Assembly (NCBI GenBank): GCA_024636855.1
Contig: JAGXGG010000098.1
Location: forward strand, 1-59,076
DNA length: 59,076 nucleotides
Reading direction: 5' to 3'
DNA from: Ignavibacteriota bacterium
GTDB taxonomy: Bacteria; Bacteroidota; Ignavibacteria; Kapaibacteriales; UBA2268
This document shows positions 1-59,076 of this stretch, one piece after another; the first letter of the stretch is position 1, and each line of letters opens with the position of its first letter. Below the pieces are notes generated by a model. It was given only the letters and a program-made list of their open reading frames with translations, was not told the origin of the DNA and searched no databases. A program made the translations under genes and the position numbers.

Positions 1-1
1 A

Positions 2-1312
2 ACTTATGAATTTTTTGTTAGTAATGTAATCAAGAATCATCCGACTTCAATTAATGCAAATTTGAATTTAGATATTTCAGATGCTAAATGGAAAATTGCT
101 AATGGACTTTTTGACCCCATATTAAGTGCGGACTATGATGATAAATATTATGATGAAAAACAGTATTTTCAGATATTTAGATCTAGTTTACAACTACCTT
201 CTTATTTAGGTTTATCATTCAATGCAGGATACGACAATACAAGAGGAATATTCCTTAATCCAGAGAATGACACACCTAATAACGGACTTGGATACTTAGG
301 AGTAGAAGCAAATTTACTACAAGGTTTATTGATAGACGAAAGACGAACGGCAGTAAACCAAGCAGAAATATTTGAGAATATCGCTGCTAACAGAAGACAA
401 ATAGAGATTAATGATCTAATATTGAAAGCATCTCTTGCTTATTTTCAGTGGCAAGCAGCTTTTGAGTATCAATCTATATTAGAAGAAAGCGTTGGTTTAG
501 CCAGCGCATATTTTGATAATAATTTACAATCATTTATATATGGTGATAAGCCGGCGATTGATACTTTAGAATCGTTCCTTGTCTTGCAAGACCAACTTAT
601 CTTTCTGCAATCGAATAAAGTTGATTTAATTAAAGCCAGAAATAATTTGAATAATTTTAATTGGGACCAAAGCATAGTAAACCCAATTGAAGAAAATACA
701 ATTCCAAGTAGGATAAGACCTTTAGAAAATGACAATCTAATTACTGATTCAATTACTTATACTGGTAACCCTATATTAGCTGAAAAGAAAAACAAAATTG
801 AGTTATTAGAAGCCGAAAACTATTTAAAGTCTGATAAGTTGAAGCCAAAACTTAAAGTAAAGTATAACGCACTTACAAGTGACATAAATAATAATATACC
901 TACATTCAACACGAATAATTATAAATGGGGTTTAAATTTCTCAATGCCACTTTTATTCAGAAGCGAAAGAGGTGAACTTGAAATCAACGAATTGAAAATA
1001 AAAGAAACTGAATTAGAACTCGCTGACAAAGAGAACATATTGAGAAACAAACAAATTTCCAATATTGAGACACTCAATATATTAAAAGATCAATTAGATT
1101 TAGTTTCTGAAAATGTAATTAGATATAAGCAATTGTTAGATTTAGAGTATGAGAAATTTGAGATTGGAGAGAGTTCTGTTTTCTTGATTAATAAAAGGCA
1201 AGAAAAATATATTTATTCAAAATTAAAAGTTATTGATCTAACAGTAAAATATAATATCGAAATATTAAATAATTTGATGATAAATAATCAATTAGAAAAT
1301 AAATTCAAATAA
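2..1312 (+). CDS. TolC-family outer-membrane efflux protein (5' partial)
   Basis: The reading frame is open to the window edge, so the true start and signal peptide are missing. The first visible residues include NHP and an A-x-G-x-FDP segment, the usual N-terminal signature of TolC-type outer-membrane factors. The rest is long alpha-helical heptad-like sequence (many E, K, N, L) interrupted by short beta segments such as KWGLNFSMPLLFR, which matches the periplasmic helical barrel plus membrane strand plan. About 437 residues are visible, so little is missing. The family forms the outer-membrane duct of RND or ABC efflux pumps or type I secretion. The inner-membrane partners would lie upstream, outside the window. 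The substrate cannot be inferred. Confidence 0.85.
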   Translation, partial: TYEFFVSNVIKNHPTSINANLNLDISDAKWKIANGLFDPILSADYDDKYYDEKQYFQIFRSSLQLPSYLGLSFNAGYDNTRGIFLNPENDTPNNGLGYLGVEANLLQGLLIDERRTAVNQAEIFENIAANRRQIEINDLILKASLAYFQWQAAFEYQSILEESVGLASAYFDNNLQSFIYGDKPAIDTLESFLVLQDQLIFLQSNKVDLIKARNNLNNFNWDQSIVNPIEENTIPSRIRPLENDNLITDSITYTGNPILAEKKNKIELLEAENYLKSDKLKPKLKVKYNALTSDINNNIPTFNTNNYKWGLNFSMPLLFRSERGELEINELKIKETELELADKENILRNKQISNIETLNILKDQLDLVSENVIRYKQLLDLEYEKFEIGESSVFLINKRQEKYIYSKLKVIDLTVKYNIEILNNLMINNQLENKFK

Positions 1313-1484
1313 GTCGTAATTTATTTCCTTTAGTTAGTACTCCTTACTGTGTTTATTCTGTTACTCTTGTCAAAGAGATGATAATATGGAGTTAGTTATG
1401 AATAATTCAATATATAATCTAGATAATCAGAACTCTAATGAATTACTCAATCCATAGAATGAAATAAGTTCTGAACATGAATCC

Positions 1485-1513
1485 AAATAAAAAGAGCCAC
1501 CCAAAAGCGACTC
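1485..1513 (-). terminator. Rho-independent terminator of the T9SS cargo gene
   Basis: On the minus strand, 30 bases after the stop of the 380-aa gene, GAGTCGC and GTGGCTC can pair (two G-U pairs) around a TTTTGG loop, followed by TTTTTATTT. Stem, loop and T-run are seen directly; function is inferred. Confidence 0.55.
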
Positions 1514-1543
1514 AAATTATAAAAACATTTTTATCAAATAATC

Positions 1544-2686
1544 TTATTCAATAATTATCTTATTCGAGCTAATTATCTTGCCATTAGAATCATAAGAATT
1601 CAACAAATAAGCACCAGCAGAAACAGTATTAGGAATACTAAAGTTAGTATTACCTCTCATCTCATTTTCTAGTACTACATTTCCAGCTTGATCAACTAAA
1701 ACTATATTAGATAAATTGAACTTAGAATTAGAAATATTCAAAATAGAACCAGATTTCACTGGATTAGGATAAACACTTAGTAAATTTATTACATCTGATG
1801 CTACTGAAGATTTCGCTTGAGATACATCTGTATAAGACAAATAACCTTCAAACATATCATAAGAAGCAACTGATACACCATAGCCAGGAGCATAATAATC
1901 ATAAGCGACATAACTGCCTGTATCACCTTGAGTTAACCCAAAGGCAGTCATTAGAGGAGGTGGTGCGGGTTGACCGCCTAAGAAAACACTATCAATATCA
2001 TTATATTCTGTTTTAATCATCAGAGCATCAATAGTCATTACCCCCCCGCCGAGATTAGGAATAGTCAATTTACCTGACCCAACAACTGTTTTAGTCTGAG
2101 TAACATAAGTAATAAACACTCCAGGTGTTTCATTTAATCCAAAACCTTCTACAGTTAATTTATAATATGTCGGTATATTATGACTTTCTGTCCAAGTTTT
2201 TTCCATTTCTATCGGGTATTTAATGAAATCTATTCTACCCTCAAAAGGGAAATTCCCACCATCTATCCTTAATTTATCATTTGCTCCACCCGTAATTTGG
2301 GTAATTGGATATTCAACTTCAGTTATCCTTCTTCCTATTCTCGCATATCCTTGATCATCATTAACATAGAAATCTTTACTATCAATGTCAAAATCATTTA
2401 GTCTGTATAAAGATATTCTGTAATTTACAGCATCTTTGTAAAAGTCATCCCCAGACGCATCAACAAAAGTCTGAGCAATGAAGTGGGTTGTAACTAAATC
2501 AGACAAATCCCAAGTTACGTCTTCACCTGTGGCAGGTGGTTCTAAATTAGTTCTATACTCTACGTGGCTCATAAAATCGTAGTCAGATTCTAAAGGGAAA
2601 TCAGCTTTATTTATAACAACCTGAGAAAAAGACAATTGCACACTTGCTATTAAAGTGGCAGCAGTAAGAAGTAAGATACTCTTCAT
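1544..2686 (-). CDS. T9SS type A sorting domain protein, unknown function
   Basis: 380 aa. The N-terminus (MKSILLLTAATLIASVQLSF, then SQ) is a clear Sec signal peptide. The last 80 or so residues hold the hallmarks of a T9SS type A sorting domain: a YPNP motif, then IVLVDQAGNVVLE, and a final strand ending in SNKIIIE. The mature central region (about 260 aa, beta-rich with many Y, D and G) matches no domain I recognise. The protein is probably exported through Sec, carried across the outer membrane by T9SS and anchored or released at the surface. It is divergent from the dioxygenase gene, with about 170 bp between the starts. Confidence 0.8.
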   Translation of the reverse strand: MKSILLLTAATLIASVQLSFSQVVINKADFPLESDYDFMSHVEYRTNLEPPATGEDVTWDLSDLVTTHFIAQTFVDASGDDFYKDAVNYRISLYRLNDFDIDSKDFYVNDDQGYARIGRRITEVEYPITQITGGANDKLRIDGGNFPFEGRIDFIKYPIEMEKTWTESHNIPTYYKLTVEGFGLNETPGVFITYVTQTKTVVGSGKLTIPNLGGGVMTIDALMIKTEYNDIDSVFLGGQPAPPPLMTAFGLTQGDTGSYVAYDYYAPGYGVSVASYDMFEGYLSYTDVSQAKSSVASDVINLLSVYPNPVKSGSILNISNSKFNLSNIVLVDQAGNVVLENEMRGNTNFSIPNTVSAGAYLLNSYDSNGKIISSNKIIIE

Positions 2687-2857
2687 TTATAAACTCCAAT
2701 TATGTTTAAAAAATCAACACCCAATATAGCAAATACCTGACATTTATAAAAGTCAATTGTAATTTTTAAGATAAGTAAACAGAAAATATTACGACTTGTT
2801 AATTCATATTATTTACTTAATTTATAGATAATACAAAGTTACTACTGAGAATATAAT

Positions 2858-3796
2858 ATGAAAAATAACTCTAGAAGACAGTTTTTAAAGAACACAACAC
2901 TCGCTGGGATTGCCATTGGCACTTTATCCAATAGCTCAAGACTTATTGCTGAAGAACCTGAAAAACAAAACGCTGAATGCGAAATCACTACTCTTGACTA
3001 TTACGGTGAAGGTCCATTTTACACTGATAACCCTCCAATAAAAGAAGATGGGCAAATCGCTAAAGAAAATGAAGTAGGGCAAAAAATACGAATAAGCGGT
3101 AGAGTAACCAACTTAGATTGTACCGAAATACTATCAGGAACTATAGTGGATATATGGCATGCTAATAATGCTGGGCAATATGATAATATTGGTTATAACC
3201 TCAGAGGTAAAGTCATAGCTAATGAGCAGGGTTTCTACATGTTTGAAACTATCTTGCCGGGTAAATATTTGAATGGTAACAAGTACAGACCTTCACATAT
3301 ACATTTCAAGATAACTCCTCCAGGGTTTCCTACATTGACTACACAGCTCTATTTCGAAGGTGATACTAGCATAGCCGAAGATGCAGCTGCTTCGCTCAAT
3401 AGTGGTCAATATGATGCAAGCCGTAGAATAATTCCGCTTAATGATGGGATAGATGGAGTAAAAGAAGGAACATGGGATATAGTAGTCGATGGTGATGGTG
3501 CAACTACTGGCATCAACGATCTACACATAAACAAAGGTATAATATATAGCGCTAGCCCTAACCCATTTACAGATAGTGTCACTATAAAATATGGTGTATT
3601 TAGTAACTCTAACGTCAGTTTGTTTGTCTATGATATAGAAGGAAGACAAGTTGCCAAATTAGAAGAACGATATTTGACATCTGAAAAGTATGAAGCAACT
3701 TGGTTACCAGAGGCTACATTACCTAGTGGGCATTATTTTGTAGCTATAAAAATCAATGATTTGCAAGTACATTACTTGAAATTAGTGAAGGGATGA
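2858..3796 (+). CDS. Intradiol ring-cleavage dioxygenase with Tat-like signal and T9SS tail
   Basis: 312 aa. Residues 1-30 carry SRRQFLK followed by a hydrophobic stretch, a classic twin-arginine motif. Residues 40-210 are an intradiol dioxygenase domain (protocatechuate 3,4-dioxygenase/catechol 1,2-dioxygenase fold). The four non-haem Fe(III) ligands are recognisable as Tyr108 (AGQYDN), Tyr143, His147 and His149 (YRPSHIHF). The family opens catechol-type rings between the two hydroxyls using O2. Residues 230-312 form a T9SS type A sorting domain (SASPNPF, then LFVYDIEGRQVA). Sequence therefore supports an extracellular or surface enzyme, perhaps acting on plant or humic phenolics. The physiological substrate is unknown. 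The downstream 524-aa gene follows after only 25 bp. Confidence 0.88.
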   Translation: MKNNSRRQFLKNTTLAGIAIGTLSNSSRLIAEEPEKQNAECEITTLDYYGEGPFYTDNPPIKEDGQIAKENEVGQKIRISGRVTNLDCTEILSGTIVDIWHANNAGQYDNIGYNLRGKVIANEQGFYMFETILPGKYLNGNKYRPSHIHFKITPPGFPTLTTQLYFEGDTSIAEDAAASLNSGQYDASRRIIPLNDGIDGVKEGTWDIVVDGDGATTGINDLHINKGIIYSASPNPFTDSVTIKYGVFSNSNVSLFVYDIEGRQVAKLEERYLTSEKYEATWLPEATLPSGHYFVAIKINDLQVHYLKLVKG

Positions 3797-3821
3797 TTAA
3801 ACTAAACTCAGAATAGAAAGC

Positions 3822-5396
3822 ATGAAAACAGTATTAATATATAGCATACTAATCTTACTTTTTCTCTCCTTAGGTGAGTCAAATGCTAATATTAAAAATG
3901 ATACATTATTCACTTCTCCAAATGAAAACACAGCCCTAGTCCAACAGTTTATCGATAGCTTAGAATCAGTAGATATGGACTATATAGTCCACGTCAAAAA
4001 AATAGATAATAGTACTAATCAGACACTTTACTCTAACTTTATTTTGTGGGCTGATATTAGTGTGAAGGAAGCAAATAAGTATGGGATAAAGGAGTTGGAT
4101 AATATATATATATCAAAGACGATTATTTCTAATATACTTGATACTGGTACATCCATAAAAAGAGATGAACTACCTGACTTATTTTATTTAATAAATACAT
4201 ATAAAAAACAATTATTTGGTAAGAAGCTATTAAAGCCTAGAGTATATAAAGGTAATTCAAATTGTTTATTAGATGTAGTTATTAAGAATAGGGATAATAT
4301 AATTAAGTTTTCAATACCTTGTGATTTTGATTTTTATTCTGATTATTATAATGATTTTTCAAAATCAATTTTTTATCCGATTTACTTACTTCTCGTTAGA
4401 GACCTGCAAAGTTCTATCGATATTTATGACTATGCTTTAAGTGAGGAAGATACTAAAATTATTCAGTTAAATAGAGAATTAACTATATATCTAAACTATA
4501 AGAAAAGGTTAGTAAAATTTATTAATGGAATAAAGAACGATAGTAATAAGTTGAGCAGTGAAGAATATACTGTTTATGTTCCACTAGTTGATAATGAAAT
4601 TTCTGATAGTCTATTTATAGATAGTCTTTGCAGAAGTGGTGTTAATAATATGATAATCGATTATAAAAATTTGTTTTGGAGCAGAGAAAGAGATACAACT
4701 ACTAATCCAACTAGTTCATTTACTGAAATTATTTGGCGAGATGGAAATAGTGATTATTTAAAATTGAAATATTTTGGAAAATATTTAATATCACCTACAT
4801 ACTTAATTCAGAATGAATTATTTATTTTTTTATCTGAAAATCAATACTTATTAAAAGATACTCTTTTTCTTAATAAAATTACAGATGGAGTAAAGAATTT
4901 TAATTTATGGGATAAGGAGCAAAAAATGATAGTATTAGAAAAAGAAGAAAAAAGAAATGATTTAATTAACTATCCATTACTTAAAAAAGATACGATTATG
5001 GTATATAGTGATATTCTAAAGGAGTCTATAAGCGATAATAATTGTGCTTCTGAATCATATAAAATCTTTTTTGACAAAATTGAAATGAATTTCTATACAG
5101 CCTCTTCACATAGACCTTCATATGATTATTGTTTTAAATATATATTTAAAGAATACTGTGATAGGGGATTTTACACTCTAGAACTTTTGATTGAAAAATT
5201 TCAACAAAAATTCAAAAAAGAAATTGGTTTATTATTTAAAGACTGCAAAACGAATAAGCTTGATAAAATACATGCAAAATTATTTTGGTTAGGACAATTA
5301 AAATACATTGAAAAATCTTTAGTTGAAGTCGATGACTATATTCTTGAATTGGAAAATGATTTAAAAGAACTCGAATCCAAAAATAATTCGAAATAA
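3822..5396 (+). CDS. Exported protein of unknown function
   Basis: 524 aa. It begins with a hydrophobic signal peptide (MKTVLIYSILILLFLSLGES). The body is rich in D, Y, K, N and I, with no repeats, no sorting domain and no motif I recognise. The C-terminal 70 residues are charged and probably helical (LELENDLKELESK). Two Cys pairs in the second half (for example NNCASES and YCFKYIFKEYC) could form disulfides in the periplasm. It follows the dioxygenase closely on the same strand and is closed by a strong terminator, so co-transcription is likely, but no functional link can be claimed. Confidence 0.7.
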   Translation: MKTVLIYSILILLFLSLGESNANIKNDTLFTSPNENTALVQQFIDSLESVDMDYIVHVKKIDNSTNQTLYSNFILWADISVKEANKYGIKELDNIYISKTIISNILDTGTSIKRDELPDLFYLINTYKKQLFGKKLLKPRVYKGNSNCLLDVVIKNRDNIIKFSIPCDFDFYSDYYNDFSKSIFYPIYLLLVRDLQSSIDIYDYALSEEDTKIIQLNRELTIYLNYKKRLVKFINGIKNDSNKLSSEEYTVYVPLVDNEISDSLFIDSLCRSGVNNMIIDYKNLFWSRERDTTTNPTSSFTEIIWRDGNSDYLKLKYFGKYLISPTYLIQNELFIFLSENQYLLKDTLFLNKITDGVKNFNLWDKEQKMIVLEKEEKRNDLINYPLLKKDTIMVYSDILKESISDNNCASESYKIFFDKIEMNFYTASSHRPSYDYCFKYIFKEYCDRGFYTLELLIEKFQQKFKKEIGLLFKDCKTNKLDKIHAKLFWLGQLKYIEKSLVEVDDYILELENDLKELESKNNSK

Positions 5397-5423
5397 TCCC
5401 AAGATAAAATTGGGATTTTTTTT
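5395..5423 (+). terminator. Rho-independent terminator
   Basis: AATCCCAA and TTGGGATT form an 8-bp stem around GATAAAA, followed by a run of T. The stem begins within the stop codon of the 524-aa gene. Confidence 0.85.
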
Positions 5424-5460
5424 ATGTTAGTATAATCGCAAAACATAAGTATAGAATAAT

Positions 5461-6471
5461 ATGAATCTCCAAAAATTAGACAAAAGACAATCTCTTAGAA
5501 AAATCGATCTTAAAAATGAGTATAAGGCTCACCTTTGGAAAAAGAACAAAAGCTATGTTAAGTTTATCGAATCGCTTAGCAATCATATTCATGACTATGG
5601 AATTAAGTTTATAGTTCTCTGGGAGAACTTGGATTTCTTTCTTGCTGTAAAGGATAAATATGATGATATAGATGATGCTAAAGAATTCATAGATAATTGT
5701 TTGGCAGAGATAGAAACAGACAATTATTCTTCTAATATCTACCACCTCTACAAGTATAGCGAACTAAAAGATATAGTTAACAATGCGTTAAAATCAGATG
5801 AGATTGCATCTACCCTTTTGACTTGTAGGTTTATAGTTTATGCTTCTGCTTATGATTTGTTATTCGAAGTAGTAGCAAAGGTGCTAGCAGGTTATACTTT
5901 TGATGTGGCTTATTATGAGACTACGAATAATATTATCCCCGTCAATCTAACTGGGATAGAGGATGCTCATAATCACTTCTCTGAGTACTTTGCATTTGAA
6001 AACGAGCAAGAATATAAATTCACACCTTATAGATTATACTCTGCCAATGAATATGTTCTCAACTATGATATTTCTGCTTTAGTAAGCATAGTATCCGATA
6101 TAACTGATGCTAATATATTGCTACATGGTCTAATAATACCAAGCAGAGAAGGTAAGATTTTTGATGAGCCAAGGGCTGAGACTGTTCTACCAGCTAAGTT
6201 ATTTGAATACGAAACCGAGCCATACATAGAGTACAGAGGTATAAAGATGGAAGTCTCTACTACTGATTTGCAGAAGGAAATATTTGTCTGTTCTCTATAC
6301 TTAGATCTGGATGATGGAATAATTAGAACTATATCTGAAAAACATGAAATCTCAGCTGAAGATGTAGCCCAATCACTAAAGTATTTACTTGGTAGAAAAA
6401 TCTATATTCATCCAGTTATAGAGTCATGGGCAGGCACTCAAATAGAGATTAGCTGGGTAGAAGTAGTTTAG
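5461..6471 (+). CDS. Conserved-looking cytoplasmic protein of unknown function
   Basis: 336 aa without a signal peptide or membrane segment. The N-terminus is basic (KLDKRQSLRKIDLKNEYKAH). The middle is acidic and helical, and the C-terminus has beta-type segments (EIFVCSLYLDLDDG, and a final QIEISWVEVV). I do not recognise the family and see no nucleotide-binding or catalytic motif. It lies alone between a terminator and the mscS-like gene, which starts 58 bp downstream on the same strand. Codon use and base composition look like the neighbours. Confidence 0.65.
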   Translation: MNLQKLDKRQSLRKIDLKNEYKAHLWKKNKSYVKFIESLSNHIHDYGIKFIVLWENLDFFLAVKDKYDDIDDAKEFIDNCLAEIETDNYSSNIYHLYKYSELKDIVNNALKSDEIASTLLTCRFIVYASAYDLLFEVVAKVLAGYTFDVAYYETTNNIIPVNLTGIEDAHNHFSEYFAFENEQEYKFTPYRLYSANEYVLNYDISALVSIVSDITDANILLHGLIIPSREGKIFDEPRAETVLPAKLFEYETEPYIEYRGIKMEVSTTDLQKEIFVCSLYLDLDDGIIRTISEKHEISAEDVAQSLKYLLGRKIYIHPVIESWAGTQIEISWVEVV

Positions 6472-6529
6472 GTAAACTTCTCAATTATTTCGTATATTAA
6501 ATACTTAATCCTAATCATAAGAGCAAACA

Positions 6530-7459
6530 ATGTTAGATCAACTAAATAATGTATTAGCCGAATTCAAGCAAATGGAAGCAAGCGAATTACTATTACAGCT
6601 TGGCGGTTTCGTCTTTTGGATGATACTTATTCTTGTAGTAAGTAGCTTGATAATTCGTAATGTGAACAAAAGAGTAAAGGCCAATTCGGCTAGATACAGA
6701 ACAAAGAAAATTGTTCGGTTTGTTAGTTACTTACTAATTGGATTAATTGCTATTTTCTCATTCACTGGGAATATGCAGCAATTTGGGCTATCATTGGGAT
6801 TAATCACTGCAGGTCTTGCTTTTGCATTGCAAGAGGTAATTTTGTCGATGTTCGGATGGATCGTAATATTCACAACAAACTCGTATAGTCCAGGTGATAG
6901 GATAGAAATAAACGGAATCAAAGGTGACGTTATTGACATCGGCGTTACTAAAACTACGCTTATGGAAATAGGAGAATGGGTAAAAAGTGACAATTACAAC
7001 GGGCGAATTGTTCAGATAAGTAATAGCTTTATATTCAAAGGTGCAGTCCGTAATTACTCAACTGATTTCCCTTTCGTATGGGATGAGATAATATTACCTA
7101 TTACATTCAATTCCGATTTGGAATTAATGAACCAATTAGTAAAAAAGGCAACTGACGAATATCTTCTTGATTACGCTCAGTTTGCCAAAGACAATTGGCA
7201 AATAATGGTAAAGAAATATTTGATAGAAAATGCCAATGTAGAACCAAGTCTAATGTTTGTATTGAATGATAATTGGGTAGAGTTTACTCTTCGCTATGTT
7301 GTGGACTATAAAAAGAGAGGCGCAACTAAACACAAACTATTTCATTCTATTTACAATTCTGTTATGAATAGCGACGGAAAAGTCTCCTTCGCTTCAGCTA
7401 CATTTGAGTTAGTCGGTATACCAGATTTGAAAGTGAAATTGGATAAACCCAATGAATAG
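6530..7459 (+). CDS. MscS-family small-conductance mechanosensitive channel
   Basis: 309 aa. Three hydrophobic segments (about residues 20-45, 63-82 and 86-112) precede the soluble part. The third is Gly/Ala-rich (LGLITAGLAFALQE), as in the pore-lining helix of MscS. It is followed by the conserved beta domain: YSPGDRIEINGIKGDV, then the TTLMEIGEWV and NSFIFKGAVRNYS segments. The family gates in response to membrane tension and releases solutes on hypo-osmotic shock, in the inner membrane. The protein is close to the length of minimal MscS. It is convergent with the next gene, with 23 bp between the stops. Confidence 0.88.
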   Translation: MLDQLNNVLAEFKQMEASELLLQLGGFVFWMILILVVSSLIIRNVNKRVKANSARYRTKKIVRFVSYLLIGLIAIFSFTGNMQQFGLSLGLITAGLAFALQEVILSMFGWIVIFTTNSYSPGDRIEINGIKGDVIDIGVTKTTLMEIGEWVKSDNYNGRIVQISNSFIFKGAVRNYSTDFPFVWDEIILPITFNSDLELMNQLVKKATDEYLLDYAQFAKDNWQIMVKKYLIENANVEPSLMFVLNDNWVEFTLRYVVDYKKRGATKHKLFHSIYNSVMNSDGKVSFASATFELVGIPDLKVKLDKPNE

Positions 7460-7482
7460 GTTATGAGAAGTAATGATTTGAA

Positions 7483-7971
7483 CTAGAAACTTACCTGCAA
7501 CCTAACTAAACTATGGTGAGTTAAATTAGTATATGGTAAGTATTTTGAATAATCTAGAAAGGAAGTTGTTACTTTACGGTTTATAATTTTTGTTTCTATT
7601 TTATGAGTTGAATAGCCAATAACTGTTCCTAAGACGAGGCCTCCTACACAATAGTAAGAAAAATAATCTCTTTCATAATTCAGAAAGACAGGTAATGAAA
7701 CGTATAAAGCTGCACCACCGATTGCTCCAAAAAGCAACCCTTCAGTAATATAAGTACCCTTTTTTAGTTGTAGTAATCGAACATCAGATTTAGGGATAGA
7801 CTTAGTTGTTTTGTTAAGGTAACTAGTATATGTAACTGTCGTATCATTCACTTCTATGTTTCTAGCTTCTATTACTTCTTTATTTAAAAGTACAACCTTA
7901 CCATCATAAGGTTTACTATACATGCTTACTTCAGAGATTAAAAGAATTATCAATACTAAAATAAATTTCAT
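7483..7971 (-). CDS. Small exported protein with glycine-rich membrane segments
   Basis: 162 aa. A signal peptide (MKFILVLIILLISEVSMYS) is followed by a 50-residue beta-type region (KVVLLNKEVIEARNIEVNDT, then KSIPKSDVRLLQLKKG). Two Gly-rich hydrophobic stretches follow (LLFGAIGGAALYVSLPVFL and YYCVGGLVLGTVIGYST). This plan, a short periplasmic domain plus a two-helix glycine-zipper-like hairpin, is common among small Bacteroidota envelope proteins, but I cannot assign a family or function. Confidence 0.6.
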   Translation of the reverse strand: MKFILVLIILLISEVSMYSKPYDGKVVLLNKEVIEARNIEVNDTTVTYTSYLNKTTKSIPKSDVRLLQLKKGTYITEGLLFGAIGGAALYVSLPVFLNYERDYFSYYCVGGLVLGTVIGYSTHKIETKIINRKVTTSFLDYSKYLPYTNLTHHSLVRLQVSF

Positions 7972-8039
7972 AATATCCAGTTTTTTATATCAATCCTGAT
8001 AGAATTGACAATTTAAGAATTTATCATAATTATTGAAAA

Positions 8040-8531
8040 TCAAAAGGTAAAAACCTGATTCTCATCATTTTTGATAGGAACTGCTATTTTGATAAAAGGG
8101 TGCTCGTTGATTTGGTGACAAGAATTGCAAGTAGCTGTCAATAACTCATATTCTTTAATGAATGCTATTTTGTTTTTCTCCTTAACTACTTCTTCCAATT
8201 CCTCTAATTGAGGGTATATCATCTTAACTGATTTGATATTCGAACTATTTACATGATATATTTCTACATCTACGAACCTTTCTTCTAGCTCGTGCAACTC
8301 GAAGTTAGCTAGTTCCCAATTCTCATTAATACCTGCTTTCCATAGCTTTAAGTGATGAGTTTGGATTGCATTCATCAAGGTACCTAACCCAGGTTTAAAT
8401 TTGTTTTCGTTGGCTGTTTCTAGGGATTCTATTTTCTTAGTTAACTCATCTACCCTATCTTCTAATTCATTGTTTGATTGGCAGCTGACTAACGTGATTG
8501 CAAAGATAGCGACTAAAATTCCGAATTTCAT
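8040..8531 (-). CDS. Monohaem c-type cytochrome-like lipoprotein
   Basis: 163 aa. The N-terminal signal ends in a lipobox (TLVSC, Cys17), so the protein is probably lipid-anchored. A short coiled coil (NELEDRVDELTKKIESLE) follows, then a helical region with His and Trp residues. Near the C-terminus is a single CNSCH, the CxxCH covalent haem motif. One late CxxCH in an all-helical protein resembles cytochrome c' or small cytochrome-like sensors. A redox or ligand-binding role in the periplasm is inferred; no partner enzyme is adjacent. Confidence 0.75.
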   Translation of the reverse strand: MKFGILVAIFAITLVSCQSNNELEDRVDELTKKIESLETANENKFKPGLGTLMNAIQTHHLKLWKAGINENWELANFELHELEERFVDVEIYHVNSSNIKSVKMIYPQLEELEEVVKEKNKIAFIKEYELLTATCNSCHQINEHPFIKIAVPIKNDENQVFTF

Positions 8532-8673
8532 ATTTTATTTTTTGTTTGAGTTTAATCTTTCAATATAGCCTGAAAGTTGACTATAACTAGAGTTTAAACT
8601 ATTTTGTAACCAAAGATGTGGGGAAAGTAAAAAAAAGTAGAATTTATTTAAAAATATTGAAATGAGTTATAAA

Positions 8674-11250
8674 ATGAAAAACATAATTATTGTATGTGCT
8701 TGCCTTTTAATAATAGGTGGTAATCTACGGTCACAAAATATTAAATTCGGAGAATTTGATCATCAGGAAGGGATTAGTTTACCCAGTAATACGGTTGAAA
8801 TACTGAACATCGTTGACCTTAATAATGATGGCAAAGATGATTATATAATTACTGTTAATATTGGAAATAACACCAAAAGCATAGAAATGTATTTAAATTT
8901 CGTTGGGAATAAGCTGATTAAGTTTAACGATAACCCATTTCTAGATATAAAATTGAGTGGTTTTATTTATGACATTATATATCCAATTTATATGAATAGC
9001 GAATATCCAGATTTAGTACTTAAGCACAATGATAATACTCTATTATATAGGAGTGATGGTAATGGAAAATATGAAGATGGGGTAATATTAGTTGATGATG
9101 ATTTTACTTTATATAATATAAGTGCAATAGAGTTGGAAGGTAAAATACAGATATATACCAGTTTGAAGTCAAAATATGAGACTGCCAACTTTATTTTTGT
9201 CTACGACGAATTTGGGAAATTGAATAAGTTCAGAGACATTTATTTTGATGTACCAGAGAAATATACTGACTTCAAATCAATTGACTTGAATAATGATGGG
9301 TACAAGGATTTTGTATTCTATACTTATTCTGATAGTGTTTTGATATATCTCAACGAGGGCAATGGTTATTATAAAAAATCAAAATCATTTTTAATGAAGG
9401 GGTATAACACGAAGTTCCAGGATTTGAATTATGATGGCTATATTGATATAACAAGTATGAATTCTCAATATGAGACTAGAGAAATTTATATGTATATGAA
9501 CGATTCCACTGGAAGTTTTGATTCCGAAAAGATTATAGAAATACCAAGAGAAAGACCTTACTATGACTATTACCTTGATGATTATAACCTAGATGGTATA
9601 TTTGATGTAACTGTATTCGATTACGGTGAAGCTTTAATTGAATCTTATATTAGCACAAATATAGTCAATGTGTTTGAAAATATATACAGCTCTGAGGTGT
9701 TACCAATAAAAATCAACCCTTCTAATTGTCATCTATTTGACTTCAACGGTGATAGTCAATTAGATATCTTATTATCAGGTATTTCCGTTGCAGGTCAGAA
9801 TAATAAATATAAAACTGAAGTATTAGTTAATAACAACGGTGTGTTAAGGAATATAACTGAGAGCCCATTGGCTTGGGAAAGTTATTATCCTAGCAGTGAA
9901 ATAGAACGTGAACTAGATATATTTGACTATGATCAAGACGGAGATGAAGATATATTTTTTTGGAAATCAAACCAAATTAAATACGATACTACTCAATTTC
10001 TAAAAATTTATACTAATAATGGTAAAGCTATATTTAATCTCAATCCGAACATACCACTCCAATCTTCCAGTATTTACACCGACTACGAATGGGCTGATAT
10101 GAATGGTGACGGCTATATTGATTTGGTAGCAGGAACTTTTGATTATAGTGATATTCCTAATGCAAAACCGCGAGTATTACTTAATGATGGAAATTTTAAT
10201 TTTGAATATGACTTTTTCAGATTTAGAACGAATATTAACATCAGTCAAAATGATTCTTTCATTATACTTGATGTTAAAGTAGGTAAGATAAATAATGATG
10301 ATAATGCTGATGTAGTAGCATTTTTCTCAAGTTTCGGTTATTTACTATTAGAGAATATTGATAATAGACAATTGAAAATCTTGAAGAATGAATACATTGA
10401 AAATAGAAATTATTCAAGAATTGAATTACCCGATTTGAATAATGATGGATATAGTGATTTAGTATTATACGAAGCCAATACTAAAGATATGTCATCTGTT
10501 TCTGTAGAAATCAATGATGGGTTTGGTAACTTTACAAGCGTTAGACCAGACCTATTTTCAGATCTAAAATTTACAACTCTTCTATTAGAAGATTATAATA
10601 ATGATAAACTAATCGATATCATTGCTATAAATGAAGAAAACTCATATACAGAAACTCTAATATTTGAGAATATTGGGAACGGAGACTTTATAACTAAAAA
10701 TATGGATTTATTATCTATTTACAGGGATTTAAATATTGATTTTGCTGATATAAATAATGATAGTTATACAGATATTATTGGCTTATCTAAGAGTAGAAGT
10801 ACAGGACGAACCCACTTATTCGTACTAGTCAACGAAGGAAATGGCAATTACACACGGAATTTCATAGGAGAATATTATATAAACAAAGTTTCGAATTTTC
10901 AAGTCAAAGATCTTGATGGTGATGGTCTGCCTGATTTAATAGTTAAGTATGACGGTAAAGTTGACATTCGCAAAAATCTAAGCGGTAAGACAACAATTGT
11001 GAATCAGGGAAAAGAAGATTTATACAAGGTGTACCCTTTGCCCTTTTCGAATAGAATTAATATAAATTCTAAAATGAATTCTATTATTTCAAATATCAAA
11101 GTTTATAATTTAGATTCTAAACTTATTTCTGATAACAGCTATAAGTCAAGTAATTTATCATTTGAGTTGAATGTAGAGACAGGAGTTTACCTTCTTGAAA
11201 TAACTGAGCTAAACGGTAAAAAGTCACTGATAAAAGTCATTAGAGAATAA
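8674..11250 (+). CDS. FG-GAP/VCBS repeat surface protein with T9SS sorting domain
   Basis: 858 aa from the ATG giving MKNIIIVCACLLIIGG, a good signal peptide; an ATG 12 bases upstream is also in frame. The mature chain has at least eleven FG-GAP/VCBS calcium-loop motifs of the form D-x-N-x-D-G-x-x-D, such as DLNNDGKDDY, DMNGDGYIDL, DLNNDGYSDL and DLDGDGLPDL, spaced about 50-100 residues apart. This predicts a beta-propeller or repeated beta-sheet adhesin stabilised by Ca2+. The last 75 residues are a T9SS type A sorting domain (VYPLPFSNRININS, then KVYNLDSKLI, ending SLIKVIRE). The protein is probably displayed at the cell surface. Its 3' end overlaps the convergent glycosyltransferase gene by 11 bp. 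Confidence 0.87.
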   Translation: MKNIIIVCACLLIIGGNLRSQNIKFGEFDHQEGISLPSNTVEILNIVDLNNDGKDDYIITVNIGNNTKSIEMYLNFVGNKLIKFNDNPFLDIKLSGFIYDIIYPIYMNSEYPDLVLKHNDNTLLYRSDGNGKYEDGVILVDDDFTLYNISAIELEGKIQIYTSLKSKYETANFIFVYDEFGKLNKFRDIYFDVPEKYTDFKSIDLNNDGYKDFVFYTYSDSVLIYLNEGNGYYKKSKSFLMKGYNTKFQDLNYDGYIDITSMNSQYETREIYMYMNDSTGSFDSEKIIEIPRERPYYDYYLDDYNLDGIFDVTVFDYGEALIESYISTNIVNVFENIYSSEVLPIKINPSNCHLFDFNGDSQLDILLSGISVAGQNNKYKTEVLVNNNGVLRNITESPLAWESYYPSSEIERELDIFDYDQDGDEDIFFWKSNQIKYDTTQFLKIYTNNGKAIFNLNPNIPLQSSSIYTDYEWADMNGDGYIDLVAGTFDYSDIPNAKPRVLLNDGNFNFEYDFFRFRTNINISQNDSFIILDVKVGKINNDDNADVVAFFSSFGYLLLENIDNRQLKILKNEYIENRNYSRIELPDLNNDGYSDLVLYEANTKDMSSVSVEINDGFGNFTSVRPDLFSDLKFTTLLLEDYNNDKLIDIIAINEENSYTETLIFENIGNGDFITKNMDLLSIYRDLNIDFADINNDSYTDIIGLSKSRSTGRTHLFVLVNEGNGNYTRNFIGEYYINKVSNFQVKDLDGDGLPDLIVKYDGKVDIRKNLSGKTTIVNQGKEDLYKVYPLPFSNRININSKMNSIISNIKVYNLDSKLISDNSYKSSNLSFELNVETGVYLLEITELNGKKSLIKVIRE

Positions 11251-12193
11251 AAGTCCTAAACCTATTATAAACATCATCTACACTTATCTCATTCATACAT
11301 TTGAAATGACCAAGTGGGCAAAAACCACGTCCAATATGTGAGCATGGGCGGCACCAAATATCAAATTCTATTATTTCATGCTTCACTCTGTAAGGAGTAA
11401 ACCCTAATTCCTTAACACTTGATCCGAAAATAGCTAGAATGGGTATCTGGCAGGCAGAAGCAATATGCATAAGTCCAGTATCATTCGATACAAAATAATC
11501 GCATTCAGATATTTTCTCAGCAGTTTCTACCAATGTCAATTTCCCACAATAGTTTTCAGCTTTTCTATTTGCATTACTCAAAGTAACACTATCACTACCG
11601 AATATACGAACTTCATATCCATCGTTTATTAATCGATTAATAAGTTCATCATATCTATCTTGAGACCATCGCTTTGTTTTGTGGAAGGCCTCTGGGGCTA
11701 TACCTATTATTTTGTTATTATTAGAATAAGGAGTAAATCCTAAATCTAGCCCTAATCCATCATCTTCTATTAAATCTCTGCAAGTATCTAAGTATCTCTC
11801 CCCCACGTGTACTGTCTCTTTCGGGAATTTTTTGAGATAAACCATTTCAAGTTTTTGCTTACGATATTTATTTACAACCCTCAAATCACCCTTATATTGA
11901 GCTGTTAGATTTGCACTAATACTGTTTTTCTGCAGATCAAGTATTACATTATAATCTGAATTTAATATTTCTTTTGTGACTAAATCTCTATTTTCTGAGT
12001 TTATGCTGATAACTTTATCAATTGTCTTTAAATTACCAAGCAATGGCGCAACTTTATTGTTTGTAACAAGATGCACAACAGCATCAGGGTACTTATTTTT
12101 AATAAGCCGAGGTAAATGTGTAGATAAGACGACATCTCCTATAGAAGATATTCTTATTATCAATATTTTTTTTAAATTGTACTTAGTTGACAT
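11240..12193 (-). CDS. Glycosyltransferase family 9 (ADP-heptose:LPS heptosyltransferase-like)
   Basis: 317 aa. The N-terminus KILIIRISSIGDVVLSTHLP is the classic GT9 start. The second Rossmann half shows APEAFHKTKRWSQDRY and FVSNDTGLMHIASACQIP, the ADP-heptose binding region of WaaC/WaaF-type enzymes. Family members transfer heptose, or related sugars, onto the lipopolysaccharide inner core at the cytoplasmic face. The C-terminus has a Cys cluster (WCRPCSHIGRGFCPLGHFKC) seen in many GT9 proteins. It is transcribed divergently from the STAS gene, with 15 bp between starts. Which core position it modifies cannot be told. Confidence 0.88.
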   Translation of the reverse strand: MSTKYNLKKILIIRISSIGDVVLSTHLPRLIKNKYPDAVVHLVTNNKVAPLLGNLKTIDKVISINSENRDLVTKEILNSDYNVILDLQKNSISANLTAQYKGDLRVVNKYRKQKLEMVYLKKFPKETVHVGERYLDTCRDLIEDDGLGLDLGFTPYSNNNKIIGIAPEAFHKTKRWSQDRYDELINRLINDGYEVRIFGSDSVTLSNANRKAENYCGKLTLVETAEKISECDYFVSNDTGLMHIASACQIPILAIFGSSVKELGFTPYRVKHEIIEFDIWCRPCSHIGRGFCPLGHFKCMNEISVDDVYNRFRTFIL

Positions 12194-12208
12194 TCAAAAA
12201 GGAAAGTA

Positions 12209-12559
12209 ATGAAATATACAATCGAACATAATGACAATATAGTGATATTCACTTTAAAAAACGATACTTTGAATAGTAGAATTTCTGCAGATTTTAAAGC
12301 AGAGTTATTAATTATATGTCAGCCAGATATTCAGGCTTTGATATTAGACCTATCTACAGTTGAAACTATAGATTCATCAGGTTTGGGTGGTATCCTTCTA
12401 GCCTATCGCCAACTACATGAGCAAGAGATACCTGTGATATTAGTTGGTGTACAAGAGATGGTTCGTACTATTATGAATATTTCTCAAATCGGCAATCAGT
12501 TCGTATTCTGCGATACTGTCGAAGAAGCGACAAGGTATGCAAGCGATACTGAAGACTAA
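12209..12559 (+). CDS. STAS-domain anti-sigma factor antagonist
   Basis: 116 aa, a single STAS domain of the SpoIIAA/RsbV type. The region LDLSTVETIDSSGLGGILLA contains the conserved D-S-S-G where the first or second Ser is phosphorylated by a partner kinase, after which the antagonist releases its anti-sigma factor. No kinase, sigma factor or phosphatase gene is adjacent, so the partner must be elsewhere. A strong terminator follows directly, so it is probably a single-gene unit. Confidence 0.87.
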   Translation: MKYTIEHNDNIVIFTLKNDTLNSRISADFKAELLIICQPDIQALILDLSTVETIDSSGLGGILLAYRQLHEQEIPVILVGVQEMVRTIMNISQIGNQFVFCDTVEEATRYASDTED

Positions 12560-12570
12560 GTCATTGAAAT

Positions 12571-12608
12571 AAAGTCCAATATTAAATAGAATATTGGACT
12601 TTTTTATT
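12571..12608 (+). terminator. Rho-independent terminator after the STAS gene
   Basis: AAAGTCCAATATT and AATATTGGACTTT form a perfect 13-bp stem with loop AAATAG, followed by a T-run. Confidence 0.9.
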
Positions 12609-12718
12609 TTTATAAATTTATCACATAGTTTTTATCAATCATGAAAAATGCTTAATTTTTCAGCTTTTAAAATTGCAAATAAATAATCTATTGTTCAATT
12701 AAATAACATATTTACACT

Positions 12719-14914
12719 ATGAACTCATTAATATATCTGATACCATTGGCGGGTGTGATAGCATTGCTATTTACATTTGTCAAATCAGCTTGGGTAAACA
12801 AACAAGACCCAGGTAGCGATAAAATGCAAAATATCGCGAAGTTTATCCAAGAGGGTGCAATGGCATTCCTAAAAGCTGAGTACAAAGTACTTAGTATTTT
12901 CGTAATTGTTGTAGCAATACTTTTAGCTTGGCAAGGAAGCACATCTGTAAATTCATCTCCGATGGTTGCAGTATCTTTCATAGTTGGAGCTTTATGTTCT
13001 GCTCTTGCTGGATTTATTGGGATGAGAGTGGCAACTGCTGCTAATGTTAGAACAACTAACGCTGCTATATCTGGACTTAACAAAGCATTGGCTGTTGCCT
13101 TTACTGGTGGTTCGGTTATGGGTATGGGTGTAGTTGGTTTGGGTGTATTAGGACTTGGTAGTTTATTCATACTATTCAGTTCTATACACGGAGTAGAGCA
13201 AGTTGGCGATGTGAATATGGTTATATCTATTGTAACTGGATTCTCATTTGGTGCATCATCTATCGCTCTTTTTGCGCGTGTTGGTGGTGGTATATATACG
13301 AAAGCTGCTGATGTAGGGGCTGACCTAGTAGGTAAAGTTGAAGCTGGTATTCCAGAAGATCATCCTTTGAACCCAGCAACTATAGCTGATAACGTTGGTG
13401 ACAACGTAGGTGACGTAGCAGGAATGGGCGCTGATCTTTTCGAATCGTATGTGGGTTGTATCATAGGTACGATGGTATTGGGAGCTGCATTCTTCGGATT
13501 GTCGGAATTTGAAGGACTAGCATTCGGTTCATTGAGTGCGGTATTATTACCATTATTCTTAGCTGCTGCTGGTATTATAGTATCTATCATTGGTACATTC
13601 TTCGTAAAAGTAAAAGAAGGTGGTAATCCACAAACGGCTCTTAACATTGGTGAATTTGGTGCTGCTGGTGGTATGTTAGTTGTATCTTATTTCCTAATCA
13701 CTAATCTACTTCCTGCAACTTGGTCTATACCAGGTAACGATTTCATATTTACATCTATGGGAGTATTCTGGGCTACAATAGTAGGTCTATTGTCTGGTTT
13801 AGGTGTTGGTAAAGTAACAGAATATTACACTGGTACTGGTACTAAACCAGTAATCAGCATAGTAAAACAATCAATGACAGGTTCTGCTACAAATATAATC
13901 GCTGGTTTGGGTGTTGGTATGATGTCAACAGCTATCCCGATTTTATTAATTGCAGCTGCTATTCTATTATCATTCGAATTCGCTGGACTATACGGAATCG
14001 CAATCGCTGCAGTAGGTATGTTATCTACAACTGGTATTCAGTTAGCAGTTGATGCATACGGACCTATCTCAGATAACGCGGGTGGTATAGCAGAGATGGC
14101 ACAACTACCGAAAGAAGTAAGAGAAAGAACAGACAAACTAGACGCAGTTGGTAATACTACTGCTGCTATTGGTAAAGGATTCGCAATTGCTTCTGCTGCA
14201 TTGACAGCATTGGCACTATTCGCTGCATTCACAACTTCTTATAATATATCGCATCCAGAATCATTACTAACAAGTATTGACATAATGACTCCTACTGTAA
14301 TGGCTGGTCTATTCGTAGGTGCCATGCTTCCATTCGTATTCTCGGCTATGGCTATGAATGCTGTTGGACGTGCTGCAATGGCCATGATTCAAGAAGTTAG
14401 AAGACAATTCAGAGACATTCCTGCGTTGAAAAATGCATTAGAAATTATGCGTACCAAAGGTCATGACCAAAGCAAATGGTCAGAGCAAGAAAAAGCAACT
14501 TATGACAAAGCTGAAGGCGCTGCTGAATATGCTAAATGTGTTGAAATCTCAACTAAAGCATCTATCAAGGAAATGGTTCTACCAGGTTTATTAGCTGTAT
14601 TAGCTCCAGTATTAGTTGGTTTCATTTTTGGAGCAACTACTCTTGGTGGTCTATTAGCTGGTGTAACGGTTTCTGGTGTTCTTATGGCAATCTTCCAATC
14701 AAACGCAGGTGGTGCTTGGGATAATGCTAAGAAGATGATAGAAGAAGGGTTTGATGTAGATGGTATTAAACTAGTCAAAGGTTCTGAAGCTCACAAAGCT
14801 GCTGTAACTGGTGACACAGTTGGTGATCCATTCAAAGATACTTCTGGACCATCAATCAATATCCTAATCAAGTTGATGTCAGTAGTAGCATTGGTAATAG
14901 CACCATTGTTATAA
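12719..14914 (+). CDS. hppA: Membrane-bound ion-pumping pyrophosphatase, K+-dependent type
   Basis: 731 aa, about 16 hydrophobic segments. The catalytic face is visible: DVGADLVGK (198-206) and DNVGDNVGD (224-232), which bind Mg-PPi. A later DNAGG segment, a [10 protein letters not shown] motif (478-487) and a final [14 protein letters not shown] are also present. The enzyme hydrolyses pyrophosphate in the inner membrane and pumps H+ and/or Na+ outward. Ala482 sits where K+-independent enzymes have Lys (GNTTKA), so the K+-dependent subfamily is expected. Whether it pumps Na+ or H+ cannot be decided by eye. It is monocistronic between two terminators. Confidence 0.95.
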
Positions 14915-14941
14915 TCTGATAAAACGATAAGTTAGAATTTT

Positions 14942-14979
14942 GAAAGCCATTCGGTTATAAAACTGAATGGCTTTTTTTT
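14942..14979 (+). terminator. Rho-independent terminator after hppA
   Basis: AAAGCCATTCGGTT pairs with AACTGAATGGCTTT (one G-T pair inside the stem) around a short AT loop and is followed by eight T. Confidence 0.88.
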
Positions 14980-15006
14980 GTTCTGCTAAATGATTAAGTT
15001 AATATC

Positions 15007-15825
15007 ATGAAAACTAAGATTCTAATAATAATATCCACTTTATTCTTTATAAGTACAGATTCCTCGTATAGTCAAGACTTTATGGACGAATTCCTTGAGT
15101 ATGACATAGTAGAATTTAGTATTATTGAAGATACTTTTATGAATAATAATCATAAACTTTATAAAATGAGATTCATTTCTAATGATAAAGATAACTTAAT
15201 TTATAAACATACATATAAAAATAAATCTGATGACTCTGTTACAATTTCAGAAACAACAACAAAAAGTGAACTTAGAAATCTATTATCAAATGACTTAGTA
15301 ATAAGTATTGATTCATTGGATTTACTATCATATTTCAATGAAGAATTAAAAGAAGAATATGTAAAAGCAATGTATTCAAACCTGTTTAACTTTTGCGTTG
15401 ATAATAGACCATCAGAAACAGAATATAAGACTTTAGTACGAAATGAACTTAAAAGGCTAGACACGATTAGCAAAGAGGCTATAACTTTTATTTTAGAGTA
15501 TCCAGAATTACCAAGTAAATCCTGCACAAATTTCCATCTAGAGATAATAAATAGTAATTATGACACATTAAAGATATTTAGTGAAACTAATCCCGAGATG
15601 AATCCATTTAGTTTACCATGGGTAGTTAATTTTAAAGAAATGAATATAAAAACTTATAATATTGATCTTTATATATTTTTTAGGGATTTCTATTTTGGAG
15701 AAACAATACACAACTATACATATCTTGATCCTTATAATGGATTATATCCTTTCATGTCAAAAATGAGACGAGTTTTCATCAAAGAAGGTATAATAAAAAT
15801 ACCTCCAACTAAATATGATGAATGA
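15007..15825 (+). CDS. Exported protein of unknown function
   Basis: 272 aa. The signal peptide is MKTKILIIISTLFFISTDSS, then YSQ, with cleavage likely after YSQ. The rest is D/E/K/N/Y-rich and has no sorting domain, repeats or catalytic motif that I recognise. Two Cys residues, at about 128 and 175, could pair. It is preceded by the hppA terminator. The 180 bp downstream hold only degenerate palindromic fragments, so it looks like a single-gene unit. Confidence 0.6.
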   Translation: MKTKILIIISTLFFISTDSSYSQDFMDEFLEYDIVEFSIIEDTFMNNNHKLYKMRFISNDKDNLIYKHTYKNKSDDSVTISETTTKSELRNLLSNDLVISIDSLDLLSYFNEELKEEYVKAMYSNLFNFCVDNRPSETEYKTLVRNELKRLDTISKEAITFILEYPELPSKSCTNFHLEIINSNYDTLKIFSETNPEMNPFSLPWVVNFKEMNIKTYNIDLYIFFRDFYFGETIHNYTYLDPYNGLYPFMSKMRRVFIKEGIIKIPPTKYDE

Positions 15826-16006
15826 AATTACTGTTCAACCTAGACTCTTTATTTCGGCTTCGTTCAATACAAGCGGACACTTTGTATACTCTGAGTGACT
15901 GTAGTGATTAGAGACGTACCAATACCTCTCTACATTTCTCATTCCCACCTTTACAATTTACATCCCTTTTAGTTGTCTATTCTTTTTTGTACGAATCAAA
16001 TTATAT

Positions 16007-17089
16007 ATGACTATTAGAAATTTATTATTAATCAGTTTTATTGCAATTATACTAAGTTCATGTTTCTTCACTGTGCCTCCTTATAAGGGTGAGAAGTCTG
16101 ACCATTTTGATGGAAAAACTTTTCATAATCTAAATGAATCAGATAAATTAAACTATTGGTATTTGTTGTGGTTTTTCATTTCAAGAACAGATGGTTATTG
16201 GGCAGATTTCTATCCTCAGACTATTCCTAGCAATCCTCCAAATACTACTAAGGATGGTGAGTTGAAGGTCACTTTTATAAATCACGCAAGTACATTAATC
16301 CAATTTGATGGTATCAATGTTTTGACTGATCCCGTATGGTCGGAATATACAACACCAGTTAAGCCAATTGGCCCACAACGTAGAAGATCTCCTGGGATAG
16401 ATTTCGATAAATTACCTCATATTGACGTAGTTGTTATTAGTCATAATCACTATGACCACATGGACTTTGAGACTCTAAAAAGACTCCAAGAGAAGTTTAA
16501 TCCGATTATCCTCTACCCTCTTGGTAATAAGCCGATATTCGTGGATAACGAACTACCAAACTCCCGAGATATGGATTGGTGGGATATCCTGAATATCAAA
16601 GATAGACGGATAACTTTCGTTCCGGCTAAACATTTTTCAAATAGAGGTGCCACTGATAGAAATTATGCTTTATGGGGGGGGTATGTATTTGAAACATCTG
16701 AAGGCCCTGTTTATTTTGCTGGTGATACTGGGTTTGGTATTCATTATCAGTTGTTAAAAGAAAAATATGGGCCTATGCGTTTTTCAATTTTACCTATCGC
16801 TCCAATTGAACCAAGATATTTTATGGCAGATGTTCACCAAGATGCAAGGGAAGCTGTAATGGCTCACAAAGTGTTGGAATCGCAGAAGAGTATGGGTATT
16901 CACTTTGGTACATTCAAGCAGGCTAGTGATGCTATGAGAGCTCCGATTGACTCACTAATAGTCGGACTTAGAGATTTGAATGTCTCCCCCACTGACTTTA
17001 TACTACCAGGACATGGAAGAATCATAGATGTTAAGCCTTTAGCAAAGTCCTCGTTGAAAAATAATAATAATTCAGTTATTCCAAAATAA
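16007..17089 (+). CDS. MBL-fold metallohydrolase lipoprotein (NAPE-PLD/UlaG-like)
   Basis: 360 aa. The signal ends in a lipobox (ILSSC), so the protein is probably membrane-anchored. The metallo-beta-lactamase fold is marked by SHNHYDHMD, the HxHxDH two-zinc motif, preceded by NHAST near the domain start. Further His and Asp ligands appear in AKHFSNRG, FAGDTGFG and GIHFGTFK. Order and spacing resemble the NAPE-hydrolysing phospholipase D-like and UlaG-like subfamily, whose members cleave phosphodiester or lactone bonds. The substrate is unknown, perhaps a phospholipid given the membrane location. It ends about 85 bp before aspS. Confidence 0.85.
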   Translation: MTIRNLLLISFIAIILSSCFFTVPPYKGEKSDHFDGKTFHNLNESDKLNYWYLLWFFISRTDGYWADFYPQTIPSNPPNTTKDGELKVTFINHASTLIQFDGINVLTDPVWSEYTTPVKPIGPQRRRSPGIDFDKLPHIDVVVISHNHYDHMDFETLKRLQEKFNPIILYPLGNKPIFVDNELPNSRDMDWWDILNIKDRRITFVPAKHFSNRGATDRNYALWGGYVFETSEGPVYFAGDTGFGIHYQLLKEKYGPMRFSILPIAPIEPRYFMADVHQDAREAVMAHKVLESQKSMGIHFGTFKQASDAMRAPIDSLIVGLRDLNVSPTDFILPGHGRIIDVKPLAKSSLKNNNNSVIPK

Positions 17090-17173
17090 TTAATCAACTT
17101 AATGCCCTAATTGTGAAAAATTTACGAATTTTGTAGTTAGTATATTTACGAAATAGAAAAAATTGGTATTCGA

Positions 17174-18946
17174 ATGAATTTTCAGAAAAGAACAGTTACA
17201 TGTGGTGATTTGAATGAATCACAAATTGGACAAGAAGTTGTATTAAACGGTTGGGTGAATGTAAGACGAGATTTGGGAAGTCTGATCTTCTTTGATTTAA
17301 GAGATAGATATGGCATAACTCAAGTTGTAGTATTACCTGAAGTAAACCCCGAGCTAGAAGAAAAAGCACGCGAAGTACGTTCGGAAGATGTATTATGGGT
17401 GAAAGGAACTGTTCGAGAAAGAGAAAGCAAAAACAGCAATATGCCGACTGGAAATATCGAAGTTCTAATCTCTGAATTTGGAATTATAAGTAAATCAAAA
17501 CTACCTCCATTTGAGATAACTAGTAAAACAGAAGTTAGCGAAGAGCTAAGACTGAAATTCAGATACTTAGATTTACGTAGAGCATATCTCCAAGACAAGT
17601 TCATCGTTCGTAATAAAGTATATCAAACTACTCACAGATACTTCGATGAGAATAAATTCATAGAAATAGAAACTCCAGTGCTAATGAAATCTACACCAGA
17701 AGGTGCTAGAGATTTCTTAGTACCAAGTAGAATGAACAAAGGCAAGTTTTACGCATTGCCTCAATCTCCTCAGATATTCAAGCAGATAAGCATGGTAGCT
17801 GGATTCGACCGCTATATGCAGATAGTTAAATGCTTCCGTGATGAAGACTTAAGAGCGGATAGACAGCCGGAATTCACGCAAGTTGACGTTGAGATGTCAT
17901 TTGTTGATATGGAAGATATAATTTCTATTGGTGAAGGATATATCAGAAATGTATGGAAAGATATACTTGGATACGATATCAAAGAATTTACTAGATTGAC
18001 TTACAAAGAAGCAATGGAGAATTACGGTAGCGACAAACCAGATTTACGTTATGATTTGAAGCTAGTATCTATAGCAGATGAAGTTAGTAATTGTGATTTC
18101 AAAGTCTTCACAGATGTTGTTAGCAACGGCGGCGAAGTAGCAGTACTTAATGCTAAGGGTTGTGCTGATTATTCAAGAAAGAACATAGATGACCTAACTG
18201 ACGTAGCAAAGAATTACGGTGCTAAAGGATTGGCTTGGATGAAGTTCACCGAAGAAGGTATAAACTCGCCAATAGCTAAATTCCTTTCAGAAGAAGTAAT
18301 AGAAGCAATTAAAACAAAAACGAATGCAGAAAATGGCGATTTGTTGTTAATCTCATCTGATGGTTGGTCTAGATGTTATACTATCTTGGGTGCATTGAGA
18401 CAAGAAATAGCAAAACGTACAGGTATATTTGAAAGTATAAAAGATGACTTTCATTTTAGTTGGGTTACAGATTTCCCATTATTCGAAAAAGATGATGAGA
18501 CAGGAGCAGTATATGCTATGCATCATCCTTTTACATCGCCTAATTTCGATGATTTGGACAAATTGGACGAATCACCCGAGAAAGTAAGTTCGATAGCTTA
18601 CGATATGGTTATCAATGGTGCTGAAGTAGGTGGTGGAAGTATAAGAATACATGATCAAGAGTTGCAATCAAGAATGTTCGAAGCTTTAGGGCTAAGCAAA
18701 GAAGATGCGAATGATAAATTCGGTTTCTTGATAGAAGCGTTGCAATACGGAGCTCCTCCCCACGGTGGTATAGCTTTCGGACTAGATAGATTGGTTATGA
18801 TACTAACTGGCACTGAAAATATCCGTGATGTAATTGCATTCCCTAAAACTACTAGTGGTTTATCACTAATGGATGGCTCCCCATCAACAGTTGATATTAC
18901 TCAACTATCGGATCTTGGATTAAACTTAATAAAGAAAAAAGACTAA
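17174..18946 (+). CDS. aspS: Aspartyl-tRNA synthetase
   Basis: 590 aa, the expected length for bacterial class IIb AspRS with its GAD insertion. In order: an N-terminal OB anticodon-binding domain (VVLNGWVNVRRDLGSLIFFD), class II motif 1, motif 2 (CFRDEDLRADRQPEFTQVDV), the inserted GAD domain in the middle, and motif 3 near the end (GGIAFGLDRLVMILTG). It charges tRNA-Asp in the cytoplasm. Whether it also mischarges tRNA-Asn cannot be told from sequence reading. The last 4 bp overlap the convergent receptor gene. Confidence 0.96.
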   Translation: MNFQKRTVTCGDLNESQIGQEVVLNGWVNVRRDLGSLIFFDLRDRYGITQVVVLPEVNPELEEKAREVRSEDVLWVKGTVRERESKNSNMPTGNIEVLISEFGIISKSKLPPFEITSKTEVSEELRLKFRYLDLRRAYLQDKFIVRNKVYQTTHRYFDENKFIEIETPVLMKSTPEGARDFLVPSRMNKGKFYALPQSPQIFKQISMVAGFDRYMQIVKCFRDEDLRADRQPEFTQVDVEMSFVDMEDIISIGEGYIRNVWKDILGYDIKEFTRLTYKEAMENYGSDKPDLRYDLKLVSIADEVSNCDFKVFTDVVSNGGEVAVLNAKGCADYSRKNIDDLTDVAKNYGAKGLAWMKFTEEGINSPIAKFLSEEVIEAIKTKTNAENGDLLLISSDGWSRCYTILGALRQEIAKRTGIFESIKDDFHFSWVTDFPLFEKDDETGAVYAMHHPFTSPNFDDLDKLDESPEKVSSIAYDMVINGAEVGGGSIRIHDQELQSRMFEALGLSKEDANDKFGFLIEALQYGAPPHGGIAFGLDRLVMILTGTENIRDVIAFPKTTSGLSLMDGSPSTVDITQLSDLGLNLIKKKD

Positions 18947-21093
18947 AAATAATAGTTTATTGTCAGCTCGGCTCCTATGCCGGGCTGAGGGTAAACTGAT
19001 TTAATCCTAGATAAATGGTTTCTATAGACTTGATTAGTAATGTTGTTTAAATTTAGCATTAAAGCAAGCATATTCCCTCCCAAATCTATATTTTTCTTTA
19101 TTTCAGCATTTAGTACAACATATCCATCAGTTCTATTTTCGAATTGCCCTGTTTTTTCTTGGCTCGTAGCCATTTTAGTGTTTATGTTGAAGTACCAATC
19201 ATCTAGTTTATAATTAACCGTTATATTCATCGACAAAGGAGGAATTAGAGGAAGATTATCTTCACTCACTGACTGCTTACCAATAGTATAACTGATATTA
19301 GAGTTTACTGATAGTTCATTATTGAATAGATATTCAGTATTTATATTGATTCCATAAAGTTCAGCAGCTAAATTAGTTTGTCTAAATATTGGGAGTAAAG
19401 TGCTGTAGTTAGTATCACTAGTTGCAATTGGAGTGATATAATTTGAGTAATCATAGTAGAATACTTCAGAACCAAAGTTAAATTTTTCATTATTATAATG
19501 TGCTTTCAATGTATATGAAATTGACTTTTCAAGCTCCAAATTTGGATTACCGATTTCGTATGAATATGCTGCTAGATGAGGCCCATTTGAGAATAGCTCC
19601 TCGGGTTCAGGTGCTCTATTAGACAGAGCCAAATCAAATGAGAATACCAAATTATCAGAAGCATTATAATCTAATGAAAGTGCATTCGAAAAAGCTAGAA
19701 AATCTCTATTATTCACTATTTTTGATTGGAATAGATATGGACTTTCCAAATTAATTTGTGATACTTCATATCTCGCTCCATATCGAAATGCTAAATTTTC
19801 AATTAAATTAACATCTTCATTAATATAGCCTGATAATATAGTGTATTGATTATTAGGAATAAATACGAATCCACCCAACTCATTATCTTTTCGGGTTAGT
19901 TGTAAACCAATATACCCATTTCTGAATAAGCTACCTTGATGCTGTTCTAGCTCTAATCTGACAGAATTGGAAACGAACCGAAATTGGGCACCTATCAGAC
20001 CGCTATTCTCATATTCTTTGTGGTCATAGAAACTCCTTTCGTAATCTAGCTTCAGCTTGTCAATAACTGCTCCATGAGTGTGGTATTCTGAGTTGAACCC
20101 CATAGTATTTCGTTGCATTTCTATATCCACGCCATTAGGGTGAGCACCTACGAATCCTCCAGGAATACCATAGCTTTTTGCGAAAGTCGATAAGTATGGA
20201 TTTATACTGAACTCACTCAATTCGTAGTATAAACCTGTAGAGACTTCATAAAGATTGTAGTTAGTATTATAAAGAACCCCATCTGGAGAGCTAACATCAC
20301 CTGTTTTAGTATATACACCATCAATAACGAAACCGTTGAGTATATCACTAAATTCGTTTTTAGTTGAAAGACTAAACTTATTATTAACGTTCGCAAATGC
20401 TCCAGAGACTAAATTACTATTACTAGTTATATTACTTTTTATATTGAAATTGCTTGATGTTTGAACTGCACTGCCTACTAATGATGAGCCATATCTAATC
20501 AAGTCTGCACCAGATAATAGAGTAATTCTATCCAATCCGTTAAGTGTCTGTGCTTGTGCGTGATCTGGAGAATTACTAGATAAGTCTTTTGATTTGAAGC
20601 CATCATTTATAACAGATAGCCTATTTCCAGAAAGTCCATTAACAACAGGTCTAGAAACCGCCTCCCCCATTTCCGAGCTAGATATACCTAGTTTACTATT
20701 TAATATCTCAGCAAGACTTTTACTTGAGCTTTCATTAATTGATGATTGGGTAATAGTTTTCGGGCTAGATTTCTTGTTTTTGGAGTCCATAATAGTAATA
20801 TCATCATACTCATAGTTCAGTGGAGTTAAATAAACTGAGATTGAGTCAAAGTCTGGTGTTATATTCAAATGCTTTTCGATATAACCAGATTTGATAAAAT
20901 CGGTATGCGTCTTTTGAGTTACATCTACTACAAAGTTACCAGATTCATCTGAGTATAATGTACTTTCTTTAATGTTAATAATAATCTTAACATCAGAAAC
21001 TGGTTCTTTGGTAAAGCTGTCATATACAGTCCCTACTATAGGTTTTGCCGTAAGAATAGTAGCAGAAATAAAGAATAATAATAGTATTTTCAC
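18943..21093 (-). CDS. TonB-dependent outer-membrane receptor, ZnuD-like
   Basis: 716 aa. A signal peptide is followed by a carboxypeptidase-regulatory-like beta-sandwich (IVGTVYDSFTKEPVSDVKI), a plug domain (RPVVNGLSGNRLSVINDG) and a beta-barrel ending in an aromatic residue (NYYF). The barrel contains YGIPGGFVGAHPNG, then ERSFYDHKEYENSG and LELEQHQGSLFRNGYIGLQL. These resemble the ZnuD/zinc-type receptors, where H-x-E and E-x-H loops near the entry bind metal. It probably imports zinc, or another transition metal or metallophore, using TonB energy. It is last in a minus-strand operon and starts on the last base of the MazG-like gene. Confidence 0.85.
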   Translation of the reverse strand: MKILLLFFISATILTAKPIVGTVYDSFTKEPVSDVKIIINIKESTLYSDESGNFVVDVTQKTHTDFIKSGYIEKHLNITPDFDSISVYLTPLNYEYDDITIMDSKNKKSSPKTITQSSINESSSKSLAEILNSKLGISSSEMGEAVSRPVVNGLSGNRLSVINDGFKSKDLSSNSPDHAQAQTLNGLDRITLLSGADLIRYGSSLVGSAVQTSSNFNIKSNITSNSNLVSGAFANVNNKFSLSTKNEFSDILNGFVIDGVYTKTGDVSSPDGVLYNTNYNLYEVSTGLYYELSEFSINPYLSTFAKSYGIPGGFVGAHPNGVDIEMQRNTMGFNSEYHTHGAVIDKLKLDYERSFYDHKEYENSGLIGAQFRFVSNSVRLELEQHQGSLFRNGYIGLQLTRKDNELGGFVFIPNNQYTILSGYINEDVNLIENLAFRYGARYEVSQINLESPYLFQSKIVNNRDFLAFSNALSLDYNASDNLVFSFDLALSNRAPEPEELFSNGPHLAAYSYEIGNPNLELEKSISYTLKAHYNNEKFNFGSEVFYYDYSNYITPIATSDTNYSTLLPIFRQTNLAAELYGININTEYLFNNELSVNSNISYTIGKQSVSEDNLPLIPPLSMNITVNYKLDDWYFNINTKMATSQEKTGQFENRTDGYVVLNAEIKKNIDLGGNMLALMLNLNNITNQVYRNHLSRIKSVYPQPGIGAELTINYYF

Positions 21094-21419
21094 TATTTCA
21101 GTTTAGGATTATTTTTATGACGGTCTTTATCTCTTGCAGTCTTTTTCTCAAAGTTCTTTTTGAGAGCTTCTGTTAAGTCAACATTTGTTTGGTTAGCTAG
21201 ACATAGCAACACCCAAAGTATATCAGCCATTTCATCTGCTTCATTGTACTTCTCATCAGACTCTTTCGATGATTGTTCGCCATACTTGCGAGAGAATACT
21301 CTAGCTAGCTCACCGACTTCTTCGGTGAGTATAGCAAAATTAGTCATTTCACTAAAGTAGCGGATGCCGTTTTCTTTTATCCAATCGTCAACTTGCTTTT
21401 GTGCTTCAGCTATTGTCAT
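21093..21419 (-). CDS. MazG-like nucleotide pyrophosphohydrolase
   Basis: 108 aa, an all-alpha NTP-PPase. The Mg-binding pattern is clear: EEVGEL (helix 1) and EADEMADILWVLLCLAN (helix 2), that is ExxE followed by ExxD. The protein is close to the short MazG/YpjD-type dimers that hydrolyse (d)NTPs or modified NTPs to NMP and PPi. It overlaps the upstream lipoprotein gene by 4 bp and the downstream receptor gene by 1 bp, so translational coupling is likely. Why a housecleaning enzyme sits in a metal-uptake operon is unclear; it may simply be carried along. Confidence 0.88.
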   Translation of the reverse strand: MTIAEAQKQVDDWIKENGIRYFSEMTNFAILTEEVGELARVFSRKYGEQSSKESDEKYNEADEMADILWVLLCLANQTNVDLTEALKKNFEKKTARDKDRHKNNPKLK

Positions 21420-21901
21420 TTTATTACCATTGGTACATAAGGCGAAGTAAAATCAGGATGTCCTTCATGTAAAATTTGGATTCTAAATGTAGTTTCTCCA
21501 ACTTTGAGAGGGCTTATATTTATCTCCCATTCAGTAATATCGAACTGAGCAAAATTAATATCTTCTATTTCGAAATTCAATTCATGTTCTTCATCTTCTT
21601 CTGAATCTTCATGTTCGTCATGCTCTGGGATACCGATATTCTTACCATCTTCATCTAAGAATTCAATTGTATATTTCTGACTATCCTCAGCCAATATCAG
21701 AACAAATGATTCAGAAATAGTATTATCGACTTGACCTTTTAATACTTTAAAAACTGTCGAATCATTTGCATTTTTAATAATATAACCCGCTGCTTCGAAA
21801 TGATCTTCTGATGGAGTTACAGAATCAGTATCATCGCAACCTGTTAATAGAATAGAGATAAGTATAACGGAAAATAGAATTGTTGAATTAATCAACTTCA
21901 T
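21416..21901 (-). CDS. Lipoprotein with acidic His-rich stretch, metal-uptake operon
   Basis: 161 aa. A signal with lipobox LLTGC (Cys22) is followed by a beta-rich domain. Its middle holds a short run rich in H, E and D (PEHDEHEDSEEDEEHE), a likely divalent metal-binding loop. The C-terminus includes TTFRIQILHEGHPDF. No family name comes to mind. It is probably a periplasm- or surface-facing metal-binding lipoprotein working with the downstream TonB-dependent receptor. It shares size and general plan with the 22.3-22.8 kb lipoprotein. Confidence 0.7.
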   Translation of the reverse strand: MKLINSTILFSVILISILLTGCDDTDSVTPSEDHFEAAGYIIKNANDSTVFKVLKGQVDNTISESFVLILAEDSQKYTIEFLDEDGKNIGIPEHDEHEDSEEDEEHELNFEIEDINFAQFDITEWEINISPLKVGETTFRIQILHEGHPDFTSPYVPMVIK

Positions 21902-21950
21902 AATAGCCTCAAATAATGAATAATATAATAAATAAATTTAAAAAATAGGA

Positions 21951-22283
21951 TTAAATGAGGTTAGCAGGTGGAGCTCTTCCTACGAGCTGAATTCGGTTTA
22001 TATGATAACAGTCTTTACTCTGAAAAAAAGTAAAGTTATTTGTCAATGTTGTTTCAAGAGTGCTGTGACTTTCAAAGAAAATATTATAATGAGTATTCTT
22101 CAGGAATTCACACTTAATACAAGTCTCTTGACTAATATGGTGAAATTCATCTAATGTGATTCCAGAATTATAACTTTTATATTCATGCGAATGAAGTAGT
22201 AATCCTCCAAAACTAATAGAGAGGAAACTCATAATCAGTAAACATGAACTAAATTTCGATATGATTTTTTTAAATTTCAACAA
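21951..22283 (-). CDS. Small membrane-anchored His/Cys protein, metal-uptake operon
   Basis: 110 aa. One N-terminal hydrophobic helix (about residues 13-30) is followed by potential metal ligands: HSHE, FHH and a CIKC motif. The C-terminus reads QLVGRAPP. Short proteins with this plan (one helix, HxHE, CxxC, a terminal R-x-PP) often lie beside TonB-dependent metal receptors in Bacteroidota and resemble DUF2946-type proteins; this resemblance is from memory. A role as periplasmic metal sensor or relay is inferred from position and ligands only. Confidence 0.6.
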   Translation of the reverse strand: MLKFKKIISKFSSCLLIMSFLSISFGGLLLHSHEYKSYNSGITLDEFHHISQETCIKCEFLKNTHYNIFFESHSTLETTLTNNFTFFQSKDCYHINRIQLVGRAPPANLI

Positions 22284-22316
22284 TTGTCAAGATGTATAAA
22301 TATAATTATTAGTGCA

Positions 22317-22775
22317 TTATCTGTATATAATTATTGGAATACTATCAACTGCAATAAGTATTTCATCATCTTTTTTCAATTCAAAAATAAAGTGCGCTAT
22401 TCCCTCATCATGAGGAGTTATACTAATTAAGAAATTGTAAGCACTAGCAAATGCCCTTTTATCTTCTTTCGTACTGTGTTCCCAAACATACGCATAAGTT
22501 GTATAAACTAATGGGTCTGGATCATTCAGAGTTTTACCATCTTTATCCAAAAAGTCGATATCAAAACTCATTTCACCACCATACCAATCCATTCTGATTG
22601 TATCTCCTTTCAAAGGATCTAATTGACCATTATTGCAATATATATAAATACTATCATTTAATGAAAATGTGAAGCCAGTTGGTGCGAATGGAACTTCTTC
22701 TACTGGTTTTACTGGATCTTCGTCGCAACCAATAAAAAATAAAGAAATAGCAATTAAAACTAGAATTTTTTTCAT
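22317..22775 (-). CDS. Lipoprotein, first gene of the metal-uptake operon
   Basis: 152 aa from the ATG giving MKKILVLIAISLFFIGCDED, a textbook lipoprotein signal with Cys17. The open frame runs 21 codons further upstream, but that extension adds a second hydrophobic stretch and is unlikely to be used. The mature protein is beta-rich (GEMSFDIDFLDKDGKTLND, then AHFIFELKKDDEILIAVDS), similar in size and in the FLDKDGK/FLDEDGK element to the second lipoprotein of this operon, so the two may be distant paralogues. No catalytic motif. It is divergent from ridA, with 65 bp between starts that presumably hold both promoters. Confidence 0.68.
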   Translation of the reverse strand: MKKILVLIAISLFFIGCDEDPVKPVEEVPFAPTGFTFSLNDSIYIYCNNGQLDPLKGDTIRMDWYGGEMSFDIDFLDKDGKTLNDPDPLVYTTYAYVWEHSTKEDKRAFASAYNFLISITPHDEGIAHFIFELKKDDEILIAVDSIPIIIYR

Positions 22776-22840
22776 ATTTTTCTCATATTTAAACATACTC
22801 ATATACAAAATAACAATTAAATAGCGAAAAAGTAACAAAG

Positions 22841-23227
22841 ATGAATAAAATATTTTTAGACAAGAATGAGTGGGTTGATAAAGTTGGCTATTGCAGGGCT
22901 AAACGGATCGGAAATAATATATTTATATCTGGGACAGTTGCCAATGATAATGAAGGTAATCCTGTTGGTTTAAATAATGCTGAATTTCAAACTAGAGTAA
23001 TTCTTGAGAGGTTTAAGAATATCATGGATTATTTTGGTTACGGATTAGATTCAATTGTTAGAACTAGGATATTTACAACTGATATAACTAAATGGGAAGA
23101 AATTGGAATGGTTCATGGAGAATTTTTTAAGGAAATAAAACCAACTACAACTATGGTTGAAGTGTCCCGATTGATAAAAGATGAATACTTAGTAGAAATA
23201 GAAGCCGAGTCAATAGTTGAGGTTTAA
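22841..23227 (+). CDS. RidA/YjgF-family protein
   Basis: 128 aa, the standard length of the family. Visible features are NIFISGTVANDNEGNPVG, the QTRVILERFKNI helix, VRTRIFTTDI (with the Arg that binds the substrate carboxylate in RidA), and a final EIEAESIVEV. RidA proteins hydrolyse reactive enamine/imine intermediates made by PLP enzymes. Some subfamilies have other or unknown roles, and this one may not be a strict RidA. Its 3' end overlaps the next gene by 11 bp. Confidence 0.85.
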   Translation: MNKIFLDKNEWVDKVGYCRAKRIGNNIFISGTVANDNEGNPVGLNNAEFQTRVILERFKNIMDYFGYGLDSIVRTRIFTTDITKWEEIGMVHGEFFKEIKPTTTMVEVSRLIKDEYLVEIEAESIVEV

Positions 23228-23696
23228 TAGAAAATATATGATAATGATGTTAGCAATAGTAAGTGCCCTATTGATATTCTTTAGCATTGCCCTCAAAGAT
23301 AGTACAAAGCGCGAAGATTTCATCAATTTCGATTGGATGAGTGGTGATTGGTATATGCGTGGCGATGGATATACTATATATGAGCATTGGGATGGGAAGA
23401 GCGAACAAGTTATGGAAGGATTCTCTGTTAGTACTAACGACAAAGGAGATACATTAGGTAAGGAAGAGTTGAGAATTATAAAATTCGAGGACGACTTTTT
23501 CTATATCGCTAAACCGAGTAGGAAGAAAAACCCCACTACATTCAAAATGATTTTAGATTCTGTCAGAAAAGTCAGCTTTTATAATGAAACTAATGAGTTT
23601 CCAAAGTTAATAGAATACACAAGAAGGGGCGATTCACTCATCGCTAGAATAAGTAGTGGTAACAAATCAACTTTATTCAAATTCAAAAGAGAATAG
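23217..23696 (+). CDS. DUF6265-like protein with N-terminal signal/anchor
   Basis: 159 aa from a TTG start that gives a basic n-region (MRFNRKY) before the hydrophobic stretch; an ATG seven codons later is possible. The mature part has FDWMSGDWYMRGDG, YEHWDGKSEQVMEGFS and GKEELRIIKFED. This is a lipocalin-like pattern with early Trp residues that I associate with the DUF6265 family. The function of that family is unknown. It is probably translationally coupled to ridA by the 11-bp overlap. Confidence 0.65.
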   Translation: MRFNRKYMIMMLAIVSALLIFFSIALKDSTKREDFINFDWMSGDWYMRGDGYTIYEHWDGKSEQVMEGFSVSTNDKGDTLGKEELRIIKFEDDFFYIAKPSRKKNPTTFKMILDSVRKVSFYNETNEFPKLIEYTRRGDSLIARISSGNKSTLFKFKRE

Positions 23697-23701
23697 TGTA
23701 A

Positions 23702-26700
23702 CTATTCACTCAAATCTACTGGTGATACGGGATAAGTGTTAGGATATCTTCCTTTGATAAGCCCAATCAATTCTGCAATTTCAATTTGTAGTTTAGGAAT
23801 ATCATCACGTGTGTAGCACTTGCTATATATCCAATCTGTGTCAATACTTTCATTTTCTAATTTATTTATAAAAAACAAACGTGAGTTTACCTTTTTAATA
23901 TTATCTTTATATTTGAAAGCAAAAAGTGCATACATATTCATCTGAAGTGAGTATTTATTAGCTTTAGATACGAGGTTATCGCCAGCAAAGAATGTATTTG
24001 TTTTCCAATCCCATATTTCGGCAGTGTCTCCATCGAAACTTATTGCATCATAAATTGCTGAAAGTGTATGATCTCCGAAAGCTAATTTCAAATCAAATTC
24101 TTTATTAGATTTTAAAAGTGTTGTTATATTTTCTTTAATAAAATTAGAATCTAACAGTTTTTGTATATCATGGGTAAGTTTATTAAAATCTTCACTTTTA
24201 ACTTTGATTTGATATTGTAAAGCCACTTGAGTTAGAACATTTTCAATTTCAGAATGTGATATTGAATTATCTGAAGTTAGAATTGTTTCTATACTCTCCA
24301 TGATTGCGTGAAAGAAAATACCATAATCAGTTCCATCTGAAGTTTTATTATCTTCGATTTCTATATTTTCGTCATTATCATAGTTCAAAGTTGAAGATTT
24401 CAGAATAGGTAAACCAAATATATAAACTTCTTTGAATTTTTCTTTGTTTGCTATATCTTGGAGCATAGCAAGTTTTGTAGCACTAAAGTTAATTTCTTTT
24501 TCTAATGTCTCAACAGTTCCTATGTACTGAACAGCATTAGGGTCAATTTTCTTCTCTTTGTTCTCTATGTTGAAAATATAATCATCTATATCGGAGAAAT
24601 CAGAGTCTGTATGAATAGAATATTCCAAATCCATTAATTCATTAGTTTCGTCCTTCTTGTAAAGCAGGATAGAAGATTGCTTTTGTAGTTTAGGAGTAGA
24701 TTTGAAATCATCAAATATGCTTTGTAGTTCCAAAATAGGTTTAGATGTTTTACCGTTTTTTATAATCAGATGTAAAGATTTCTCAGCACGTGTAGCAGCT
24801 ACATAATAAACGCGGAGGTTTTCAGCTTTAGCTGCTATAGTATTATTTTCTTTTATCAATAGATCTATTGCAGTTTCATTAGTTGCAAACTCATGATAAT
24901 TTTCGATAGAAGTAGGTATTTTCATCGTATACCCATAGTCTTCGTCGAATTTTGCACTACTATTAGAACCTTTTGGGATATTAATTAAATCAAAATCTAA
25001 TATAATTACATGTGGGAATTCCAGACCTTTTGCACTATGAACAGTAGATAATTTTATAGCCTTTTCTGTATTTCCTACATCCTCAGATTTATTATTTCTC
25101 ATAAAATCAAAATCTAATAATTCAAATGCTTGTCCCAAACTACCGTAAGATCTATCTTCCAAGGCACTGACATACCCCATAAATCTATATAAATTTCGGA
25201 ATACAGTAGCTTGATTTTTATCCCCTTGGTAAAAATAATTCCAATTGGACTCATCAATTATTTTAATAATTAGATTTGAAAGAGGTAACTTATTTGATAG
25301 TTGTATTGATTTGGCCAGTAATGTTGATATTTCTTTATCTAGAGGGTTATCACTTCTTTCAGCGAATGCTTGAAATTTTTTCCAAAAAGTAAGCTCACGT
25401 TCTGAGTTTTTGCTTATAATAAAAAGGTCGTTATCTGTATAATTAAACAGAGACGATTTCAAAGCGGCAGCACATAACATGTCATTTTCAGGTGATTCGA
25501 TAAATTGAATATAAGAAATTAAGCTTTTGACTTCATTTTTATCAAAGAATCCTTTACTAGCCATTACATTATACTCTAATCCTTTTTCAGCAAGTAGTTT
25601 TGTAATAGCAGGGAAATGTGTTGTACTAGAGGAGAGGATACAAATATCTTTTGGTTGAGCTCCTTTCTCATTAATCAAATAATTAATTGATTTCATTAGT
25701 TGATTATAAGAACCAACTTTACCATCTTCTTCTTTTGTACGGCCAGTAGTATCATAAAGCATTATATTAATTTTCTTTAAATCTTCATCTACTTCAGAGT
25801 GAAAAGAGACTATTGATTGATAGTCTATATCAAAATCACTTTTAGTAGATACCATATAAGGTGAAAATAAGTCATTTACAAAGGCATTAATCTCTATATC
25901 AGAACGAAACGAAGTATTTAGCTCCAATCTATCAGTAGCATCTAATTCACGGCGTAAATTCTTGAATACTCGGACATCTGCATTTCTAAAGCGGTAAATA
26001 CTTTGTTTATCATCACCCACCACAAATATTTTAACATCTCCAGTATCACGAATCAGATTAGCTATAGCTAATTGTCTATCGTCTGTATCTTGGAATTCAT
26101 CTATCATTACATAGGCTAATTCGTCTTGTACTATCTCCTTTACAACTTTATTTTTTAGTAATTCTACAGCAATATCTATTGTTGAGTCATTATCAATTCT
26201 ATTCAATTTATAATTTTGTTCCGAATAACGTCTAGCAACTTCTTTGGCCAATACAGTAAGAGCTAATCCGATTTCAATTCTATTTTTGAGAAGTGTTTTC
26301 TTATCTTCTCTAGTGGCATCCAATACCTCGGCAAATATTTTTATAATTGAGTCTAATTCGTCAAAAGTAGAAGGACCAACTAGTTTCTTAACAGCAAGAC
26401 TATTTCCTTCCTTTATACCCCTTAGAGTTTGGAGCTTAGAAAGAAGTACGTCTAAACTCGATTTTTCATAAAATTCATTAGAATACAGTTCATCATAGAC
26501 AGGTAATAAGATTTCTTTAGTTTTATCTTTAAGTATAGTGCCAAATGAAAATTCATGGCTTATCTGCTCAAGTATTTTAAATATGGATTGCTTGTTCGTT
26601 TGTTTAATTTTTGCAATAATATAATTGGTTATATCATCTACTTCTTGCTCATAGAACTTCTGTTGCTTATCCAAATGTACTTGTTTATAGACAAGAGAGT

Positions 26701-27259
26701 GAATAGTCGATATTGTATCTTGGACTCCCAAGAAAAGAATTGATTTGGCTATATATTTATAATTATTGCTATTGCTCTCACCCAATACATCATTAATTAT
26801 TCTGGTAAGAATAATACTTTTCTCATTTTCATCGAAAACTGTAAAATTTGGTTCTAAGCCTGCCCTAAAAGCGTGGTCCTTTATTAAACCTCTACAGAAC
26901 TTATGAATAGTACCAACTTCTAGATTTACTAGGTTTCTATTAATCTTGTCGAGGATTTCTTTTTGTTTATTATCTAGTTTAACTTTTTCAAAAGGTCTAG
27001 TATTGTTAAACAAAAATAAAATTGTTTCTCTAATCTTCTTTCGTATTTCTGAAGCCGCTTTATTAGTAAAAGTGATAGCAACAATGTTCTTGTAATTAAA
27101 CTTATCTGGATGAAATAGCTGCAAATAGAGATATTTTCTAACTAATAAAGTAGTCTTTCCAGATCCCGCATTAGCAGTAACTGATACATCACTTTCAAAT
27201 TTAAGAGTCGCCGCTCTTTGTTCTGGAGTTAGGTCTTTTAGAAATTCTGATTCTGTCAT
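23702..27259 (-). CDS. AddA/RecB-like UvrD-family helicase-exonuclease
   Basis: 1185 aa. Superfamily 1 helicase motifs appear in order: AGSGKTT (32-38, Walker A), AITFTNKAASEIR, GTIHKFC, MIDEFQDTDDRQ (motif II), VVGDDKQSIYRFR (motif III), STVHSAKGLEFPHV (motif V) and YYVAATRAEKSL (motif VI). The C-terminal region has EIWDWKTN and later QMNMYALFAF, the D-x-K and Q-x-x-x-Y elements of a RecB-type nuclease. It is therefore an AddA/RecB-type subunit that unwinds and resects double-strand ends for RecA. No AddB or RecC gene is adjacent, so the partner must lie elsewhere or be absent. It is separated from the upstream peptidase gene by 1 bp. Confidence 0.9.
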   Translation of the reverse strand: MTESEFLKDLTPEQRAATLKFESDVSVTANAGSGKTTLLVRKYLYLQLFHPDKFNYKNIVAITFTNKAASEIRKKIRETILFLFNNTRPFEKVKLDNKQKEILDKINRNLVNLEVGTIHKFCRGLIKDHAFRAGLEPNFTVFDENEKSIILTRIINDVLGESNSNNYKYIAKSILFLGVQDTISTIHSLVYKQVHLDKQQKFYEQEVDDITNYIIAKIKQTNKQSIFKILEQISHEFSFGTILKDKTKEILLPVYDELYSNEFYEKSSLDVLLSKLQTLRGIKEGNSLAVKKLVGPSTFDELDSIIKIFAEVLDATREDKKTLLKNRIEIGLALTVLAKEVARRYSEQNYKLNRIDNDSTIDIAVELLKNKVVKEIVQDELAYVMIDEFQDTDDRQLAIANLIRDTGDVKIFVVGDDKQSIYRFRNADVRVFKNLRRELDATDRLELNTSFRSDIEINAFVNDLFSPYMVSTKSDFDIDYQSIVSFHSEVDEDLKKINIMLYDTTGRTKEEDGKVGSYNQLMKSINYLINEKGAQPKDICILSSSTTHFPAITKLLAEKGLEYNVMASKGFFDKNEVKSLISYIQFIESPENDMLCAAALKSSLFNYTDNDLFIISKNSERELTFWKKFQAFAERSDNPLDKEISTLLAKSIQLSNKLPLSNLIIKIIDESNWNYFYQGDKNQATVFRNLYRFMGYVSALEDRSYGSLGQAFELLDFDFMRNNKSEDVGNTEKAIKLSTVHSAKGLEFPHVIILDFDLINIPKGSNSSAKFDEDYGYTMKIPTSIENYHEFATNETAIDLLIKENNTIAAKAENLRVYYVAATRAEKSLHLIIKNGKTSKPILELQSIFDDFKSTPKLQKQSSILLYKKDETNELMDLEYSIHTDSDFSDIDDYIFNIENKEKKIDPNAVQYIGTVETLEKEINFSATKLAMLQDIANKEKFKEVYIFGLPILKSSTLNYDNDENIEIEDNKTSDGTDYGIFFHAIMESIETILTSDNSISHSEIENVLTQVALQYQIKVKSEDFNKLTHDIQKLLDSNFIKENITTLLKSNKEFDLKLAFGDHTLSAIYDAISFDGDTAEIWDWKTNTFFAGDNLVSKANKYSLQMNMYALFAFKYKDNIKKVNSRLFFINKLENESIDTDWIYSKCYTRDDIPKLQIEIAELIGLIKGRYPNTYPVSPVDLSE

Positions 27260-27260
27260 T

Positions 27261-28439
27261 CTAATTTATTTTCATTTTCGTTTTCAAATTAACAGGAATT
27301 CCATTTTTGTTGAGTGTTATAGATGTAGTTTTATGCATAAAGTAAGAATATGATACATACAAATAGCCATCATGGCCTCTTTTATTCGTTCCCCAAGAGT
27401 TTTTTACTACGAAGTACTTTCTATCTAGTTTATCTTTGACTATCCCAACTATATGCATACCGTGATCATCTTGAGTAAGATAATTATCAAAATCTTCCTG
27501 TCTTTCTTCTTGAGTTATATTTAGTTCAGTATATATAGAGTCCCATTTCAATTCATCTTTATCCAAGATCATTTGCTTCATATCAGCCGGATTAATCGCT
27601 AGTCCATATTTCGATTCAAAAGACGGTTCCGATACATCAGCACCCCAATCAACAGAATAACCATTTTCTAATGCTTTTTCAGTTATTTGTAGCATCTCAT
27701 TCATTGGAACATTATAAAATTCTCCATGAGAAAAGTTATCTGGTACTTCTAAAACAAATTTATCATAAAAAGGATGGTGAGTAAAAGAAGTTATGTCTAC
27801 AAACTGTTTTGTATCTATTCCTAGATGGTCTCTGTAACTAAGAGGCGTGTACTCTACTCCATTCACTTTAAACTTAGTTGGGGCTTTACCCATATATATG
27901 TCTAGGACTGCATCAAATGCCTTTTTCCATTTTGATGTTCTATTGCTTGCTGGAGTAGCAACTACTCTTTTTATCATATCTTCTAATATACCTGACATCT
28001 CAGCATGATTCAGATATCCATTCTCCGGACGAGTAGAGTATTCTGATTCAGGTACTACACCATATTTCTCTATCGAACGCATAACATCATTTGTTAAAGC
28101 ACCTTCTCCGAATTGAGTTGCCCCATGATAACGTACATATAAGTCCGCTTTTTCTGGGTACATATTTCTAACTATAAACATCTCTGATAGATCTACTTCA
28201 CCCTTACCTTCACGAAGTAATTCTGACTCTATAAACGAATTACCTGCAAATGTCCAACAAGTACCTGTTCTATTCTGATTCTTGACATCTGTAGTTTCTA
28301 CATTGATTATTTTTTCGAATTGATAGACTGAGTCTACTTTGAGCATCATTTCCTCATCTTCTTTATCATCGGAAAACAAGGGAGAATTAGTAGTCACGAA
28401 AATTAGGAGTACTGCTAATGTAATATTTAATAATTTCAT
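27261..28439 (-). CDS. Exported C1-family peptidase (bleomycin hydrolase/PepC-like)
   Basis: 392 aa. A signal peptide (MKLLNITLAVLLIFVTTNSP) is followed by the papain-fold active site: Cys61 in NRTGTCWTFAGNS with the oxyanion Gln upstream (NQN), a late His in DDHGMHIVGI, and Asn in FVVKNSWGTN. The sequence DLSEMFIVRNMYPEKAD and the overall length match the bleomycin hydrolase/aminopeptidase C branch rather than classical papain. Export is unusual compared with cytosolic PepC but seen in Bacteroidota. It probably trims peptides in the periplasm. It stands directly upstream of the AddA-like gene and 73 bp downstream of the barrel gene, so it may share the minus-strand transcript. Confidence 0.87.
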   Translation of the reverse strand: MKLLNITLAVLLIFVTTNSPLFSDDKEDEEMMLKVDSVYQFEKIINVETTDVKNQNRTGTCWTFAGNSFIESELLREGKGEVDLSEMFIVRNMYPEKADLYVRYHGATQFGEGALTNDVMRSIEKYGVVPESEYSTRPENGYLNHAEMSGILEDMIKRVVATPASNRTSKWKKAFDAVLDIYMGKAPTKFKVNGVEYTPLSYRDHLGIDTKQFVDITSFTHHPFYDKFVLEVPDNFSHGEFYNVPMNEMLQITEKALENGYSVDWGADVSEPSFESKYGLAINPADMKQMILDKDELKWDSIYTELNITQEERQEDFDNYLTQDDHGMHIVGIVKDKLDRKYFVVKNSWGTNKRGHDGYLYVSYSYFMHKTTSITLNKNGIPVNLKTKMKIN

Positions 28440-28512
28440 TTTGTTTTATTTTAAAAATTGAAAAAATTAAAATAGTCAAAAAGAAGGAATAAATTGAAAA
28501 TGTGGAAGAGTA

Positions 28513-29496
28513 TTAGAAATTGAAAGTATGAGTAAATCCAAAAACTAGAGTTTGTTCTAATTGTCTGTGGCTATATATTTGTTCATCGTATGTCAGATTA
28601 GCAGAGTATTGCAAACTGAAATACTTGTATTTGAGAGTTGAATAGAATATTCCATTCACAGAAACTTTGCTGACATCCTCGAAAAATGAATCTTTAGTAA
28701 TGGCAGCTATACTGAAATCGGTATAAAAAGAAAAATCTTCAGAAATCATAGTATCATAAGTAAATTTCAATATACCACTATATCCAGTTTCTAAAGTAAA
28801 ATGACTTTGAACATCCGAAAGTGGATTATCATCATCTATGATGAAATCTTTATTCTCTTCTAAAATATATTTATCAGTATAAGTTTGCTGAACAGCATAC
28901 CCAACACCATAAATTATATTAAAACTTGAAGTGTACTCATCATTTTCCCATTTATAGTCTTGACCTAAAAACAAAGTATGATATAGATAAGCTGGGTCTA
29001 AAAAAGAGATAGGGTTCCCATAATTATCATTATTATCCATAGAAGTTTGAAGAACATTGTCAAAAAATAACCTAAGTTGTAATTTCTCGAAAAGGCTCAT
29101 AGATGGCATAATAGAAACCATCAAATTATCTTGGGTAGTTTGTGGGACATCCTCTTTAGAAATAATCTGACCATATTGGGCAGTCACACTAGAATTAAAG
29201 TTAAATGTACTACCGTATATATCTAGCTTAGAGCGAAGTGAACCTAGCCACTGAGCACTTATTGTTTCCTCTCCCCTTTCGTAACTAGAGCTTTGTAGAT
29301 TGAAACCAAGAGTAGGTGAAAGCATGAAATCAATCACGCTTTCACTCTCTTCTATAATTTCTTCTTCTTCATAATCTTCAGAATTGTCCAATGAGTCGAT
29401 TATTTCATCTTCAATGACAACAGCAGTTGAGTCCACTTGCGAATATGCAAACGAGCAAAGAAAAAAGAAAATCAGTGATAATAAATAAATTCTCAT
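28513..29496 (-). CDS. Predicted outer-membrane beta-barrel protein
   Basis: 327 aa. A signal peptide (MRIYLLSLIFFFLCSFAYSQ) and an acidic linker (EDYEEEEIIEESES) precede a series of amphipathic strands alternating aromatic and polar residues. Examples are TFNFNSSVTAQYGQI, FSFYTDFSIAAI, FSLQYSANLTY and a final TLVFGFTHTFNF with a terminal Phe. The terminal aromatic strand is the barrel-insertion signal. It resembles the DUF3078-like barrels of Bacteroidota, function unknown. Its start overlaps the stop of the preceding Asp-rich small protein gene by 4 bp (ATGA type), so the two are probably translationally coupled. Confidence 0.72.
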   Translation of the reverse strand: MRIYLLSLIFFFLCSFAYSQVDSTAVVIEDEIIDSLDNSEDYEEEEIIEESESVIDFMLSPTLGFNLQSSSYERGEETISAQWLGSLRSKLDIYGSTFNFNSSVTAQYGQIISKEDVPQTTQDNLMVSIMPSMSLFEKLQLRLFFDNVLQTSMDNNDNYGNPISFLDPAYLYHTLFLGQDYKWENDEYTSSFNIIYGVGYAVQQTYTDKYILEENKDFIIDDDNPLSDVQSHFTLETGYSGILKFTYDTMISEDFSFYTDFSIAAITKDSFFEDVSKVSVNGIFYSTLKYKYFSLQYSANLTYDEQIYSHRQLEQTLVFGFTHTFNF

Positions 29497-30080
29497 TTAT
29501 CACAAGTTACTTTTATCTTTATTTGTCCGCCTTTCATTGGTGTAATCTCTACCATCCCATCGCAGTCATTATCCTTTCCATCTGTATCTAAATTCGCAGA
29601 ACTCGATGTTTTATTAGACCTAGATGAATTGTGATCTGTAGCCCTAGTACTAGGAGTTGAAGCATCAACTTCTTTAGTAATAGTGACTGGCTTGTACTGA
29701 CGTTTACCAGTCGCCATTCCACTACCAGCCTCACGAGAACTAGAAGCATAATAATCATATCCCTTTTTAGATAGATACATAGATTTACTAGAAAGTTCTA
29801 CACGAATAGGTTTGATTCTAGCTGTTGATTTGGATGATGGGCAAGTAATTTTTTCATTCACTTGATCGCCAATAACGCATCGAACACCATTCATTTCTAT
29901 AGTAACTTTATAATCACCCTCTTTTAATCCTTTTGCTATGAACTCACCCCTACCGTTTGTCTTACCTTTTTTTGTAACACCATTAGGTGACTGTTCTACT
30001 GTTATACCTATACCCGGTATAGGGTCACCAGCGAATAACACAACGGGTAAAGCTAATAATAATATTAATAATTTTTTCAT
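29493..30080 (-). CDS. Asp-rich small secreted protein, array copy A1
   Basis: 195 aa. An 18-residue signal peptide is followed by a CNA-B/carboxypeptidase-regulatory-like beta-sandwich (about 20-100: KGKTNGRGEFIAKGLKEGDY). Next comes a Gly/basic linker (REAGSGMATGKRQ), then a Ser/Asn-rich stretch (HNSSRSNK), an Asp loop (DTDGKDNDCDG) that looks like a calcium site, and a final strand (MKGGQIKIKVTCDK). It is about two thirds identical by eye to copy A2 directly upstream. I know no named family. Overlap with the barrel gene suggests the two products act together at the cell envelope. Confidence 0.72.
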   Translation of the reverse strand: MKKLLILLLALPVVLFAGDPIPGIGITVEQSPNGVTKKGKTNGRGEFIAKGLKEGDYKVTIEMNGVRCVIGDQVNEKITCPSSKSTARIKPIRVELSSKSMYLSKKGYDYYASSSREAGSGMATGKRQYKPVTITKEVDASTPSTRATDHNSSRSNKTSSSANLDTDGKDNDCDGMVEITPMKGGQIKIKVTCDK

Positions 30081-30094
30081 TTAAGATTCCTCAT

Positions 30095-30676
30095 TTATTT
30101 ACAAGTAATTTTCACTTTTAATTGTCCACCCTTCATTGGTGTTATTTCAATTGCTCCATCACAATCTTGGTCGACACCATCATTATCACTATCTGCATCA
30201 GAAGATTCGTTTCCAATTGAACCAATAGCACGTTTTGAATCTGCCTTGCTCAAACCATTCTCCGAACTATTAGTATTCGCCGATGTTTTATGTTGTCTTT
30301 TACCAGTAGCCATTCCACTACCTGCTTCTCGAGATTTAGAAGCATAATAATCATATCCTTTCTTTGATAAATACATTGACTTAGAAGAAAGTTCTAACCG
30401 AATTGGTTTAACAGTAGCTGAGGATTTAGTAGATGGTACAGTGATTTTCTCATTAACTTGATCACCAATAACGCATCGAACACCATTCATTTCTAATGTA
30501 ACTTTATAATCACCTTCTTTCAAACCTGTAGCGATAAACTCACCCCTACCGTTTGTCTTACCTTTTTTTGTAACACCATTTGGAGATTGTTCTACTGTTA
30601 TATCAATACCCGGAATAGGGTCACCAGCAAAAAGGACAATTGGCAATACAAGCAATATTATTATTAATTTCTTCAT
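30095..30676 (-). CDS. Asp-rich small secreted protein, array copy A2
   Basis: 193 aa. It has the same order of parts as A1: signal peptide, beta-sandwich (TNGRGEFIATGLKEGDYKVT), REAGSGMATGKRQ linker, SENG/SKAD-rich segment, Asp loop (DADSDNDGVDQDCDG) and final strand (KGGQLKVKITCK). Its first 120 residues are nearly the same as A1, and divergence is concentrated between the linker and the Asp loop. It is separated from A1 by 14 bp. It arose by recent duplication; function unknown. Confidence 0.72.
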   Translation of the reverse strand: MKKLIIILLVLPIVLFAGDPIPGIDITVEQSPNGVTKKGKTNGRGEFIATGLKEGDYKVTLEMNGVRCVIGDQVNEKITVPSTKSSATVKPIRLELSSKSMYLSKKGYDYYASKSREAGSGMATGKRQHKTSANTNSSENGLSKADSKRAIGSIGNESSDADSDNDGVDQDCDGAIEITPMKGGQLKVKITCK

Positions 30677-30699
30677 TCTAATTTTCTCTTAATTTTCTC

Positions 30700-31266
30700 T
30701 TAATTTTTTGTTTTTACGCTAATTTTAATCCCACCACCACGACCTGTAGTAGCAGAAACTTCTATCATAGCATCATCACAATCATCAACACCATCCCCAT
30801 CATCGTCATCATCTATATTTGCTGATTTTTTATTCGAACGTGATGTGTTATGATTTGCATCTAACCTCTTAACATTATTAGTTTCGTCTATACCAGCTTC
30901 ACCCCTTTCTAGTGTAACGTCACTGTACTTAGTTCTGCCTGGCCTTTTTCTTAATATTAGATCATCACCATCTTTATAGTCTGAAATTTTAGCATTAAAA
31001 AGCATTGGGGTTGCTTTATCTATTCTGCCTTTAGTGTTATTAACACCCAATACTATAGATTTACCATTATTTGTAAGCTTAACATCCCATACGGCATCTG
31101 TTACACCGTCTAGGGTCAGACTCCCCTGACTGTTTAGCTTACCAGATTTGATAGTTTTACCATTTGCATCAACAATTGACACAACAGTTCCTTCCAAACA
31201 GCGAGGAGCTGCTGAGAAAAGTGCAAGTGGTAGCACAAATATTAATATAATTAATAGATTTTTCAT
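30700..31266 (-). CDS. Asp-rich small secreted protein, array copy B1
   Basis: 188 aa from the ATG giving MKNLLIILIFVLPLALFS; an in-frame TTG five codons earlier is less likely because it adds charged residues before the signal. A beta-sandwich (VVSIVDANGKTIKSGKLNSQ) is followed by LRKRPGR and then RGEAGIDETNNVKRLDANHN. An Asp loop (DDDDDGDGVDDCDD) and a final strand (GGGIKISVKTKN) complete it. It belongs to the same architectural family as A1/A2 but to a second subfamily with B2. It is 23 bp from A2. Confidence 0.7.
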   Translation of the reverse strand: MKNLLIILIFVLPLALFSAAPRCLEGTVVSIVDANGKTIKSGKLNSQGSLTLDGVTDAVWDVKLTNNGKSIVLGVNNTKGRIDKATPMLFNAKISDYKDGDDLILRKRPGRTKYSDVTLERGEAGIDETNNVKRLDANHNTSRSNKKSANIDDDDDGDGVDDCDDAMIEVSATTGRGGGIKISVKTKN

Positions 31267-31282
31267 AATTTCAACTCTCAAT

Positions 31283-31879
31283 TTATTTTAAAACAGTAAC
31301 ATGTACTTCTATTCTTCCATTGCCTTTATCAGCTACACTAATAGAAGCATCATCACAGTCATCATCTAGTCCATCACCATCATCATCATCATCGATTGCT
31401 CTTATTCCACCGGCTTGATTTGAACGAGTAGTGTTATGATTAGCATCCAACTTTTTAGCATTATTTGTTTCATCCATACCAGCTTCACTTTGAGCACCTC
31501 TTTTTCCAGTTGCTTGTCCACTACTACCACCTTCTTTTGAATGAGTTCTCCCTGGTCTTTTTCTTAGGATTAGATCATCACCATCTTGATAATTTGACAA
31601 TTTTGATTGATAAAGTAAAGGGGTTGATTTATCTATCCTACCCTTAGTTTTGTTTACACCTAGAACGATTGACTTTCCATTGTTGGATAATTTAACATCC
31701 CAGTTCGCATCCTTCACTCCACTGAGTGTAAGTTTACCTTGGCTATTAAGTTTTCCTTTCTTTATAACTTTTCCATTAGCATCAACAATAGATACTTCAA
31801 TACCTGCAACACAACTAGGTGATGCCGAATATAGTGCCAGTGGAAGCACAAATAATAATACTAATAACAAATTTTTCAT
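31283..31879 (-). CDS. Asp-rich small secreted protein, array copy B2
   Basis: 198 aa, first gene of the minus-strand array. A signal peptide (MKNLLLVLLFVLPLALYS) precedes a beta-sandwich close to B1 (VSIVDANGKVIKKGKLNSQG). Then come LRKRPGR, a linker containing GQATGKRG that links this subfamily to the ATGKRQ element of A1/A2, NHNTTRSN, and an Asp loop (DDDDDGDGLDDDCDD). The last strand is GRIEVHVTVLK. Calcium binding is likely from the loop spacing, though not proven. The promoter should lie in the 180 bp shared with divergent gapA. Confidence 0.7.
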   Translation of the reverse strand: MKNLLLVLLFVLPLALYSASPSCVAGIEVSIVDANGKVIKKGKLNSQGKLTLSGVKDANWDVKLSNNGKSIVLGVNKTKGRIDKSTPLLYQSKLSNYQDGDDLILRKRPGRTHSKEGGSSGQATGKRGAQSEAGMDETNNAKKLDANHNTTRSNQAGGIRAIDDDDDGDGLDDDCDDASISVADKGNGRIEVHVTVLK

Positions 31880-32003
31880 AACAAACTCCTTGATGTTAAA
31901 TATGACATGGGTTAAAATTACATTTTTTTTTATTAAAACAGATAATATTCTTCTGTTATTCTAAAAATAATTAATTCTACTCATTATTCTATTTAGATAC
32001 TAA

Positions 32004-33059
<1,056 letters not shown>

Positions 33060-34247
33060 ATGATAAGAACAATAGATGAATTCAATTTCAAAGGTAAGAA
33101 AACTTTAATTAGAGTTGACTACAATGTGCCTTTGGATATGAATTTGAACATAACTGATGATAAAAGAATCATAGAATCTATGCCCACCATTAAGAAAATA
33201 CTTTCTGATGGTGGCATGGCTATTATAATGTCACATCTAGGTAGACCAAAAGGCGTTAGAGTAAAAGAAATGTCTCTACGACCTGTTGCAAACTACCTAT
33301 CCAATGCACTAGATACAAAAGTACATTTTGCAACTGATTGTAATACAGGAGTTGCTAAAAAAGTAATTTCTGAAGCAAAAACAGGCGAAGTAGTACTTTT
33401 AGAAAACCTTAGATACTACGCAGAAGAAGAGGCAAATGATGATGATTTTGCTTCTAATCTTGCTTCCTTAGGTGATGTCTATGTTAATGATGCATTTGGT
33501 ACCGCACATAGAGCTCACGCTAGCACTTATGCTGCAGCCAAGAAATTTGAGAATCGATTCGCTGGTAAGTTAATCGAAAAAGAAATAGAATATTTAGAAG
33601 AAGTTGTTAATAATGCTAAGAAGCCGTTTACTGCTATTATAGGTGGGGCTAAAGTCTCTGGTAAAATTGATGTTATTGAGAATCTTTTCACTAAATGCGA
33701 TAACATACTAATCGGTGGAGGTATGGTTTTTACATTCCTCAAAGCACAAGGTATTGAGGTTGGTAAATCGTTAGTTGAAGATGATAAGTTAGAAATAGCT
33801 AAGAAAATACTATTGGATGCAAAAGCAAACAATGTAAATCTTGTTTTGCCATCAGATATAATAGTGGCTAAAGAATTTAAAAATGATACAGAATTTGAAA
33901 ATGTATCAATTAACGATATCCCCAAAGACAGAATGGGTCTGGACATTGGTAAAGAAAGCACAAAAAGATATGCAAAACTAATCGAAAACTCAAACACAGT
34001 ACTTTGGAATGGCCCTATGGGTGTATTCGAAATGGATAATTTCGCTAAAGGTACTATCGGGGTTGCAGAAGCATTAGCAACTGCTACTTCCAAAGGTGCT
34101 AATACGATAGTTGGTGGTGGTGATTCGGTAGCTGCTATTCGCAAATTAGGGTTCGAAGATAAAGTTTCTCATATTTCTACTGGTGGTGGAGCTTCATTAG
34201 AATTTCTAGAAGGAAAAAAACTTCCTGGAATCGAAGCACTGAGATAA
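33060..34247 (+). CDS. pgk: Phosphoglycerate kinase
   Basis: 395 aa, full length. The N-terminal substrate domain has LIRVDYNVPLD and SHLGRPKG, then NDAFGTAHRAHAS. The C-terminal nucleotide domain has the AIIGGAKVSGKI segment, NGPMGVFE and TIVGGGDSVAAI. It transfers phosphate from 1,3-bisphosphoglycerate to ADP. It follows gapA without any gap, so the two are an operon and probably translationally coupled. A long antisense open frame overlaps it and is a codon-bias shadow. Confidence 0.96.
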   Translation: MIRTIDEFNFKGKKTLIRVDYNVPLDMNLNITDDKRIIESMPTIKKILSDGGMAIIMSHLGRPKGVRVKEMSLRPVANYLSNALDTKVHFATDCNTGVAKKVISEAKTGEVVLLENLRYYAEEEANDDDFASNLASLGDVYVNDAFGTAHRAHASTYAAAKKFENRFAGKLIEKEIEYLEEVVNNAKKPFTAIIGGAKVSGKIDVIENLFTKCDNILIGGGMVFTFLKAQGIEVGKSLVEDDKLEIAKKILLDAKANNVNLVLPSDIIVAKEFKNDTEFENVSINDIPKDRMGLDIGKESTKRYAKLIENSNTVLWNGPMGVFEMDNFAKGTIGVAEALATATSKGANTIVGGGDSVAAIRKLGFEDKVSHISTGGGASLEFLEGKKLPGIEALR

Positions 34248-34311
34248 AAAACAATTATTTATCTTAAGCGTCAAGCATTAGATTATAAATTTGAATTAAA
34301 AATTGAGTTAA

Positions 34312-35325
34312 ATGAACGGATTTGGTAATAGACCTAGTGGATTTGGCGGTGGAATGTTTGGAATGTTTCCCCCAGTAATCAAATTCATCCTTATGTTGAA
34401 TGTTGCTATATTTATATTGCAATACTTCGTTATGGAACTTGTTTACATTGGTGGATTGCCGATGAGTGCTTATTTCTTCAATTATTTTGCACTCCAAACA
34501 ACAAATTTCTCATTCTCTTTCGTTGAGAACTCTTTCTGGCCTTGGCAATTACTTACATTCCAATTTATGCATGGTGGATTGTGGCATCTATTTTTCAATA
34601 TGTTCGCAATCTGGATGTTTGGAATTGAGCTGGAGAATAGTTGGGGTAGCCGTAGATTCCTATTCTACTATTTACTAACAGGCATAGGTGCAGGTTTAGT
34701 CCAATTAGCTATCCAGGCAGGCCCTACTATTGGTGCTTCTGGTGGTGTGTTTGGTGTATTACTGGCATTTGGAATGATGAATCCTGATAGGAAAATATTT
34801 ATATTCCCTATTTTCATCCCAATAAAAGCCAAATATTTCGTTATGATATATGCTGGAATAGAATTATTCTTGGGTATAACTGGCTCTTCTGCTACTGATG
34901 GTATAGCCCATTTAGCTCACGTCGGTGGTGCTGCAACTGGGTTCTTACTTATAAAATTCGGTGACCAATTAGGAATTTATAAGCTTCTGAATTCATTCAT
35001 AAAATCGTTTGGAGTTAGAGGAACAAGTGCCGGACATAGCCAATTTGGTGGCCAATACGGTGGTGGTGGAAGTAATCCATTCAGTAAAAGAACAAAAACA
35101 AAAGAAGAAGCTACTAGATACAAAGTTAGTTGGGAAAAGACTAGCTCTGATAATGATTATAAAATAGAAGAAACAGATTCGAATAGTAAATCGTATATAA
35201 TAAACGGTGAAGAGATAACACAACATACAGTCGATAGTATTTTAGACAAAATATCGGCTTCGGGTTATCAGAATCTGACTGATAGAGAAAAATTGATATT
35301 AAACGAATTGAGTAAAAGATTATAA
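34312..35325 (+). CDS. Rhomboid-family intramembrane serine protease
   Basis: 337 aa with six or so hydrophobic segments. The catalytic Ser is in GASGGVFGVLLAFG (GxSG) and the catalytic His in IAHLAHVGGAATGF; the upstream HGGLWHLFFNMFA is the family's H-x-x-x-x-H-x-x-x-N element. The protein cleaves transmembrane helices of unknown substrates. A C-terminal cytoplasmic tail with a Gly-rich stretch ends in ILDKISASGYQNLTDREKLI, a short helical element often found at the end of Bacteroidota rhomboids. Only one base separates it from ispG. Confidence 0.92.
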   Translation: MNGFGNRPSGFGGGMFGMFPPVIKFILMLNVAIFILQYFVMELVYIGGLPMSAYFFNYFALQTTNFSFSFVENSFWPWQLLTFQFMHGGLWHLFFNMFAIWMFGIELENSWGSRRFLFYYLLTGIGAGLVQLAIQAGPTIGASGGVFGVLLAFGMMNPDRKIFIFPIFIPIKAKYFVMIYAGIELFLGITGSSATDGIAHLAHVGGAATGFLLIKFGDQLGIYKLLNSFIKSFGVRGTSAGHSQFGGQYGGGGSNPFSKRTKTKEEATRYKVSWEKTSSDNDYKIEETDSNSKSYIINGEEITQHTVDSILDKISASGYQNLTDREKLILNELSKRL

Positions 35326-35326
35326 T

Positions 35327-36463
35327 ATGAGTGAATCTAAAAACGGTATCATCGGCTTAGACGTATTTAAGCCAAAAGAAGAAATGCCACAAAGTGTGCA
35401 GTATCCTCGAAGACAATCACGTAAAGTAATGGTGGGCAATGTACCTGTTGGTGGTGGCTCTCCAGTATCTGTGCAGACAATGACTAAGACGAAAACTGCT
35501 GACGTAAAAGCAACTGTGGAGCAAATCCACAGATGCGTAGAAGCAGGTGCAGATATAGTCAGAGTAACTGTGAACAACAAGGAAGCTTGCGATGCAATCG
35601 GCGAGATTGTAAAGCAAGTAAGCGTACCAATTGTATCAGACATCCATTTCAACTATACTTACGCTCTTCGTGCAATCGAAGGTGGTGTATCGAAAGTTAG
35701 GATAAACCCAGGTAATATCGGTAGCGTTGACAAAATAAAGAAAGTACTAACAGCAGCCAAAGAGCGTGGTATTCCTATAAGAATAGGTGTGAACTCTGGT
35801 TCGCTTGAGAAAGATATACTAGATAAATATGGCTATCCCACTGACCAAGCACTATTCGAAAGTGCAATGAGACATGCTAATATAGCAGCAGATCACAACT
35901 TCGATGATGTGATTATCTCTGTGAAATCTACTAGCGTTCCTCTTATGATATCTGCTTACAGATTATTAGCGAAAGAAACCGATTTCCCACTTCACTTAGG
36001 TGTTACGGAAGCAGGATTGATTACCAAAGGTACTATCAAATCGGCTATTGGTATAGGGACATTACTTGCAGAAGGCATAGGTGATACGATAAGAGTATCG
36101 CTAACAGACCAACCAGAAAACGAAGTAGAAGTAGGTAAAGAGATACTAAAATCTCTTGGATTAGCTCAAAGAACTGTAGAAATCATCGCTTGTCCGACTT
36201 GTGGAAGACTAGATGTCGATTTATTCAAAATAGTAGGCGAGCTAGAAGAAAGAACAAAGCATATCAAAAAACCAGTAAAAGTAAGTATTCTGGGTTGTGC
36301 GGTTAATGGACCGGGTGAAGCAGCTGATGCTGACATCGGGGTAGCAGCAGCCAAAGGTAAAGGGTTGCTATTCAAACACGGCGAATCAATCGGATACGTA
36401 AACGAAGAAGATATAGTCGAAAGAGTTTACCAAGAAATTCTTGCATTCGAACCGAAGGAATGA
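35327..36463 (+). CDS. ispG: 4-hydroxy-3-methylbut-2-enyl diphosphate synthase, short type
   Basis: 378 aa. A TIM-barrel domain (VSVQTMTKTKTADVKATVEQ) leads into the C-terminal [4Fe-4S] domain, with Cys289 and Cys292 in CPTCGR and Cys324 in GCAVNGPGEA. It catalyses the reductive ring opening of MEcPP in the non-mevalonate isoprenoid pathway. The length is that of the two-domain bacterial enzyme. Many Bacteroidota and Chlorobi instead have an enzyme of about 600 aa with an inserted domain, so this is a small phylogenetic clue. A terminator follows. Confidence 0.95.
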   Translation: MSESKNGIIGLDVFKPKEEMPQSVQYPRRQSRKVMVGNVPVGGGSPVSVQTMTKTKTADVKATVEQIHRCVEAGADIVRVTVNNKEACDAIGEIVKQVSVPIVSDIHFNYTYALRAIEGGVSKVRINPGNIGSVDKIKKVLTAAKERGIPIRIGVNSGSLEKDILDKYGYPTDQALFESAMRHANIAADHNFDDVIISVKSTSVPLMISAYRLLAKETDFPLHLGVTEAGLITKGTIKSAIGIGTLLAEGIGDTIRVSLTDQPENEVEVGKEILKSLGLAQRTVEIIACPTCGRLDVDLFKIVGELEERTKHIKKPVKVSILGCAVNGPGEAADADIGVAAAKGKGLLFKHGESIGYVNEEDIVERVYQEILAFEPKE

Positions 36464-36493
36464 GAAATAGAAAGAATAAATAGATATAGAATG

Positions 36494-36529
36494 AAAAAAG
36501 CTCGCAGTTATGAACTGTGAGCTTTTTTA
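36494..36529 (+). terminator. Rho-independent terminator after ispG
   Basis: AAAAAAGCTCGCAGTT pairs with AACTGTGAGCTTTTTT (one G-T pair) around ATG and is followed by T-rich sequence. Confidence 0.88.
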
Positions 36530-36698
36530 TATTATTCTACTAGAATTTAAAGGTGCTTTGTTTAATAATGGTTTTCATTAGCGGATCTACTGACATAAAC
36601 CTACTAGCGTACAACCTTAATTATCACTCCAAATCAATAGGATCTCTAAACATAAATGGATTATTATAGCTATAATGATATAGGACACCTATTATCCT

Positions 36699-37127
36699 CT
36701 AGCCTATAGGCTTTGTTATACCAATAAAAATAATACTATCATTTTCTGCATAGAATGTAAATCTAATTAAATCTTCAGATTCTAGACCTTCATCTTTTAC
36801 ATAATAAATATCATAATCTAAACCATCAGTCTCTGCTAATGGGCCTTCATAAATATTCTCAAAAACATACCCTCTACATTTTATATATGTAATATCCATT
36901 GTAAAATTTATAAGTCTCCACTCTTCATTCTTAAATAGTTCAATTATTCTTGAACAGTCAATTGTTTCATTATTATCCATTATTTCTATCATTCTTGTAG
37001 GAGTTTCAATAATATCCTCTATAAGTTTTATCATAATTTGCTTATCAATACTTGATTTACATTCTATAATATTATTTCCTATAAGAAAATTGCAACCTAT
37101 AAATAGGGTTAAAAGTAATTTATTCAT
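36699..37127 (-). CDS. Small exported protein of unknown function
   Basis: 142 aa from the ATG giving MNKLLLTLFIGCNFLIGNN, which has AAGG seven bases upstream; a TTG two codons earlier is the alternative. A signal peptide is present; IGC at positions 11-13 is not a convincing lipobox because the hydrophobic core is too short. The mature protein is acidic with four Cys in all. I do not recognise the family. It stands alone, with non-coding sequence on both sides. Confidence 0.6.
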   Translation of the reverse strand: MNKLLLTLFIGCNFLIGNNIIECKSSIDKQIMIKLIEDIIETPTRMIEIMDNNETIDCSRIIELFKNEEWRLINFTMDITYIKCRGYVFENIYEGPLAETDGLDYDIYYVKDEGLESEDLIRFTFYAENDSIIFIGITKPIG

Positions 37128-37408
37128 AATCAACCTTAGTATTATTATCAGACATATAAAAATATGAAGTTATTCCAATAGTGGAAGTAATAACTGTAAA
37201 TAAACAACCGTTCATACCTCCATACACTATAATAAAATTAAAAGGAATAAAATGCAAGAATTATTTTCTATACTGACATTTTTTATCAATGATTGTATCT
37301 GAATGTTAGAGTTTGAGTTAATGAGTTTTGGAGTAGAAACAATTTGAGGATTATTGTGAAATGTTAGATAATTTGCCTCTTATTTACTGATTGTAAGATT
37401 TCTCCTGG

Positions 37409-37503
37409 ACTCTTCACTACGCTCAGAGTGACGTTATTACTTGAGGGTTGGGGGATTTGAGAAGTATGCACTTCGACGCTGCTGAGTGTAAACAAAACTT
37501 CTC
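37409..37503. repeat. Two imperfect palindromes, REP-like
   Basis: The first (37409-37429) has ACTCT and AGAGT arms around TCACTACGCTC. The second (37459-37503) is nested: outer arms GAGAAGT and ACTTCTC, inner arms CACT and AGTG around TCGACGCTGCTG. The shared core (TTC-G/A-C-x-x-CGCT-x-x-TGAG/CTCAG) resembles the intergenic palindromes scattered in many Bacteroidota genomes. Confidence 0.5.
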
Positions 37504-37549
37504 AATAGTTAATTGAGATTGCCACACTTCGTTTGTAATGACATGTATC

Positions 37550-37592
37550 AAAAAAAAAGAGCAGAATCTGATTTTACTCAAATTCTGCTCTT
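37550..37592 (-). terminator. Terminator of tRNA-Leu
   Basis: On the minus strand, four bases after the tRNA CCA, AAGAGCAGAAT and ATTCTGCTCTT form a perfect 11-bp stem followed by eight T. Confidence 0.88.
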
Positions 37593-37595
37593 AGT

Positions 37596-37682
37596 TGGTA
37601 CGGACGGAGAGACTCGAACTCTCACAAGCTTAAGCCCACTAGATCCTAAGTCTAGCGCGTCTACCAATTCCGCCACGTCCGC
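37596..37682 (-). tRNA. tRNA-Leu (anticodon TAG)
   Basis: 87 nt including an encoded CCA. On the minus strand the acceptor arm GCGGACG pairs with CGTCCGT (G-U at the first pair) before A-CCA. The D-arm begins TGGCGGAATTGGTAGACGCG. The anticodon arm is CTAGA-CTTAGGA-TCTAG with anticodon TAG. A long variable arm follows (GGGCTTAAGCTT), and the T-arm is GAGAG-TTCGAGT-CTCTC. The long variable arm and the CGGAATTGG D-arm mark it as leucine tRNA. Mature start is at the higher coordinate. Confidence 0.96.
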
Positions 37683-37696
37683 ATCAAAATAGGTTA

Positions 37697-37704
37697 CAAA
37701 TTTA
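37697..37704 (-). promoter_or_regulatory. Candidate -7 element for tRNA-Leu
   Basis: TAAATTTG on the minus strand fits the Bacteroidota -7 consensus TAnnTTTG and lies 14 bases upstream of the tRNA 5' end. No convincing -33 TTG was found, so this is tentative. Confidence 0.35.
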
Positions 37705-37774
37705 TAACATTTAATATTAACTAAAAAATATATTTTTAAAGTTTTTCTCTTCTTTTGTTATTAAATTTGAATCT

Positions 37775-39070
37775 ATGGGAATACAAAAACGAAAAGTTGC
37801 GATTATTGGGGCTGGCGTATCGGGTATGACTGCCGCTATAGAGCTGATGGATAGCTGTGTTGTTCATATATACGAAGCTACAGATTCCGTTGGTGGTAGA
37901 GCTACTACTATAGAAGACAAGACCAGCCAAGAAATCATAGATAATGGTCAGCATATATGTATAGGGGCTTACAAACACTTCTTCGATTTGCTTAAAACCA
38001 TTGGTGGAATGGAACATTTCCACATTCTAGAAAAATACGACATTCCTTATTTCTATGAAGGTACTTTCGGTTCACTTACCTCAAAGATTTTTTCTGGGAA
38101 GTTTGGTCTGCTAGAAGCTATTATCAGAGATAGTAACTTCTCGTTTAAAGAGAAATTAAATACTATTATCTTTGCAATCAAAGTTCAGATGGATTCCATC
38201 TCATTTCAGAATTACTCCGATTGCTATGACTTGTTAATTCGCAACAAGCAATCGGAAAAAGTAATCAAGATACTATGGGAGCCACTAATAGTATCTACAA
38301 TGAATACTCCTGTCCGCAAGGCAAGTCCAATTATATTCGAGAATATAATGCTTGATGGATTTTTAAGTAAGAGCCAAAACGCTGCATTCTATCTGCCTAA
38401 TGTTCATTTCGGTGAATTATTCAAAGGTTTTGATTCAGTATTTTTGAAGGAAGAGAATAAGATATTCTACAATAGTCCAGTAAAGTCTATAACACAGAAT
38501 AGTGGGAAGTTCCTTGTGAGCGATGAATATTATGATGATGTAGTGATTACAACACCTTCATTCATCTCTAAACGGATATTGAGTGAATTACCAATAGATA
38601 TTGAAGTACCTGACTACTCACCAATTGTTTCGGTCTATTTCTGGACTGATACCAAGCTGACAGATTCGTTTATGATATCTGCAGTTGATGGCGGATTTGA
38701 TTGGCTGTTCAATAGAGACAAATTGATAGAAAGAAGTGATGATACATATTCTTACCAGATAACTACGAGTGACGCTGTTCATTTCGCAAAGCTGAAAGAT
38801 GATGTTATATTGTCGATGATGGAAGAGGACTTGAGAAAAATGTTCGGCGATGAGTTCCGAATAACTCATTACAAAATCGTGCGCGAGCTAATGGCGACTT
38901 TCCTTGCTGATAAGAAGAATAATCTGAAAAGGCCAAAAGTAAAGACTCATATATCAGGGTTGTATCTGGCTGGTGATTATTCAGATAATGGCTATCCTTC
39001 TACTCTAGAAGGTGCATCAAAGAATGGGTTTAGAGCAGCTCACTATATTCTGAAACGTATTGCAAAATAA
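37775..39070 (+). CDS. FAD-dependent oxidoreductase, HpnE-like (hydroxysqualene dehydroxylase family)
   Basis: 431 aa. The FAD-binding dinucleotide fold is VAIIGAGVSGMTAAIEL, then YEATDSVGGRATT. The segment DNGQHICIGAYKHFFDLL is characteristic of HpnE. Other family marks are WEPLIVSTMNTPVRKAS and the C-terminal LAGDYSDNGYPSTLEGA. HpnE reduces hydroxysqualene to squalene in the HpnCDE route, feeding hopanoid or related triterpenoid synthesis. A phytoene desaturase-like carotenoid role is an alternative. No hpnC or hpnD is adjacent. Its last 41 bp overlap the convergent coaB. Confidence 0.82.
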   Translation: MGIQKRKVAIIGAGVSGMTAAIELMDSCVVHIYEATDSVGGRATTIEDKTSQEIIDNGQHICIGAYKHFFDLLKTIGGMEHFHILEKYDIPYFYEGTFGSLTSKIFSGKFGLLEAIIRDSNFSFKEKLNTIIFAIKVQMDSISFQNYSDCYDLLIRNKQSEKVIKILWEPLIVSTMNTPVRKASPIIFENIMLDGFLSKSQNAAFYLPNVHFGELFKGFDSVFLKEENKIFYNSPVKSITQNSGKFLVSDEYYDDVVITTPSFISKRILSELPIDIEVPDYSPIVSVYFWTDTKLTDSFMISAVDGGFDWLFNRDKLIERSDDTYSYQITTSDAVHFAKLKDDVILSMMEEDLRKMFGDEFRITHYKIVRELMATFLADKKNNLKRPKVKTHISGLYLAGDYSDNGYPSTLEGASKNGFRAAHYILKRIAK

Positions 39071-39689
39071 TATCAGCAATTTCTGATTTTGGAGCAGTTG
39101 GTATTTCCTTAATATTTTCCTTGTCATCAATTATCGTGATTGTATTGATATCCTTACCAAAGCCACTATCTGCACTGTTTGCTTGATTAGCTACGATTAT
39201 ATTACAATTCTTACGCTCTAGTTTACCTTTCGCATATTCCACAAGTTTCTCACTTTCTAGTGCAAAGCCAACTAGGATTTGCTTTTCCTGTTTTTTACTA
39301 CCCAATTCTTTTAGTATATCCTTTGTTTTCACTAATTCGATAGTCATAGTGTCGTCATTCTTTTTGATTTTTCCATCATGCTTTACTTTTGGGGTGTAAT
39401 CAGCCACAGCGGCAGCCATTATTATTATATCCTGCTTTTCTGAGTTGCTAGTAACTATCCTGTACATATCATCAGCAGACTCTATATCTACTCTTTCTAT
39501 AGCTGGATTGCAATGCAGACAAGTCGGTCCAGTCACCAATGTAATCAAAGCTCCCATTTTTAAAGCAGATTCTGCTAATGCAAAACCCATTTTCCCAGAT
39601 GAGAAATTACCTATGAAGCGAACATCATCTATTCTCTCATAAGTCGGGCCAGCAGTTATTAGCACCCTTTTTCCTTTCAAAAATGACAT
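39030..39689 (-). CDS. coaB: Phosphopantothenate-cysteine ligase, stand-alone
   Basis: 219 aa. The CoaB signature appears as VLITAGPTYERIDDVRFIGN then SSGKMGFALAE, followed by ADYTPK and later IIVANQANSADSGFG. It joins 4'-phosphopantothenate and cysteine using CTP in coenzyme A synthesis. In most bacteria CoaB is the C-terminal half of a bifunctional CoaBC. Here the CoaC part is a separate frame ending one base into this start (TAATG). The pair adds up to 400 residues, the length of the usual fusion. The P usual before VR is D here. Confidence 0.9.
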   Translation of the reverse strand: MSFLKGKRVLITAGPTYERIDDVRFIGNFSSGKMGFALAESALKMGALITLVTGPTCLHCNPAIERVDIESADDMYRIVTSNSEKQDIIIMAAAVADYTPKVKHDGKIKKNDDTMTIELVKTKDILKELGSKKQEKQILVGFALESEKLVEYAKGKLERKNCNIIVANQANSADSGFGKDINTITIIDDKENIKEIPTAPKSEIADIILQYVSEYSELL

Positions 39690-40234
39690 TATAGATGCCC
39701 TTTGATTGATTCTATAAGATTCAGTACTTCGGGTAATCTCCCCTGCCCTATTATGCCGCTTGCTAGCTCTCCGTATTCTGGATCTAACACAATGTATCCA
39801 TCTTCCTTTAGCTGGGTTACATTACGCTGTATTGCCTTGTTTTCCCACATATCACTATCCATAGCCGGAGCTATTAACTTAGGTATTCCTTTGGGGATAG
39901 CAGTCGTTAGAGTTGTAAGTGCGTTATCACAGAATCCGTTCGCTATTTTTGCTAAAGTATTAGCTGAGCAAGGGGCGATAATGAATAAATCGCACTTTTG
40001 TGCCTTTTCTATATGCCAAGAACCTGAATCTTGAAATTTATCGTCGAACATATCGTCTATAGTTGTATTACGACTTAGATTGTCAAGTACTAACTTACTG
40101 ACGAACTTTTTACCACTTGGGGTAATGACGCAATTGACACTGGCACCCTCTTTTATCAGCTCTCTAACTAGGAAAGGAGACTTATATGCAGAGATGGAAC
40201 CAGTAATTCCGAGTATGATATTTTTATTTTTCAT
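39689..40234 (-). CDS. coaC: Phosphopantothenoylcysteine decarboxylase, stand-alone
   Basis: 181 aa flavoprotein. GITGSISAYKSPFLVREL is the flavin-binding start. HIEKAQKCDLFIIAPCSANT contains the active-site His in the expected place, followed by KIANGFCDNALTT and the PAMDSDMW motif. A late Cys-free GIIGQGRLPE replaces the usual C-x-x-x-GxGR lid with its catalytic Cys. It decarboxylates 4'-phosphopantothenoylcysteine. It is the natural N-terminal half of CoaBC and shares one base with coaB. Confidence 0.9.
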   Translation of the reverse strand: MKNKNIILGITGSISAYKSPFLVRELIKEGASVNCVITPSGKKFVSKLVLDNLSRNTTIDDMFDDKFQDSGSWHIEKAQKCDLFIIAPCSANTLAKIANGFCDNALTTLTTAIPKGIPKLIAPAMDSDMWENKAIQRNVTQLKEDGYIVLDPEYGELASGIIGQGRLPEVLNLIESIKGHL

Positions 40235-40306
40235 TTTGTATTATGTGCAAAGTTGACAATTGAATTCCGTAAATTAAATTTTATTTTCTGAAAAAAGCAA
40301 AAAAAC

Positions 40307-41632
40307 ATGGTTACAGTAGCAATAGTTGGTCGTCCGAATGTGGGCAAATCCACCCTTTTTAATAGATTAGTTGGTGAACAAAACGCCATAATCGAAGACG
40401 AACCGGGCGTTACACGCGATAGAATATACGGCCGTTCCGATTGGAATGGAAAGTATTTCCACGTAATAGATACTGGTGGATTTATCCCAGGTAGCGAAGA
40501 CACAATGGAAAAAGCTATCCGTGAACAAGCTATGATTGCTATGGAAGAAGCCGACTCTATTATATTTATGGTAGATGGAAAAGACGGACTTACTCGATTT
40601 GATAGAGATATAGGCATACTACTTCGTGGTACAGATAAACCTGTAACTCTGATAGTTAACAAATGTGATAATCACGTTATGGATCATAATTCGTATGAAT
40701 TTTACGAATTAGGACTAGGTGACCCATTCCCAATTTCTGCTAATAATGGTAGAAGTACTGGTGACTTTATGGATAAGCTAGTTGAGACATTCCCCGTAAT
40801 TGATTTTGATGAGAACGACACTAGGTTGAAAATTGCACTTGTTGGTCGACCGAATGCAGGTAAATCAAGTTTGGCAAATGCAATGCTCGGTCAAGAAAGG
40901 AATATAGTAACTGATATACCTGGTACTACGAGAGATTCTATTGACTCAGTAATCAAATATCACGGCGAAGAAATAGTTCTAATAGATACGGCTGGACTAA
41001 GACGTAAATCTAGAGTAGAAGAAAATATAGAAAAATGGAGTATGGTTCGTACTCATAGAGCCATAGACAGATGCGATATTGGAGTAGTCTTACTAGATGC
41101 AGAAAGAGGATTCGAAGAGCAAGATAAGCGAATAATCCAAATGCTCGACGATCAGAAAAAAGGTATCATAATAGCTGTGAACAAGTGGGATTTGGTAGAT
41201 AACGAAGAATCCGATACAGCTCATAAGATGAAAAAATCAATCCTAGAAGAGGTAAAGACATTCAGTTATGTTCCTGTTTTATTCACCTCTGCTACTGAAA
41301 AGACGAGAATTTTCAAGGTATTAGATATAGCGAAAGAAATAAAAGCAAGAAGAGAAAAGAGAATATCTACAGGTAAGCTGAACAAAGTACTTATCGATTT
41401 ATTCGAGAGAACGCCTGCTCCAGCTGTGCGTGGATATGATTTACGTATCAACTACGTAACACAAGTAGGGACAGAGCCACCATTGTTTACACTATTCCTT
41501 AATCAACCTGATTTATTACCTGGTAGTTATAAGCGATTCATAGAGCGACAGATAAGAGAGAACTTCGATTTGGAAGGCACTCCTATTAGTTTGCTATTCC
41601 GTAAGAAAAACAAGAAATGGGAAGAGAGATAA
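40307..41632 (+). CDS. der: Ribosome-assembly GTPase Der (EngA)
   Basis: 441 aa with two tandem GTPase domains. G1 motifs are GRPNVGKST (first domain) and GRPNAGKSS (second). G3 motifs are DTGG and DTAG; G4 motifs are NKCD and NKWD. The C-terminal KH-like domain contains FERTPAPAVRGYDLRINYVT and a late SLLFRKKNK. Der helps mature the 50S subunit. The start is the ATG 5 bases after a run of A. It is divergent from coaC with 72 bp between, and convergent with the next gene with 4 bp between stops. Confidence 0.96.
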   Translation: MVTVAIVGRPNVGKSTLFNRLVGEQNAIIEDEPGVTRDRIYGRSDWNGKYFHVIDTGGFIPGSEDTMEKAIREQAMIAMEEADSIIFMVDGKDGLTRFDRDIGILLRGTDKPVTLIVNKCDNHVMDHNSYEFYELGLGDPFPISANNGRSTGDFMDKLVETFPVIDFDENDTRLKIALVGRPNAGKSSLANAMLGQERNIVTDIPGTTRDSIDSVIKYHGEEIVLIDTAGLRRKSRVEENIEKWSMVRTHRAIDRCDIGVVLLDAERGFEEQDKRIIQMLDDQKKGIIIAVNKWDLVDNEESDTAHKMKKSILEEVKTFSYVPVLFTSATEKTRIFKVLDIAKEIKARREKRISTGKLNKVLIDLFERTPAPAVRGYDLRINYVTQVGTEPPLFTLFLNQPDLLPGSYKRFIERQIRENFDLEGTPISLLFRKKNKKWEER

Positions 41633-41636
41633 GGGA

Positions 41637-42422
41637 TTAGTTATTAATTATTTTTTTTGTGTGGATATTGTTGTTTGAATCATATGTGACAACAAATAAC
41701 ATCCTATCTTTTCCAGTTAGATTTATTAAAGAACTATAATTGACTTCTCTTGAAATTACTTTCTCTCCCAATAAATTATATATCTCGATTTTCCTTACTT
41801 TAGGTGAATATATAAGAATCTCTTTCGTAGTATCTTGATAAGTCCAAAGATTAATACTATTCTTTTCAGATATATCAACCGAGGCCAATAAAGCTTCATA
41901 TGTATATACATAAGCATCCAATCCTATTTTTTTTAATAGTTCCCAATTAGATTCAACAAAATTATTTATCCTTGATAGACTTTTGAATTCATCAAACTCA
42001 ATGATTACTTTTGGGTCAGGGGTAACATTATATAATTTTATAGCCTCAAATTCAGCTTCTGCTTTTATATAAAATTCTTTAAACGAGGAATACTGATCTG
42101 AAATATCATCAATATTTTTTAATGTATCGCCCTTCGTAAAGCCATCTTTGAATATATATTTATCATAATAAATTACAACATTTCTTTTTACATAAATGTA
42201 ACTACTATCAAAATTATTTGATAAATTTTCTATAAAATTATAAGACTTACAATTTAATATTTCGACTCGGGAGTCATTAAAATCACAAGAATCTACTGCC
42301 ATTATTATTGGCTCAGATAGAGCAATATAGAGTTCATTTGGATTACATAAACAAACTTCATCTACTTCTGAAAAGCCAAAAGTAGTACTAAAAATAAAAA
42401 GAAATAAAATTAATTTTTTCAT
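41637..42422 (-). CDS. T9SS cargo protein, tandem paralogue 2
   Basis: 261 aa. After a signal peptide (MKKLILFLFIFSTTFGFSEV) comes EVCLCNP, shared in form with the next gene (CLC-S/N-P), then a conserved DSCDFND element, a helical middle and a C-terminal region like a T9SS type A sorting domain (KIEIYNLLGEKVISREV, ending HTKKIINN). Cys pairs at the N-terminus may form disulfides. The middle region has no match I can name. It lies 15 bp downstream of its paralogue. Confidence 0.65.
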   Translation of the reverse strand: MKKLILFLFIFSTTFGFSEVDEVCLCNPNELYIALSEPIIMAVDSCDFNDSRVEILNCKSYNFIENLSNNFDSSYIYVKRNVVIYYDKYIFKDGFTKGDTLKNIDDISDQYSSFKEFYIKAEAEFEAIKLYNVTPDPKVIIEFDEFKSLSRINNFVESNWELLKKIGLDAYVYTYEALLASVDISEKNSINLWTYQDTTKEILIYSPKVRKIEIYNLLGEKVISREVNYSSLINLTGKDRMLFVVTYDSNNNIHTKKIINN

Positions 42423-42437
42423 GATTTTGATTCTTAC

Positions 42438-43235
42438 TTAATTACTAAAGTACTTAATTGTTTGAATTGAATTATTAGTTTTAACTCTTAATATAAATGC
42501 ACCTTTTAAGCCACTTAGATTCAGAGTGTTTGAGTGTATGTCCTCATAGCTCTCTATTTTTCTACCATACAAATCATAAGCTATAACCGATTCAATTGTT
42601 CCAACTTCTACGAACAAAATATTTTCATTCATTAATAGGTTAGTATTATTAATCGCTGTACTATTCTTAATGTTTGACGTAGTAACAGTAAAGCTAAGAA
42701 TTTCATACCGTAAAGTATCTCCACTAAATATTGAATTTATATTTGAGAAGTAATATTTCAATGCTGGAAGTGATTGAAATTCCTTGAAAAAAAGAGCCGC
42801 AACTTTATTGCCATTTGTAAAATAAAATTCAAATTCACCAAACTCATTAACAACATCCTCAAAATAATTTTTGATTTCAATATATTTGTCCTTTATATTT
42901 TCTATTGATTGTAAAGTATCCATTTCATTAAAATAATTTTTAAATAATGGCTTTTTAGAAGTTATAAAAATATTCCTTCTTCCAAACATGTAACTACTAT
43001 CAATGTTATTAACAAAATCAGCTCCACGTTGACTAAATAGAACGTCTTTACATACAAATTCATAATTATATATATCATAAAAAATACAGGAATCTATTGC
43101 TAGAATTACTTTTGAGTTTTTGTTTGACATTTCTGGTGAACACAAACAATCCTTATCAACTTCACCCAACATAATAATCGTGTTGGAAACAAGTATTATT
43201 ATACCTACTAGGCTTAATCGTATTAATTTTTTCAT
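42438..43235 (-). CDS. T9SS cargo protein, tandem paralogue 1
   Basis: 265 aa. It has the same plan as the following gene: signal peptide, GEVDKDCLCSP, AIDSCIFYD, NNIDSSYMFGRRNIFI (compare NNFDSSYIYVKRNVVI), a helical acidic middle and a C-terminal sorting-like region (VIAYDLYGRKIESYED, ending IQTIKYFSN). Identity to the paralogue is perhaps a quarter, so the duplication is old. Function unknown; probably surface or secreted. Confidence 0.65.
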   Translation of the reverse strand: MKKLIRLSLVGIIILVSNTIIMLGEVDKDCLCSPEMSNKNSKVILAIDSCIFYDIYNYEFVCKDVLFSQRGADFVNNIDSSYMFGRRNIFITSKKPLFKNYFNEMDTLQSIENIKDKYIEIKNYFEDVVNEFGEFEFYFTNGNKVAALFFKEFQSLPALKYYFSNINSIFSGDTLRYEILSFTVTTSNIKNSTAINNTNLLMNENILFVEVGTIESVIAYDLYGRKIESYEDIHSNTLNLSGLKGAFILRVKTNNSIQTIKYFSN

Positions 43236-43340
43236 TTTACTCTGTCTATTTTTAAGAGATAGTAACTTAACTAATTATTTACTACTTAGCAACTTGACTT
43301 AAGTTGAAATAAAAATTGCACCTTCCCAATATATCTAGCT

Positions 43341-44681
43341 CTATTGTTTTACGAAACGTTTGTATAGATTCTCATTTATTCGAATGAAGTAAGTACCTTT
43401 GCTGAGGCCTTCAATATCTATATATACCTTATTCTGGTATAGAGTTGAAGTATTATTAGCCACAACTTTTCCTGACATGTCTAGTATGTCGTAGGATTCA
43501 ATCATATCTTCTGATTCTAAATTAATAAAAGATGTAGATGGATTTGGGTAAATGCTAATATTAACTCTATTTTCATAAACACTGGTTATGTTCTTAGTAT
43601 TGTATTTGAAGAACTTGCTGACTCTTGTCAAATCACCATTTTCATCTAATTCTTCTATGGCACCTGATGCATATAGATAGTCTTCGTATAAGAAAAAGCC
43701 ATTAATAGGGTTCTTATTATCGTAGAAAATATCATTTTCATCGTATAAATCAACCCACGTATCTCCTCCATCTTCGGTGTAGAGGAAAACTTGTGTACCA
43801 AGAGCAAATCCATTATTACCATAGAATTTGAAGCTATGGATAAACTTTCCAAAATCAACAAAGTCACTAATAAATACTGGCTCCCATTTGATAAAATCGT
43901 TAGATCTCATCATAGAAGTTTTTCCGTCTTTTATCTGTTTGTATCTATTTTCTACGTAGAAATAGGGCGCTTCATATTTAAGGTTGTAATAGGCTTGGAT
44001 AACTAAATCAGATTTTTCGAATAATTCAGATTGGAAGCTAGTCCATGTAATTCCGCTATTAGTAGTTTTGTAGAAATATAATGAATTATTTACGCTTCCA
44101 ACTATATATAATTCATTTTCATTTTTGGCAACGAAGTTTAGAAATCTGAAGTTTGATACGATTTGTGATTCTATATTATTAAAAGCTTCCCATGTAATGC
44201 CTTTATCAGTTGTTTTGTAGAACCCAATGGTTGAATTATAACCAATAAAACCTACAGAATCATTGACAAATTGTAAGCGAGTAAGAGGATCGGTCTCATT
44301 TGTTATACTAATCTTATTCCATTCTTGAGTTTTAGAACTTAGAATATGAACTGAACCCGGTTCTGCTGGTGCATATAGCTGCTCTCCTTGTTTTATCAAA
44401 TCATATATGGCATTAGATTCATTTTTAATATTTCGAGTTTCATAAAATGAAGCTTCCCATCTAAATCCTTTATTCATAGAATTAAGAATTCCATTCGTGT
44501 TATTCAGATTGACAGTATAAAAAATACCAAACAATTCCTCCATTTCATAAGTCTTGAAGTGGAATTCATCACCATCAGGATTTTTTACAATGGTATTATT
44601 ATCAATTACTTCCCATTGGGCTGAGAATGAAATTGTGTGAAAAAGTATTAACAAAAAAGTAAAAGTGTAAAGAAATCTCAT
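43341..44681 (-). CDS. BNR/Ycf48-like repeat protein with T9SS sorting domain
   Basis: 446 aa. A signal peptide ends near SFSAQ. The body repeats the BNR-type element S/Y-x-D/T-x-G-x-x-W: YKTTDKGITWEAF, YKTTNSGITWTSF and YTEDGGDTWVDL, typical of beta-propellers of the sialidase or photosystem II stability factor shape. The C-terminal 75 residues are a T9SS type A sorting domain (ISIYPNPSTSFINLES, then YDILDMSGKVV). Catalytic sialidase residues are not evident, so a binding or scaffold role is more likely. Confidence 0.82.
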   Translation of the reverse strand: MRFLYTFTFLLILFHTISFSAQWEVIDNNTIVKNPDGDEFHFKTYEMEELFGIFYTVNLNNTNGILNSMNKGFRWEASFYETRNIKNESNAIYDLIKQGEQLYAPAEPGSVHILSSKTQEWNKISITNETDPLTRLQFVNDSVGFIGYNSTIGFYKTTDKGITWEAFNNIESQIVSNFRFLNFVAKNENELYIVGSVNNSLYFYKTTNSGITWTSFQSELFEKSDLVIQAYYNLKYEAPYFYVENRYKQIKDGKTSMMRSNDFIKWEPVFISDFVDFGKFIHSFKFYGNNGFALGTQVFLYTEDGGDTWVDLYDENDIFYDNKNPINGFFLYEDYLYASGAIEELDENGDLTRVSKFFKYNTKNITSVYENRVNISIYPNPSTSFINLESEDMIESYDILDMSGKVVANNTSTLYQNKVYIDIEGLSKGTYFIRINENLYKRFVKQ

Positions 44682-44844
44682 CTATTATCCTGTTTTTATT
44701 TGATTATACAGGTAATAAGACAATTAATGTGCCTATTAGTTACAATCTATCAAAATACTATCTAGAGATAAAACTGAATAGTAGAAATAGATGTTAATCT
44801 CAATATGAACTAAATACATTAATTTTTTCACTAAATTGCAATCA

Positions 44845-45288
44845 ATGAAAATCGACTTGAGTAAATATAAATACAAGCGAATAGTTTGCTTTGATTATGG
44901 TTTGAAGCGGATAGGATTTGCTGTATCAGATGAATTACACATAACTATAAGACCAGTCAAAGTATTTGACGCTACTAGCAAATCGCTATTTGATGACATT
45001 CTGCAAGAATTAAAGGCTCAGAAAACGGGACTTATAGTAATAGGTCAGCCAATACTTTACGATGGTCAAAGTTCTGAAGTATTAGAGGCAATCGAAAACT
45101 TTAGAGAGAAGCTATCCGTTATATCAGGTGTAGATGTTGTACTATATGATGAAAATTTCTCGAGCAAAGAAGCAATGAGTATGATGGTGGCGAATGGAAA
45201 GAAGAAAAAAGACCGTCGAAAGAAAGGTAATTTGGATATGACAGCTGCAGCAGTAATATTAAGAAACTTTTTAAATGAAAATGAATAG
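44845..45288 (+). CDS. ruvX: RuvX/YqgF RNase H-fold resolvase
   Basis: 147 aa from the ATG giving MKIDLSKYKYKRIVCFDYG; a TTG three codons upstream is in frame. The RNase H-like fold has VCFDYGLKRIGFAVSDE with the first catalytic Asp, VIGQP, DENFSSKEA with Glu, and a final LDMTAAAVILRNFL with Asp. YqgF proteins take part in 16S rRNA 5' processing and in some bacteria resolve Holliday junctions. It overlaps the GWxTD gene by 14 bp. Confidence 0.92.
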   Translation: MKIDLSKYKYKRIVCFDYGLKRIGFAVSDELHITIRPVKVFDATSKSLFDDILQELKAQKTGLIVIGQPILYDGQSSEVLEAIENFREKLSVISGVDVVLYDENFSSKEAMSMMVANGKKKKDRRKKGNLDMTAAAVILRNFLNENE

Positions 45289-46585
45289 ATTATTAGTTGT
45301 TTTACTTTTGTTAACATCGCTTTCTCTATCGGCTCAGATAGACAAATCGAAGTATTATTCTTATGGTGAGTCACTATTCTCTGAGGTCTTGGAGTTACCA
45401 TATAGCAATCCTGATTCTGCTAAAATAGTAGTCTTAGTGAAAGCTGCCAATGAATCGCTTAGATTCCAGAAAGTGAAAGACGGACCAAATTTCGGCAAGT
45501 ACTTTGGAGTACTGGATGTAGAAATTCTTTTTCAGAATAGTGATGGAATTGTCAAAAACCGTTCTAAGATATCTGATACTATTTATTTCAAGGAATATGA
45601 GCAAACTCTTAGCAAGTCTATTTATGTAGAGGGAGCTAAGGAAATAATCATGCCTCGAGGAAAGTTTGATATAGAAGTCAAATTTGATATAAAAGATAAT
45701 AGTTATCTCAACACAAAAAAACACAAACTAGATATTACCAAAAAACCAAAACTTTACACTCCCCTTCTATTCAATTCACAAAGATCTGATGTATATACTG
45801 AGCTACAACCTTTTGGACTAAATCAAATTATTTCTTTCGATGCTCAAGGTGCAAAGATTTTGATTCCAACAGAAGAATTGGAAGAAGCTAATTACACATA
45901 TACTTTTACTAAAAAGAAGGATATAAGTGATATAGCTCTGAAATGGGACGCCAATAATGAAGTTAATGGAATCTGTAAAATCATAAATAATGTAGATTTT
46001 AGCTTTACGAGTAGTTATTCAGATGTGAAGTTTGATTTAAAGAGAAACAAAAATTACGATGTATTAGACATCGATTTGCCAGGAATCAAAGTTATACCTG
46101 GAGTTTACAACCTTGAAATTAGTAAGAACAATGAAAAGCTAACAAACTACGAAATAAAAATAGAATGGATAAGCCAACCTATTTCACTTAATAAGTTACC
46201 CTATGCTGCAGAAATATTGAAATACATAGCCACGGAACAAGAAATAGAGAAAATAAATAACTCAGATAACATTTCGGCAGCATTTCTGAAATATTGGGAA
46301 GCAAAAGACCCTACTCCACTGACTCCTTTCAACGAAGCATTGCAACAGTACTATGTTAGAGTTGATTATGCATTTTTCAATTTTAAAACTATATCAGAAG
46401 AAGATGGTGCAAAAACTGATAGAGGAAAAATCTATATATTAAAATCTTCCCCAAGCGAAATAAAAGAAGAATTCATAGATGATAGAACTCTAGTTATATG
46501 GACTTATTCTAATCAAAAGAAAGAATATGTTTTTGAGCTGATAGGGGCTGGAGATTATAGATTAGTCGAGATTAAAGAATTATAA
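45275..46585 (+). CDS. GWxTD-domain exported protein
   Basis: 436 aa. It has a signal peptide (MKMNRLLVVLLLLTSLSLSA) and a beta-rich middle. The C-terminal GWxTD-type domain reads KYWEAKDPTPLTPFNEALQQ, then YYVRVDYAFF and GAKTDRGKIYILKSSP, followed by VIWTYSN. The usual Trp of GWxTD is Ala here (GAKTDRG). The family is common in FCB-group genomes and its function is unknown, possibly envelope-related. Its stop abuts the convergent next gene with no gap. An ATG two codons downstream is an alternative start. Confidence 0.85.
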   Translation: MKMNRLLVVLLLLTSLSLSAQIDKSKYYSYGESLFSEVLELPYSNPDSAKIVVLVKAANESLRFQKVKDGPNFGKYFGVLDVEILFQNSDGIVKNRSKISDTIYFKEYEQTLSKSIYVEGAKEIIMPRGKFDIEVKFDIKDNSYLNTKKHKLDITKKPKLYTPLLFNSQRSDVYTELQPFGLNQIISFDAQGAKILIPTEELEEANYTYTFTKKKDISDIALKWDANNEVNGICKIINNVDFSFTSSYSDVKFDLKRNKNYDVLDIDLPGIKVIPGVYNLEISKNNEKLTNYEIKIEWISQPISLNKLPYAAEILKYIATEQEIEKINNSDNISAAFLKYWEAKDPTPLTPFNEALQQYYVRVDYAFFNFKTISEEDGAKTDRGKIYILKSSPSEIKEEFIDDRTLVIWTYSNQKKEYVFELIGAGDYRLVEIKEL

Positions 46586-46987
46586 TTAGTAATTACTTTT
46601 AGGTTCCCAAGACTCTCCCTCACAAGGGATATCTTTTGTAGTCACATGGACATCATATAATCTGCAAAGTTGACTTTCGGAACTAAAATGCTTACATGAA
46701 CCACATAACGTGTCTTCTTCGAATTTTTTCATCCTACTCTCATAGTTCTGATATTGCTGCCATCCCGGATAAAGAGCAACTAGCCAGATCATAAATAGCG
46801 AAATATACCAAACTTCATTATTACCTAGCTGATACATAAGCACCATAGTGATAATAACTAATAGTGCTGAGCGAAGCAAGACACCCCATACAATGGAGCC
46901 AAAAGTTACTATAGGTTCACTGTGGCTATCATCATCTGTTACATCTTTGAAAAGAAATAAGTGCTTTAGTTTTTCAAGGTCATTCAT
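46586..46987 (-). CDS. Two-helix membrane protein with C-terminal four-Cys motif
   Basis: 133 aa from the ATG giving MNDLEKLKHLFLFKD; the frame extends 11 codons further upstream without a clear start signal. Two hydrophobic helices (around 36-56 and 62-80) are followed by a cytoplasmic or periplasmic tail with CGSCKHF, then LCRLYDVHVTTKDIPCEGESW. The spacing C-x2-C-x9-C-x13-C with a final W-E-P suggests a zinc or iron-sulfur site. I do not know a named family. It is divergent from folB. Confidence 0.65.
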   Translation of the reverse strand: MNDLEKLKHLFLFKDVTDDDSHSEPIVTFGSIVWGVLLRSALLVIITMVLMYQLGNNEVWYISLFMIWLVALYPGWQQYQNYESRMKKFEEDTLCGSCKHFSSESQLCRLYDVHVTTKDIPCEGESWEPKSNY

Positions 46988-47128
46988 AAAATTGATTCTA
47001 TATTTATCACATTTGTACAAATTGTACGTATAAGTTACACGCTTGAGTATAAATTTAATTACAATTGGGAATAATTATTATTAATATTCTTAAATTATAC
47101 TTTCTAAAGAACTAAAACAGAGTAAAAT

Positions 47129-47518
47129 ATGAAAAAGACAAGTTTAACAAGAATAACTATTAAAAATGCTCAGTATTATGCTTACCACGGAGTTAAAGAA
47201 GAAGAAAGAAAGTTAGGTGGCAAGTACGAAGTAGATTTGATTATGGATTATAATGCCAAATCAGCAATAGTAAGAGATGACGTTAACTATGCTTTGAACT
47301 ATGAAATAGCAATGTATTGCATCTCGGAAGTTATGACAGGTGACTCATACTCGCTAATAGAAACTATAGCAAACGAAATACTAAACCAAGTTGCGGAGAA
47401 ATTTGATTTCTTACAAAGAGCTACAGTGAAGGTCAGAAAGATAAATGCTCCTATGAAACGCTATGTAGACTACGTAGAAGTAGAGCAAACTGTAGAAATA
47501 GAAGATATTGCTGAGTAA
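47129..47518 (+). CDS. folB: Dihydroneopterin aldolase
   Basis: 129 aa, full length. ITIKNAQYYAYHGVKEEERK is the FolB start with the conserved Tyr and Glu. VNYALNYEIAMYCISEVM, then SYSLIETIANEI, forms the pterin site with Glu, and the C-terminus has KVRKINAPMK containing the catalytic Lys. It converts dihydroneopterin to 6-hydroxymethyl-dihydropterin in folate synthesis. folK, the next enzyme in the pathway, lies 4 kb downstream, not adjacent. Confidence 0.93.
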   Translation: MKKTSLTRITIKNAQYYAYHGVKEEERKLGGKYEVDLIMDYNAKSAIVRDDVNYALNYEIAMYCISEVMTGDSYSLIETIANEILNQVAEKFDFLQRATVKVRKINAPMKRYVDYVEVEQTVEIEDIAE

Positions 47519-47536
47519 ATCACTTTGAGGAAATTA

Positions 47537-47561
47537 GTTGCCTGAGGTTCTCGAAGGCAAC
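47537..47561. repeat. Hairpin repeat, left of GIY-YIG gene
   Basis: Arms GTTGCCT and AGGCAAC with an inner GAG/CTC pairing around GTT. 24 of its 25 bases recur on the other side of the GIY-YIG gene. Confidence 0.75.
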
Positions 47562-47594
47562 GATTTCAAATTCAACAATTAGAAATGTATATTT

Positions 47595-47882
47595 ATGCCA
47601 TTTATGTACATATTGAAGTGTTCTGATAATTCTTATTACGTAGGAAGTGCAAAGGATTTGTACCAAAGAGTTAATCAACACCATATCGGATTTGGTTCTA
47701 AATATACTAAAAATAGATTACCAATTGAATTGGTGTATTATGAAGAATATGATAGAATAGATGATGCATTTAATAGAGAGAAACAAATTCAGGGGTGGAA
47801 TAGAAAGAAAAAAGAGAGTCTAATAAATAGAACTTTTGATATTTTACCTAGTCTATCAATAGCACATAGAGATAAAATTTAG
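47595..47882 (+). CDS. GIY-YIG nuclease-domain protein (small, stand-alone)
   Basis: 95 aa, a single GIY-YIG (URI-type) domain. MYILKCSDNSYYVGSAKDLY holds the two Tyr strands and the following Arg-containing helix start (YQRVNQHH). FGSKYTKNRLP and a Glu in FNREKQIQGW complete the active site. Small one-domain GIY-YIG proteins are widespread in Bacteroidota and their role is unknown. The gene is tightly bracketed by two nearly identical hairpins, 33 bp before the start and 4 bp after the stop, which suggests the unit moves or is maintained together with these repeats. Confidence 0.88.
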   Translation: MPFMYILKCSDNSYYVGSAKDLYQRVNQHHIGFGSKYTKNRLPIELVYYEEYDRIDDAFNREKQIQGWNRKKKESLINRTFDILPSLSIAHRDKI

Positions 47883-47885
47883 TAA

Positions 47886-47910
47886 GTTGCCTGAGGCTCT
47901 CGAAGGCAAC
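47886..47910. repeat. Hairpin repeat, right of GIY-YIG gene
   Basis: Same orientation as the left copy and differing at one base in the loop (GAGGCTCTCGA versus GAGGTTCTCGA); arms GTTGCCT and AGGCAAC are intact. Confidence 0.75.
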
Positions 47911-47914
47911 AATT

Positions 47915-47947
47915 CCAAGCTCACTTCGAGTGCCTCAGTGAACTTGG
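47915..47947. repeat. Third palindrome beside the GIY-YIG gene
   Basis: CCAAGCTCACT and AGTGAACTTGG form an 11-base arm pair with one mismatch around TCGAGTGCCTC. The core TCGAG...CCTCAG echoes the two hairpins next to it and the TTC...CTCAG palindromes elsewhere. It could also act as a weak terminator. Confidence 0.55.
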
Positions 47948-47984
47948 ATATTGAATCTCGTAAAAAATATAAAACGAAATTATA

Positions 47985-49361
47985 ATGAACAAAAGAAATT
48001 TACACAAGAGTATGATATTATTTATCATACTCTTTTTGTTTGGGTGTAACAATAATGAGAAACCAAATACGAACAGTCTCACTGAAAATGTAGAAGCTTA
48101 CTTATCTCGTCTCCACGAGAATGGAAAATTCAATGGCTCAGTTCTAATATGTAAGAACGATTCTGTTATTTATTCTTCTGCTTATGGTCTTGCAAATCGT
48201 GAATTCTCGATTTCAAACAATGACTCCACTACATATCTGATTGGCTCTATTACCAAACCCTTCACAGCTATGGCAGTTCTACTGTTGGAGCAAGATGGTA
48301 AACTAAAATTGAACAATAAACTATCTGATTATTTCCCAGATTTCCCCCAAAGTGAAACAGTCACTATTGATATGTTGCTAACTCATACTTCTGGGATTAG
48401 GGATTATCATTATCTACCTGATTGGATAGAAATTAGTAAACTCGAACGAACACCCCAATATACAATTGACCGAGTAGCTGAGTTGCCTTATGATTTCGAG
48501 CCAGGTACTAAATTTAGATATTCTAATTCTGGTTATATATTATTAGGATTGATAATTGAAAAAGTGAGTGGTCTTTCGTTCGTAGATTATGTAAATACAA
48601 AGATTATAGAACCACTAGAACTCACTAATACCGGTATTATTGATAATCTGAATATGGTGAATGGACTGGCAAGTGGCTATAGTACAAACCTAAGAACATC
48701 GGAGAAAGCAGAATTTATTAATTACTATCAGCCATTTAGCTCTGGTAATATGTATTCAACAACTTATGACCTATGGAAATTCACAAAAGCTGTCATGAAA
48801 AATAAGCTATTGTCTGAAGAAAAGACAAAATCATTATTCACCTCAGGATTAGGAAGCTATGGCTATGGTTGGGGAATCAGAGATTATGACTCGGTAATGG
48901 CTTATGGTCACTTAGGTGCTATGAATGGGTATGTGGGTGGAATGACCTATATTCCAGATGGTGAGTATTTTATCGCTTTTCTGACTAATGATGACAATAC
49001 TCAGAGATATACTTTCGCTGAAAATCTGGCGAAAATAGTAACTGGTAAAGAAGTAGATTTGCCTGAAAAAAAGAAATTGATTAATCTGACTTCAAAACAG
49101 ATTGAACCGCACTTAGGAAAATACATGATAAAACCAGGTGATACACTTGATGTATTTATGGATGATGGTGAAGTCTATATGAAAGAAACTGGTCAACAAA
49201 AGCAAGAGCTTTTCCCGATTGGTGCTAATAAGTACACTTTCTCTGTTTTGGAAATGGATGTAGTTTTTGAGGATAAAGCGAATGGCAAATCACAAGTCTT
49301 GAAGTTAGTTGGTAAAAAAGAGATAGTGGCGAAGAGGGTGGATAAAGAATGGTCAAACTAA
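47985..49361 (+). CDS. Class C beta-lactamase-like serine hydrolase lipoprotein
   Basis: 458 aa. A lipobox (LFLFGC) suggests membrane anchoring. The serine hydrolase motifs are GSITKPFTAMAVL (SxxK, with catalytic Ser and Lys) and FRYSNSGYILLG (YxN). A late YGHLGAMNGY stands at the H/KTG position. An extra 100-residue C-terminal domain follows, as in many esterase or D-aminopeptidase members. Natural substrates are probably peptides or esters rather than beta-lactam antibiotics; this cannot be decided here. The stop is 5 bp from the convergent next gene. Confidence 0.87.
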   Translation: MNKRNLHKSMILFIILFLFGCNNNEKPNTNSLTENVEAYLSRLHENGKFNGSVLICKNDSVIYSSAYGLANREFSISNNDSTTYLIGSITKPFTAMAVLLLEQDGKLKLNNKLSDYFPDFPQSETVTIDMLLTHTSGIRDYHYLPDWIEISKLERTPQYTIDRVAELPYDFEPGTKFRYSNSGYILLGLIIEKVSGLSFVDYVNTKIIEPLELTNTGIIDNLNMVNGLASGYSTNLRTSEKAEFINYYQPFSSGNMYSTTYDLWKFTKAVMKNKLLSEEKTKSLFTSGLGSYGYGWGIRDYDSVMAYGHLGAMNGYVGGMTYIPDGEYFIAFLTNDDNTQRYTFAENLAKIVTGKEVDLPEKKKLINLTSKQIEPHLGKYMIKPGDTLDVFMDDGEVYMKETGQQKQELFPIGANKYTFSVLEMDVVFEDKANGKSQVLKLVGKKEIVAKRVDKEWSN

Positions 49362-49366
49362 GAAAT

Positions 49367-49759
49367 CTACTCTTCCACCACTATAGACTTAAGCATTTCA
49401 CCTTCACTACCAACACATTCTTGTTTATCTTCAAGTTCAGAACCTAGTATATCCAAATCATCTCCTGAAGAATATATTGAATTCCCAATTGAATAGAACA
49501 TTACTAAATTGTTCAATTTATTACCTCTTTCCGTTTTTCTATAATCTTTTAAATTTAACTCTAAAGAATCTAAATAGGGTATTAATTCTTTTAGATTAAT
49601 AATCCTTTTATCTTCTTTTGTATTTTCTTGCTCTATTGCTGCTAAGTATTTAGATAATCTAGGGAATTCATTGCTGAGCTTCAATAAACTAAATATAATA
49701 TCATGCTCCATTCGGTCTTCTTTAATCATAATTTTTTTCTCTATGTAATGAGTAGTCAT
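49367..49759 (-). CDS. Small acidic helical protein of unknown function
   Basis: 130 aa from the ATG giving MTTHYIEKKIMIKEDRMEHD. The frame extends 27 codons further, but that part falls inside the duplicated terminator of the upstream unit, so the longer start is unlikely; a third ATG ten codons downstream is possible. The protein is helical (LLKLSNEFPRLSKYLAAIEQ) with an acidic Ser-rich end (SSGDDLDILGSELEDKQE). There is no signal peptide and no family I recognise. It is last in the BON/small-basic-protein locus. Confidence 0.55.
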   Translation of the reverse strand: MTTHYIEKKIMIKEDRMEHDIIFSLLKLSNEFPRLSKYLAAIEQENTKEDKRIINLKELIPYLDSLELNLKDYRKTERGNKLNNLVMFYSIGNSIYSSGDDLDILGSELEDKQECVGSEGEMLKSIVVEE

Positions 49760-49820
49760 TAAATTTTTGTTAACAATTTTATAGCTAATTCTCTGAAATA
49801 GTTTTTTAGTAGAATGAAAC

Positions 49821-49856
49821 AAAAAAGAACTCGAAAGCACTTTTTATTAGTGCTTT
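49821..49856 (-). terminator. Terminator, duplicated copy B
   Basis: On the minus strand TGAAAGCACT and AAGTGCTTTCG form a stem of about 9 bp followed by GAGTTCTTTTTT. The block is repeated 342 bp away after the 83-aa gene. Confidence 0.7.
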
Positions 49857-49881
49857 CAAGTAATTTATAGTCCCTATATAA

Positions 49882-50037
49882 CTATGCTTTTTTTGCTTGT
49901 TTTTTAGTTGCACTGAATTGGCCTTTAGTTGCTGTTCTTAAATAAGAAACTATTTTTTTGAAATTTTCAATTCCTTTCTGAATTAGAGAATCAGGATTTG
50001 ATTTTTGTTCCCTTTTTTTATTATTTATTGCATTCAT
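49882..50037 (-). CDS. 51-aa basic protein, diverged duplicate of the 83-aa protein
   Basis: The start region reads MNAINNKKREQKSNPD and the neighbour reads MNAIDNKKSDQRSNPI, so the two are clearly related. The end is Lys-rich (TATKGQFSATKKQAKKA). Upstream and downstream DNA is also duplicated (BON gene tail before it, terminator after it). It is short, but conservation of the start codon, the N-terminal peptide and the flanks argue that it is a real, or recently real, gene. Function unknown; nucleic-acid binding or a stress role are guesses from its charge. Confidence 0.6.
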   Translation of the reverse strand: MNAINNKKREQKSNPDSLIQKGIENFKKIVSYLRTATKGQFSATKKQAKKA

Positions 50038-50059
50038 AATTGTTGTTCCTTATTTGTTA

Positions 50060-50143
50060 TTAAATTATAGCTAAATCGTTTTCTACTGAACACACTTCAG
50101 ATGTATTCAAACTCAAACGCCTAGCTTTTTCTTTTTGAAATAC
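50060..50143 (-). pseudogene. Remnant of BON-domain gene 3' end
   Basis: The minus-strand frame reads VFQKEKARRLSLNTSEVCSV then ENDLAII and a stop. This aligns without gaps to the last residues of the intact BON gene (IYQKEEAGRLTWNALGVCSV, then ENDLALI and stop). Only the C-terminal 27 codons are present, so it is a by-product of tandem duplication, not a gene. Confidence 0.8.
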
Positions 50144-50162
50144 TTATATTATAGAATGAAAC

Positions 50163-50198
50163 AAAAAAGAACTTAAAAGCACTTTTTGAGAGTGCTTT
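50163..50198 (-). terminator. Terminator, duplicated copy A
   Basis: CGAAAGCACT and AGTGCTTTT pair on the minus strand, followed by AAGTTCTTTTTT; same block as copy B. Confidence 0.7.
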
Positions 50199-50223
50199 CG
50201 AGTAATTTATAGCCCGTAGATAA

Positions 50224-50475
50224 TTAGGCCTTTTTTGTTTGTGGTTTAGCATCTTTTTTCTGAGAATTGTTAGCAAGATTTACATTATCTTGAGCAACTT
50301 TACTTTGTGGTGTTTTTTCTAGTTTACCTTCTGCGCGTAATTTAGCTGCACTCAGTTGGGTTCTTGCTGCAGTTTCTAAACGAGGAGTAGATTTTTTTTG
50401 ATTTTCACTTTCTTTCTGGTTTGCAGAAATCGGATTTGATCTTTGATCACTTTTTTTATTATCTATTGCATTCAT
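50224..50475 (-). CDS. 83-aa Lys/Gln-rich basic protein
   Basis: 83 aa, highly charged, with no hydrophobic core, signal peptide or Cys. It is rich in K, Q, N, S and A (RLETAARTQLSAAKLRAEGK, ending KKDAKPQTKKA), so it is probably disordered or helical. It lies 22 bp downstream of the BON gene on the same strand and ends at a terminator, so it is co-transcribed with it. BON proteins are often stress- or envelope-related; a similar role is only inferred by association. Confidence 0.6.
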   Translation of the reverse strand: MNAIDNKKSDQRSNPISANQKESENQKKSTPRLETAARTQLSAAKLRAEGKLEKTPQSKVAQDNVNLANNSQKKDAKPQTKKA

Positions 50476-50497
50476 AATTGCTATTCCTTATTTGTTA

Positions 50498-51148
50498 TTA
50501 AATTAATGCTAAATCGTTTTCTACAGAACACACTCCAAGTGCATTCCAAGTCAAACGCCCAGCTTCTTCTTTTTGATATATTGAGTATACAAGCCCCGTT
50601 AACTTCACTTTATTAGTTTTCACATCAACTTTTATATCTAATGGATATAGAGCCCAATTGCGATCTAATGCTTGCTCAATATCTTTTTGCACGATAGAGT
50701 CTATGGAATTGGACTTTACGACAATCAAATTTTTAACACCCATTACACCAGGTAAATTTATTAATATATTCCCAGCCATTACTTTTTGGAAATGCTGCTC
50801 AACCTCACCCTCTAATTTCAACCAACCTTTCTTTACTTTAATTGAAATATTTGCGTCTGAAACGAACTTGTTATTCTGCCAACTTTCAAGTACTTTCTCT
50901 GCAATATTGGTATCGTCTTTGACTTTGGAATTTCGGTAATTAACAATTAAATCTCCGGCTACTATTTTCACACCTAATACATTCTTCGCAGCAATCTCAG
51001 CATTTATCTTTATAGCAAAGTTATCTACCATTCCTGATAGAGTAACTAAACCATCTTTAGCTGTTACACCTATTTCTGCTGCATTTATTAATGGTTCCCA
51101 TTGAATAGTTTTCAGTACATCTTGTTGTAATTCATAATCGGTTTTCAT
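50498..51148 (-). CDS. Protein with three BON domains (OsmY-like, no signal peptide)
   Basis: 216 aa. Three successive BON domains of about 70 residues are visible, each with the pattern GxVxLxGxVxxxxxKxxAxxxAxxxxGVxxVxNxL. The first is KDGLVTLSGMVDNFAIKINA, the second KKGWLKLEGEVEQHFQKVMA, the third NKVKLTGLVYSIYQKEEAGR. BON domains bind phospholipids or partner proteins and occur in osmotic-stress proteins such as OsmY. No signal peptide is seen, so the location may be cytoplasmic. It is the first gene of the duplicated locus. Confidence 0.88.
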   Translation of the reverse strand: MKTDYELQQDVLKTIQWEPLINAAEIGVTAKDGLVTLSGMVDNFAIKINAEIAAKNVLGVKIVAGDLIVNYRNSKVKDDTNIAEKVLESWQNNKFVSDANISIKVKKGWLKLEGEVEQHFQKVMAGNILINLPGVMGVKNLIVVKSNSIDSIVQKDIEQALDRNWALYPLDIKVDVKTNKVKLTGLVYSIYQKEEAGRLTWNALGVCSVENDLALI

Positions 51149-51550
51149 CTTAGAACCTATCTATTTAAAATATATCTCTCTCTTACATAACAAAGGTACA
51201 CTTAATTGAAAATTTAAATATTACACATTTAAATTTATTAATTACATAATTTCAATTAATCAAATTTGAAAAATATAAATGTAACCTTTCAGAAACTATT
51301 GGATTAGAAAGAGATAGTTGCGAAGTGGTGGATAGAATAACCTCTGATTTTAAACTACCAGTTTAGTTGCCAGGATCCTTCACTCACTTTGTTCGTTCAG
51401 GATGACGAGTAATTGCACTCCGTGCCCTTTGTTTTAAAATAATCAGAAAAACATTTCTTTGTGTTCTTTATTTTAGAAAAGATAATCCCCAAAAATTCCC
51501 CAAATTATATTATATTGAAGTTGAGTAATTATACATACTGCAAATACAAA
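51149..51550. other. Non-coding stretch upstream of folK
   Basis: The first 200 bases are AT-rich and should contain the promoter of the minus-strand BON gene. An imperfect palindrome lies at 51375-51403. An open frame reaches back from folK through the last 90 bases, but the added residues do not belong to the family. Confidence 0.55.
51375..51403. repeat. Imperfect palindrome, REP-like
   Basis: Arms ATCCT and AGGAT bracket TCACTCACTTTGTTCGTTC, followed by GACG. It resembles the TCACTACGCTCAGAGTGACG element at 37.4 kb and the widespread intergenic palindromes of Bacteroidota. Confidence 0.5.
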
Positions 51551-52057
51551 TTGACTGAATCTAATATTAAAAATACATTCGTTTTGCTCTCATTGGGAGC
51601 TAATATAGGCGACAAGAAATCTACAATAGACAAAGCTGTAGAGACTTTGGTAGAGCTAGGTGTGATTTCGCAAGCTGTTGTATCATCGTATTATGGTACA
51701 GAGCCCTATGGAGTGAAAGACCAGAATTGGTTTATTAATATATGTGTAAAGGGGATGACTCAGCATTCCCCTGCTGAATTGTTGACCAAGTGCAAGGCTA
51801 TCGAGAAAATGTATGGCAGGCAAGAGCGGGAAAGATGGCACGAAAGAGAGCTGGATATAGATATTATATTCTACGGAAAAGAAATAGTAGAAACTGAGAA
51901 TTTGACAATTCCTCATAAAGAATATAGAAAGAGAAATTTCGTTTTAGTACCAGCTGCGGAAATAGCTGGTAGCTATATACCACCGAACAACGATTTGAGT
52001 TTGGATCAGTTAGTTAAGCAATGTGAAGATTGCTGCAAAATAGATAAAATGAATTAA
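51551..52057 (+). CDS. folK: 2-amino-4-hydroxy-6-hydroxymethyldihydropteridine diphosphokinase
   Basis: 168 aa from a TTG giving MTESNIKNTFVLLSLGANIG. The open frame extends 30 codons upstream to a GTG, but HPPK proteins begin just before LSLGANIG, so the shorter start is preferred and remains uncertain. Signature residues are SSYYGTEPYG, RERWHERELDIDIIFYG (with the R-x-x-R-x-L-D-I-D-I ATP/pterin site) and IPHKEYRKRNFVLVPA. It pyrophosphorylates hydroxymethyl-dihydropterin in folate synthesis. dnaG starts 1 bp after the stop, so the two are probably an operon. Confidence 0.92.
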   Translation: MTESNIKNTFVLLSLGANIGDKKSTIDKAVETLVELGVISQAVVSSYYGTEPYGVKDQNWFINICVKGMTQHSPAELLTKCKAIEKMYGRQERERWHERELDIDIIFYGKEIVETENLTIPHKEYRKRNFVLVPAAEIAGSYIPPNNDLSLDQLVKQCEDCCKIDKMN

Positions 52058-52058
52058 G

Positions 52059-53924
52059 ATGCATATACCAGAAGATATAATAGAGCAAATAAGACGAGAC
52101 GCTGATATAGTAGAGATAATCAGCGACCATCTGGTATTGAAAAAGCGTGGTAAAAACTACATTGGTCTGAGTCCATTTACCAGTGAAAAGACCCCTTCAT
52201 TTGTGGTATCACCAGATAAGCAAATATTCAAAGATTTCTCCTCTGGTAAAGGTGGTAATGTATTCACATTCCTAATGGAATATAGACGAATAACATTCCT
52301 AGAAGCAGTAGTTGAGCTAGCTAACAAGCTAAGCATAGAAATACCTACTCAATCGAGTTCAGGTCAAAAGCAAAACACCGAAAAAGTATCAAAAAGAAAA
52401 CGAACACTAGAATTACTAGAGGAAGTGAAGAAATTCTATATAACTTCTATGCGATTAGACGAAAAGCATACAGCAATAGAATACTTCATAAAGCGTGGAT
52501 TCACTAGCGAGGTGCAAGATAAATTTGCACTGGGATATGCCCCTGATAGTTGGGATGCTACTGTAAACCATTTGAAGAGTAAAGGATACACCGAGCAAAT
52601 TATGCTTGAATCAGGTGTAATTGGTAAAGGAAAGACTGGTAAACTATACGATAGATTCAAAGGAAGAGCCATCTTCCCTATCAAAGATCATCTTGGTAAA
52701 GTGATTGGGTTCGGTGGTAGAGACCTCACTAATAGCGACAAAGCAGCTAAGTATATAAACTCGCCCCAGACTTCAATCTATGATAAAAGCGATGTCCTTT
52801 ACGGCTTTTACGAGGGGATGGATTCTATCCGTAATAACGAAGTAGCTATATTAGTCGAAGGATATGCTGATGTAGTTTCACTTAGTCAAGCGGGTGTAGA
52901 GAATGTAGTCGCAGTCAGTGGTACTGCACTTACTGAAAAACATGCAACTAGATTGAAGAGATATGTCAATTCTGTTTATCTGAATTATGACTCGGATAGA
53001 GCTGGAGTTAACGCTGCAGATAAATCAATAGACTTGTGCTTGGAAAATGAGATAGATGTAAAGATAGTCGTACTTCCAGAAGGGCAAGACCCTGATAGTA
53101 TTATCAGAGAAAAAGGCAAGAAAGAATACGAGCTATTATTGCGAAAAGCAAAGACATTCGTCGAATTCAGAGTAGAGAATTTTAAGAAAGACAATAATGT
53201 CAAAAATCCGAAACTACTCTCTGAGTTTCTACAGAAGATGGTGCGGACTATCAACAAAATAAAAGATGTATTCGTTCACGATCACTATATCAATAGTTTG
53301 GCTTCCCTTTTAGATTTGAGTGAATCAGAAAGAAGACTAATATATCAAGAAAAAAACAAGGCAAGTCAAAACGCAGAAAGAGGAAAGCTAGAGTTAATAC
53401 AGGTTACAAAAAGTGAGTGGCAACCTGAGAACATGGTTTCCGAGCTTAAGCAAGTACTTAATGACGCAGAGATAAAAATATTCTCATATCTACTACATAG
53501 CAAGGATATAAAGCAAGTTATAGTCAAATTGCAACTTACTCCAGAGTTCTTCCAGACCAATATGGCTATGCGTATATTTGATCATTTGGAATATCTTGAA
53601 TTCAACACTACTGAAGAGCTTTTCCAACAAATTTTACATTCTGAGGAAGCAGAAGAGGAAATAAATAGTATATTAACCAATGTATTATTGCTAAATGAAG
53701 AATTTAGACCTTCTGATGAGTGGGAAAAGTTCAGACATATCGAAATTACTAATGAAGAAGTATTGATACAGGAAGCTATTAGAAGTATAATACTTAATAA
53801 TCTAGAAGAAGAAATAAGATTAGTAATAGAAAGAATAGAAGAAGAACCAGAAAATGATTCTGTGATGTTAAGTTATCGAGATCTAATAAAAAGAAGAGAA
53901 GTGATGCATGAAAAAGAAGTTTAG
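52059..53924 (+). CDS. dnaG: DNA primase lacking the usual zinc-finger ligands
   Basis: 621 aa. The N-terminal CHC2-type domain is recognisable (GLSPFTSEKTPSFVVSPDKQ, then IFKDFSSGKGGNVFTFLMEY), but the four zinc ligands are replaced: Ser38, Thr41, Asp59 and Ser62 stand where C, H, C, C are expected. The catalytic core is normal: FKGRAIFPIKDHLGKVIGFG, TOPRIM Glu in ILVEGYADVVSL and acidic YDSDRAG. The C-terminal helicase-binding region is helical and acidic. It makes RNA primers for replication. It overlaps the YbbR-like gene by 17 bp. Confidence 0.94.
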   Translation: MHIPEDIIEQIRRDADIVEIISDHLVLKKRGKNYIGLSPFTSEKTPSFVVSPDKQIFKDFSSGKGGNVFTFLMEYRRITFLEAVVELANKLSIEIPTQSSSGQKQNTEKVSKRKRTLELLEEVKKFYITSMRLDEKHTAIEYFIKRGFTSEVQDKFALGYAPDSWDATVNHLKSKGYTEQIMLESGVIGKGKTGKLYDRFKGRAIFPIKDHLGKVIGFGGRDLTNSDKAAKYINSPQTSIYDKSDVLYGFYEGMDSIRNNEVAILVEGYADVVSLSQAGVENVVAVSGTALTEKHATRLKRYVNSVYLNYDSDRAGVNAADKSIDLCLENEIDVKIVVLPEGQDPDSIIREKGKKEYELLLRKAKTFVEFRVENFKKDNNVKNPKLLSEFLQKMVRTINKIKDVFVHDHYINSLASLLDLSESERRLIYQEKNKASQNAERGKLELIQVTKSEWQPENMVSELKQVLNDAEIKIFSYLLHSKDIKQVIVKLQLTPEFFQTNMAMRIFDHLEYLEFNTTEELFQQILHSEEAEEEINSILTNVLLLNEEFRPSDEWEKFRHIEITNEEVLIQEAIRSIILNNLEEEIRLVIERIEEEPENDSVMLSYRDLIKRREVMHEKEV

Positions 53925-54867
53925 AGTCAGAAAATCCATAATTGGGGCTATATTATTAGCTATAACTTTATGGGCATATACTACTCTTAACAATGAGTAT
54001 GTTACTTTTGTAAAAGTCCCATTGAAAGTTATAATGCCTAATAACCGCGCTATAGAAAATCCAATACCTCAAAATTTGGATATAGAAGTGAAAGGAAAAG
54101 GCTGGGATATATTCAACCTCCTATTTTTCAATACTTCTAAAGAAATAAGTTTAGATTTATCAAAGCAAAGAATAGAAAAAAATGACATAGAAGTTGGTAG
54201 ACAACAGATTCTAAAATCAGTACATTACATTGGGAATCTGGAAACAATCGATGCTTTGCCAGACAACGTAGAAATCAGGACAGGTATTAGTGGTGAGTAC
54301 TTCGTAGAAGTGGAACCTAATGTTAAAGTAGTTCCGAAACAAGGCTTTACGCTAGTTGAAGGACCAAACGTAGAACCTGAAAGAATTCGTATAAAAGGAA
54401 ACAACAAAATAGTAAGTAATATAAAGACTTGGAAAACTGAATATACTGTAGTCAATGATGTTGCTAATAAATTTAGGACCAAAGTTCAACTCCAAGATAC
54501 TTTAAATTCGATTGTTGCAAAATCAAGACAAAGCGTTTTTGTCTTTGGTAAACTAGAGCAAATAGCTGAAAGAACATTTAGAGATGTACCATACACTTTG
54601 ATAAATGGCAAAGCCGAGAGTTATGATATCATGCCGAGGCGATTCGATGTTTCTGTACGTGGCGGTATTACTGCGGTTTCCCAAGTTGAACGCTCCGACA
54701 TTGAATTGATATTAGATGCAAACGAAGTTTATAATACTAAAACATCAACTGTATTAATAAAAACTAGAGTCAAAGGTCAAGTAAAGATTAACTCACCATC
54801 ACGAATGTATGTTTATGTCTTTAGGAAATCTAATGAAAAGAATATGTTAGAGTTTGCAGGTAAATAA
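53908..54867 (+). CDS. YbbR-like (CdaR-type) domain protein
   Basis: 319 aa with a basic start and one N-terminal membrane helix (SIIGAILLAITLWAYTTL), followed by two or three YbbR-like beta repeats: VPLKVIMPNNRAIENPIPQN, VEPERIRIKGNNKIVSNIKT and VPYTLINGKAESYDIMPRRF. In Firmicutes such proteins (CdaR) regulate diadenylate cyclase. In FCB bacteria the gene is often near tilS or dnaG-like genes and its role is open. It is probably co-transcribed with dnaG. Confidence 0.8.
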   Translation: MKKKFRVRKSIIGAILLAITLWAYTTLNNEYVTFVKVPLKVIMPNNRAIENPIPQNLDIEVKGKGWDIFNLLFFNTSKEISLDLSKQRIEKNDIEVGRQQILKSVHYIGNLETIDALPDNVEIRTGISGEYFVEVEPNVKVVPKQGFTLVEGPNVEPERIRIKGNNKIVSNIKTWKTEYTVVNDVANKFRTKVQLQDTLNSIVAKSRQSVFVFGKLEQIAERTFRDVPYTLINGKAESYDIMPRRFDVSVRGGITAVSQVERSDIELILDANEVYNTKTSTVLIKTRVKGQVKINSPSRMYVYVFRKSNEKNMLEFAGK

Positions 54868-54919
54868 ATATTTCTATAATATGTTAGAAAAAAAAACTTA
54901 TCATTCTGAGTCTCAAAAA

Positions 54920-55766
54920 ATGAAAATAATTCTTCTACTAGTATCTATTCTTTCTATTACCTCTTGTGGAGTAAATGAAATAGATTTTGATAAAAAACAC
55001 TTGGAATAAGAAATATGATATGCTCTATTTAAATCGAGAACAGATGGTTAATGATTTGATATTGAATAGCTTTTAAATTTAAATATAAAGTAGTAATACT
55101 TCAAAAGACAATCTTCCATAATAAATATTTGAAAGTCAATTTGCAAAAGTTTAAATTGAGTTGTTTTTTTAATAATTAAAATAAAAAGTAATGTATGCAA
55201 GTAATAAAGCCAGAAGATTTAGAAAATAAACTAAAAAACTATATTCATGAAATTAATAGTACTGATGAAGCTATAAATCAAATTATCAAATACTTCCATG
55301 AATTTAAAGTTATAGAGAAACTAGATTTTGAAGAACAAGATATGATTTTATTCCAATATGGAATTCATGATTTCGGAGAAGGTCATGGAAAAGAGTTTGA
55401 TTTCGATTTAACTAGACAGATTATACTACCTAATGATGAAGGTTTGATTCAATTAAGTTTGACTTTATATTTTGATGCTACAAAAATGAATAAATTAGAC
55501 TCATTTAATATTTGGTCATCTGAATATACCAATTTTGATAAATGGCAAAATCAAATCAAAAAAACTGAAGGGTATAAGATTTCAGCTAATCAGAAACCCA
55601 AAAGATTTGTTGTTCAATTTTGTTATGTTTGATTCAATATCTTAATGAATTAGTAGTTGAATATAGTTTGGATATTGATCCGGTTAGAGGAAAAACTCTA
55701 TATCTTAACTTTAATAATGACTCTACTTTAATTAATTCTAAAGTCATATCATTCGATAAGAACTAA
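54920..55766 (+). pseudogene. Broken lipoprotein gene, split around an unknown ORF
   Basis: The left part begins MKIILLLVSILSITSCGVNE, a lipoprotein signal with lipobox SITSC, and stops after 29 codons. A frame change of one base restores NKKYDMLYLNREQMVNDLIL then NSF, and a stop ends it at 55076. The right part, from about 55641, reads LNELVVEYSLDIDPVRGK then TLYLNFNND and a stop at 55766. Order and style (R-x-x-M-x-x-DLI, then Y-S-L-D-x-D, then L-x-F) fit the two ends of one family of small Bacteroidota lipoproteins, which is recall rather than a search. The 560 bases between hold an unrelated-looking ORF. Confidence 0.5.
55195..55632 (+). CDS. Protein of unknown function lying inside the broken lipoprotein gene
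   Basis: 145 aa without a signal peptide. The sequence is acidic-helical at the start (DLENKLKNYIHEINSTDEAI) and beta-type later (DMILFQYGIHDFGEGHGKEF, then LTRQIILPND and LIQLSLTLYF). The general look (small, acidic, with a G/D-rich strand segment) is reminiscent of immunity-type or DUF proteins found next to toxins, but I cannot place it. No toxin-like gene, repeat or transposase is adjacent. Intact length argues that it is still a gene. Confidence 0.55.
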   Translation: MQVIKPEDLENKLKNYIHEINSTDEAINQIIKYFHEFKVIEKLDFEEQDMILFQYGIHDFGEGHGKEFDFDLTRQIILPNDEGLIQLSLTLYFDATKMNKLDSFNIWSSEYTNFDKWQNQIKKTEGYKISANQKPKRFVVQFCYV

Positions 55767-55793
55767 ATAAATCATTTAGGCTCTATTATAAAA

Positions 55794-55859
55794 CCCCTAC
55801 GGGGCTATTAGGGTGGTTAAATACTAAATTGCTACAGATATGAAGCCCCGATGGGGCTT
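55794..55859. repeat. Inverted pair of GC-rich hairpins (REPIN-like)
   Basis: Hairpin one is CCCC-TAC-GGGG. Hairpin two is AAGCCCC-GAT-GGGGCTT. Read on opposite strands, the two share AGCCCCG(T/A)(A/T)GGGG, so they form an inverted pair 38 bases apart in otherwise AT-rich DNA. This is the arrangement of REP doublets, which are mobilised by RAYT transposases in other genomes; no RAYT is in the window. Confidence 0.65.
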
Positions 55860-55942
55860 ATCTTACACTATTCGACGATGTCTCTAATTATGTATATTTC
55901 CGATTATTTTCACCATCAATCCGATAAATATTGAAATAATAC

Positions 55943-55974
55943 GTTGTCTTAGACGCAACGCTTTATTATCTTTG
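55943..55974 (+). promoter_or_regulatory. Bacteroidota-type promoter of lepA
   Basis: GTTG (-33) and TATCTTTG (-7, consensus TAnnTTTG) are separated by exactly 20 bases, the favoured spacing. The -7 box ends 23 bases before the lepA ATG. Confidence 0.7.
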
Positions 55975-55997
55975 TAACTTACATAATTCGGAATTTG

Positions 55998-57797
55998 ATG
56001 AAAAACATTAGAAACTTTTGTATTATTGCTCACATTGATCATGGTAAATCTACCTTAGCTGATAGAATACTAGAGCTTACGGGTGCCATCACTCAAAGAG
56101 AAATGATACACGCTCAGATTTTAGATAATAATGCCCTAGAACAAGAAAGGGGTATTACTATCAAGTTACATGCTATTCAGATGGATTACAAAGCTAAGAA
56201 TGGCGAAATATATAAGCTAAATCTTATTGACACTCCTGGACACGTTGATTTTTCTTATGAAGTGTCACGTTCACTCGCTGCTTGCGAAGGTGCTATACTT
56301 GTTGTAGATGCTACTCAGGGTGTAGAAGCTCAAACTATAAGCAACCTCTATATGGCTATAGAAAATGACCTTGATATTATTCCTGTATTAAATAAAATAG
56401 ATTTACCAGCCGCAGCTACAACTAAAGACAATGTAAAAAAGCAAGTTCTAGAGCTAATCGGTGGTAAAGAAGAAGATATAATCGAAGCATCAGGTAAATC
56501 AGGAATGGGTGTTATCGACATATTGGAAGCAATAGTAGAGCGAATCGCCCCACCAAAGGGTGACCCAACTGCGCCTCTGAAAGCACTGATCTATGACTCA
56601 ATATTTGATCCATACCAAGGTGTAGTAGTTAATATTAGAGTAATAGATGGTGAGATAAAAGAAAATGATAAAATCGTATTTATGTCCAACAAAACTGAAC
56701 ATATAGTTGAGCAAGTTGGAGTTATGAAAATGAAAAGAGAGAGAACTAAAGTTCTTTCTGCTGGTAATGTAGGCTATATAACTGCCGCTATCAAAGGGCT
56801 TTCTGATACGAAAGTCGGCGATACAATTACACACCAAAAAGGTGGAGCAACAGAAGCTATTGGTGGTTTTTAAGAAGTAAAACCAATGGTATTCTCTGGT
56901 ATATATCCAACTGATTCTGATGGATTTGAATTATTACGAGAAGCATTGTCTAAACTATCGCTTAATGATAGTGCTGTTACATTCGAGCCAGAATCTTCTA
57001 CGGCTCTTGGCTTTGGCTTCCGTTGTGGTTTCCTTGGTCTTCTACACATGGAGATAGTACAAGAGAGATTGGAGCGTGAATTCAACCAAACAATTATTAC
57101 AACAGTTCCCAATGTACGCTATAATGTCACTAAGACAAATGGCGATATTGTATATATAGATAACCCAGCTCAGATGCCTGATAGAGTATCAATTGTTTCT
57201 CTACGTGAGCCATATATCAGAGCTCAGATTATCACTCCAGACCAATATGTGGGTAATATTATGTCTCTATGTATGGAAAGGCGTGCAGAGATAGTTGACC
57301 AGAAATATTTATCTGAGACCAGAGTAGAATTAATATTCGAGATACCTCTCTCTGAGGTTGTATTTGACTTCTATGATAAGTTGAAATCTACTTCTCGTGG
57401 TTACGCATCACTTGACTATGAGTTCTCAAAAGAAAAAGAAAGCGATTTGGTTAAGCTAGATATAATGCTTAATGGCGAGACTGTCGATGCCCTATCATAT
57501 ATCGTCCATAGGAACAAAGCTCACTCGTGGGGTAAGAAGATCTGCGATAAATTAAAAGAATTAATACCTAAACAAATGTTTGATGTAGCAATACAAGCAG
57601 GTATAGGAAATAAGATTGTTGCTCGTACTAATATTAGTGCTATGCGTAAGAACGTAACTGCCAAATGTTATGGTGGTGATATCTCGCGTAAACGTAAGCT
57701 AATAGAGAAACAAAAAGCTGGTAAAAAGCGTATGAAAATAATAGGTAGTGTAGAAGTGCCACAAGAGGCATTCCACGCCGTGCTATCAATCGATTAG
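55998..57797 (+). pseudogene. lepA: Elongation factor 4 (LepA) gene with one in-frame nonsense codon
   Basis: From the ATG giving [20 protein letters not shown], the frame encodes a normal LepA of 599 codons except that codon 292 (56871-56873) is TAA. Upstream are the G1 HIDHGKST, G3 DTPGHVDF and G4 NKID motifs of the GTPase and domain 2. Downstream, in the same frame, are [32 protein letters not shown] and the C-terminal lysine-rich domain ([19 protein letters not shown]). Family members have G-F-K-x-V-K-P here, so a Lys codon AAA appears changed to TAA. LepA remodels stalled ribosomes. Reinitiation at the ATG 12 bases after the stop, readthrough or a sequencing error are all possible. Confidence 0.9.
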
Positions 57798-57809
57798 GAA
57801 TTAAGAATT

Positions 57810-58727
57810 ATGTCCGTCAAAGAGTATTTAGCAAATCGGAAAAAGAAGAAAGAATTACAACGTGAGAAAATGAAGAGCATGTCTTTTGGAGAAAAAGCTT
57901 TTTCTTTCGGAAAGACGATTTTAGGTGCAATTATAGTAGTTATGATTATAAATGGACTATTAGTAGCATCATTCGTAGTACCAACTGGTTCTATGGAAAA
58001 TGAAGTAATGACGGGTGACTTTTTATTCGTGAATAAATTCGTCTATGGGCCAACAACACCGCAAGTAATACCATTTATAAATCAAGAATTACCATTCTAC
58101 CAATTCCCAGGTATCAAAGATCCTGAGAAAGGTGATGTAATCGTATTCATTTATCCTGGTGATAGAGATCTAATCGAAGCGCAAGAATTTCAGTATTACC
58201 TCAAAAGATGCGTAGCAACGGCAGGTGATACTATCCAGATAATAAATGAAGTCATCTATATAAATGGTGAGAAACAACCTCTTCCTGAAAATGCTAACTT
58301 TAGTGCAAGTAATAACCCAAATGCTCCAGCTGCTTTCCCAATAGGAACTGAATGGACACAAGCAAACTACGGCCCACTAGTTATACCTATGGAAGGTGAT
58401 GTAATTCCCATCTCTAGAGAAAATATAGATAGATGGAGAATATTTATACTTAGAGAAGGTCACAAAGTGACTTTTGATAACCAGAGTGTTTACATAGACG
58501 ATAAACCTACAACTAGCTACACAGTAGAAAGAAATTACTGCTTTGGAATGGGTGATAATAGACGTAATAGTTTGGATAGTCGCTCTTGGGGATTTATTCC
58601 TTATGAAAATGTAACGGGTACTCCAGTAGTAGTTTACTGGTCTTGGGATACTAATATGCCTTTTGGTAGTTTCTTCGACAAGCTTTCTACTATTAGATTC
58701 AACCGAATCGGTAATCTGATAGATTAA
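57810..58727 (+). CDS. lepB: Signal peptidase I
   Basis: 305 aa. One N-terminal membrane helix (about 36-56) follows a basic cytoplasmic stretch. The catalytic Ser61 is in VPTGSMENEVMTGDFLFVNK and the catalytic Lys132 is in YYLKRCVATAGDTIQI. The C-terminal MGDNRRNSLDSRSWGFIP is the family box E. It cleaves Sec and Tat signal peptides at the periplasmic face of the inner membrane. It starts 12 bp after lepA, the classical lepA-lepB order, and is followed after 2 bp by a second signal peptidase-like gene. Confidence 0.95.
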   Translation: MSVKEYLANRKKKKELQREKMKSMSFGEKAFSFGKTILGAIIVVMIINGLLVASFVVPTGSMENEVMTGDFLFVNKFVYGPTTPQVIPFINQELPFYQFPGIKDPEKGDVIVFIYPGDRDLIEAQEFQYYLKRCVATAGDTIQIINEVIYINGEKQPLPENANFSASNNPNAPAAFPIGTEWTQANYGPLVIPMEGDVIPISRENIDRWRIFILREGHKVTFDNQSVYIDDKPTTSYTVERNYCFGMGDNRRNSLDSRSWGFIPYENVTGTPVVVYWSWDTNMPFGSFFDKLSTIRFNRIGNLID

Positions 58728-58729
58728 TC

Positions 58730-59076
58730 TTGAAATCAATCAAAGACATACTGTTTACTATTATTCTAGCAGTGTGTCTTATTCTTTTTATCAAATCCTT
58801 TATACTTGATTTTAGAGTCGTAGCTTCCGAATCAATGGAACCAACGCTTGAGAAAGGCGACATAATACTAATCAGTAAACTCGCTTACGATATATTTGGA
58901 ATAGAATATAATGAGCCCAAATCATCCGATATCATTACTTTCATCCTTGATAATGAACTAATGACAGGCTTTATTAACTTGGGAGAAAATCCTCTTAGTA
59001 GAATTACTGCAGGATCTCTAAGAGACCTTGGTTACGGCACCTCAATGGCGGCAGAAAAATATGATCTTCCTAAAGG
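58730..59076 (+). CDS. Second signal peptidase I-like protein (3' partial, anomalous C-terminal part)
   Basis: 115 aa are visible from a TTG start 2 bp after lepB, running off the window. Residues 1-30 give a membrane helix. ESMEPTLEKGDIILISKLAY carries the catalytic Ser (about residue 35), and KSSDIITFI at 65-72 matches the strand before the catalytic Lys. From residue 73 on, however, the sequence reads LDNELMTGFINLGENPLSRI then TAGSLRDLGYGTSMAAEKYD. This looks like the C-terminal part of an M8 leishmanolysin-like peptidase, not signal peptidase. The junction is near base 58946. Confidence 0.75.
   Translation, partial: MKSIKDILFTIILAVCLILFIKSFILDFRVVASESMEPTLEKGDIILISKLAYDIFGIEYNEPKSSDIITFILDNELMTGFINLGENPLSRITAGSLRDLGYGTSMAAEKYDLPK

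Follow-up and report, generated by a model that had tools for sequence, protein, structure and literature searches.

A tandem array of secreted sandwich proteins with an exchangeable slot of short peptide words, including a tail-tube hairpin, next to a putative outer-membrane barrel gene

Several described systems each resemble a part of what is reported here. The RPE is a selfish peptide-coding DNA element. PARCELs, according to PMC2996958, are shuffled peptide-coding modules in surface proteins, made up of a single 25-residue amphipathic repeat that is encoded by palindromic DNA; the gene array considered below also shuffles peptide-coding modules in putative surface proteins, but its words differ, some being from unrelated families, and are conserved as peptides. 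The likeness to Hcp/TssD (PF05638, TIGR03344) is one of the strand 2, loop 2,3, strand 3 hairpin, SGLPTGKRQHKPxTxTKExD, in A- and C-type copies, whereas the array proteins lack the rest of the tube fold and have a signal peptide, and no VipB was found in the genome. That to the gp19-type tail tube (PF06841, TIGR02241) of phages and contractile systems involves the RKRPGRTKYSDVTLERG hairpin of copy B2, but the word takes up only some 25-35 residues of a secreted sandwich protein, with library scores below cut-off. The scaffold sandwich is like CarboxypepD_reg, SdrD_B and prealbumin-like domains, with the differences that it hosts an exchanged slot and that B1 and B2 have no PF13620 match. Words identical to those of the array are present in large secreted proteins of Bacteroidia, six of which start with a putative barrel; these differ in holding the words as arrays in one chain, and no described family was found for them.

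The window, by which is meant the whole 59,076-nucleotide stretch of DNA analysed (contig JAGXGG010000098.1), is from an uncultured Ignavibacteria-type bacterium. In its ORF list, four minus-strand ORFs in succession, next to a putative barrel ORF, encode small secreted proteins, each with a signal peptide, a CarboxypepD_reg-type sandwich, a slot of 60-100 residues and a C-terminal hairpin.

27261..28439, minus strand: secreted papain-like C1 peptidase, 73 bp downstream of the barrel gene
28513..29496, minus strand: putative outer-membrane beta-barrel protein, 327 aa, the fold being read from sequence
29493..30080, minus strand: A1, 195 aa (ORF list), CarboxypepD_reg sandwich and C-terminal hairpin; slot with complete Hcp/TssD-type hairpin, SRSN word and DNDCDG loop
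29556..29588, minus strand: Asp/Cys loop of A1, DTDGKDNDCDG, MopE-like, below cut-off
29613..29636, minus strand: A1 word DHNSSRSN (pattern match)
29649..29747, minus strand: Hcp/TssD hairpin of A1 (PF05638 positions 29-65)
30095..30676, minus strand: A2, 193 aa (ORF list), CarboxypepD_reg sandwich; by word reading, the hairpin word stops after SGMATGKRQHK and SRSN is absent
30164..30340, minus strand: exchangeable slot of A2 (DNA alignment with A1)
30700..31281, minus strand: B2, 193 aa from the TTG at 31281 (ORF list); slot with a gp19-like tail-tube hairpin in place of ATGKR (profile matches, all below cut-offs)
30832-30855, minus strand: SRSN word of B2 (pattern match)
30901..30951, minus strand: B2 word RKRPGRTKYSDVTLERG, tail-tube strand 2, loop, strand 3
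31283..31879, minus strand: B1, 198 aa (ORF list), with signal peptide, sandwich, slot and C-terminal hairpin in that order; slot words IDKSTPLLY, RKRPGRT, SGQATGKRG, NHNTTRSN and DDDCDD (word reading)
31418-31441, minus strand: SRSN word of B1 (pattern match)

For B2 there is also an ATG at 31264-31266, and most searches took the 187 aa after that ATG. A previous, sequence-only reading had described four consecutive genes in two subfamilies, arisen by duplication and probably made together with a barrel gene that the last of them overlaps by 4 bp, and this stands: the A1 TGA and barrel-gene ATG overlap by 4 bp within 29493-29496, co-expression is probable on that layout, A1 and A2 are 74% and B1 and B2 70% identical, with two measured A-versus-B pairs at 36% and 31%, and duplication is supported. 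Its term Asp-rich fits B1 and B2 (21 and 22 Asp) better than A1 and A2 (12 and 13). With A2 as query, a protein search of its own genome returned only the four array members, and the array was found in all four of the genus genomes returned, in 4, 3, 3 and 5 copies (an overall range of 3-5), strand and order of the C1 peptidase gene being kept in 4/4 genomes of the genus. The same reading knew of no named system with this layout; no characterised family was found for the layout as a whole, nor was a description of the array and its peptide vocabulary found in open-access literature.

The barrel protein gave nothing better than E=0.03 against Pfam, NCBIfam and PHROGs and nothing meaningful in a PDB profile search (two profilins at E about 2), and its AlphaFold model, with hairpins at 230-327, has a pLDDT of 45.5. 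With no library match and a poor model, what is left of the earlier barrel assignment rests on sequence pattern and C-terminus. Linkage to this gene, which the earlier reading proposed to look for in relatives, was found: as judged by eye, a small secreted sandwich-type partner gene is present at 10 of 28 scored barrel loci, in three families, and absent from the other 18 (42 barrel matches, of which 29 loci were fetched and 13 were not, G104 being left out of the scoring). As read from the scored loci, linkage of sandwich gene and barrel gene extends beyond the genus. A scan of genome contigs gave at least 6 loci.

The N-termini of the array proteins, read by eye, are hydrophobic in 4/4 with no obvious lipobox, in agreement with the signal peptides proposed before. 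Among relatives (38 matches, 30 of them given loci, with a second G046 match, C95, left out) signal-peptide and ‘cytosolic’ calls derive from a hydrophobicity rule in which the separation between classes is narrow, 1.86 versus 1.99, and 26 of the 30 loci were parsed, the other 4 giving no frame. A sandwich had been ascribed to all four array proteins; CarboxypepD_reg (PF13620, cut-off 32.3) is matched above cut-off in A1 (35.4 bits) and A2 (35.8 bits), and B1 and B2 were unmatched in the Pfam search. In the AlphaFold model of A1 (mean pLDDT 59.4) the sandwich and C-terminal hairpin (174-194) have pLDDT 60-89 per 10-residue block and residues 99-171 are below 50, the slot being predicted to be disordered in this, the one array protein modelled. 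A fold search of the A1 sandwich model against PDB had a best E of 0.18, with none at E<=0.001. That the proteins are T9SS cargo was rejected because matches to the type A sorting domain (TIGR04183, cut-off 23) all sit on the N-terminal sandwich, at about residues 26-71, with none at the C-terminus, and are mostly below cut-off (B2 15.0 and B1 16.5 bits, with 23.9 bits, just above, in the congener copy G003_C2).

Compared copy with copy, the slots are exchanged as whole blocks between near-constant flanks. Mean protein identities for sandwich, slot and C-terminal part, over 15 genus copies with G009 left out, are 79/54/75 for type A (5 copies), 76/46/54 for type B (7 copies) and 80/41/55 for type C (3 copies). 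For the adjacent genes G002_B and G002_X the corresponding values are 91/27/100 in protein and 92/55/97% in DNA, with sharp borders, and A1 and A2 have a similar border, their DNA aligning as far as the ATGKR codons, poorly after them, and once more beginning with the Asp loop. What the sequence-only reading took for a Gly-basic linker with ATGKR, common to all four proteins together with an SRSN segment, really reproduces the tail-tube hairpin of Hcp/TssD, a link that it missed; moreover, B2 has VTLERG instead of ATGKR and a gp19-like hairpin (all matches below curated cut-offs), and A2 is without SRSN. The consensus of the basic slot word is [DN][HY]N[ST][ST]RSN. A 27-bit SRSN pattern has matches in 52 of 395 genomes, most of them probably due to chance since a reversed control matches too; the SRSN clusters of G435, G492, G515 and G557 are inside coding arrays. 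No known source of the word was found, its one PDB match being to a designed repeat protein, over the segment that runs from SRSN to the end of the Asp-rich stretch. For the Asp/Cys loop the comparison is with the MopE-type metal motif (PF11617, cut-off 27), at 15.5 bits in A1 and at best 19.9 bits, in G013.

The reading that we tentatively put first, at a confidence somewhat short of even, is that the array encodes scaffolds for surface display whose exchangeable loops would bind, most probably, polyanions or matrix. The tandem beta-sandwich proteins would act as scaffolds, with duplication and, probably, gene conversion holding sandwich and C-terminal hairpin nearly constant, while the disordered slot of 60-100 residues between them is swapped as a block and assembled from short peptides whose protein sequence is conserved, namely a tube hairpin (Hcp/TssD or gp19), the SRSN word and the Asp/Cys metal-type loop, to which congener slots add a weak eCIS_core-like word, HEAAHVVQQ. 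Made together with the putative barrel, which we infer to export or anchor them, the proteins would have their loops facing outward, and basic words between acidic, cation-bridged loops could provide multivalent binding to polyanions or matrix, candidate ligands being extracellular DNA, polysaccharide and neighbouring envelopes.

Slot words recur in other protein families across the phylum. The large Bacteroidia proteins (L022-L025, L174-L177, L180) have the same words in different synonymous codons, with SRSN, Asp-repeat, ATGKR or HU/IHF-arm words arrayed in one long chain, and the putative barrel seen by eye at the start of L022, L023, L025, L174, L175 and L177 looks like a fusion of barrel and words (for L023 and L175 this start had no Pfam support). 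Counted in favor of basic words binding polyanions are the HU/IHF DNA-arm words of L175, which also has SRSN and Asp repeats: TIGR00988 matches at E=1.1e-4, 19 of 24 PDB matches are named HU or IHF, and three more at the same place are ‘DNA-binding protein’ chains, the best E being 0.0015. Counting against the display reading are an RCC1-like word, also in L175, that is not basic, the weakness of HEAAH in the paralogues, the poor barrel and sandwich matches, the sub-cut-off tube matches in the window with B1 within shuffle range, the 18 barrel loci that have no small partner, and the tube-type hairpins, which hint at a connection with contractile systems that simple polyanion binding leaves unexplained. 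For PKQTQGATFGEK, another word of the large proteins, nothing useful matched.

The commonest slot peptide is the strand 2, loop, strand 3 hairpin of contractile tail tubes, and that of the A and C types is the Hcp/TssD hairpin. An HMM of 18 TssD hairpins scores A1 at 39.6 bits (E=2.2e-10, set size 16,239), reaches at least 27 bits in 8 of 16 copies and in 11 of 16 exceeds the best (13.2 bits) of 16,000 shuffles, which, with 223 control ORFs, led to rejection of chance likeness for this hairpin. A2 has 16.2 bits and B1 12.0 bits, the latter within shuffle range; the hairpin is present in A1, partial in A2, and was not found in B1 or B2. The HMM test is not fully independent, as the search that collected the 18 hairpins had the hairpin of the paralogues themselves (A3) as its seed, but matches to Hcp in Pfam, NCBIfam and PDB are independent of that set. 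PF05638 (cut-off 23.5) covers positions 29-65 of 129 in A1 at 17.7 bits, there being no full Hcp/TssD tube domain above gathering score in that protein, and is above cut-off in the paralogues G001_C and G009 and in one further secreted relative; G009 has TIGR03344 at E=4.1e-10 and, in the PDB search, Hcp at E=9e-8. Descent from Hcp, in which the greater part of the fold of an exported tube protein was lost and the remainder joined a prealbumin-type domain and diverged, its products in some cases perhaps still oligomerising, is consistent with the near-full-length Hcp-like proteins with signal peptides in the order (L124, L135 and L142, from G117, G185 and G227, none with a VipB match) and with the intermediates L117 (G046), L140 (G077) and L112 (G013), the last having both PF05638 (27.6 bits) and CarboxypepD_reg (33.4 bits) above cut-off. 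It is nevertheless unlikely, given that the scaffold is of CarboxypepD_reg and not Hcp type, that the gp19-like word of B2 and the HEAAH word are not Hcp-derived, that in B1 IDKSTPLLY comes before the ATGKR word, opposite to the order in Hcp, and that the hairpin is also within an FG-GAP-type protein (L137).

The second type of tube word, in B2, matches TIGR02241 (E=4.8e-4, 19.9 bits of a 62.4 cut-off), PF06841 (E=0.011, 16.0 of 28.2 bits) and the PHROG tail tube (E=0.017, below cut-off), with no full gp19-type domain above cut-off by PF06841 or TIGR02241. PF06841 gave 12.8 bits, below cut-off, in a congener copy of G003, and over whole genomes 15.7 bits in the own genome, with 2 of 14 control genomes also matching, all below cut-off. 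The B2 hairpin aligns with two tube genes located after sheath genes, and 0 of 1000 shuffles were as good, counts that are uncorrected for database search because the genes were picked for matching B2. In tubes of 161-173 aa, both types of word correspond to one region, at about residues 40-80, and PMC5874247 reports that Hcp hexamers no longer stack when loop L2,3 is mutated. Displayed stacking hairpins might be tube mimics that bind or cap foreign tail tubes (T6SS, eCIS, phage) as a shuffled decoy shield. In keeping with this, Phage_sheath_1 (PF04984) is in 0 of 36 genomes, the own genome and three congeners among them, and VipB (PF05943) in 2 of 36 (G040 and G046, both outside the genus) and, at E<=1e-3, in none of the draft genomes G000-G003. 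These were the sole families searched, and from their absence in the drafts a T6SS or eCIS of the organism's own is not supported. An eCIS_core fragment (PF13699, cut-off 22) at 42.7 bits in a G002 secreted protein of 2,080 aa is also pertinent. In the paralogues themselves the best eCIS_core score is 17.3 bits (G002_X), sub-threshold matches often arise as noise, being present at E<=1 in 9 of 14 control genomes, and the HEAAH word, whose likeness may be due to chance, had 3 poor, unannotated tblastn matches and none in the PDB search; an own-genome match (G000:C93, 24.0 bits) was set aside as a separate 322-aa protein with a HELFH stretch. Since 34 of the 36 relatives are without both sheath families, absence in the genus is not special, and the Bacteroidia vocabulary includes HU/IHF-arm and RCC1-like words that are not CIS parts. 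An injection-tube decoy is possible, though quite improbable and weaker than the reading as display scaffolds.

A loose disordered linker could also simply gain fragments by illegitimate recombination, the words being functionless, as might fit slots that are hypervariable, and predicted disordered in A1, and a reading frame that seems to shift inside the slot of G009. However, the two SGLPTGKRQHK copies of G001 differ in 6 of 11 codons, all synonymous, and SRSN words in arrays likewise have synonymous differences with the peptide kept. Such synonymous divergence at many sites between identical words suggests that selection acts on the peptide, and, with the same words found again in other families of the phylum, makes functionless capture highly doubtful. 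These synonymous differences, and the 8 inverted-repeat pairs reported for 28400-32000, none of which has a short loop, also led to rejection of an RPE- or PARCEL-like selfish element as main explanation. That these are ordinary CarboxypepD_reg secreted proteins with a chance tube likeness from low-complexity basic sequence is barely credible, for though the Pfam, NCBIfam and PHROG tube matches in the window are below curated cut-offs or weak, the shuffles, the 223 control ORFs and the TIGR03344 and PDB matches of G009 largely refute it for the Hcp hairpin.

Display scaffolds with exchangeable loops are tentatively preferred for the locus itself. A broader and speculative extension, given well below even confidence, is that Ignavibacteria and Bacteroidia have an undescribed general class of surface protein, in which short peptides taken from the best-conserved loops of unrelated families (tail-tube stacking loops, the HU/IHF DNA arm, the eCIS_core HExxH, the RCC1 core) form a shared vocabulary and are block-exchanged in scaffolds tied to outer-membrane barrels; as the words of the genus are mostly contractile-injection parts, the targets of this array may be foreign injection tubes, which it would recognise or jam. 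If right, proteins would be assembled by short conserved words instead of domains, the words being reused phylum-wide and maintained because selection acts on the peptide. The locus, with adjacent genes, near-identical flanks and a replaced slot, is a clean test case for exchange, and it raises the question of why a tube stacking loop is exported by bacteria whose genomes yielded no contractile sheath gene. There is also a warning for annotation, since a match to ‘Hcp’ or ‘eCIS_core’ may in some cases reflect an embedded word and not a secretion system.

Four small secreted paralogues, followed by a putative outer-membrane barrel and a secreted peptidase, occupy part of the window, contig C40 of a draft genome (3.1 Mb, 110 contigs), and are listed here in order of transcription:

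31283-31879, minus strand, B1
30700-31281, minus strand, B2
30095-30676, minus strand, A2
29493-30080, minus strand, A1
28513-29496, minus strand, putative barrel of 327 residues, its ATG overlapping the A1 stop within 4 bp
27261-28439, minus strand, secreted papain-like peptidase

Pairwise identity is 74% for A1/A2 and 70% for B1/B2, with 36% for A1/B1 and 31% for A2/B2. The sequence-only reading, that four consecutive Asp-rich secreted paralogues share an ATGKR linker, an SRSN segment and an Asp loop next to a 4-bp barrel overlap, stands in outline, except that A2 is without the SRSN segment and B2 without ATGKR. The papain-like peptidase is directly downstream of the barrel in all four genomes of the genus, and might process the basic peptides described below. 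Elsewhere in the window, C-terminal sorting-type domains at 1544-2686 (26.8 bits, just under the cut-off of 27) and 8662-11250 (27.9 bits, just over it) suggest that the organism uses T9SS.

An anatomy of constant scaffold and variable slot is well supported. In an AlphaFold2 model of A1 from ten sequences, used for relative confidence alone given its mean pLDDT of 59.4, residues 99-171 have pLDDT below 50 and lie between a sandwich (about residues 20-98) and a hairpin at the C-terminus (174-194); a PDB fold search with the model gave no match at E 0.001 (best E 0.18). Mean pairwise identity over sandwich, slot and C-terminus is 79/54/75 for the five A copies of the genus, 76/46/54 for its seven B-type copies and 80/41/55 for its three C copies. 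For the neighbouring B and X genes of the congener G002, DNA identity is 92% over the last 210 nt of the sandwich, 55% in the slot and 97% in the C-terminal part, with sharp slot borders, and the A1 and A2 DNAs align well up to the ATGKR codons, then lose alignment and regain it from the Asp loop on. The slot may have been replaced in a recent duplicate, or the ends homogenised by gene conversion; both routes amount to block exchange of slots, which is well supported. Conversion of the ends is favoured only slightly by the slot of G002_X, whose nearest protein neighbour is that of G003_X (36%; next 33%). In the lone paralogue of a further relative, G009 (L039:2733-3260), the reading frame seems to shift inside the slot, with the words HNTTRSN and YNSSRSN continuing in another frame, which is either an assembly error or real.

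What the slots of A and C types hold, by Pfam and NCBIfam scans, is a segment of Hcp/TssD. PF05638 exceeds its cut-off of 23.5 in G001_C (27.9 bits) and the G009 protein (31.9 bits), and gives 17.7 bits, below cut-off, in A1. The G009 protein also matches TIGR03344 (E=4.1e-10, 39.8 of 58.9 bits) and, by phmmer against PDB, Hcp (9e-8) and Hcp3 (3.6e-7); G001_A aligns with Hcp3 at E=0.002. An HMM of 18 TssD hairpins, from loci found by a search seeded with the paralogues' own hairpins, gave 27-74 bits for eight of the 16 paralogues, A1 among them with 39.6, the best of 16,000 shuffles scoring 13.2 bits. That level was also exceeded by G002_B (17.3), A2 (16.2) and G001_B (14.8), and was not exceeded by B1 (12.0) or B2 (9.3). 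Of 223 control ORFs, only two are among the 40 best listed matches: one is G001_C itself in a longer frame, the other a mosaic secreted protein in G019. The TssD loci look like full-length Hcp without signal peptide, and one, in G325, has a VipB gene beside it. By our own mapping the slot hairpin is Hcp loop L2,3, which one report (PMC5874247) gives as necessary for hexamer stacking.

B2 carries a gp19-like hairpin in place of the Hcp type, with matches to TIGR02241 (E=4.8e-4) and PF06841 (E=0.011), both below cut-off, and to a PHROG tail tube (E=0.017). Five of 14 plasmid matches are annotated, each as 'phage tail protein', and four of these five come from Paracoccus; two of three phage matches are annotated, both as 'tail tube protein', these annotated matches being weak (E 0.3-3). 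Both matching tube genes examined are just after sheath genes, and B2 aligns to their two proteins at residues 41-74 and 50-72, the stretch that the hairpin also occupies in Hcp (SGLPTGKR at 47 of 168). The slot of G002_X has an eCIS_core-like word (17.3 of 22 bits, below cut-off, a level which the model also reaches at E<=1 in nine of 14 control genomes), similar by eye to the HEAAHVVQQ string in G003_X.

Such words are not confined to the array. Run over 395 genomes of the phylum, the hairpin profile matches 36, the present one included. Of 30 loci, 26 had a parsed frame and, with signal peptides judged by our own rule, 18 lacked one and seven had one; the remaining locus, L137, an FG-GAP-type protein, had none by the rule and a signal-like start on later view. 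A DC-type acidic loop is present in four of the seven secreted proteins and L137, and in none of the 18. Among the matches listed, large proteins of Bacteroidetes, Chitinophagales, Chitinophagaceae and Lutibacter (L022-L025) repeat words of this kind (SREAGSGMATGKR, DHNSSRSNKT, NPLYE, SKKGYDYYA), as do one G538 protein and proteins of four family f43 genomes. Six large word proteins start, in our reading, with a putative barrel, for which the two scanned (L023, L175) gave no Pfam support. Long proteins in G435, G515, G492 and G557 (L174-L177), three starting with a putative barrel, combine DYNSSRSN, Asp repeats, NPLYE and SISKRSARTGRN. The last word matches the HU/IHF DNA-binding arm, as scanned in L175: TIGR00988 at E=1.1e-4, below cut-off, and, among 24 PDB matches (best E=0.0015), 19 under the name HU or IHF and another three under 'DNA-binding protein'. 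A further L175 word matches the RCC1 core (30.7 bits, cut-off 22). Since HU/IHF-arm and RCC1 words are found, the vocabulary is more than contractile-system parts; since identical words carry different codons, selection probably acts on their peptide. A 2,080-residue secreted protein of G002 (L196:3013-9255, contig C47) has a 55-residue eCIS_core fragment (42.7 bits, cut-off 22), and searches of that genome for VipB and Phage_sheath_1 gave no match. A 1,993-residue FG-GAP-type protein (L179:2312-8293, G122, contig C6) has a tail-tube hairpin word, AREAGSGMATGRRQHKPV, inserted in a repeat.

The A2 protein finds matches at E<=1e-3 in eight of 60 genomes, its own included, with three, three and five copies in the three congeners, one copy in G009, and weak matches in G046, G019 and, within a 1,103-residue frame, G023. 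For the barrel the figure is ten of 60, and a 12-row profile, run at E<=1e-10 over 294 genomes of the class, matches 33, own included in both. A small secreted sandwich-type gene is directly upstream at ten of the 28 barrel loci (among 42 matches) scored by eye and absent at 18; linkage thus reaches past the genus, yet is not universal. The ten are in the four genus genomes, G009, G258, G046 (two loci), G224 and G262, the sandwich assignment in G046, G224, G258 and G262 being under Pfam cut-offs or without match. The upstream protein in G258 (L094:2502-3104) has HNSTRSN and HEVVHPVQSKPG stretches, both missing by eye from its G224 counterpart. One G046 barrel gene is followed closely, on the other strand, by repeated Cys-rich ORFs of tandem-repeat look (L041:5763-6733, contig C150).

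The constant ends resemble a scaffold, the slot a display loop and the putative barrel an exporter or anchor for it. Basic words alternate with acidic, cation-type loops, which, together with the HU/IHF arm in a relative, suggests multivalent binding of polyanions or matrix by the slots. More boldly, the array might serve to contact foreign injection tubes, as the stretch taken from each of the two tube families is the same and searches of the own genome and its three congeners for VipB and Phage_sheath_1 genes gave none, though both sheath families are also missing from 34 of 36 relatives searched. The A and C types could instead descend from a secreted Hcp, an ancestry to which L124, L135, L142 and L112 point, but B2 and the HEAAH word would then be unexplained. 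In family f2, near full-length Hcp-like proteins with signal peptides (L183:4265-4795, L184:1777-2316, L185:3078-3623) occur in genomes with no VipB match, two having an inserted Asp/Cys loop and one an SPRSN end. No description of the array was found in open-access papers. The array is real and conserved, and its composition is unexpected.
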